Of a DNA stretch of 34,616 nt, positions 1 to 34,616 are shown piece by piece (positions within the stretch are counted from its first letter, which is position 1; each line of letters begins with the position of its first letter). The notes beneath the pieces were generated by a model, which saw nothing but the letters and a program-made list of their open reading frames with translations, did no database searches and was not told the origin of the DNA. The position numbers were made by a program, and so were the translations under genes. Source of the stretch: Bacteroidota bacterium (GTDB lineage: Bacteria; Bacteroidota; Ignavibacteria; Ignavibacteriales; Ignavibacteriaceae); contig JAKAKL010000007.1 in assembly GCA_021824565.1 (NCBI GenBank), positions 1-34,616 of the forward strand, written 5' to 3'.

Positions 1-52
1 CCTTTGCGCTCATTCTCTTCCGTTCTTCCGGCTTCGCGTTTATTTCTGTCAT
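1..52 (-). CDS. 5' end of an unidentified gene, cut by the window edge
   Basis: On the minus strand an ATG at 52-50 is preceded by a good ribosome binding site (AGGAG about 7 bases upstream) and opens a frame, MTEINAKPEERKRMSAK, that runs without a stop to the window edge. Only 17 residues are visible. They are charged and hydrophilic, with no signal peptide, and I do not recognise the family. It lies about 100 bases downstream of the T9SS-tailed protein on the same strand, with one arm of an inverted repeat between them. The call rests on the RBS plus the open frame, so it is moderate. Confidence 0.5.
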   Translation of the reverse strand, partial: MTEINAKPEERKRMSAK

Positions 53-135
53 TTTTTACTCCTGTATATTTTGTTTCTTAAACATAATTAAATTTAACAA
101 AAGTCCATTTCCAACTTAAGCATTACAGAAAAGCT

Positions 136-150
136 GGTTAGGCATTTTCC
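136..150. repeat. Left arm of a 14-15 bp inverted repeat
   Basis: GGTTAGGCATTTTCC here is matched in inverse orientation by GGAAATGCCTAACC at 3609-3622 (one base fewer in the T run). The arm begins immediately after the stop codon of the T9SS-tailed gene, and the pair brackets exactly that gene and the lipoprotein gene. It contains GTTAGGC, which fits the core of integron attC sites (GTTRRRY), but no convincing attC fold is present. Confidence 0.55.
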
Positions 151-2322
151 TTATTTGAGTAAAATTATTTTTTTTGTTTCTACAAAGTCTCCAGCTTGCA
201 TTCTATAAAAGTAAATTCCACTTGTAAGGTTATTTCCATTAAACTCAACTTTGTAATTACCAGCTTGTTTTTCTTCATTTACTAAAGTAGTTACTTTCTT
301 ACCTAAAACATCATAAACATTTATTGAGATAAGACTAGTTTTAGCAACAGTATAGTTTATTGTTGTTGTGGGATTAAAAGGGTTAGGGTAATTTTGAGAA
401 AGTAAAAATAATGTTGGTCTATTTTGTTGTATTTCTTTTACTGAACTTATAACGTTTGAATCACGAAAAACGCTACTACCATTTGTACCGGCAAAAATAT
501 ATCCATTATTATCTATTGCGAGCGAAAGTACTAATCTATTAGTAAGACCGCTATTTAACTGAGTCCAATTAGTACCATTATTTGTTGATTGAAAGACACC
601 ATTATTTGTACCAGCAAAAACATATCCATTTTTACTAATTGCAATAGAAGTAAAATTACTATTTGATAAATTCATTTGTATCCAGTGATTTCCGCTGTCA
701 GTTGAGCGATATAAATTTCCCATTGAACCAGCATAAATATCACTATTTACATTCACTGCTAGTGTAGAATTACCATTATTAGGCAATCCATTATATATTT
801 GCATCCAGTTATTTCCATTATCCGTTGAACTATAAAAAATTCCACCCTGTGCCCATGCATAAATATTATTTTTACTATCTATTGCTAATGAGGAAATAGA
901 ACTACTTGATAATCCAATATTGGTCCAATTATCGCCATTATCAGTTGAGCGGAATATACCCCCTACGCCATAATTAGAATTAGCTCCGGCAAAAAGAGTT
1001 CCACTGTTATCCATTGCAAGTGAAAGGACATAACTATTATTTGGTAAGCTTATCTGTGTCCAGTTATCTCCATTATCTGTTGAACGAAAAATTATACTAC
1101 TATAAAAAGTAAGAGCGAAAATATCGCCATTACTATTTGTTGTAAGGGATACAACCTGATTGCTATTTAAGTTCGTTATGCTCCAGCTATTACCATTATC
1201 TGCCGTACGGAATATGCCGCGATAATCCAACGCAAAAACATTTCCAGTATTGTTCAATTGAATAGAGGTAATTTGATCCGATGTTAATCCATCATTTATT
1301 TGTGTCCAATTATTCCCGTAGTCTAATGATAAGAATATCCCTTCGTAATTTGTTCCTGAAAATATGTTATCATTGCTGTTATTTATTGCAATTGAGTTGC
1401 AAACTTTGGAGAAACCCGTTCTAGCCCAACTATTTCCATTATCAGTAGAAAAAAATATCCCCTCGGATGTACCAGCAAAAATTGCTCCTTTACTATTAAT
1501 CGCAAGTGAACTAATATAACTATTTGATGGTGAGCTTATTACATTCCAATTATTCCCATAATCTGTTGAAACATATAAAAATGCTTGGGGGTTGGCCAAA
1601 TAGTAGTCATAAGTTCCCGCAAAAATATATCCATTTTTATTAATTACAAGTGAATATACATAAGTCCCCCACCCGATATATGTTTGAGTCCAATTATTCC
1701 CATTATCTGTTGAACGAAATATTCCGCCATCAGAACCTGGAGTGCTAGGCTGCTGCGTTCCCGCAAAAATATATCCATTACTATTTACTACCAAGGAGAG
1801 AATCTGCGTATTAATTAAACCTACTTCAGACCAGCTATTTCCATCATCTGTTGAACGAAATACTCCATTAGTTCCTGCAAAAATAACTCCATTACCATTA
1901 ATCGCAATACAATTTATAGAAGTGTTTGCCAATCCATAATTTACTTCTGTCCAGTTTTCACCGTTGTCTGTAGAACGGAATATCCCATTATTTTTTGTTC
2001 CCGCAAAAATTTCACCTTTAAAATTTATAGCAAGAGATAATACCCAGGTATTTGGTGGCAAGCCGTTATCAGTATTAGTCCAATTATTTCCATTATCTGT
2101 TGATCGATACATTCCGCCGTATTTTGTTCCGGCGAAAATATCTCCATTACTGTTTATTGCAAGAGCGGTTACGGTTCCACCAACCGGGCCATTAGTTTGT
2201 ACCCAATAATTTTGAGCATTCAGAGAAGAATACAAGAAAATAACCATCAGAAGAATAGATAACCTACTTGTACCCTTAGAAACTTTTTCCCTAATTAAAA
2301 AACAAAGTACATTTTTTTTCAT
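151..2322 (-). CDS. Secreted beta-propeller-like repeat protein with T9SS C-terminal sorting domain
   Basis: Predicted to be exported by Sec and then passed across the outer membrane by the type IX secretion system to the cell surface or medium. The N-terminus has a basic then hydrophobic segment ending near SLNA-QN (about residue 37), an evident signal peptide. Residues about 40-630 contain some 13 repeats of about 40-45 residues, each with a F-x-S-T-D-x-G-x-x-W core and an I-F-A-G-T strand, as in BNR/Asp-box and Ycf48-like propellers. The last 80 residues form a T9SS type A sorting domain starting NYPNPFNPTTTINYTV and ending in a basic KKIILLK tail. AAGGA lies 8-12 bases before the ATG. The repeats suggest a binding or scaffold role; no catalytic motif is visible, so the ligand is unknown. 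A sialidase-type enzyme is unlikely. Confidence 0.85.
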   Translation of the reverse strand: MKKNVLCFLIREKVSKGTSRLSILLMVIFLYSSLNAQNYWVQTNGPVGGTVTALAINSNGDIFAGTKYGGMYRSTDNGNNWTNTDNGLPPNTWVLSLAINFKGEIFAGTKNNGIFRSTDNGENWTEVNYGLANTSINCIAINGNGVIFAGTNGVFRSTDDGNSWSEVGLINTQILSLVVNSNGYIFAGTQQPSTPGSDGGIFRSTDNGNNWTQTYIGWGTYVYSLVINKNGYIFAGTYDYYLANPQAFLYVSTDYGNNWNVISSPSNSYISSLAINSKGAIFAGTSEGIFFSTDNGNSWARTGFSKVCNSIAINNSNDNIFSGTNYEGIFLSLDYGNNWTQINDGLTSDQITSIQLNNTGNVFALDYRGIFRTADNGNSWSITNLNSNQVVSLTTNSNGDIFALTFYSSIIFRSTDNGDNWTQISLPNNSYVLSLAMDNSGTLFAGANSNYGVGGIFRSTDNGDNWTNIGLSSSSISSLAIDSKNNIYAWAQGGIFYSSTDNGNNWMQIYNGLPNNGNSTLAVNVNSDIYAGSMGNLYRSTDSGNHWIQMNLSNSNFTSIAISKNGYVFAGTNNGVFQSTNNGTNWTQLNSGLTNRLVLSLAIDNNGYIFAGTNGSSVFRDSNVISSVKEIQQNRPTLFLLSQNYPNPFNPTTTINYTVAKTSLISINVYDVLGKKVTTLVNEEKQAGNYKVEFNGNNLTSGIYFYRMQAGDFVETKKIILLK

Positions 2323-2489
2323 CGTGTTTTTCCTTTCTATTTAGATTGTATCGTTTAGACCAATTGGTATGCCATGTATGAAAATATTATCTAAATTCAA
2401 CATAACTTAAAATTCAATTTATACCTATGAACGTTATTAAGGGCAATTGTTTATAATAATAGACTTTATTGTATTAGAAATAATTCAAT

Positions 2490-3548
2490 TCAATTTTGTG
2501 CAGACTGCACCTCTCCATATTTTGCACGCCATTCCGATAGCGCCTGAAGAAGCGCATTATAAAAACGATAACACTCAGAAGTATCTTTGAATACAATTTC
2601 AGAATCTACGTTAAAATAGATACAGAGAGCGCTCCAATCGAATGCTGTTTGTGTGAATTTGGATATTTGTGGTTTAGTCAAAATAGAACCAAACCAGATA
2701 TTGGGATGTTGATCAATTGGGCCCGAATCCATTTTAATTCCTACATCAGTCAAAGTAACTTCTGGTGATTTTGGCCTACCGATAAACCGATCTACATTTT
2801 GATATTGGCCAATTGTTTTAGTTACAATTTTAGAAGTTTCCCTTAATTGTTCTAAATGTGCTTTTTCAACTGCTGCTTGTTCATTAGCTACAGATATATT
2901 GTTGATTTCTTGATTCGTAATAACATCGGGACTTGAATTATCATAGGTTATACTCCATCCGCCCATCCAATGTAAAGGAGCAACAATAGGTACAACAAAA
3001 TTTTTACTTTCTTGGTCTTCTATTATTTCCCAACCATTATTAAAAAGTTTAAAGTGAACTGTTTTCTTAATTTCATTTGCTTTCAAAGGGTCAAATATTT
3101 CTTGAATTGGGCTGGAATTATACATTTTTAAGGTTACTTCTGCTTCTGCTGTATTTTCGCCAGGGTTTGATGAGACATGTAAATCTTCAATATCTACTAA
3201 ATAACCCTTAAAAATCAGCATATTAATTCCTCCCTTTGTGGGGTCATTCATAATTCCATTGCTTAACCAATATTTTTGTCCCTCTTCAGTTAATTGAACG
3301 TTAAGACTATTATAATAAATGCTACCTTGAGATTTAGTCAAATATAATATTCCCATATGAGCTAACTGGTTATATTTTTGAGGTGGCCAACCATAATCAT
3401 CACAAACCTTATCTACGGCAATTTTAGTTTGAAATGGTAAATGGTAATATTGCGAAATAATTTTCGATGCTCCATCTTTTGAAAGTTCTTTCTTTCCACA
3501 AGAACTAAAGAGAAGCGGAATTATCAGAATATAAAATAGTTTTTTCAT
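2490..3548 (-). CDS. Unidentified lipoprotein, 352 residues
   Basis: The N-terminus MKKLFYILIIPLLFSSC is a short lipoprotein signal with the acylated cysteine expected at residue 17, followed by GKKE, so it is probably anchored to a membrane on the periplasmic side. An AGGAAT sequence lies upstream of the ATG. The mature part is soluble, without membrane segments. An N-terminal portion (about 20-100) reads like a small winged-helix-type or sensor fold (KISQYY... TEEGQKYW), and residues 100-190 have strand-rich character. I do not recognise a named family. It is 167 bases upstream of the T9SS-tailed gene on the same strand, so co-expression is possible, and both genes sit inside one inverted repeat pair. 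Confidence 0.75.
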   Translation of the reverse strand: MKKLFYILIIPLLFSSCGKKELSKDGASKIISQYYHLPFQTKIAVDKVCDDYGWPPQKYNQLAHMGILYLTKSQGSIYYNSLNVQLTEEGQKYWLSNGIMNDPTKGGINMLIFKGYLVDIEDLHVSSNPGENTAEAEVTLKMYNSSPIQEIFDPLKANEIKKTVHFKLFNNGWEIIEDQESKNFVVPIVAPLHWMGGWSITYDNSSPDVITNQEINNISVANEQAAVEKAHLEQLRETSKIVTKTIGQYQNVDRFIGRPKSPEVTLTDVGIKMDSGPIDQHPNIWFGSILTKPQISKFTQTAFDWSALCIYFNVDSEIVFKDTSECYRFYNALLQALSEWRAKYGEVQSAQN

Positions 3549-3608
3549 AACTATTCCTAAAAAATATTATAAAATTATAAGTATTGAACTAAATAAATAT
3601 CCATAAAA

Positions 3609-3622
3609 GGAAATGCCTAACC
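3609..3622. repeat. Right arm of the inverted repeat paired with 136-150
   Basis: GGAAATGCCTAACC is the reverse complement of GGTTAGGCATTTCC, matching the left arm with one T deleted. It lies about 60 bases upstream of the lipoprotein start codon. The two arms enclose about 3.45 kb. Confidence 0.55.
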
Positions 3623-3877
3623 ATCACTTATACTGCACCGATTTATTAGTTTAGGAATACAGATACTAGTCCGGCTCTGACGGATGCACTTAGCATATAA
3701 TTCTTCTGAATAACTATTACGAATTGTATTAATACTTGTGAGTTTATCTGTAGTGTTCTGCGAACTGATAACACAAAGAAGATTTACTTCTCTGTCATTC
3801 CTATTTCCCGCTGCATGTTCCAAAAAGTTTTCCCTCAATAATTATCTTTTTGTTTTCTTTTACTGTTTATGTTTTTC

Positions 3878-3915
3878 AAAGTTGACATCCCGAAAGCATT
3901 CGGGATGTCAACTTT
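3878..3915. repeat. Perfect 17-bp hairpin (terminator or REP-like)
   Basis: AAAGTTGACATCCCGAA at 3878-3894 is followed by the loop AGCA and its exact complement TTCGGGATGTCAACTTT at 3899-3915. The 17-bp stem ends in a short T run on both strands, so it could terminate transcription in either direction. The sequence also resembles dispersed intergenic palindromes, and it serves no obvious gene end here because the next stop codon is about 190 bases away. Confidence 0.65.
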
Positions 3916-4101
3916 AGGTTCTCAATAATTCAACACGGCACAATTTAATTATTCTTTCTGCGTTATCCAAGCATTAAGTAAAAATTTTTTTAATAACTTA
4001 AAGCTTCAGTAGGTTGACGGTTACTAATGAATATTAAGCATTCTATCATAGCAGTATTTACGTTTCAGAATTTTGTCCGGTTAATATCTTATTCATGAAG
4101 A

Positions 4102-4303
4102 TTAATTTATTCCTTCTATTCTGTCCACGCATACGTTAATCAGCTTAAAAGTTTCGTTCATCTCAGAAATCTTGTTCCATTGAGATGTAATAATGTTAAA
4201 AAATTTACCGATCTTTACATTTCCAAATCGAATGTGAATTACTTTAGGCGGGGGATTATTTAATATAATGCGGTGGGAAAACATCAATAAGGAATCTTAT
4301 CAT
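4102..4303 (-). pseudogene. Broken DUF5615 PIN-like toxin, internal deletion with frameshift
   Basis: An ATG at 4303, four bases after the stop of the DUF433 gene, starts MIRFLIDV, the usual beginning of DUF5615 proteins. The reading then changes frame near 4280 and continues as SHRIILNNPPPK and VIHIRFGN, the conserved C-terminal half of the family, down to 4102. The central 50-60 residues, including the conserved acidic TKDxDF-type motif expected in this PIN-like fold, are missing. DUF5615 is normally the toxin partner of DUF433, so the order antitoxin-toxin is canonical. As it stands the toxin cannot be active. A 61-codon frame starting at an internal ATG could still be translated but would make only the C-terminal half. 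Confidence 0.75.
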
Positions 4304-4307
4304 CTTA

Positions 4308-4538
4308 TTAAACCGGCTTAAAGATATAAGATCTGTCCATTAGCTTCGAGGCAAACCTAAGAGACGCCGATATATCTTCCTTTTCTAAAGAAGGGTACTG
4401 CTTTAATATTTCTTCTTCGCTTTCCCCTGCAGATAAAAACTCAAGGATTGTCTGGACAGTAATTCTTTTGCCTCTTATAGTAGGCTTCCCATCGCAAACT
4501 TTTTCATCTATTGTTATTCTATCGGCAATGTATGTCAT
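4308..4538 (-). CDS. DUF433-family antitoxin-like protein
   Basis: A 76-residue protein with the DUF433 pattern: RITIDEKVCDGKPTIRGKRI, then TVQTILEFLSAGESEEEIL, then YPSLEKEDISASLRFA. The family is a small HTH-like DNA-binding fold (VapB45-type), typically the antitoxin and autoregulator of a DUF5615 toxin. AGGAG lies 7 bases before the ATG, a strong ribosome binding site. The downstream DUF5615 partner is a deletion remnant, so this is an orphan antitoxin. It ends 4 bases before the remnant's start, showing they were once a coupled operon. Confidence 0.85.
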   Translation of the reverse strand: MTYIADRITIDEKVCDGKPTIRGKRITVQTILEFLSAGESEEEILKQYPSLEKEDISASLRFASKLMDRSYIFKPV

Positions 4539-4726
4539 CTCATTCTCCTAATATTTTCATTCGCTTTTTTAGTCTAAAATATCAAACTATAATTTACAAT
4601 GTTCAAATTTACAATTTGAATATTTATTTGACAACACTGCTATTAGCGGTTAACGGCAAGCGGTTACGATGTCTGTTACGTCTTGTTTCATTGCGGCTAT
4701 TTTTTAGGATCGGTTTATATTTAAAT

Positions 4727-4887
4727 AACCAGTTGTGTGAATTAAAGATTAATTATGGAAACTGTTGAAACAGTTACCAAATGAAGGATTGATTTTATTA
4801 ACCCACGGATTAATCCGTGGGTTAATGGGAAAAACATGCCTATTATAGCCGTTTTAACGGCTTACAATCTAATTCACACAACGGGTT
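4727..4887. mobile_element. MITE-like palindromic element, about 160 bp
   Basis: The ends are GTTGTGTGAATTA at 4732-4744 and its exact complement TAATTCACACAAC at 4870-4882; with outer bases they become AACCMGTTGTGTGAATTA, 18 bp with one mismatch. Inside are three further inverted repeats: AACTGTT-GA-AACAGTT (about 4760-4775), a perfect 30-bp palindrome at 4797-4826 (halves ATTAACCCACGGATT and its complement), and AGCCGTT-TT-AACGGCT at 4847-4862. There is no coding capacity. Compact size, terminal inverted repeats and internal hairpins fit a non-autonomous or REP-type element; I see no clear target duplication. Confidence 0.6.
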
Positions 4888-5117
4888 TAAACACTAAATA
4901 ATTGGCTTTAGCCGCAGTTTGAATCCATTTGGCGCTACCCGCTTCGACAAGCAGGGCGAGGCGAGAAGCCTAAGTTTTTGGGATGCGATACATTTGCTTA
5001 AGGTGTTATAAGTAAATAGCGAATGCTATAGGGTGGTCGTGTAGTCTGCGGATAAATACGTTGACTAATAAAACAGACTGAAGTCTGCTCTACGTATCAC
5101 TTTTCCATCAATTTAAT
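4888..5117. other. Non-coding stretch with small palindromes
   Basis: No gene is visible between the MITE-like element and the periodic array. It contains GGCTTTAGCC-type and CAGACT-GA-AGTCTG (5074-5087) small inverted repeats and a GC-richer patch around 4930-4975, all in the style of intergenic repetitive debris. Confidence 0.4.
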
Positions 5118-5337
5118 GGAATATTCCTTTTAATTGAAGGAAAATTCCTTAAATTAGATAGAATAATCCTTCTAAAATAAGGAAATTTTCTTGAATTTTA
5201 AGAAATATTCCTTAAATTTTAAGAGGTATTCCTTACTTTTAATAGAATATTCTATCTATTAAGAAGAATATTCCTTTAGGATGATGGAATATTCCTTCAT
5301 TTTTATTATATTTACCATTAAGTTAATGGAACGGTTC
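5118..5337. repeat. 21-bp-periodic array of palindromic operator-like sites
   Basis: Ten-base cores start at 5118, 5139, 5160, 5181, 5202, 5223, 5244, 5265 and 5286, exactly 21 bases apart, with a degenerate unit at 5307 and another at 5328. The best cores are GGAATATTCC (5118 and 5286); others are GGAAAATTCC, AGAATAATCC, GGAAATTTTC, GAAATATTCC, GAGGTATTCC, AGAATATTCT, AGAATATTCC and GGAACGGTTC. The 11-base spacers are AT-rich and differ from one another. The array ends 28 bases before the ATG of a small HTH protein. Twenty-one bases is two helical turns, so all sites face one side of the DNA. It is probably a binding array, perhaps for the HTH protein itself (inference). Confidence 0.8.
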
Positions 5338-5365
5338 TCTTTCTTTAATAAATCAAAGGATTTTT

Positions 5366-5719
5366 ATGCTGAAATATAATCTTCAAAGAATGTTTAAGCT
5401 TAGGGGAATTAATACTCCGACAATTTTCTTGCAGAGAAATGGTTTTAAGGATTATACTTCCTACAAAATTGCTTACGATAAATTCAAATTTCTATCCGCC
5501 GGATCAATAGAAAAGCTTTGCCTTCTCCTTAACTGCACACCAAATGATTTGATGGAATGGATACCGGATACAACGCAGGCGCAAAACGAAAGCATCGCTT
5601 TAAGAAAACTAATTTCGACGCAAAAGAATATTAATATCGCTCAAGTGATAAACGAAGTCCCCGTTGAAAAGATGAATGAGTTTATTGATAAGGTTCAAGA
5701 GTTGAAGAAAAGTTTGTAG
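5366..5719 (+). CDS. Small Cro/C1-like HTH DNA-binding protein
   Basis: A 117-residue protein starting MLKYNLQRMFKLRGI, with residues 1-65 matching the small Cro/C1-type HTH family common in Bacteroidota-related genomes: helix 1 YNLQRMFKLRG, a central FLQRNGFKDYTSYKIA, and the conserved IEKLCLLLNCTPNDLMEW. Residues 70-117 form a charged helical tail (MNEFIDKVQELKKSL) likely to be a coiled-coil or dimerisation segment. AAAGGA lies 5-10 bases before the ATG. The promoter region is entirely occupied by the 21-bp array, which suggests autoregulation by cooperative binding. A diverged duplicate of its last 16 codons lies at 6526-6579. Target genes other than itself are not evident. Confidence 0.8.
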   Translation: MLKYNLQRMFKLRGINTPTIFLQRNGFKDYTSYKIAYDKFKFLSAGSIEKLCLLLNCTPNDLMEWIPDTTQAQNESIALRKLISTQKNINIAQVINEVPVEKMNEFIDKVQELKKSL

Positions 5720-5736
5720 CAGTAATATTTTTTATA

Positions 5737-6153
5737 TTAAACCGTAAAGGGGTTGACTATTTCTATGCCTTTAATCATTTGTCCGTTATTTAAATCTTCA
5801 GAGTAAATTTTGCTGCAATTTGCAGAGCCGGCAGCAGCAACTATTAAAGCATCCCAGAAAGAGATCGTGTTAGTTATTCTGCAATCAATTGCTTCATATA
5901 TAAGAGCCGTGCTTATTTGTATTACTTCAAATTTTTCAAAAAGTTTTAGCAGACTTTTAACTGAATTCGGATCGGAATGTAATTTTTGTACGGATGCATA
6001 ATAGAATTCCTGAAATACCTGAGTAGATAGAACGCCGGAATTTTCCGTTAACAGTTTTAATATTATTTCTCTGCTTTGTACTTTCTTTTTAGGGAAATTA
6101 TTATCCAGAGTATAAACTAAAATATTAGTATCAACAAAGTACTTTTCTATCAT
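5737..6153 (-). CDS. vapC: VapC-type PIN-domain ribonuclease toxin
   Basis: A 138-residue PIN-domain protein, predicted to be a Mg-dependent endoribonuclease toxin acting on RNA (tRNA or rRNA in studied VapCs). The acidic site is complete: D8 in YFVDTNILVY, E49 in FQEFYYAS, D101 in SFWDALIVAAA and D120 in YSEDL. The length is normal for the family. The start overlaps the end of the antitoxin gene by 23 bases, so translation is coupled. It is convergent with the HTH gene, whose stop is 17 bases away. It appears intact, unlike the toxin halves of the two neighbouring pairs. Confidence 0.9.
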   Translation of the reverse strand: MIEKYFVDTNILVYTLDNNFPKKKVQSREIILKLLTENSGVLSTQVFQEFYYASVQKLHSDPNSVKSLLKLFEKFEVIQISTALIYEAIDCRITNTISFWDALIVAAAGSANCSKIYSEDLNNGQMIKGIEIVNPFTV

Positions 6154-6370
6154 AGATATCTTTCCGGCTCCATTTTTTACCCTTTGAATTTCCCTCAGCT
6201 TTATCCATCATATTCAAAAGTTCATCGAGTGTATTTGCAGAAACATTAGCATTAACCGTATTTTGTAACAGCTCGCGTATTAAAGCATTCAGTGATTTGC
6301 CATGCTTCTGAGCGTACTCCCTGCTCTTTTTTATTAATTTTTTGTCCATCGATAATGTTATATTAGGCAT
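6131..6370 (-). CDS. vapB: VapB-type antitoxin (ribbon-helix-helix-like)
   Basis: A 79-residue protein starting MPNITLSMDKKLIKKSREYA, with a short N-terminal strand then helices (HGKSLNALIRELLQ), as in RHH antitoxins of the DUF6364 style. The C-terminal region (KGKKWSRKDIYDRK) would wrap the VapC active site. GAGG lies about 8 bases before the ATG. It is the first gene of the vapBC operon and lies just downstream of a perfect 15-base inverted repeat that is the likely operator. Confidence 0.85.
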   Translation of the reverse strand: MPNITLSMDKKLIKKSREYAQKHGKSLNALIRELLQNTVNANVSANTLDELLNMMDKAEGNSKGKKWSRKDIYDRKVLC

Positions 6371-6382
6371 ATTTAATCCTCA

Positions 6383-6413
6383 ACACATAATATGTGTATA
6401 AAAATAATGTGTT
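6383..6413. promoter_or_regulatory. Candidate vapBC operator
   Basis: ACACATA-A-TATGTGT at 6383-6397 is a perfect inverted repeat 12 bases upstream of the vapB start. A third half-site, ATGTGT, is at 6407-6412, 15 bases from the second (6392-6397). RHH antitoxins commonly repress their own promoters through such palindromes, so autoregulation is likely (inference). Confidence 0.55.
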
Positions 6414-6525
6414 CAATATAATTAGTCAATAATCTCTCCTGCGGGCGCATAAGCAATTCTTAAACTAATGGCTACTCCATGCACATAAAGAAGCTGATTA
6501 TCTATTGCCCTATAAATGGATGTAA

Positions 6526-6579
6526 AAGATGAATGAGTTTATGGATAAGGTTGAAGAGCTGAAGAAAAGTTTAGAATGA
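6526..6579 (+). pseudogene. 3' fragment of a second copy of the HTH gene
   Basis: The 48 bases from AAG ATG AAT GAG onward match 5669-5716, the end of the HTH gene, at 44 positions, in frame, with one extra codon before the stop (MNEFMDKVEELKKSLE against MNEFIDKVQELKKSL). A stop codon lies immediately upstream in this frame and the rest of the gene is absent. So the vapBC operon now sits between an intact HTH gene and the remnant of a paralogue, suggesting duplication or insertion followed by decay. Confidence 0.75.
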
Positions 6580-6589
6580 AAAAATATTT

Positions 6590-6796
6590 TTATCGTTTTG
6601 CTTCAACAGTTACACTCAATTCATCCGGGTTTACTAAATTTCTAACTGAAGCGTTCAAAAACTCTACCGAAACGGGCTGACCATCTTCGCCATAACTAAC
6701 AATCACGCCGCCGTCTTCTTCTATAGCATCAACGGGATAAAAATCACGAATAACAAACATCAAAACATCCGCCTCAGAATCATATTTTATTTTCAT
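6590..6796 (-). CDS. DUF2283-family small protein
   Basis: A 68-residue protein starting MKIKYDSEADVLMFVIRD, followed by VDAIEEDGGVIVSYGEDGQPVSVEFLNAS, the DUF2283 signature. I choose the ATG at 6796 because the family begins MKIKYD and GGAAGGA lies 5-12 bases upstream; an ATG 24 bases earlier would fall inside the preceding gene. Its start directly follows the stop of a DUF4258 frame (TAATAATG), so the two are translationally coupled. DUF2283 and DUF4258 often occur as a pair thought to be a toxin-antitoxin system; here DUF2283 would be the antitoxin (inference). The molecular activity is not established. Confidence 0.85.
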   Translation of the reverse strand: MKIKYDSEADVLMFVIRDFYPVDAIEEDGGVIVSYGEDGQPVSVEFLNASVRNLVNPDELSVTVEAKR

Positions 6797-6798
6797 TA

Positions 6799-7062
6799 TT
6801 ATCCTTCCGATTCTATCCAATATTTTTCAATTTTGCTTGTCCAATATACTGTTAAAATTTTTCTAACTTCGTACTGCTGAACAAATGGAACTCTCAGCAA
6901 TCCATTCTTAAATTTTGATTGATCAACCATTGCATTTAAATCTCCGGGAATAATTTGTTGTGGATTGTTTACGGTTTTTTCAATCTGCTCTTTTGAAATT
7001 CCAACTTTAGTTTCCCACTCAAGTTATCTTTCTGGTGCATGTTTTGTCCAGATTACTTCCAC
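6799..7062 (-). pseudogene. DUF4258-family gene with an in-frame nonsense codon
   Basis: Reading from GTG at 7062 gives VEVIWTKHAPER, then TAA at 7026-7024, then LEWETKVGISKEQIEKTV, a central IIPGDLNAM, then GLLRVPFVQQYEVRKILTVY and WTSKIEKYWIE to a stop at 6799. This is a complete 87-codon DUF4258 frame apart from one stop at codon 13, where the family usually has Gln or Lys (CAA to TAA would be a single change). The frame is otherwise undisturbed, so the lesion is young or is a sequencing error, or translation restarts downstream. The family is a RelE-like presumed toxin partner of DUF2283. Confidence 0.75.
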
Positions 7063-7166
7063 AATTATAATTAACCTTAATTAAATCTTTTGGGAAGTTA
7101 ATCATTCTCCGGTATCAAGTCAATTATATATATAAACCATTATCTCCTAAACTAACTTTCAGAGAT

Positions 7167-9347
7167 TTAAGAGTTTCCATTCAAATAAATAATCCTGAAC
7201 AAATGCAAATCTTCATACGAAATTTCTTTATTGAACCTTTCGAAAATAACGGATAAGGTTGTTGTGCCATCTTCTTTAAAAGCGTCAAAAACTTTTTGGT
7301 GTTCTTTTTCTGGAAGCGAAATCTTTTCTTTTATTCCTTCGATTCTAACTTTATTTCCATCAAAAGCGTAATGTGCAATGTGAGAAATAATTCTTTGCGG
7401 CTTAACGTTGAATTCGCCGGCTAAAACGTCTATTGATTTCCCGCTGTTGAATTCTTTGCCGACAAGAACGTAACGAAGATCAGAATTATTTTTAGGCTTT
7501 TGTCTGTTTGCTCCGGTTCGCACTTTAGCTGAGGATTTTAATTGAATATTTTTTCTTGCACAATAGCTTTTTATTATTGTAAGAAAAATACTTCCGTAGT
7601 TCTCTAATTTATTAATTCCGATACCGCTTATGCTAAGCAGTTCATTTTCCGTTTGAGGGTAAACCGCCGCCATTTGTACCAAAGTCTTATCCGAAAAAAT
7701 TACAAACGGAGGAATACCTTTTTCATCTGCAATTGATTTTCTTTTTTTACGAAGCAGCTCGAAAAGTTCGTGGTCATAATTTTCTTCACTCTGGAATTGA
7801 AGTTTTAATTTTTTAGTCGCTGGTTTTATCTCTTTTATGAAGCCCCGCACCTTGCCGTTATTAAAAAGAATATCACTAGACTTTGGAGTAAGCTTCAAGC
7901 TGCCGAACTCCATATCTCTAACGAGAATTTCTTTTCTAACAAATTGATGTACCAGCTTCTGCCACTGCTTTTTATCAAGTTCTTTTCCGATTCCGTAGAC
8001 GGATAAATTCTGATGTCCGTTATGAAATATTCTATCCGATTCTTCGCCGAGCAGTAAATCAATTATGTAATTAGCGCCGAACTTTTCTCCGGTGCGCTTT
8101 ATTGCGGAAAGAAATTTTTGCGCGTGAACGGTAATGTCAACCAAATCCTTTTCTTCTGCAATGCAGTTGTCGCACATGCCGCAAAAGTCATTATGATATT
8201 TTTCTCCGAAATAATTTATAAGCGGATACCTCCGGCAGACTTCGGACTCGGCATACTTCACCATTGCTTCAAGATGCGTTTTCGCCACAAGCCGTTCTCT
8301 TTCGTCTTCCTTTTGGTCGATGAAATAATTTATTTTTGAAATATCCGCGTAGCTGAAAAGCAAAAGACAGTCGGAGCGCAAGCCGTCGCGTCCGGATCGC
8401 CCTATTTCCTGGTAATATGATTCAATATTTTTCGGAAGATCATGATGAAGCACGAACCTGACGTTTGATTTATTTATTCCCATTCCAAAAGCAATCGTAG
8501 CAATAATAATTTGCACTTCATCTTTAATAAACAAATCCTGGTTTTTGTTTCTATCTTCATCGGACATTCCAGCATGGTACGGCTTTGTTGAAAAGCCGAG
8601 ACTTGATAAGTCATCATGCAGTTCATCAACTTGCCTGCGCGAGAAACAATAAATTATTCCCGATTGATTTTTATGTTCATTTAAGAAATCTACGGTCTGC
8701 TGGAAAGCATCACGCTTCGGCTCAACTTGAAGAAAAAGATTTTCACGGTTGAAGCTTGCAATAAATTTTTTCGGCTGAACCATGTTCAGATTTTTCATGA
8801 TGTCATCTTGAACCCGCGGAGTAGCGGTTGCCGTCAATCCTATGCAGACAGCGGAAGGAAAATTCTGTCTGAATATTCCAAGCTGCCTGTACTCTTTTCT
8901 AAAATCATGTCCCCATTCGGAAATGCAATGAGCTTCGTCCACGGTAATACAGTCAAGAATAACGCCTTTTAACAAAGAGCCAATCTCATCTTTTAATAAG
9001 GACTCCGGAGCAATGTAAAGAAGTTTAGCGCTTTTGTTTTTTACGTTTTCAAAATTGATTTTGTAATCTTCCGGTGAAAGAGAACTGTTCAGCAATGCGG
9101 TCTTAACACCGACTTGTCTTAACTGTTCAACCTGGTCTTTCATTAAAGAGATTAGCGGAGAAATTACAACTGTTAGTCCTTCAAATATTAAAGCAGGTAT
9201 TTGATAGCAGAGAGATTTGCCTCCGCCGGTAGGCATGATTACAAGCGAATCTTTTTTGTTAATTACATTCTGAATAATTTCATTTTGCAGCGGACGGAAG
9301 GAATCGTAGCCGAATATATCTTTTAATATATTTTTTGCTTTGTTCAT
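7167..9347 (-). CDS. recQ: ATP-dependent DNA helicase RecQ
   Basis: A 3'-5' superfamily 2 DNA helicase for recombination, fork repair and resolution of branched DNA in the cytoplasm. Numbered from the ATG at 9347: FRPLQNEII Q-motif (about 18), Walker A MPTGGGKS with K44, DEAH box at 137-140 in VDEAHCISEWGHDFR, LTATATPRV, and the helicase C half ending with QEIGRSGRDG. The zinc-binding cluster CRRYP...CGMCDNC follows, then the winged helix, then an HRDC domain (about 510-580). The last 110 residues add HTH-like segments (SIDVLAGEFNVKPQRIISHI). A TTG 21 bases upstream is possible, but the ATG fits the family start MNKAKNILKDIFGYDSFR. It follows clpB by about 150 bases with a terminator-like hairpin between them, so it is probably separately transcribed. 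Confidence 0.95.
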   Translation of the reverse strand: MNKAKNILKDIFGYDSFRPLQNEIIQNVINKKDSLVIMPTGGGKSLCYQIPALIFEGLTVVISPLISLMKDQVEQLRQVGVKTALLNSSLSPEDYKINFENVKNKSAKLLYIAPESLLKDEIGSLLKGVILDCITVDEAHCISEWGHDFRKEYRQLGIFRQNFPSAVCIGLTATATPRVQDDIMKNLNMVQPKKFIASFNRENLFLQVEPKRDAFQQTVDFLNEHKNQSGIIYCFSRRQVDELHDDLSSLGFSTKPYHAGMSDEDRNKNQDLFIKDEVQIIIATIAFGMGINKSNVRFVLHHDLPKNIESYYQEIGRSGRDGLRSDCLLLFSYADISKINYFIDQKEDERERLVAKTHLEAMVKYAESEVCRRYPLINYFGEKYHNDFCGMCDNCIAEEKDLVDITVHAQKFLSAIKRTGEKFGANYIIDLLLGEESDRIFHNGHQNLSVYGIGKELDKKQWQKLVHQFVRKEILVRDMEFGSLKLTPKSSDILFNNGKVRGFIKEIKPATKKLKLQFQSEENYDHELFELLRKKRKSIADEKGIPPFVIFSDKTLVQMAAVYPQTENELLSISGIGINKLENYGSIFLTIIKSYCARKNIQLKSSAKVRTGANRQKPKNNSDLRYVLVGKEFNSGKSIDVLAGEFNVKPQRIISHIAHYAFDGNKVRIEGIKEKISLPEKEHQKVFDAFKEDGTTTLSVIFERFNKEISYEDLHLFRIIYLNGNS

Positions 9348-9463
9348 ATTCAATTTATGAATATGCAAATTAATAAAAATTTTGTTCCTTCCGAAAAATC
9401 TTCTCCATAAAAAATAATTTTTCTTATGAGATCAAAGAGACGCGCTTAAATAATAATAAATGT

Positions 9464-9483
9464 AGGCAGAGTAACATCTGCCT
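9464..9483. terminator. Hairpin after clpB
   Basis: AGGCAGA and TCTGCCT form a perfect 7-bp stem with loop GTAACA, 21 bases after the clpB stop on the minus strand. No strong T run follows, so termination strength is uncertain. Confidence 0.5.
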
Positions 9484-9504
9484 CCAAATAAAATAATTAT
9501 GTAG

Positions 9505-12129
9505 TCAACTTATTCCTTTTTTAAACTCCAGTTTCCCTTTTAGTCCGACGGAAACAGAAATCTTATCTCCGTCTGAAAAATTGCCGGCTAATATTTCCTG
9601 CGAAAGCGGATTAACAAGATGCTTTTGAATAGAGCGCTTCAGCGGTCTTGCGCCGAAGGTAATATCATAGCCTAATCTCGCCAGCCAATCTTTTGTTTCA
9701 TCGCTTACATCGAGAACAATTTCTTTTTCGCCCAGCATTTTTTGCACGCGTCTTATTTGAATGTCAACAATTTCTCTCAGCTCTTTCTGCGACAGCGGCT
9801 TGAATAAAACTACTTCGTCAATCCTATTTAAAAATTCAGGACGAATTGTTTTTCTCAGCAGATCAACCAGCTTTGAATGAAGTTCGCCCATTGCATTATC
9901 AACCTGTGCATCTGAAATATTTTCAAGCTTCTCCTGGATTAATTGCGATCCGAGATTGGAAGTCATGATAATAATTGTATTCTTAAAATTAACAGTGCGC
10001 CCTTGATTGTCCGTCAGCCTTCCGTCATCTAAAACTTGAAGCAGAATATTAAAAACATCTGGATGAGCTTTTTCAATTTCATCGAGAAGCACAACAGAGT
10101 AAGGTCTCCTTCTTACAGCTTCTGTCAGCTGCCCGCCTTCTTCATAGCCGACATATCCTGGAGGCGCGCCGATCAATCTCGACACAGAAAACTTTTCCAT
10201 GTATTCCGACATATCAATTCTAATCATTGCATGTTCGTCGTCAAAAAGATCTTCCGCAAGCGCGCGTGCAAGCTCAGTCTTGCCGACGCCGGTTGTTCCA
10301 AGAAAAATGAAAGAGCCGATTGGTCTGTTTGCATCCTGCAGCCCGGTCCGCGACCTTCTAATTGCGTTTGCAACCGCGCTTACTGCTTCATCCTGTCCTA
10401 CAATTCTTGCATGAAGCTCGTCTTCAAGCTTTAAGAGCTTTGATCTTTCGCTCTCGAGCATCTTGCTTACGGGTATGCCGGTCCACTTTGCAACTACTTC
10501 AGCAATATCTTCAGAGTCAACTTCTTCCTTCAGCATCTTTTGACTTTTTTGAACCTCTGAAAGTTTTTTCGTTTCTTTCTGAAGCTCTTTTTCTAAAGAA
10601 GAAATTTTCCCGTAACGAAGCTCTGCTACTTTTCCAAGGTCGCCTTCGCGCTCATATTTTTCAGCTTGTATCTTAGCGTTTTCAATATCGCTCTTCATTG
10701 TTCTGATCTTTTGAATCTTTTCCTTTTCAAGTTCCCAGTGAAGTTTAAGATGATTTCTCTCTTCGACAAGCTCGCTCATTTCATGTTTTAGTTCATCCAG
10801 TCTTTTTGCGGAAGCGTCATCCTTTTCTCTTTTCAACGCTTCGTTTTCAATCTCAAGCTGTTTAATTTTTCTTTCTACGGAATCAAGTTCTTCGGGCATA
10901 GAATCAATTTCAATTCTTAATTTAGAAGCCGCTTCATCTATTAGATCAATTGCTTTGTCGGGAAGAAATCTATCGGTAATATATCTGTTGGAAAGCTGTG
11001 TGGCAGCTACAATTGCGCCGTCAGTAATTCTAACCCCGTGATGAACTTCGTAGCGGTTCTTAAGTCCGCGCAGAATAGAAATAGTATCTTCTTCAGACGG
11101 CTCGGCGATCAATACAGGCTGGAATCTTCTTTCAAGCGCGGCGTCTTTTTCAATATATTTTTTATATTCATTTAAAGTTGTTGCGCCGATAGCGTGAAGC
11201 TCTCCTCGTGCAAGAGCAGGCTTTAAAATATTTGCCGCATCCATTGAGCCGGAAACCGAGCCAGCCCCGACAAGCGTATGAAGCTCGTCGATGAATAGAA
11301 TTATTTCTCCGTTTGAATCTTCGACTTCTTTTATTACGGCTTTCATTCTTTCTTCAAACTGTCCGCGGAATTGTGTACCGGCAATCAGCGCGCCCATATC
11401 AAGCGCGACAATTGTTTTAGATTTTAAATTTTCAGGCACATCGCCCGTAACGATACGATGTGCAATTCCCTCGGCTATAGCAGTCTTTCCTACTCCCGGC
11501 TCACCTATCAACACGGGATTATTTTTAGTCCTTCGAGAAAGCACTTGAAGCACTCTTCTTATTTCTTCGTCTCTTCCTATAACAGGATCGAGTTTGCCTG
11601 CTTGCACAAGCTCGTTCAAATTGTTGCCGAATTTTTTCAACGCTTGATATATGTCTTCCGGGTTTTGCGAAGTAACTCTTTGATTGCCGCGTACATCTTT
11701 TAATGCAGATAAAATTTCTTCGTGAGAAACACCGTTATCGCGCAGAAGCTGTCCTGCTTTGCCTTCGTTAGAAGAAAGCGCAAGTAAGATATGTTCGGTT
11801 GAAACGAATTCATCCTTCAAGTTTCTCGCTTCTTCCGCGGCGACATCAAAAAGCTTTGCCGTTGTAATAGACATTTGCTGGCTGCCTACGCCCGCTCCGC
11901 TTATTTTAGGAAGTTTTTCAAGAAGCTCGTTCAGCTTAACTTTCAAACGCGAAACATTGCCGCCTGTTTTTTGAATAATGGTGTCGGCAATATTGCCGCT
12001 TTCTTGAATAAGCGCCGCGAGCAAATGCTCAGGTTCGACAATCTGGTTGTTATAGTTCTGCGCTATATCAAGAGAAGATTGAACAGCTTCTTGTGCCTTG
12101 ACCGTCAGTCTGCTAAAATTGAATGCCAT
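9505..12129 (-). CDS. clpB: ATP-dependent disaggregase ClpB
   Basis: A Hsp100 AAA+ hexamer that extracts polypeptides from aggregates together with DnaK and DnaJ. At 874 residues it has full family length. Clp_N repeats occupy about 1-150; AAA1 has Walker A GEPGVGKT at 209-216 and Walker [13 protein letters not shown]; the middle coiled-coil (about 410-535) is rich in Glu, Lys and Arg, which marks ClpB rather than ClpA or ClpC; AAA2 has [13 protein letters not shown] at about 610-620 and [14 protein letters not shown]; the C-terminal ClpB_D2-small domain includes [10 protein letters not shown]. The start is set by [16 protein letters not shown] and an AAGGAAAGGA sequence upstream. It follows htpG by 48 bases on the same strand, consistent with a heat-shock operon. 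Confidence 0.97.
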
Positions 12130-12177
12130 AATAAATTTTCCTTTCCTTCACCCGAATTAAGAGTTGATCAAAAAAGA

Positions 12178-14088
12178 TCATAATTTTTTTACTTCGGTGT
12201 ACCATTCGCTTGATTGTTCAAGCATCTGGTTAATTTTTTTCACAAGCTTATACGGGTCGGTCAAACTGCCTTCAAGAAGAAGCGCCGATTCATAAAGCTC
12301 TTCCACTACATTTGTAATATATTCGTCTTTTGAATTTGATTTAAATATTTTCAAAAGATTTCTGACAAGCTTGTTGTTTTTATTTATTTCAAATATTTTT
12401 TTCTGAACAGAGACATCTTTATTTGTCAGCCTTAAAATTTTCTGCATAGAAGCGGACATGCTGTCGTCGGGATTAACAACACATGCCGGCGAGTCAATAA
12501 GACGTTTGGATTCATTTACTTCAGTAACACGGTCGCCGAGAATCTCTTTTATTTTTGCAAGTAGGCTGTCAAAATGTTTTTCATCATCTTTCTCAAGCTG
12601 TCCAAATTTATTTTCTTCTTCGGAAATATCTTTTAGTTTTTCCAATTTATTTAATTCCGTTGTATCAACAGATTTAAAATCATAATCTTTAAATTTCCTA
12701 ATTGAAGTAACTATAAATTCATCTATAGGATCGTAGAGATAGAGTACTTCAATTCCCTTTCTCTTAAAAATTTCAAGATGCGGATCGAGCGAAACGGCAT
12801 CGCGGCTGTTTCCAAAAGCGTAATAGATTTCTTTCTGCCCGTCTTTCATCCTTGATATGTATTCTTCAAGCCCGGTAAGCTCATCTGCGTTATTATTAGT
12901 TGAAGAATTAAATCTCAGAAGCTGCGTGTACTTTTCCATATTTGTAAAGTCGCTGTAGCCGAGCTTAAAAACTCTTCCATGCTCTTTCCAGAACTCAGCA
13001 TATTTATCGGGCTCGTCTTTTGCCTTCTTCAGCAAATACGAAAGCACCTGGTTGGTAATGCTGTTAGCGATTTTTGTAAAGATTACATTTTCCTGTAAAG
13101 TTTCTCTCGAAATATTTAAAGGCAAATCTTCGGAATCGACGACGCCTTTTACAAAGCTTAAATATTCCGGAAGCAAATCTTTATTCTTATGTTGAATTAA
13201 AACTCTCCGGACATAAAGATCCAAGCCGTAATCTTCGCGGTTGAATCCGAAGATATCAAAATTCTTTTTAGGAATAAACAGCAGACTGTTAAATTGAATC
13301 GGCGCATCGACAGAGATATGGATTGTATCCATCGGTTCGTCGGTATCATAGCTTAGAAATTTATAAAACTCGGTGTACTGTTCTTTGGTAATTTTACTTT
13401 TCGGCTCACGCCACAGCGCGGAGATAGTATTAATCTTTTCATTCTCCAGATATATAGGAAAAGAAATAAAGTTTGAATGACGTTTGATGGTTGATTCGAG
13501 CCGATACTTTTCGGCAAAGTCTTTAGCATCTTCTTTAAGATGAATCTCGATAGAAGTGCCGCGCTTTAATTCTTCATCTATTTCCTGGATTTCATAATTG
13601 CCAAGTCCGTCAGATTTCCATTCCACCGGAAGAGAATCTTTTTTAAATGACTTTGATTTTATCACAACTTCTTCTGCTACCATAAACACGGAATAAAAGC
13701 CGACTCCGAATTTTCCAATTATGTTATTAGCATCGGATTTATTTTCTTTAAGCTGCTTCAAGAATTCTGCAGAACCGGATTTGGCAATGGTTCCAATGTT
13801 ATTGATTAGTTCTTCTTTGGTCATACCGATACCGGTATCAGAAATAGTTAATATTTTTTTCTTCTCATCAAAATTTATTTTTATCTCAAGCGGAATATCT
13901 TTGTCATTTACTTCCGTGCCTTTTGTTGATTCAAATCTAACTTTATCAAGCGCATCGGAAGCGTTTGAAATTAATTCGCGCAGGAATATTTCTCTGCTTG
14001 TATAAAGCGAGTGAACAAGAATATCAAGGAGCTGTTTAATCTCAGCTTTAAATTCATGTTTTTCAGAAGTAGTTTGTTTTTCAGTCAT
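12178..14088 (-). CDS. htpG: Molecular chaperone HtpG (Hsp90)
   Basis: A homodimeric GHKL-ATPase chaperone of the cytoplasm that remodels late folding intermediates with the DnaK system. At 636 residues it has normal bacterial length. N-terminal nucleotide site: LRELISNASDALDK, DTGIGMTKEE, GTIAKSGS and the lid GKFGVGFYSVFM. The middle domain carries the catalytic-loop type sequence NISRETLQEN. The C-terminal dimerisation domain covers about 510-636. AGGAG stands 8 bases before the ATG. It lies 26 bases downstream of the J-protein gene and 48 bases upstream of clpB, all on one strand, so a dnaJ-htpG-clpB transcription unit is likely. Confidence 0.97.
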   Translation of the reverse strand: MTEKQTTSEKHEFKAEIKQLLDILVHSLYTSREIFLRELISNASDALDKVRFESTKGTEVNDKDIPLEIKINFDEKKKILTISDTGIGMTKEELINNIGTIAKSGSAEFLKQLKENKSDANNIIGKFGVGFYSVFMVAEEVVIKSKSFKKDSLPVEWKSDGLGNYEIQEIDEELKRGTSIEIHLKEDAKDFAEKYRLESTIKRHSNFISFPIYLENEKINTISALWREPKSKITKEQYTEFYKFLSYDTDEPMDTIHISVDAPIQFNSLLFIPKKNFDIFGFNREDYGLDLYVRRVLIQHKNKDLLPEYLSFVKGVVDSEDLPLNISRETLQENVIFTKIANSITNQVLSYLLKKAKDEPDKYAEFWKEHGRVFKLGYSDFTNMEKYTQLLRFNSSTNNNADELTGLEEYISRMKDGQKEIYYAFGNSRDAVSLDPHLEIFKRKGIEVLYLYDPIDEFIVTSIRKFKDYDFKSVDTTELNKLEKLKDISEEENKFGQLEKDDEKHFDSLLAKIKEILGDRVTEVNESKRLIDSPACVVNPDDSMSASMQKILRLTNKDVSVQKKIFEINKNNKLVRNLLKIFKSNSKDEYITNVVEELYESALLLEGSLTDPYKLVKKINQMLEQSSEWYTEVKKL

Positions 14089-14114
14089 TAATTATCTCCT
14101 AATTTTTTTATTGT

Positions 14115-15047
14115 TTATTTTCTAAGTTCTGCTAATTCATTAAAAAGTTTAATTTCTTTAGAAGAAAGATTCTTAGGCAGTTTCACAGAAATTGTTACGA
14201 ACAAATCTCCTCTCTGTTTTACATTGCCTGACTTAGGCATGCCCAATCCTTTCAGTCTTAATATTTTTCCATTATCAGTTTCTTTAGGAATATCAATATT
14301 AATAATTTTTCCATCTAAAGTTTTTATTTGTTTTTTCCCGCCAAGGACCGCCGTGTAAAGATCAACTTGAAGCGTAAAGAAAAGATCGTTGTCCCGGCGT
14401 TCGTATAGTTGATGCTTATCTGTTTTAATAATTAAATAAAGATCGCCTTTTTCTCCGCCGCTAGAGCTTTCGGCACCTTGATTTTTTAGTCTGAGTTTTT
14501 TCCCGTCTTCAATGCCAGGATTAATTTTCACTCTAAGTTTTTTCCCGTTTACAGAAATTTCCCTTTCAGTTCCGGCGTAAGCTTCTTCCAAAGAAATTTT
14601 TACAAGAGATTCATAGTCGCTTCCTTTGCGTCCACGACTAAAAGGGTTTTCTCTTTTTGTTGAAGAAGAAAATCCGCCGCCGAAAAAATTTTCGAAGAAG
14701 TCTGAGAAACCTCCGCCGCCGAAAATATCATCAAAGTTTGTGGAATATTTAAATTCATTCTGCCCATCAGTTGAAAAGTTTTTAAACCAATCTTGATCGG
14801 GAGATCGTCCGGTGCTTTGGTATTGTTTCCAGTTAGAGCCGAGCATATCATATTTTTTTCTTTTCTCAGGATCACTTAAAACTTCATTAGCTTCTGTTAC
14901 TTCTTTAAATTTTTCTTCTGCCGATTTGTCTCCGGGGTTTTTATCCGGATGAAATTTTTTTGCTAATTTTCTATAAGCTTTTTTTATATCATCAGCATTT
15001 GCGCTTTTATCAACGCCAAGGATTTTATAGTAATCTTTGAATTCCAT
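14115..15047 (-). CDS. J-domain co-chaperone of the CbpA / zinc-finger-less DnaJ type
   Basis: It stimulates DnaK ATP hydrolysis and delivers clients. The J-domain (1-70) carries HPD at 33-35 in [13 protein letters not shown] Gly/Phe-rich linker ([20 protein letters not shown], about 105-130) follows, then the C-terminal substrate-binding domains I and II (about 145-310: [43 protein letters not shown]). The CxxCxGxG zinc repeats of true DnaJ are absent and the length is 310 residues, so it is a class II protein, like CbpA or DnaJ2. No dnaK or grpE is in the window, so the partner is encoded elsewhere. It opens the dnaJ-htpG-clpB run and is separated from hsp20 by a strong hairpin. Confidence 0.93.
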
Positions 15048-15107
15048 TTGTTTTTTTAATATACTTTATTGAATAAAGATAAATTTACAATTCCTAAAAT
15101 TAATATG

Positions 15108-15136
15108 AAAAGGGTAACCTTCCCGGTTACCCTTTT
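15108..15136. terminator. Intrinsic terminator after hsp20
   Basis: AAAAGGGTAACC and GGTTACCCTTTT pair over 12 bp with loop TTCCC. The stem is GC-containing and flanked by A and T runs, so it can act on both strands. It lies 21 bases after the hsp20 stop codon and 61 bases before the J-protein start, so hsp20 is probably transcribed alone. Confidence 0.8.
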
Positions 15137-15157
15137 TCATAACATATGGAATAGGAA

Positions 15158-15619
15158 TTATTTAATCTTAATCTCGATTTCTTTTGGTTTAACTTCTTCA
15201 GCCTTTGGTACCACAATTGTAAGCTGACCATCTTTAAATTCAGCATCTATTTGATCCTCTTTTATTTGCTGTGGAAGTGCAAAAGATCTATAGTATTTTC
15301 CAAAGGATCTTTCAACACGATGATACTTTGAATCCTTTGATTCTTTTTCTTGCTTTCTTTCTCCGCTAATATTCAATTGCCCATCAATAAAAGAGATTTT
15401 CACATCACTTTTACTAATACCTGGCAGGTCCAATTTTATTATATAAGTATCTTTGTCTTCCGCAATATCGGTTAGCGGCGTCCAAACAGCATTCTCATAT
15501 CCGCTTTCTTCGTTGTTGGAAGACAAACCAAAGTGGCTTCCAAATGAACTAAATAACTTATTGAATTCTCTTTCAATATTTAATAATTCCCTTTCCGGAT
15601 TCCATTTTACAAGTGACAT
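15158..15619 (-). CDS. Small heat-shock protein, Hsp20/alpha-crystallin family
   Basis: An ATP-independent holdase that binds unfolding proteins and passes them to DnaK and ClpB. The 153 residues begin MSLVKWNPERELLNIEREFN, the usual bacterial start, followed by the alpha-crystallin domain (about 45-140: WTPLTDIAEDKDTYIIKLDL, PGISKSDVKISF, ISGERKQE, SFGKYYRSFALP, DGQLTIVVPKAE). The tail contains the I-x-I type motif (EIEIKIK) used for oligomer assembly. AAGGAG lies 7-12 bases before the ATG. A 9-bp inverted repeat stands about 110 bases upstream. No CIRCE (TTAGCACTC-type) element is visible. Confidence 0.95.
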   Translation of the reverse strand: MSLVKWNPERELLNIEREFNKLFSSFGSHFGLSSNNEESGYENAVWTPLTDIAEDKDTYIIKLDLPGISKSDVKISFIDGQLNISGERKQEKESKDSKYHRVERSFGKYYRSFALPQQIKEDQIDAEFKDGQLTIVVPKAEEVKPKEIEIKIK

Positions 15620-15957
15620 ATCTTAAGCTCCTTATAATTTATGATAATCGTTTTTATTTTATTCATTTAATATTTGAACGCACAATAAATATACCAAGAA
15701 TATGAATTTGCATAACATCTCATGAAACAATAAGTTACAAAAAACTTATTGAATTTTTATCGCCAGACATTATGGCAGATAAATTGACACATGTGCCTTT
15801 TTTCGCGAAAATGTTGACATTTCATCGGACATATTTTCCTCTATTCGTACCTTTTCTTAATGTGTATTTATAATAATGTGTTAGCAAATTAATGGATTGT
15901 TAATCGAATTCTAATTCATTATTTTCGCAACCTCAACTAAAAAAGCTTATAAGCATT
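15620..15957. promoter_or_regulatory. Divergent control region between hsp20 and mnmE
   Basis: This 338-base region must hold promoters for hsp20 (minus) and the mnmE operon (plus). It contains a perfect inverted repeat CAATAAGTT-ACAAAA-AACTTATTG (15728-15751), a possible operator or leader hairpin for hsp20. Two TTGACA hexamers occur on the plus strand (about 15785 and 15810), and a TATAAT at 15869-15874 is the best -10-like sequence, but no hexamer pair has standard spacing. No RNA gene or ORF is seen. Confidence 0.45.
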
Positions 15958-17310
15958 TTGTTTACAGATGATACCATAGTCGCACTTGCAACTCCAAATG
16001 GATCGGGTGCAATCTCAGTGATAAGAATGAGCGGCAGCAATTCTTTTTCGGCAATTGATAAAATTTTTGTTGGAAAAAAGAGAATCTCTGAAGCAAACAC
16101 ACATACAATTCATTATGGAAAAATACTCGACGGCGAAAAAAACTTAATTGATGATGTTTTAGTTTCAGTTTTTCGCTGTCCTAACTCATATACAGGCGAG
16201 GATAGCGTTGAGATAAGTACGCATGGGAATCCTTTGATTTCAAAAAAAATAATTGAGGCGTTAACCGACCTAAATGTGAGACTTGCTGAACCTGGTGAAT
16301 TTACTAAAAGAGCGTTCTTAAATAACAAACTGGATTTGAGCCAGGCTGAAGCTGTCGCCGATATCATTAGTGCGAGAACGGATGTTTCTCTGAAGGGAGC
16401 TAGAAATCAACTTGACGGAATTCTTTCTACGAAAGTTCGTGAACTAAGAGACATGCTTATAAACGCATCCTCCTTTGTGGAACTTGAATTAGATTTTGCG
16501 GAAGAGAATGTCGAATTCATAAATCAAGACCAGCTCCTCAAAAAAATTGAAATTATTATCTTCGAGATTAATACCTTACTTACTACATTTTCTTTTGGTA
16601 AAATAATAAAAGACGGAATAAATGTTGCCTTGGTTGGGCCTCCTAACGTAGGAAAATCATCTTTATTAAATTATATTGTTAAAGAATCTAGAGCTATTGT
16701 TAGCGATATTCCGGGAACAACAAGAGATGTTATTCGCGAAGAAGTTTCTATAAATGGTATTTTGTTTAGACTTCACGATACGGCGGGTATACGTTTATCC
16801 AAAGATGAATTAGAAAATATTGGTATTAGAAGAAGTCAGCAGACCGTAATCGATGCCGATGTAGTTATTCTTATCGGAGATGTTTTTACAGGTATTCCAC
16901 TTGAGTTGGTTGAAAAAATTAATGGACTAAATGCAAATAAAAAGATAATTAGAGTAATTAATAAAATTGATCTCGAATCTAATTTAAAGCCAGTAGCTGA
17001 CATTTATATTTCAGTTCTGAATGGAGTTGGAATTAATTTGCTATTTAATAAATTAGTACAGATCTCTAATGGATCAAACGTGTATAGTGAAAAGTCAGCT
17101 GTTGTTACCTCGCTGAGGCATTTTGATTGTCTGAAGAATGCAAAAGAGTCTCTGTTGAATGGTATATTATCAATTAAGAATAAAATTAGCGGGGAATTTA
17201 TTGCTGTTGATTTAAGAAATGCTGCCAATAGCCTAAGTGAAATTATTGGAGAGGTTACATCTGACGATATTTTAAATAATATTTTTATGAAATTCTGTAT
17301 TGGAAAATAA
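15958..17310 (+). CDS. mnmE: tRNA modification GTPase MnmE
   Basis: Works as a complex with MnmG to install the carboxymethylaminomethyl-type group on uridine 34 of tRNAs reading NNA/NNG codons. The 450 residues comprise the TrmE N-terminal formyl-tetrahydrofolate domain (TDDTIVALATPNGSGAISVI; YTGEDSVEISTHG), the helical domain split by a G domain (G1 GPPNVGKSS, G2 PGTTRDV, G3 DTAG, G4 NKID), and the C-terminal FCIGK with the conserved cysteine. The start is TTG: an in-frame stop lies 3 codons upstream and the family normally begins M-x-TDDTI, so no ATG is available. No clear ribosome binding site is present. First gene of a plus-strand run that continues to mfd. Confidence 0.95.
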   Translation: MFTDDTIVALATPNGSGAISVIRMSGSNSFSAIDKIFVGKKRISEANTHTIHYGKILDGEKNLIDDVLVSVFRCPNSYTGEDSVEISTHGNPLISKKIIEALTDLNVRLAEPGEFTKRAFLNNKLDLSQAEAVADIISARTDVSLKGARNQLDGILSTKVRELRDMLINASSFVELELDFAEENVEFINQDQLLKKIEIIIFEINTLLTTFSFGKIIKDGINVALVGPPNVGKSSLLNYIVKESRAIVSDIPGTTRDVIREEVSINGILFRLHDTAGIRLSKDELENIGIRRSQQTVIDADVVILIGDVFTGIPLELVEKINGLNANKKIIRVINKIDLESNLKPVADIYISVLNGVGINLLFNKLVQISNGSNVYSEKSAVVTSLRHFDCLKNAKESLLNGILSIKNKISGEFIAVDLRNAANSLSEIIGEVTSDDILNNIFMKFCIGK

Positions 17311-17312
17311 GA

Positions 17313-17328
17313 TGTTTCACATGAAACC
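17313..17328. promoter_or_regulatory. parS-like ParB-binding site 1
   Basis: TGTTTCACATGAAACC differs from the bacterial parS consensus TGTTNCACGTGAAACA at two positions (A for G in the centre, C at the end). It lies directly after the mnmE stop codon. Confidence 0.7.
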
Positions 17329-17346
17329 AACCTTCATCTTCTTTCA

Positions 17347-17362
17347 AGTTCCACGTGAAACA
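17347..17362. promoter_or_regulatory. parS-like ParB-binding site 2
   Basis: AGTTCCACGTGAAACA matches the parS consensus TGTTNCACGTGAAACA at 15 of 16 positions, including the whole CACGTG centre. It is 34 bases from site 1, both within the 63-base mnmE-mnmG gap. Such sites nucleate ParB and are usually near the replication origin. Confidence 0.8.
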
Positions 17363-17373
17363 GACAGATATAT

Positions 17374-19251
17374 ATGAAGAAATTTGATATAATAGTTATC
17401 GGCGGTGGACATGCAGGAATTGAAGCTGCATGTGCTGGAGCAAACATGCATTGCTCGGTAGCTCTAATTACTATGGATAAGTTTGCAATTGGCAGAATGT
17501 CTTGCAACCCGGCCATTGGTGGAACTGCAAAAGGGCATTTAGTAAGAGAAATTGATGCATTAGGCGGTGTGATGGGTAAAATTGCAGACAGGACGGGAAT
17601 TCAATTTAGAATGCTTAATAAATCAAAGGGACCGGCAGTTTGGTCTCCGAGATGCCAATCAGACAGGAAATTATACTCACAGGAAGCTTGTAAATTAATT
17701 GTATCGACAACAAATTTAGATATAATTGAAGCAAATGTCATTGAAATATTATCTGAAAATAAAAAAGTATTAGGAATTAAAACATCTGACGGTGAAATCA
17801 TTTTTTGCTCTGCGCTGGTATTATCATCAGGAACTTTTCTAAATGGATTAATGCATACAGGTTTAAAATCAACTGTAGGTGGACGGTTTGGTGAAAATGC
17901 CGCGAATGGAATTACTCAATCTTTAATTAATCTTGGATTCGAATCATCAAGATTAAAAACAGGAACACCACCTAGACTAAAAAAGGATTCTATTAACTGG
18001 GAAAAATTGGAAGAACAACCAGGTGATGAATTCCCTCAACCTTTTTCTTTTCAGACTGAAAAAAAACAATTCCCTTTTCAGCGTCAGGTTAGCTGCCATA
18101 TTACTTATACCGATGAGAATGTTCATAAAATTTTAGAAAAAGGATTCAGCCAATCTCCTATGTTCACTGGAATAATTAAAGGAGTAGGGCCAAGGTACTG
18201 TCCTTCAATCGAGGACAAAATTGTTCGCTTTGCAGATAAAAAACAGCACCAGCTTTTTCTGGAACCAGAGGGATTAGATAGTGATCAGATTTATTTGAAT
18301 GGATTTTCTTCTTCGCTTCCTGCAGAAATTCAATTGGAGGCACTCCATAAAATAAAGGGCTTAGAAGATGTTATAATGATCCGTCCAGGATACGCCGTTG
18401 AATACGACTTCTTTCCCCCGCATCAAGTTGATCTAACTTTAGAGACAAAATTAATTGAGGGACTTTATTTTGCTGGACAAATTAACGGCACATCTGGTTA
18501 CGAAGAAGCCGCGGCTCAAGGAATTGTTGCCGGGATAAACGCTGCTGCTAAAATTAAACACTTGCCGGAGCTTATATTAAAAAGAAGCGAAGCTTACATT
18601 GGTGTTTTAATTGATGATTTAGTTAATAAATCTACAGATGAGCCTTATAGAATGTTCACCTCAAGAGCAGAACATAGGCTTTTGCTAAGACAAGATAACG
18701 CGGATGCTCGACTAATGAAATATGGAAATAAGTACGGATTAATTCCCAAGGATCTTTACCAAGAAACTGTACGAAGAGAAAAACTAATAATAAATGGAGT
18801 TGAACTTTTCAATAATATAAAAATTCACGCGAGAGATATTAACGCGTTTCTTGTTACAAAAGAATCGGCAGAGATTGATTCTACAGAAACAATCTCAAAA
18901 CTTTGTAAACGACCGGAACTTTCATTAAAAGAAATTATTAAAATTAATGGAACTGAAAATATTCCGTTAGTTCAAGAATTAAATGACGACAAAATTGCGC
19001 TTGAAAAAATAGAAATAGAGTTGAAGTACGAAGGATATATTAATCGGCAACAAGAAATGGTGGAAAGATTAGAAAGATACGAATCGGCAAAAATTCCACT
19101 GACATTAAATTATTCCACAATAAAAGCTCTTTCTGCTGAAGGAAGAGAAAAATTAAATAAGGTAAAACCCCGGTCTATTGGGCAGGCGTCTCGTATTTCA
19201 GGAGTTACTCCTTCGGATATTTCTATATTATTGGTATATTTGAAAAGCTAA
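17374..19251 (+). CDS. mnmG: tRNA uridine-5-carboxymethylaminomethyl modification enzyme MnmG (GidA)
   Basis: The FAD-dependent partner of MnmE in wobble U34 modification. The 625 residues have the Rossmann dinucleotide motif IIVIGGGHAGIEAACA at the N-terminus, the conserved CNPAIGGTAKGHLVREIDALGG segment, GTFLNGLMHTG, TGTPPR and a Cys-containing GPRYCPSIEDKI. The insertion domain reads QVSCHITYTDENVHKI, and the C-terminal GidA helical domain ends ISGVTPSDISILLVYL. Length is normal. Its upstream gap holds two parS-like sites, and it is followed by rsmG after 16 bases. The mnmG-rsmG (gidA-gidB) pairing is classical for an origin-proximal locus. Confidence 0.97.
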   Translation: MKKFDIIVIGGGHAGIEAACAGANMHCSVALITMDKFAIGRMSCNPAIGGTAKGHLVREIDALGGVMGKIADRTGIQFRMLNKSKGPAVWSPRCQSDRKLYSQEACKLIVSTTNLDIIEANVIEILSENKKVLGIKTSDGEIIFCSALVLSSGTFLNGLMHTGLKSTVGGRFGENAANGITQSLINLGFESSRLKTGTPPRLKKDSINWEKLEEQPGDEFPQPFSFQTEKKQFPFQRQVSCHITYTDENVHKILEKGFSQSPMFTGIIKGVGPRYCPSIEDKIVRFADKKQHQLFLEPEGLDSDQIYLNGFSSSLPAEIQLEALHKIKGLEDVIMIRPGYAVEYDFFPPHQVDLTLETKLIEGLYFAGQINGTSGYEEAAAQGIVAGINAAAKIKHLPELILKRSEAYIGVLIDDLVNKSTDEPYRMFTSRAEHRLLLRQDNADARLMKYGNKYGLIPKDLYQETVRREKLIINGVELFNNIKIHARDINAFLVTKESAEIDSTETISKLCKRPELSLKEIIKINGTENIPLVQELNDDKIALEKIEIELKYEGYINRQQEMVERLERYESAKIPLTLNYSTIKALSAEGREKLNKVKPRSIGQASRISGVTPSDISILLVYLKS

Positions 19252-19267
19252 TTTTGAAGGGCTTTGT

Positions 19268-19951
19268 ATGGTTGATGTTCAGGAGCAATACCAAAAACAG
19301 TTACAATCTTTCTGCTGGGAAAACAGTTTCAACCCGGATATTATGAAGGTTGAACGCCTTGCTTATTTTGCCGATCTGCTAATAAAAAAGAATGAAGACC
19401 TTAATTTGATCTCTAGAAAAGATACAAATTCAATTATTGAAAACCATATTTTCATTTCATCATACATAACAAAATATATTCCGGAAAAATGCTCCTCTTT
19501 CCTCGATATTGGTACTGGCGGCGGCTTGCCGGGAATTCCTATTGCTATCATGAAACCGGAAGCCAAAGGCGTTCTTGTTGATTCTACAGGGAAAAAAATT
19601 GACGCCGTTAAAGAATTCATTAACAAATTAAAACTTAGCAATGCTACTGCAGTTAATGACCGCGTTGAAAGCCCGGAATTTATTGATAATTATACTGATA
19701 GCTTTGACTTAATTGTCACCAGAGCAACTGTACCATTAATAATTCTGCTTCGATATGCTTTACCTTTGATAAAAGAAAAATCTTTTTTAGTTGCCATCAA
19801 AGGCGGCGATTTAGACGATGAGTTTAAAAAGGCAGAGATGAAATTTAAGCCTTACATAAAAAAATCCACAATCTTTGAATTATTTTACAAGCCGACAAAC
19901 GTTCGCAACCAAAAAGAGAAAAAGCTTGTATTGCTGGAGCTAAATAAATGA
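19268..19951 (+). CDS. rsmG: 16S rRNA (guanine-527-N7)-methyltransferase RsmG (GidB)
   Basis: A SAM-dependent methyltransferase that methylates G527 of 16S rRNA in the 530 loop, a streptomycin-relevant site. The 227 residues show motif I FLDIGTGGGLPGIPIAI, preceded by the conserved LNLISRKD and N-x-H segment (ENHIFISS). VTRATVPLIILLRYALPLI and FLVAIKGGDLDDE complete the fold. A weak GAAGGG lies 8-13 bases before the ATG. The stop overlaps the murQ start by 4 bases (ATGA), so translation is coupled. In many bacteria parA and parB follow this gene; here murQ does, even though parS-like sites are next to mnmG. Confidence 0.95.
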   Translation: MVDVQEQYQKQLQSFCWENSFNPDIMKVERLAYFADLLIKKNEDLNLISRKDTNSIIENHIFISSYITKYIPEKCSSFLDIGTGGGLPGIPIAIMKPEAKGVLVDSTGKKIDAVKEFINKLKLSNATAVNDRVESPEFIDNYTDSFDLIVTRATVPLIILLRYALPLIKEKSFLVAIKGGDLDDEFKKAEMKFKPYIKKSTIFELFYKPTNVRNQKEKKLVLLELNK

Positions 19952-20883
19952 GCGCTTCTTCCAATGCTCAAAATATTTTTAATGAAATTAGCAAGCTGTC
20001 TACCGAACAGAGAAATCCAAATTCAATGGATATTGATGTTCGCTCGGTAAGCGAAATACTTAAAATAATTAATGACGAAGATAAGTCTGTCCCTCTGTCC
20101 GTTGAGAAGGAATTGCCATTTATAAAACAAGCTGTTGAAATAATTGTTGACGTAATAAAGAACGGCGGCAGACTTTTATATTTCGGCGCAGGTACAAGCG
20201 GAAGACTTGGCGTAATTGACGCCGTGGAATGTCCCCCGACATTTGGAACTTCGCCTGAAATGATCGAAGGTTTTATTGCCGGTGGAAAAGCAGCAATGTT
20301 CAAAGCGCAGGAAGGTGCTGAAGATCGCGAAGAAAATGGCGCCGATGATGTAATTTCGGCAAAGGTAAATAATAAAGATGTTGTATGCGGAATTGCTGCA
20401 AGTAGAAGAACGCCTTATGCTGTGGGAGCTGTAAAAAAAGCCAAGGAACTTGGAGCAAAAACTCTCTTTATAACTTGCAACCCAAGAGAAGAATTTAATA
20501 TTAAAGAAGTTGATGTTGCAATTTGTCCTTATGTGGGTCCGGAGGTAATAATGGGGTCTACAAGAATGAAAAGCGGCACTGCACAAAAATTAGTGTTGAA
20601 CATGCTGACTACAGCATCTATGATCAGGCTCGGAAAAGTATATGAAAATATGATGATCGATCTTCAGATGACTAATAAAAAATTAGTAGAGCGATCAAAA
20701 AGAATTGTTATGACTGTTACTGGAGTATCATACGAAGAAGCGGAAAAATTTCTCGCAGATGCCGGAGGACATGTTAAAACTGCGCTTGTTATGATTAAGA
20801 CCGGTTTAAATGCTGAACAATCAAAAGAAAGATTAAACAAAGCAAACGGCTTTGTAAGATTAGCTATAGACGGAAAATTTTAA
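19948..20883 (+). CDS. murQ: N-acetylmuramic acid 6-phosphate etherase MurQ
   Basis: Cleaves the D-lactyl ether of N-acetylmuramic acid 6-phosphate, giving N-acetylglucosamine 6-phosphate and lactate, in peptidoglycan recycling. The 311 residues form a SIS domain with GAGTSGRLGVIDAVECPPTF, in which the Glu of AVECPP corresponds to the catalytic glutamate, followed by AGGKAAMFKAQEGAEDRE. A second signature, GSTRMKSGTAQKLVLNML, is intact. The C-terminal UBA-like tail (SYEEAEKFLADAGGHVKTAL) is present. Overlap with rsmG by 4 bases shows operon membership. No MurNAc phosphotransferase or kinase gene is adjacent. Confidence 0.95.
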   Translation: MSASSNAQNIFNEISKLSTEQRNPNSMDIDVRSVSEILKIINDEDKSVPLSVEKELPFIKQAVEIIVDVIKNGGRLLYFGAGTSGRLGVIDAVECPPTFGTSPEMIEGFIAGGKAAMFKAQEGAEDREENGADDVISAKVNNKDVVCGIAASRRTPYAVGAVKKAKELGAKTLFITCNPREEFNIKEVDVAICPYVGPEVIMGSTRMKSGTAQKLVLNMLTTASMIRLGKVYENMMIDLQMTNKKLVERSKRIVMTVTGVSYEEAEKFLADAGGHVKTALVMIKTGLNAEQSKERLNKANGFVRLAIDGKF

Positions 20884-20913
20884 ACACATTTTATTCACCA
20901 TTCAGAGACTCGC

Positions 20914-21696
20914 TTGAAAAAAATTAAATCTGCATTCTTTGCGCTTGTATTTTTATTTCAACCCTTTATTCATTCACAAATTCTTCAAAATGTTAAAGAC
21001 GATTTTTTTCACGCTCTTAATACCGGTAGCAATCTTGCAACAAGTATCGTCTCTTTTAATGAAACAAAAGATTGGGAGCTCGCCGGTACTGCGGCAGTAA
21101 TAGGTATCGGTTATTCGGTCGACAATAATATTCATAGTTTTTCTCAAAGAAACATTACTTCTTTAAATGATAAAATTTTCTCAATAGATAAAGTTTATGG
21201 AAGCGGCTATACTCTTATTGGCGTGGCTGGAATATACGGCTACGGACTTTTTTTAAATGATCCGGCTGTTAGAAAAATCGGACTTCAAACAATTGAAGCT
21301 GTTGGCTATGCAGGCGTAATAACTACAATTGTGAAATCAATCGTTGGAAGAAGCCGACCTTATACAAACGATGGCAAAGCGACTTTTCATCCTTTCAATA
21401 CTCAAGCTGCGGAAACTTCTTTCCCCTCCGGTCATTCAACTGTTGCTTTTGCTATGTCAACCGTACTAGCAAATAGTACAAATAGTACCTTTTTAAAAAT
21501 AGTATGTTACTCCGCAGCAGGTTTAGTTGCATGCTCAAGAATATATCATAATGCTCATTGGACCTCGGATGTTATAACCGGCGGAGCAATTGGATATTTT
21601 GTTGGAAACTTTGTAACTAACAATTATGAAAAAAACTTTCCAAATTTATCGATTAATTTTTCCGGCTCATCACTTAGTTTTACGTATTCCTTTTAG
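20914..21696 (+). CDS. PAP2-superfamily phosphatase, exported
   Basis: A 260-residue type 2 phosphatidic acid phosphatase-like protein, possibly acting on undecaprenyl pyrophosphate or another lipid phosphate at the periplasmic face (inference). A signal peptide precedes about residue 22 (LFQPFIHS-Q). The three catalytic motifs are complete: KSIVGRSRP, SFPSGHST and SRIYHNAHWTSDV. The start is TTG, giving MKKIKSAFFAL; no in-frame ATG is available before the signal sequence. It lies 30 bases after murQ and 16 before mfd on the same strand. Its C-terminal strand (SINFSGSSLSFTYSF) looks like an outer-membrane-style ending. The peptidoglycan-recycling neighbour gives some support for an envelope role. 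Confidence 0.88.
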   Translation: MKKIKSAFFALVFLFQPFIHSQILQNVKDDFFHALNTGSNLATSIVSFNETKDWELAGTAAVIGIGYSVDNNIHSFSQRNITSLNDKIFSIDKVYGSGYTLIGVAGIYGYGLFLNDPAVRKIGLQTIEAVGYAGVITTIVKSIVGRSRPYTNDGKATFHPFNTQAAETSFPSGHSTVAFAMSTVLANSTNSTFLKIVCYSAAGLVACSRIYHNAHWTSDVITGGAIGYFVGNFVTNNYEKNFPNLSINFSGSSLSFTYSF

Positions 21697-21712
21697 CAGA
21701 CTCTCGTAGGAA

Positions 21713-24700
21713 ATGATAATTGATTTTTCAAATGATAAAATAAGATCTTTCTTCCGAAACATCGGATCGATAAAAAAATTATCCTCTGTAATTGAAGACA
21801 AAGCTAATCAAACAATTTACTGTTCTCCATTTTTCGGCGCTTCAAAAAGTTTATTTATTGAAATCCTTTCTGAAAAAGAAGATCAAATTGCAGTTTTACT
21901 TCCGTCAGTTCAAGCAGTCTCCGAACTTACAGTGGAGCTGATTGAGCTAGGATTATCAAATCATCTTATCTCAATTACTGAGTTCAAACCGGAAATTTTC
22001 CAAGAGAAGCTTACCGATATTTTAGGAAGAAAAAAATTTATTCTTATCTCCACTTATGACATTTTAAATTGCAAACTGCCGGCTAAAAAAACAGTTGAAA
22101 ATAAAACAACAAAAATTCATGTCGGAGGAGATTTAACTTACAATGATCTGGTAGAATATTTAAATCTTCTAAATTATCAGAAAGATAAATTTGTAGAGGC
22201 TCCGGGTGATTATTCGCAGCGCGGTTCTATTATAGATTTCTGGTCTTACAGCGAGAAGAATCCTGTGAGGCTGGAATTTGACGGAGATTTTTTAGAGTCA
22301 ATTCGGTACTTCGATCCAGAAAGCCAGCGCTCGATTGAAGAGACAGCCACTGCTACTTTAGCCGGTTCTCTGACTTCCGACGAAGAAAATATTTCTGAAG
22401 ATATTTTTAACTATTTAATCAGCCCATTAGTCCTTGCATCTGAATACGAATTAGTCAACTTCAAAACAATAAATGTCGTTTTATCAGACGAAGAAAAAAT
22501 CGAATCACCAAATAATTTCCATGTTGATCTTGATGAGGATGAATTTCCCGAACCGGTTGAAATTTTAGACGAAGATATTTCTCATAAAAATTCCGTCGAG
22601 GTTTTTGCGTACAAACCGGATCAAAGAGCGAGATGGCTGATCGAGAATGAACTTTCCAGCGTTGATAATATTATTGATCTGGGTTTCAGTGAAACGCCCA
22701 CTATAAATTCTAATTATGAAATACTATTTAATGTCCTGACAAATAATGCGAACAGTAGTTTCACAATTATAATTACGGCTGAGAATGATCTTCAATCAGC
22801 AAGATTAAAAGATTTACTAAGTGAATTCAAACCGGAACTAGAAGTATTGATAAGCTCTGGAAAAGTTAAGATTCAAACGTTGCCTGTTAAAAGCGGATTT
22901 ATTAATCAACGTGAAAAATTAATTCTTTTAACCGACTATCAGATTTTTAATAAGCCTTACCGGACTAAAATCTCGTCCTCGAAAAAACACAAAAAATCCA
23001 AATCAAAAATATTTGCATCGATCAACAGAGGAGATTATGTGGTCCATGAAAGTTTCGGAATAGGCAAGTACGTTGGATTAGAGACCATAAAAATCGGCGA
23101 TGTAAACCAGGAGTCGATGAAAATTTTATACAGCGAAGGCGGCGTTGTTTACGTTAACTTAAATTATCTGACTCTTGTAAAAAAATATTCTTCAAACGAA
23201 AACCTTGTTCCCACTCTTTCAACGCTTGGCACTTCCGAGTGGATAAATACAAAGACAAGAACGAAGAAAAAAATTAAAGAAGCTGCAAGGGAATTAATTG
23301 AGCTTTACGCAAAACGAAAATCAACCAAAGGTTATAGATTTAATGTTGATACCGTTTGGCAAAAAGAATTAGAAGCTTCTTTCTTTTATGAAGACACGCC
23401 CGATCAAGAAAAAGTAACCGGGGAAGTAAAAAACGACATGGAAGCCGAGAACCCCATGGATAGGCTCGTCTGCGGCGATGTTGGTTTTGGAAAAACTGAA
23501 ATTGCCGTACGCGCGGCTTTCAAAGCTGTTCAGGACGGTAAGCAAGCCGCTGTTCTTGTTCCAACAACAATTTTAGCTGAACAGCATTTTAATACTTTCA
23601 CCGACAGACTTTCCCAATTCCCGGTTAAGATCGCAGCGCTCTCAAGATTTCAAACGAAGAAACAGCAGTCGGAAATTTTGGAAGCTCTTAGCAAAGGAAA
23701 TGTCGATATAGTAATTGGAACCCACCGGCTAATTTCAAAAGACGTCACTTTTAAAGATCTCGGTTTGCTTATAATAGATGAAGAGCATCGTTTTGGAGTG
23801 ATGGCAAAAGAAAAGCTTCGATCTTTAAAATTAAATGTCGATACATTAACGCTTACGGCCACACCGATTCCGCGTACACTTAATTTATCTTTGCTCGGTG
23901 CAAGGGATCTGTCAATCATTGCAACTCCGCCGCCGAACCGACAGCCGATTTTTACAAAAGTTTCTACGCTCGATATTTTTAAAATAAAAGAATGGATTTT
24001 AAACGAGCTTAAACGCAGCGGGCAGGTTTATATAATTCATGATAGAATTCAATCGATTGATAAATTTGCCGGCTACATCTTAAAATATATTCCGGAAATA
24101 AAAATTGCAGTTGCGCACGGACAGATGAAGCCTGCTCAACTTGAAAACGTTATCCACGGTTTTCTAAATAAAAAATTTGATGTCCTTATCTCCACAAAAA
24201 TAATCGAATCCGGAATTGACATTCCAAACGTTAATACAATTATTGTAAACCGCGCAGACCGTTTCGGGCTTGCAGAGCTTCATCAGCTTCGAGGTAGAGT
24301 GGGAAGATCAAACCGTCAGGCGTTTGCTTATTTCATTGTTCCGTCATTAAGCGGAATAACTAAAAAAGCATTGCGAAGACTGCAGGCGATTGAGGAATTT
24401 ACCGAAGTCGGCTCCGGCTTTAACATTTCTATGCGAGATCTTGAAATCAGAGGCGCGGGAAATTTACTTGGAACTGAACAGTCGGGATTTATTAACGAAG
24501 TCGGCTTCGATCTTTATGTTAAATTAATAAATGAAACTGTCGAGGAATTAAAGTACCAGGAGTTTAAAGAAGTATTTCAAAGCCTGCCGAAGCAAGTTGA
24601 AAGAACGGAACCTACAATCGACGCTTATTTTGAAATCGGTATTCCGTCGGATTACATGCCCGACCAGATGGACAGATTAAATTTTTATACTGCGCTTTAT

Positions 24701-25126
24701 TCTATTCAAAATAATTCCGAGGCGGAAGAAATAAAAGAAGAAATGATAGACCGGTTTGGACCGCTGCCGGTGCTTGTGAAACGGCTTATAGCTTCGGCAA
24801 TTTTAAAGCTGTACTCTTCTTATGCGCTGTTTGAAAGAATAATAATTCAGCGCAAACAAATTTCAATCGTTCTTCCGAGAGGCGAGAAAGAAGATTTTTA
24901 TCAATTCAAATTCCTGCAGCTTATGCGGTTTGTTGTAGACGGATATAAAAATCTGATTAAGTTTGAACAGAAAAAGTTGAGCGGTAAAGATGCAAAAGAA
25001 ATTATGAAACTAACCATTCCGAATAATTTTGAAAGTCCAGAAAAGCTGCTGGAATTTTTAATCGAGTTCAGCAAGAAAGTCATGGGGCTTTTCGAAGTTG
25101 AGATTAAGGCTGCCGCTGAGGCTTAA
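21713..25126 (+). CDS. mfd: Transcription-repair coupling factor Mfd
   Basis: A DNA translocase that removes RNA polymerase stalled at lesions and recruits UvrA. The 1137 residues cover the UvrB-homology domains at the N-terminus (DYSQRGSIIDFW; LEFDGDFLESIRYFD), the RNA polymerase interaction domain (RGDYVVHESFGIGKYVGLE, about 440), the helicase core with Walker A CGDVGFGKTEIAVRAAF (about 585-600), DEEH at about 690, LTATPIPRTL, and helicase motif VI in HQLRGRVGRSNRQAFAY. The RecG-like wedge and TRCF C-terminal domain (IDAYFEIGIPSDYMPDQMDR) end the protein. It is the last gene of the mnmE run, 16 bases after the PAP2 gene. Confidence 0.97.
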   Translation: MIIDFSNDKIRSFFRNIGSIKKLSSVIEDKANQTIYCSPFFGASKSLFIEILSEKEDQIAVLLPSVQAVSELTVELIELGLSNHLISITEFKPEIFQEKLTDILGRKKFILISTYDILNCKLPAKKTVENKTTKIHVGGDLTYNDLVEYLNLLNYQKDKFVEAPGDYSQRGSIIDFWSYSEKNPVRLEFDGDFLESIRYFDPESQRSIEETATATLAGSLTSDEENISEDIFNYLISPLVLASEYELVNFKTINVVLSDEEKIESPNNFHVDLDEDEFPEPVEILDEDISHKNSVEVFAYKPDQRARWLIENELSSVDNIIDLGFSETPTINSNYEILFNVLTNNANSSFTIIITAENDLQSARLKDLLSEFKPELEVLISSGKVKIQTLPVKSGFINQREKLILLTDYQIFNKPYRTKISSSKKHKKSKSKIFASINRGDYVVHESFGIGKYVGLETIKIGDVNQESMKILYSEGGVVYVNLNYLTLVKKYSSNENLVPTLSTLGTSEWINTKTRTKKKIKEAARELIELYAKRKSTKGYRFNVDTVWQKELEASFFYEDTPDQEKVTGEVKNDMEAENPMDRLVCGDVGFGKTEIAVRAAFKAVQDGKQAAVLVPTTILAEQHFNTFTDRLSQFPVKIAALSRFQTKKQQSEILEALSKGNVDIVIGTHRLISKDVTFKDLGLLIIDEEHRFGVMAKEKLRSLKLNVDTLTLTATPIPRTLNLSLLGARDLSIIATPPPNRQPIFTKVSTLDIFKIKEWILNELKRSGQVYIIHDRIQSIDKFAGYILKYIPEIKIAVAHGQMKPAQLENVIHGFLNKKFDVLISTKIIESGIDIPNVNTIIVNRADRFGLAELHQLRGRVGRSNRQAFAYFIVPSLSGITKKALRRLQAIEEFTEVGSGFNISMRDLEIRGAGNLLGTEQSGFINEVGFDLYVKLINETVEELKYQEFKEVFQSLPKQVERTEPTIDAYFEIGIPSDYMPDQMDRLNFYTALYSIQNNSEAEEIKEEMIDRFGPLPVLVKRLIASAILKLYSSYALFERIIIQRKQISIVLPRGEKEDFYQFKFLQLMRFVVDGYKNLIKFEQKKLSGKDAKEIMKLTIPNNFESPEKLLEFLIEFSKKVMGLFEVEIKAAAEA

Positions 25127-25214
25127 TCTTAAATCACGCGTTTCTTATCAATAAAATTTTTACCGTTTAATTATCTATCCTTATATTTGAATGATAAATT
25201 TAGAAGGGTATCAA

Positions 25215-27251
25215 ATGAAAAATTTTTTAACTCTCATAGGTATAATTATCTTGGCTCTCACGATGACCAATGCACAAAACCGAAAACAAACCAGCGCCGG
25301 ACATGGATTGCAGCTTTCATGGATGGATACTTCGGTTAACCCGGCTGTAGATTTTTTTGATTACGCCAATGGGAACTGGATTAAAAACAATCCCATTCCT
25401 CCCTCGGAAAGTTATTGGGGAATTTTTTACGTTCTGCAGGAAGACAATTACAAATCTCTGCGGATAGTTATGGAAGCAGATGCTAAGAAAAAATCGGCAA
25501 GCGGAAGCAACGTTCAGAAAGTCGGCGATTTTTATTTCAGCGGAATGGATACGGCAGCAATAAATAAACTCGGTTCAGAACCGCTGCAAAAAGAGTTCGA
25601 CAGAATAAACTCCATTAAGAATTTGAACGATCTAAATAATGTAATTGCACTTTTCCAAACCTACGGCGTTTCTCCTTTGTTTAATTTCTTCGCTATGCCG
25701 GATCAAATGAACAGCTCCGAAATTGCTACGTATCTTTATCAAGGCGGAATTGCAATGCCGGATAGAGATTATTATTTAAAGACCGATTCCGCTTCGGCAA
25801 AAATTAGAGAAGAGTATCTTGAACATATCGCAAATATGTTTATGCTTCTCGGCGATGACGCGGCGAAAGCTAAAGAAGAAGCTGCCGTTGTAATGAATAT
25901 AGAAACAAATCTGGCTAAGTCTTCGATGACGCCGGTGGAACAGCGCGATCCTTATGCGGTCTATCATAAATATTCTATCAAATCAGCCGATTCATTAACG
26001 CCGGCAATTAAGTGGAATAAATTTTTAAATGATGTCGGCGTAAAAAACATTAAAGATATAATTGTAAGCCAGCCGGAATTTTTCAAAGAAGTAAACTCGC
26101 TTCTTCAGAATGAAAGCATAGATAATTGGAAAACTTATTTACGATGGTGCTTGATAAACACTTTTGCGCCGTATTTAAGCAACAATTTTGTCGATGAGCA
26201 TTTTCATTTCTTTGGAACAATTCTAACGGGAGCAAAGGAATTAAAGCCGCGCTGGAAGAGGATTCTTCAAGATGCGGACGGAGCAATCGGAGAAATTCTC
26301 GGGCAGGAATTTGTAAGAATGCACTTCCCTCCCGAAGCTAAAAAAAGAAACCTTGAAATGGTTGATAACTTGATAAAAGTTTTCGGCGAAAGGATTGAAA
26401 AACTCGATTGGATGAGCAAAGAGACAAAAGAAAAAGCAATTCATAAGCTTCATAAAATTTTGAAGAAGGTTGGATATCCGGATAAATGGAGAAACTACGA
26501 CGGGCTTGAAATAAACCGCGGCGCCTATGTAGATAACATTATCCGTTCAAATATTTTTAACTTCGATTATATGATTGCAAAGATAGGCAAGCCTGTTGAC
26601 AAAACTCTCTGGGAGATGACGCCGCAAACCGTAAATGCATATTATGATCCATCGCTGAATGAAATAGTTTTTCCGGCTGGAATTCTTCAGCCGCCGTTCT
26701 TCGATATGAATGCCGACGACGCTGTTAACTACGGCGAAACCGGCGCTACTATCGGGCACGAAATGACTCATGGTTTCGATGACCAGGGCAGACAATATGA
26801 CGCGGACGGAAATTTAAAAAATTGGTGGACTAAAGACGATGAAAAGAAATTTAAAGAACGTGCTGATAAAATGGTTCAGCAGTTCAATGATTATGTTGTC
26901 CTCGACAGTCTGCATGTAAATGGAGAATTAACGCTTGGAGAAAACATTGCAGATCTCGGCGGATTAATTATTGCTTATGAAGCATTCAAGATGACGAAAG
27001 AAGGGCAGTCGGATAAAAAAATTGACGGCTTCACGCCTGATCAAAGATTTTTTATTGCATACGCACAATCCTGGGCGGGACATGAACGCAACGAAGCATT
27101 GAAGAAACAAATTTTAACTAATCCTCATTCGCCGGATAAATTAAGAACGAATGCGCCTCTTTCAAATATGCCTGAGTTTTACAAAGCCTTCGATATAAAA
27201 CCCGGCGATCAAATGTACAGACCCGATAATTTAAGAGTTAAAATTTGGTAA
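25215..27251 (+). CDS. M13-family zinc metallopeptidase (PepO/neprilysin type)
   Basis: An exported zinc endopeptidase cleaving small peptides. The ATG at 25215 gives a signal peptide MKNFLTLIGIIILALTMTNA and has AAGGG about 7 bases upstream; an earlier ATG at 25191 would add eight residues before the signal and is less likely. The 678 residues have a neprilysin N-terminal domain (MDTSVNPAVDFFDYANGNWI) and the M13 catalytic domain with the zinc motif HEMTH at 515-519 and the third ligand E576 in ENIADLGG. NAYYDPSLNEIVFPAGILQP precedes the site and the C-terminus reads NLRVKIW, where many M13 enzymes end CRVW. It runs alone, ending at a hairpin shared with a convergent gene. Confidence 0.95.
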   Translation: MKNFLTLIGIIILALTMTNAQNRKQTSAGHGLQLSWMDTSVNPAVDFFDYANGNWIKNNPIPPSESYWGIFYVLQEDNYKSLRIVMEADAKKKSASGSNVQKVGDFYFSGMDTAAINKLGSEPLQKEFDRINSIKNLNDLNNVIALFQTYGVSPLFNFFAMPDQMNSSEIATYLYQGGIAMPDRDYYLKTDSASAKIREEYLEHIANMFMLLGDDAAKAKEEAAVVMNIETNLAKSSMTPVEQRDPYAVYHKYSIKSADSLTPAIKWNKFLNDVGVKNIKDIIVSQPEFFKEVNSLLQNESIDNWKTYLRWCLINTFAPYLSNNFVDEHFHFFGTILTGAKELKPRWKRILQDADGAIGEILGQEFVRMHFPPEAKKRNLEMVDNLIKVFGERIEKLDWMSKETKEKAIHKLHKILKKVGYPDKWRNYDGLEINRGAYVDNIIRSNIFNFDYMIAKIGKPVDKTLWEMTPQTVNAYYDPSLNEIVFPAGILQPPFFDMNADDAVNYGETGATIGHEMTHGFDDQGRQYDADGNLKNWWTKDDEKKFKERADKMVQQFNDYVVLDSLHVNGELTLGENIADLGGLIIAYEAFKMTKEGQSDKKIDGFTPDQRFFIAYAQSWAGHERNEALKKQILTNPHSPDKLRTNAPLSNMPEFYKAFDIKPGDQMYRPDNLRVKIW

Positions 27252-27257
27252 GTTTAA

Positions 27258-27287
27258 AGCCTTGAAGACTTCAAAGTCTTCGAGGCT
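27258..27287. terminator. Bidirectional terminator between convergent genes
   Basis: AGCCTTGAAGACTT and AAGTCTTCGAGGCT pair over 14 bp (one T-G pair) around the loop CA. The hairpin lies 6 bases after the metallopeptidase stop and 4 bases after the stop of the minus-strand gene, flanked by A and T runs on both sides. Confidence 0.8.
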
Positions 27288-27291
27288 AAAT

Positions 27292-28722
27292 TTAAATTGC
27301 TCCGAGCTTTGCCAGCATTTTTGCGGCATAATCGTTGGCTGGATCAAGCTTCATTGCTTTTTTATAACTCGCAATCGCTTCCGATCTTTTATGTAATTGG
27401 CGATATGCATCGCCGAGAGTGTTAAATACCGTTGGAACATAATTAAATAAAGAAGCATTGAGCTTAAGAATTTGTATTGCCCAATCTTTTTTGTTCATCA
27501 AGAATAAATCTTTCCCAACAGTGTCAAATAAATTATAGTCGGAAATTTCATAACGGTTGTCATGAAATATTTTTCCGTAGTTAGCGAGAAAATATTTTAT
27601 GCCGGCTTTTTCAATTTCGTTATAGACAAATCTTGTTGGCGGAATTCTCGGAGGTGAGTACTGTCTGCCGAACAAGATCATTTTAACAAAATATGTTGCG
27701 TCAAGCGCGCTCGGCTGATTTAAGTTTGATAAAATTACAATCGAATATTTTTCTCTAAAGAAACGATACCAGACCGTTTCAAAGCCCGGCAGCGAACCTT
27801 CGATTCCAAATGTTTCTTTGGAAGAATAAATTTTCCATGTTTCTTTATCTTCGCCTGAAAAATTTTTTGAAAATAATCTTAGTTTGCTTTCATTGGATAA
27901 AATTAAAGTATCGTTAGCAAGCGAGTAGTCAAGCTTCAGCAGATCTTCTGCCGTTGTGTATATTCCGATGTTGCCTGCGCATTTAGTGTTTTCGTTTAAG
28001 CTGTCCTTAAGTTCTCCATCCAGCAAAACTTTGTATCCGTTAGCAAACTCTCCGGCGTCATTAACGTTTATACTAAAGCCGGAGTTATTCATTTTAAGCG
28101 GGTTGAATATTTTCTCTTCTAAAATTTCTTTGAAATTTTTTCCATATATTTTTTCTATTATAGCCGAGAGCACTGCAAAGCCGGAACTGGATAAAGACAT
28201 TTGTGCGCCGGGCGTAAATTTTAGTTTTTCTTTTTTTATTATGGGAAGAAGCTCGTCGATATTTTTTATATCTTTCCCTTTCTTCTCAAAGCCGGGATCT
28301 TCTTCATAGTTCCCTAAGCCTGAGCGTTCGTCGAGAAGATTAAGAATTGTTATCTTACTTGCTTCGGATGAAAAGCCGGGAATATACTTATCGATCGTAT
28401 CCGTATATTGTATTCTGCCTTCTTCTTTAAGCTGCGAAATTAGAATTGCAGTAAAAAATTTTGTTACTGTACCGATTGAAAATTTTGTGTTCAGCTCGTT
28501 TGGAATTTTCTTTATATAGTTTGCAGAGCCAAAAGCTTTTTGATAAAGCGGTTTGTTGTCAACCGAAATTAGAACAACTCCCGAAAACATTTTCAGCTTT
28601 ACTAGCTGAGTCATAACGGAATCAACCTGCTCGACCACATTTCCCTGCTGAGCATAATTTCTTCCTGCAAAAAAAATAAGGACAAATACTACGGCGACAA
28701 TTTTTTCAGAAAAGCTTTTCAT
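27292..28722 (-). CDS. Exported beta-lactamase-fold protein with TPR tail, probably catalytically inactive
   Basis: A 476-residue protein with a signal peptide (to about A24) and a beta-lactamase/PBP-like serine hydrolase domain (about 30-340). The usual catalytic motifs are altered. S-x-x-K reads T85-V-T-K88; Y-x-N reads L177-S-S179; the His-x-Gly region reads G-I-E-G at 306-309. Thr could replace Ser only poorly and the general-base Tyr is gone, so a binding or scaffold role is likely (inference). Residues about 415-476 form tetratricopeptide repeats (FNTLGDAYRQLHKRSEAIAS, YKKAMKLDPAN). It lies 14 bases downstream of the VOC gene on the same strand, a probable operon. Confidence 0.85.
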   Translation of the reverse strand: MKSFSEKIVAVVFVLIFFAGRNYAQQGNVVEQVDSVMTQLVKLKMFSGVVLISVDNKPLYQKAFGSANYIKKIPNELNTKFSIGTVTKFFTAILISQLKEEGRIQYTDTIDKYIPGFSSEASKITILNLLDERSGLGNYEEDPGFEKKGKDIKNIDELLPIIKKEKLKFTPGAQMSLSSSGFAVLSAIIEKIYGKNFKEILEEKIFNPLKMNNSGFSINVNDAGEFANGYKVLLDGELKDSLNENTKCAGNIGIYTTAEDLLKLDYSLANDTLILSNESKLRLFSKNFSGEDKETWKIYSSKETFGIEGSLPGFETVWYRFFREKYSIVILSNLNQPSALDATYFVKMILFGRQYSPPRIPPTRFVYNEIEKAGIKYFLANYGKIFHDNRYEISDYNLFDTVGKDLFLMNKKDWAIQILKLNASLFNYVPTVFNTLGDAYRQLHKRSEAIASYKKAMKLDPANDYAAKMLAKLGAI

Positions 28723-28736
28723 AAATTATTTTAAGT

Positions 28737-29228
28737 TTATTCATCGTCGAGTTCTGAAAGCAGGTCGAGAATATCAAGATGCTTTGTTATCATTTGCAAA
28801 TGACCTTCTTCGTCGATCGGCCATTGATCAAGCGAGCGGTCGGCATAAAGTTCAACGCCGTTTCCGTCTGGATCGGTTAGATAAATAGATTCAGAAATTC
28901 CGTGATCGGAGGCGCCGTCCAGAGGATAATTTATTTCGTATAATCTTTTTAAAATCCGCGCAAGTTCCTTTCGGCTCGGGTAAAGAATTCCGAAGTGGTA
29001 AAGACCGGTATGCCCCGGCGGCGGTGCAGGCGCGCCTTTCCCTTGCCACGTGTTTAAGCCGATGTAATGATGGTATCCGCCGGCAGAAAGAAATACCGCT
29101 GAGTTTCCAAAGTACGATGTTACTTCAAAGCCGAGCAGATCCCGATAAAATTTTAATGACCGCTCAATATCGGAGACGGTTAAGTGAATATGCCCGATTT
29201 TTACTTCAGGATGAATTATATTTTTCAA
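28737..29228 (-). CDS. VOC-family (glyoxalase / extradiol dioxygenase-like) protein
   Basis: A 163-residue vicinal oxygen chelate protein, close in style to CatE-like catechol 2,3-dioxygenases. The metal triad can be read directly: H13 in IGHIHLTVSD, H78 in GLYHFGIL and E126 in GVELYADR. The two beta-alpha-beta-beta-beta modules occupy about 8-60 and 75-130; the acidic C-terminus (LLSELDDE) is extra. A divalent metal-dependent activity is expected, but the substrate cannot be told from sequence. The gene precedes the serine-hydrolase-like gene by 14 bases. The start is the first ATG in the frame, and no strong ribosome binding site is seen. Confidence 0.88.
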   Translation of the reverse strand: MKNIIHPEVKIGHIHLTVSDIERSLKFYRDLLGFEVTSYFGNSAVFLSAGGYHHYIGLNTWQGKGAPAPPPGHTGLYHFGILYPSRKELARILKRLYEINYPLDGASDHGISESIYLTDPDGNGVELYADRSLDQWPIDEEGHLQMITKHLDILDLLSELDDE

Positions 29229-29334
29229 TTATAGACTTCTTGTTTTAATTAAAAATTGCAGTTAAAATTTTGGATGTAAAGATAAAAAATACAAACCAAT
29301 TAATACGCATTTGCTGACATAGAAACCTATTCGT

Positions 29335-30039
29335 TTAGATTTTTCCGTAGAGATATTTTTTCCTTTTCGACTCGGGAAACTTTTCTATTGCATACCTGAG
29401 CATTGTCCGCGGCATTTGTTTATAATTTTCTTTTAAAAACTTTTCTTCCGCTTCTAAATTTCTTTTACCTATTTCGCGCAGCATCCAGCCGACAGCTTTA
29501 TGTATTAAGTCGTGGTCTTCTTTCAATAAAATTTTTGAAATATCAAGAGACACTTTAAAGTCATTTTCTTTTATGAAACGAAATGTAGAAAGTACTGAAA
29601 TTCTTTTATCCCAAAGATTTTTTGACCTTGCCATTTTGTAAAGCATCTCTTTATTCTTATTGAGCAGAAAGTCTCCAACAATATTCGGCGCAGACAAATC
29701 GACTAAATCCCAGTTGTTTATATGAGATTTGTTAGAAATATAAAAATTAAAAATCTTTTTTTTCTCAACTTCTCCCGACTTTGGAAATCTTGATACGAGA
29801 ATTAACAGTGCTGTTAAGCGCTCCTCATGAATTTTTGATTCGATGAGAATCTTTAGCTCGTCGAAAGTAAGATCAGAATTCTCCTTTGCAATTTTTCTTT
29901 GCACCGGCACTTTCAGCCCAATGAATACGTCTCCTTCACCGTATTCTCCCTTCCCGGTTTTAAAAAATCTTTGTAATAATTTTGCTTGTTCGGAATTAGA
30001 ATTTTCTTTTAATGATTTTTTTAAATTCTCAAAGCTCAT
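29335..30039 (-). CDS. AlkD-like DNA alkylation repair protein (HEAT-like repeats)
   Basis: A 234-residue all-helical protein of the AlkC/AlkD DNA glycosylase superfamily, which excises cationic N3- and N7-alkylpurines without base flipping. The DNA-facing residues known in Bacillus AlkD are present: W110 and D114 in NNWDLVD, R146 in LWDKRIS, and W185 with R188 in GWMLREIGK. HEAT-like helices fill the length. AGATAT rather than a strong ribosome binding site precedes the ATG. It is 106 bases upstream of the VOC gene on the same strand; whether they share a transcript is unclear. Confidence 0.9.
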   Translation of the reverse strand: MSFENLKKSLKENSNSEQAKLLQRFFKTGKGEYGEGDVFIGLKVPVQRKIAKENSDLTFDELKILIESKIHEERLTALLILVSRFPKSGEVEKKKIFNFYISNKSHINNWDLVDLSAPNIVGDFLLNKNKEMLYKMARSKNLWDKRISVLSTFRFIKENDFKVSLDISKILLKEDHDLIHKAVGWMLREIGKRNLEAEEKFLKENYKQMPRTMLRYAIEKFPESKRKKYLYGKI

Positions 30040-30198
30040 AATATCTCCAATTCATCGGAATAAAATTATTCATATTCTATTTGGTATAAAAGAATTCGGA
30101 TAATAATTTTTGCACTGCTTTATTACTCGGTATCACAAAAACATTAAGTCAGGTTAAGTACGTTTGAAAAAATATAACAAAGATAAGGAGTCAACAAC

Positions 30199-30717
30199 AT
30201 GAAAAAGATTTTTGTTTTGTGCCTGATAGTTTTTTCATTTTTATTTCTTGCAAATACCTCATTTAATTCTTTGAAACTACCGGACTCTAATTATTCTTCC
30301 TTAACCTCGCCGCTCAAAAATTCAAAGACAAACAAATCGGAGAAAAATGTTTTTAAAGCTGTCCTTTCCGGCAGCTTCAAAACTCCTGCCGTAGATACGA
30401 AAGCAAGAGGTCATGCTGATTTTATGTTTAGCAAAGACGGCAAAAAACTTTTTTATAGGCTTTATGTTTTTAATATCGACAGCGTTTCAATGGCGCATAT
30501 CCACCATGGACCAATGGGAAAAGAAGGTCCTATTGCTGTTTGGTTATACAAAGGAAAAATTACCGGCAAGTTCAACGGATTACTGTCTAAAGGAACTATA
30601 ACAAACAAAGATGTAAATCTCGACAGTCTTCGCGCTTGGATTAAAACCGGCGACGCTTACGTGCTGGTTCATACGCAAAATAATCCAAACGGCGAAATCG
30701 GCGGCTTAATTAAATAA
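30199..30717 (+). CDS. Exported CHRD-domain protein
   Basis: A 172-residue protein with a clear signal peptide (MKKIFVLCLIVFSFLFLA, cleavage near residue 20-24) and a CHRD (chordin-like) domain at about 50-172. The domain shows F-K-A-V-L-S-G, TPAVDTKARGHADFMFS, MAHIHHGPMGKEGPIAVWLY and the end AYVLVHTQNNPNGEIGGLI. CHRD domains are beta-sandwiches of unknown function in bacteria, found in exported proteins; the His-rich AHIHHG segment is conserved and could bind metal (inference). AAGGAG lies 9-14 bases before the ATG. It appears monocistronic, followed by a hairpin. Confidence 0.9.
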   Translation: MKKIFVLCLIVFSFLFLANTSFNSLKLPDSNYSSLTSPLKNSKTNKSEKNVFKAVLSGSFKTPAVDTKARGHADFMFSKDGKKLFYRLYVFNIDSVSMAHIHHGPMGKEGPIAVWLYKGKITGKFNGLLSKGTITNKDVNLDSLRAWIKTGDAYVLVHTQNNPNGEIGGLIK

Positions 30718-30741
30718 CAAAAGAATTTTTCTGAAGAATTA

Positions 30742-30771
30742 ATAGCCGCTGTAGATAGCTCCGGCGGCTAT
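30742..30771. terminator. Hairpin after the CHRD gene
   Basis: ATAGCCGC and GCGGCTAT form an 8-bp GC-rich stem around a 14-base loop, 25 bases after the stop and followed by TGTTGTTTTA. Consistent with an intrinsic terminator on the plus strand. Confidence 0.6.
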
Positions 30772-30876
30772 GTTGTTTTATGCCCAGCATCATAAATTGC
30801 TCAGCTTGAAGAAACTATATTTCACAATAAACTTTTACAATCATTTCTTTTTCACAACAATTATTTTGTATTGGCA

Positions 30877-31497
30877 ATGGCAGAAAACAAAAGCATAACA
30901 AGTTTATTTCTTGACGTCGGCGGCGTTTTGTTGACAAACGGATGGGACCGCAAGGCAAGAAATTCAGCAGTAAAAAAATTTAATCTTGATTCGGAGGAAT
31001 TAAATGAACGTCATCATTTAACTTTTGACACTTATGAATCCGGGAAATTAGATTTAAACGAATACCTTGAGCGCGTCGTCTTTTATGAAAAAAGAAATTT
31101 TTCAAAAGAAGAGTTTGAAAATTTTATGTATGAACAATCTCAGCCGATTCAAAATATGATTACGTTCATCAAAGAGCTTAAAAAAACTTACAAGCTAAAA
31201 GTTACCGCCGTCAGCAATGAAGGACGCGAGTTAACAGAATACAGAATAAGAAAATTTAAACTTCACGAAATTTTTGATTCGTTTATCGCATCAAGCTTTA
31301 TTCATATTCGCAAACCGGATGTTGATATTTACAGAATTGCCCTGGATGTTTCGCAGGCGAAGCCGGAACAAGTTGCGTATCTCGACGACCGTCTTATGTT
31401 CGTACAGGTTGCGCGCTCGCTTGGTATCAACGGCATTCATCATAAAAGTTTAAGCTCGACTAAAAGCCATCTTGCCGGTCTTGGTCTTGCGCTATAA
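30877..31497 (+). CDS. HAD-family hydrolase (YihX/epoxide-hydrolase-like subgroup)
   Basis: A 206-residue haloacid-dehalogenase-like protein, numbered from the ATG at 30877; a TTG two codons upstream is less likely. Motif I is SLFLDVGGVLLTN with D13; the residue two positions on is Gly, as in the D-x-G-G-V subgroup, so simple phosphatase activity is not assured. Motif II is TAVSNEG, motif III the Lys in HIRKPDVDIY, and motif IV AYLDDR. The helical cap lies at about 20-90. The substrate is unknown; sugar phosphates are typical for relatives. It precedes gnd by 43 bases on the same strand, so a link with the pentose phosphate genes is possible. Confidence 0.85.
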   Translation: MAENKSITSLFLDVGGVLLTNGWDRKARNSAVKKFNLDSEELNERHHLTFDTYESGKLDLNEYLERVVFYEKRNFSKEEFENFMYEQSQPIQNMITFIKELKKTYKLKVTAVSNEGRELTEYRIRKFKLHEIFDSFIASSFIHIRKPDVDIYRIALDVSQAKPEQVAYLDDRLMFVQVARSLGINGIHHKSLSSTKSHLAGLGLAL

Positions 31498-31540
31498 TAT
31501 TTAAATTGATTTTTTTCGTCACTTACTTAAGAAAATTTTT

Positions 31541-32956
31541 ATGGAAGATTATAAATATAAACTTGGAATGGTAGGGCTCGGAGTTATGGGCAGAAATCTT
31601 GTTTTAAACTTTGCAGACCACGGCTTCCCTATCGCCGGCTTTGACAAAGATAAAACTAAAGTTGATGCGCTAAACGCTGAAGGATCTGGAAAAAAAGTTA
31701 AAGGCGTAAATGCTGTTGAAGAATTTATTTTTCTATTATCAAAGCCGCGCGTAGTAATGATGCTTGTTCCGGCTGGCTCTCCGGTAGATTCAGTAATAAA
31801 CGATGTGCTTCCCTACCTCGAACCGGGCGATTTAATTATCGACGGCGGAAACTCCCACTTCACAGATACAAACAAAAGATTTCTTGAACTAAAAGAAAAG
31901 AAAATTAATTTTTTAGGTGTGGGAATTTCAGGCGGCGAGCAAGGCGCGCGCTTTGGACCCAGCATGATGCCGGGTGGACCGAAAGATGCTTATGAAATTG
32001 TCCGCCCGATGTTTGAAGCAGCATCCGCAAAAGCAGGAGGAAAGAATTGTGTCACATATCTCGGTCCCGGCTCTGCAGGACATTATGTCAAGATGGTGCA
32101 CAACGGAATTGAGTACGGCTTGATGCAGCTTATCTCCGAAGTATACGACATCCTTAGACGCGGGCTTAATCTTTCAAACAGCGAACTCCATAAAATTTTT
32201 AATGAGTGGAATAAAACCGAGCTTCTATCTTTTCTAATCGAAATAACGTCCGATGTCTTCGCACAGCGCGATGATAACGGCGAAGGAATGCTCATTGATA
32301 AGATCCTTGACAAGGCAAAACAAAAAGGAACCGGCAAATGGACTTCGCAGGACGCGATGGATATTCAAGTGCCGCTTAATACGATTGACGCCGCTGTTGC
32401 AATGCGCGATATGTCCGCATTTAAATCCGAAAGAGAAAGCGCTTCTTTAATTCTTGATGAAAAAAATATTAAATTCTCAGGCAACAAAGAAGAATTTATT
32501 TTGAAACTTCGCAGCGCATTATATTTTTCGATGATCACGACTTATGCACAGGGCATGGCAATGCTGCTTGCGGCTTCAAAAGAGTATGAATATAATCTAA
32601 GCTTAAAAGACATCGCGCAAATATGGAGCGGCGGATGCATAATCAGAGCTGCTCTGCTTGAGGATATTTCAAATGCCTTTGAAAACAAGCCTGACCTGGT
32701 TAATCTTTTGATCGATCCGAAAATCTCAAGCGAAATAAAAAAGAGAGCTGCGGATGTGCGGCTTATAATTAAAACCGCAATTGATATGGGTATCCCCGCC
32801 GCCGGGATGTCCGCGTCATTAGCATATTACGATTCTTACCGGAGCGCATGGCTGCCGGCAAATTTAGTTCAAGCCCAGCGCGACTTCTTCGGAGCGCACA
32901 CTTACGAGCGCGTCGATGAAAAAGGCGTTTATCATACTCACTGGAATTTAAAATAA
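31541..32956 (+). CDS. gnd: 6-phosphogluconate dehydrogenase (decarboxylating)
   Basis: Oxidises 6-phosphogluconate to ribulose 5-phosphate and CO2 with NADPH formation. The 471 residues match the long, homodimeric Gnd. The nucleotide motif is MVGLGVMGRNLVLNFADHG, and the cofactor and substrate loops are DGGNSHFTDT and GVGISGGEQGARFGPSMMPG. The catalytic lysine lies in HYVKMVHNGIEYGLMQ. The C-terminal helical domain is complete, ending YHTHWNLK. Only 9 bases separate it from zwf, with AAGGAG between, so the two dehydrogenases are co-expressed. Confidence 0.97.
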   Translation: MEDYKYKLGMVGLGVMGRNLVLNFADHGFPIAGFDKDKTKVDALNAEGSGKKVKGVNAVEEFIFLLSKPRVVMMLVPAGSPVDSVINDVLPYLEPGDLIIDGGNSHFTDTNKRFLELKEKKINFLGVGISGGEQGARFGPSMMPGGPKDAYEIVRPMFEAASAKAGGKNCVTYLGPGSAGHYVKMVHNGIEYGLMQLISEVYDILRRGLNLSNSELHKIFNEWNKTELLSFLIEITSDVFAQRDDNGEGMLIDKILDKAKQKGTGKWTSQDAMDIQVPLNTIDAAVAMRDMSAFKSERESASLILDEKNIKFSGNKEEFILKLRSALYFSMITTYAQGMAMLLAASKEYEYNLSLKDIAQIWSGGCIIRAALLEDISNAFENKPDLVNLLIDPKISSEIKKRAADVRLIIKTAIDMGIPAAGMSASLAYYDSYRSAWLPANLVQAQRDFFGAHTYERVDEKGVYHTHWNLK

Positions 32957-32965
32957 GGAGAATGT

Positions 32966-34486
<1,521 letters not shown>

Positions 34487-34504
34487 TTTTTTGTAATAAC
34501 TCCA

Positions 34505-34540
34505 TAGAAATGTCATAGATTGGACTCAGTAGAAATGTCA
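34505..34540. repeat. Paired direct repeats in the IS left end
   Basis: TAGAAATGTCA occurs at 34505-34515 and again at 34530-34540, 25 bases apart, between zwf and the transposase start. Such repeated subterminal boxes are commonly transposase-binding sites. Confidence 0.6.
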
Positions 34541-34555
34541 GTAAAAATTAAATTA

Positions 34556-34580
34556 GAGAACTCAGAAAAAAGGAGTTCTC
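34556..34580. promoter_or_regulatory. Hairpin covering the transposase ribosome binding site
   Basis: GAGAACTC at 34556-34563 and GAGTTCTC at 34573-34580 form a perfect 8-bp stem whose right arm includes most of the AGGAG ribosome binding site (34571-34575) of the transposase. In an incoming transcript this would hide the start, limiting expression. Confidence 0.6.
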
Positions 34581-34583
34581 GCA

Positions 34584-34616
34584 ATGGAAGGAATACTGAC
34601 AATGAGTCAAAAAGAA
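34584..34616 (+). CDS. 5' end of an insertion-sequence transposase, cut by the window edge
   Basis: ATG at 34584 begins MEGILTMSQKE, 8 bases after an AGGAG. This opening is like that of ISNCY-type and related HTH-DDE transposases, which start with a short leader then M-S-x-K-E-x-x-R. Only 11 codons are visible, so the family is tentative. The paired repeats and the hairpin just upstream support an IS left end. Confidence 0.6.
   Translation, partial: MEGILTMSQKE

Follow-up and report, generated by a model that had tools for sequence, protein, structure and literature searches.

An HTH_26 gene family paired with upstream arrays of 21-bp repeats of variable sequence in Bacteroidota and Acidobacteria

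An array of 21-bp repeats and the small HTH_26 gene directly downstream of it form one module that is present in two phyla, with most array-gene pairs having a repeat sequence of their own. We regard this as close to certain, because array and gene co-occur in most full-length homologues with both the period and the upstream position retained. Constant-length satellites are already known in bacteria; what is new is that one HTH_26 family is paired with such arrays, and this family is a candidate for the protein that binds them. The founding example is in a 34,616-nucleotide stretch of DNA from a member of the Bacteroidota (the window), for which a first-pass annotation had been made from the sequence.

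Units 1–9 of the window array (5118..5306, no strand) are 21 bp each, with GGAATATTCC-type cores in exact register, as seen by core match, unit identity and Tandem Repeats Finder, which also calls the array. The cores start at 5118, 5139, 5160, 5181, 5202, 5223, 5244, 5265 and 5286 and match GGAATATTCC at 10, 9, 8, 7, 9, 7, 8, 9 and 10 of ten positions, in that order. The top score for nine cores in a row in the window is 77/90 at a step of 21, compared with 48 or less at the remaining steps between 10 and 39 (43/90 and 39/90 at the one-turn steps of 10 and 11). Nine 21-bp units taken from 5108 have a mean identity of 0.635, whereas the maximum for periods 15–42 in 300 shuffles of the 600-bp array region, with dinucleotides kept, is 0.417. 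The spacing of 21 bp corresponds to two turns of DNA. The nine exactly spaced cores described in the first-pass annotation are thus confirmed, as are the weak unit that it placed at 5307 and the further one at 5328, whose cores match at 5/10 and 6/10 positions respectively. Palindromy of the nine cores is uneven: three are perfect 10-bp palindromes, four have 4/5 pairs, one has 3/5 and one 2/5, and the unit profile as a whole is significantly dyad-symmetric (p 0.001 and 0.002 in two runs).

The last two units differ from the rest by core match. Unit 11 (5328..5348, no strand) has the degenerate core GGAACGGTTC, and unit 10 (5307..5327, + strand) has TATATTTACCAT instead of a good core, which upstream comparison also picks out and which presumably corresponds to a promoter -7 element, going by the Bacteroidota promoter consensus. 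TATATTTACCAT is 59 bp before the start codon in the window and 58 bp before it in both orthologues (L006 and L007, also given as L026 and L027), and its location at the 3′ end of the array makes it a plausible promoter of the HTH gene. A TTG-N17-22-TAnnTTT[GA] pattern is found upstream of 11 of 87 homologues, compared with 3.4 (sd 1.7) in shuffles, and upstream of one of 39 short relatives.

The HTH gene (5366..5719, + strand; open reading frame list, Pfam and structure model) starts 28 bases after 5337, as had been noted previously, and codes for a 117-aa protein with a C-terminal helical tail, the candidate array-binding protein. Its sole Pfam match is HTH_26 (PF13443; 40.5 bits compared with a curated cut-off of 22). 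The structure model (mean pLDDT 90, pTM 0.75) has an HTH followed by C-terminal helices at residues 91–97 and 100–116, and the modeled fold indicates that residues 29–36 are probably the recognition helix. The structural neighbors of the model include SaPI2 Stl, CylR2 and SinR, which are Cro/CI-type repressors. Structures of EspR align over 79–91 residues (Z 6.0–6.3, rmsd 2.9–3.9, 6–8% identity), a weak match over most of the length for which a common arrangement alone may account. Searching solved structures by sequence gave two matches only, both at chance level.

Homologues were gathered by protein alone, independently of the sequence upstream. A family scan of 80 genomes, the window's own genome included, gave 22 matches in nine genomes, leaving 71 of the 80 with no match to the window protein; the own genome has one paralogue with 42% identity. 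Upstream regions were read for 21 of the 22, a weak match (L013, with no array by eye) being left out. A scan of named assemblies yielded 103 confirmed relatives, the best 80 of which were kept, and searches at order level (164 genomes) and phylum level (296 genomes) brought in more loci and revealed a sharp break in score between full-length proteins and short proteins matching in the HTH part only (from 121 to 46 bits in one search and from 70 to 44 in the other). After removal of duplicates there are 87 full-length loci (98 aa or more, about 117 aa) and 39 short ones (67–89 aa), the flanks of the short relatives being examined up to 2 kb (median 1,485 bp upstream). Homologue titles refer to Bacteroidota as well as Acidobacteria, the latter being Pyrinomonadaceae plus one uncultured member, and six of the seven acidobacterial loci have a 21-bp array, with a 20-bp array in the seventh.

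A 21-bp array precedes nearly every gene in the first 21 family loci, with mostly different units; the best period between 12 and 44 within 450 bp is 21 or 42 in 20 of them, and at the other (L045) the array is slightly further upstream. In the larger set, 84 full-length genes have 300 bp or more, or only slightly less, of upstream sequence (three loci with too little sequence were left out); a period of 21 leads every alternative between 15 and 27 by more than 0.05 upstream of 61 of them and ranks first by any margin in 73. The controls give 0/80 at -1450..-1000, 1/84 at +500..+950 (a 7-bp repeat) and 1/38 for the short relatives, namely L125, which is cut off by a contig end. Looking for 21-bp arrays before homologues was the check proposed in the first-pass annotation, and a strict six-unit test finds them upstream of 58 of 87 full-length genes, downstream of two, and around none of the 39 short genes in the flanks examined. 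In both downstream cases (L107 and L123) the repeat is one of 7 bp, and 21 is three times that period. With a lax cut, which calls no array below six units, 67 of 87 have an array within 900 bp (median seven units, at most 14), ending a median of 81 bp before the start codon. Restricting this to genes with at least 600 bp upstream gives 62/82 for full-length genes, compared with 3/37 for short ones (one being L125), 4/84 downstream and 0/80 far upstream. Counted by protein cluster, a lax array is present in 21/22 clusters at 50% identity, 36/42 at 60% and 46/52 at 70%. These homologue arrays, set against the short relatives and flank controls, support the earlier proposal that the array belongs with the HTH gene.

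There are exceptions. Twenty of the 87 homologues miss the lax cut and 15 of these are in a single cluster of 21 members, six of which pass; the titles in this cluster are Chitinophagales, Chitinophaga, Saprospirales, Spirosoma, or only Bacteroidetes. A QPY signature is present in 19 homologues, and in 15 of them the top-scoring period remains 21. At L104 the array has a period of 20 bp in place of 21 bp, and five of the 67 lax arrays (L034, L053, L089, L105 and L185) are possibly in part 7- or 14-bp rhythms. No further 21-bp arrays are present in 227,657 bases around 20 homologues, the paralogue in the own genome among them.

What is fixed between modules is the 21-bp step and the place upstream of the gene, and the unit sequence is near-wholly different in distant modules. 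Median unit-profile similarity between modules is about 0.33, a rise being confined to pairs whose recognition-helix regions are 65% identical or more. The first-pass view that phase and palindromic cores are kept therefore stands for the 21-bp phase but fails for the GGAATATTCC core and for palindromy, as dyad symmetry at p<0.05 is seen in just 7 of 67 homologue arrays and is no conserved feature. A 10.5-bp rhythm within units was also considered, and there is only a slight excess of information (mean z 0.52; 11/67 at p<0.05). Similarity between unit profiles increases with similarity between the proteins (Mantel r 0.33, p 0.0005). The partial correlation is 0.29 for the rest of the protein compared with 0.12 for the recognition helix, so that co-inheritance explains the similarity as well as recognition does, and covariation with the helix is not decisive as proof of binding. 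Two observations concern the helix directly. Several modules with a GYSDNFATR-like helix have, by eye, a AACGACTT-like core in common across assemblies, and two modules in one Labilibacter marinus isolate (L065 and L075) have identical recognition helices and unlike arrays (similarity 0.32).

Modules appear to multiply as array plus gene. Genome G040 has four copies on different contigs; from the final units of the array to the end of the gene they are almost the same, and past the stop codon five of the six pairs match at 8–14 of the first 30 bases; the sixth pair (L035/L036) remains alike for about 30 bp (27/30, then 10/30). The upstream limit is visible only for L035 and L039, the other two copies beginning at contig ends inside the array, and the L035 and L039 arrays have a core in common and different spacers. 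Since the copies share gene, leader and array core, and little outside, the multiplying unit looks like the array together with the gene, with units homogenized within the array.

Across 21 loci, the modules have no neighboring gene family with a constant position, and a common partner gene was discarded. The nearest to recurrent neighbors are two large-protein families (4/21 and 7/21 loci) and PIN proteins (5/21), at varying distances and sides; other common neighbors are mainly orthologues in synteny. A recQ-like gene downstream is common to the window, L026 and L027, and a clpB-like gene to the window and L026 (names by eye). Pfam scanning of the ORFs flanking the window module identified a PIN-domain protein and a 352-aa protein without a match. 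The PIN gene (5737-6153, - strand) directly follows the HTH gene on the opposite strand and is preceded by a small ORF that is antitoxin-like by eye; its five occurrences in the 21 neighborhoods include the window's own. There is no NTPase gene of the ParABS, ParMRC or TubZRC type among the flanking ORFs scanned, nor a recurrent family of this kind at the 21 modules. PADLOC gave no matches for four proteins, NCBIfam none for 78 proteins, and PHROGs only weak ones. A mobile element origin was considered with the window protein as query and set aside, the four partial phage matches covering 21–68% of the query and none being confirmed in viral contigs; 72,556 plasmid records searched with the same query contain no match. 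Elsewhere in the window, cumulative GC skew turns at about 15.6–15.96 kb, with a gene resembling Hsp20 on one side and genes resembling mnmE, mnmG and rsmG on the other (all named by eye), and DnaA-box-like sites are at chance level (4 compared with 4.1).

Arrays with this period are also found away from HTH genes. Scanning 834,613 bases of the own genome revealed 23 arrays of period 21 or 42, compared with five for the remaining periods between 15 and 63 taken together; this was done in 41 stretches, four of them chosen with knowledge of an array (the window, C132:100000, C142:20000 and C128:30000), and the remaining 37 contain 19 arrays. Only two of the 23 are at HTH genes and the other 21 are without such a gene within 2 kb; HTH remnants in that distance were sought, and none is above controls. 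Nine of these 21 orphan arrays are dyad-symmetric at p<0.05, and several have units in common two by two. Among the many 21- or 42-bp arrays off HTH genes in G000 (L207–L226 and L237–L256; e.g. L213:9316, L211:3740, L210:11913 and L245:1229), such pairs are L210/L245 (0.97), L226/L256 (0.97) and L213/L211 (0.87). Two 204-aa genes that are alike by eye and have no Pfam match above the cut-off (L221:6558-7172 and L225:8069-8683) are each located just after a 21-bp array, and are possibly a second array-linked gene family. The window array is similar to four of 22 own-genome orphans (0.80, 0.77, 0.69 and 0.64), the 22 being those from the scan and one more (C68), and its best similarity to 66 homologue arrays is 0.645 (median 0.34). 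The first-pass annotation had contrasted its reading with that of a common dispersed repeat unrelated to the gene, and with 21 of 23 arrays off-gene the own genome comes close to this, although the association with the gene still holds. Single GGAATATTCC sites occur at 17 places in the genome, compared with one for the reversed pattern, but they do not constitute a regulon: excluding the window array leaves 15, of which 13 are inside open frames of at least 155 codons and two are 21-bp arrays. GGAATATTCC-type arrays at L199 and L205 adjoin small lipoprotein-like genes that are paralogous by eye, which looks like a joint duplication of array and gene.

Small samples of other genomes gave varied results. 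There are three arrays in 200 kb of G018, one of which is of the window type although the genome's own HTH array differs (the G018:C7 stretch was chosen for a known match), and one array each in 200 kb of G040 and of G042; G017, from the same genus and without the gene, has none in 165 kb. Two unit patterns are each found in only two of eight genomes of the genus searched, indicating that units are species-specific. A 48-bp tandem array with identity 0.93 was noted at L261:17860-18147 in G018.

Several known systems have features in common with these modules. Iterons at plasmid origins are tandem sites of about 20–22 bp beside the gene of their binding protein, and the modules resemble them in repeat length and in position beside the gene of a candidate binding protein; unlike an iteron replicon, the adjacent protein is HTH_26 and not a replication initiator, and there is no plasmid record match. 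Repressors of the Cro/CI type use one to a few operators. The HTH fold is like theirs (SaPI2 Stl, CylR2, SinR), and by analogy self-regulation is likely, whereas the long array and strict phase are unlike them. EspR is a nucleoid-associated protein with an HTH and a C-terminal helical part, an architecture that the window protein shares at only 6–8% identity, and we know of no 21-bp array of its own. The closest functioning analogue is StbA of plasmid R388, which works without an NTPase; we compare it with HTH_26 by arrangement and not by protein homology. As described in the available part of PMC3098194, StbA is likewise a small DNA-binding protein with an array (stbDRs) around its own promoter and copies elsewhere, but the stbDRs are 9-bp repeats spaced by 2, at one turn, on a plasmid and with an stbABC operon, unlike the 21-bp repeats here, with their chromosomal context and no recurrent partner.

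The closest precedent is in satellites. The first-pass annotation knew of no described system of this form, and this needs correcting, as bacterial tandem repeats of constant length (20–21 or 52 nt) and variable sequence have been described (Subirana and Messeguer, PMC8161180; also PMC6749651; in the portions available), with the proposal that a protein requiring a constant size polymerizes on them and may stabilize the nucleoid. The likeness to the satellites in the available portion of PMC8161180 includes noncoding units of 20–21 nt, several families of the same length per genome, and species specificity. The window array has at least four tandem units of constant 20–21 nt length and is noncoding, and the own genome has arrays of one length with different sequences (23 of period 21/42). 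Those same portions of the two papers tie no gene to such repeats, whereas here one protein family is directly downstream of an array in the majority of the full-length proteins covered. A literature search limited to titles and abstract openings, with subscription papers and preprints mostly outside its coverage, found no HTH gene tied to 21-bp arrays.

The simplest reading, and one that we think is probably right, is that the HTH protein binds the array cooperatively and controls its own promoter. The protein would probably be a dimer or higher oligomer through its C-terminal tail, reading one unit per 21 bp so that adjacent molecules on the same face of the DNA touch each other; binding would extend over the array and reach the promoter at the array's 3′ end, with switch-like autorepression as the outcome, and in the own genome the protein may also occupy dispersed arrays resembling its own. 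Against this reading stand the closer tie of unit similarity to the rest of the protein than to the recognition helix, the unlike arrays of L065 and L075, the scarcity of the dyad symmetry expected for a dimer site, the exceptions among the homologue arrays, and the arrays without a gene, together with the G018 orphan of the window type. A broader proposal is that the missing proteins that bind bacterial satellites are the full-length HTH_26 proteins, each with a private 21-bp unit, polymerizing on one face, controlling its own gene and marking or folding the chromosome at dispersed arrays, with modules multiplying as array plus gene and specificity changing quickly. Its basis is the resemblance between the window array and a few dispersed ones, and we put it forward tentatively, as something that could well be wrong. 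Conversely, the repeats could be a genome-wide 21-nt satellite class with a function (nucleoid structure or none) independent of the HTH protein and merely favored or tolerated upstream of its gene. The preponderance of off-gene arrays lacking HTH remnants, the window array being as close or closer to four orphans than to any homologue array, and the satellites known in the available part of PMC8161180 are all consistent with this, but we consider it unlikely given that one gene family is tied to arrays across two phyla (58–67 of 87 compared with controls) and that other arrays are rare near homologues.

The remaining explanations seem less probable still. The protein could be mainly a chromosomal anchor or organizer like StbA or EspR, with filaments that position or fold DNA and autoregulation secondary, and the direct-repeat arrays with which StbA of R388 acts do surround its own promoter, with the repeat occurring at three further promoters (PMC3098194, available part); the EspR alignments and the dispersed arrays resembling that of the window point the same way. 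We think this improbable, as the EspR match at Z about 6 may reflect a mere common arrangement, plasmid record matches are absent, and most family genomes have no match to the window protein. That the array acts as RNA, either as a transcribed hairpin-rich leader controlling the gene or as a source of small RNAs, is harder still to credit. A transcript of the window array folds better than shuffles (z -4.9), and transcription of a 52-nt satellite is reported for Bacillus coagulans in the available part of PMC8625621, but folding comes free from palindromic DNA, dyad units are not general, an Rfam search of the window found no match, and a period fixed at two DNA turns is not needed by RNA. Finally, 21 is a multiple of three and an open frame runs through the array of L023, raising the idea that the 21-bp unit is a coding remnant of a protein repeat seven residues long. 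This is contradicted by the frequency of open frames through the arrays, 30 of 67 (the window's array counted) compared with 29.1 expected from column-permuted arrays, which provides no coding signal, and we give the idea almost no credence.

These modules bear on why some bacteria keep noncoding repeats of a fixed length, two DNA turns, and of any sequence. The published idea is that a protein polymerizes on the DNA (PMC8161180, in the part available), and a gene family adjoining the arrays gives a candidate that is directly testable. L065 and L075 of Labilibacter marinus are a natural case well suited to asking if the unit sequence is what the protein reads, and the many natural protein-array pairs are material for work on the joint change of a DNA-binding protein and its sites. 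If the satellite-binding reading is true, these modules would represent a bacterial counterpart of satellite DNA with a dedicated binding protein.
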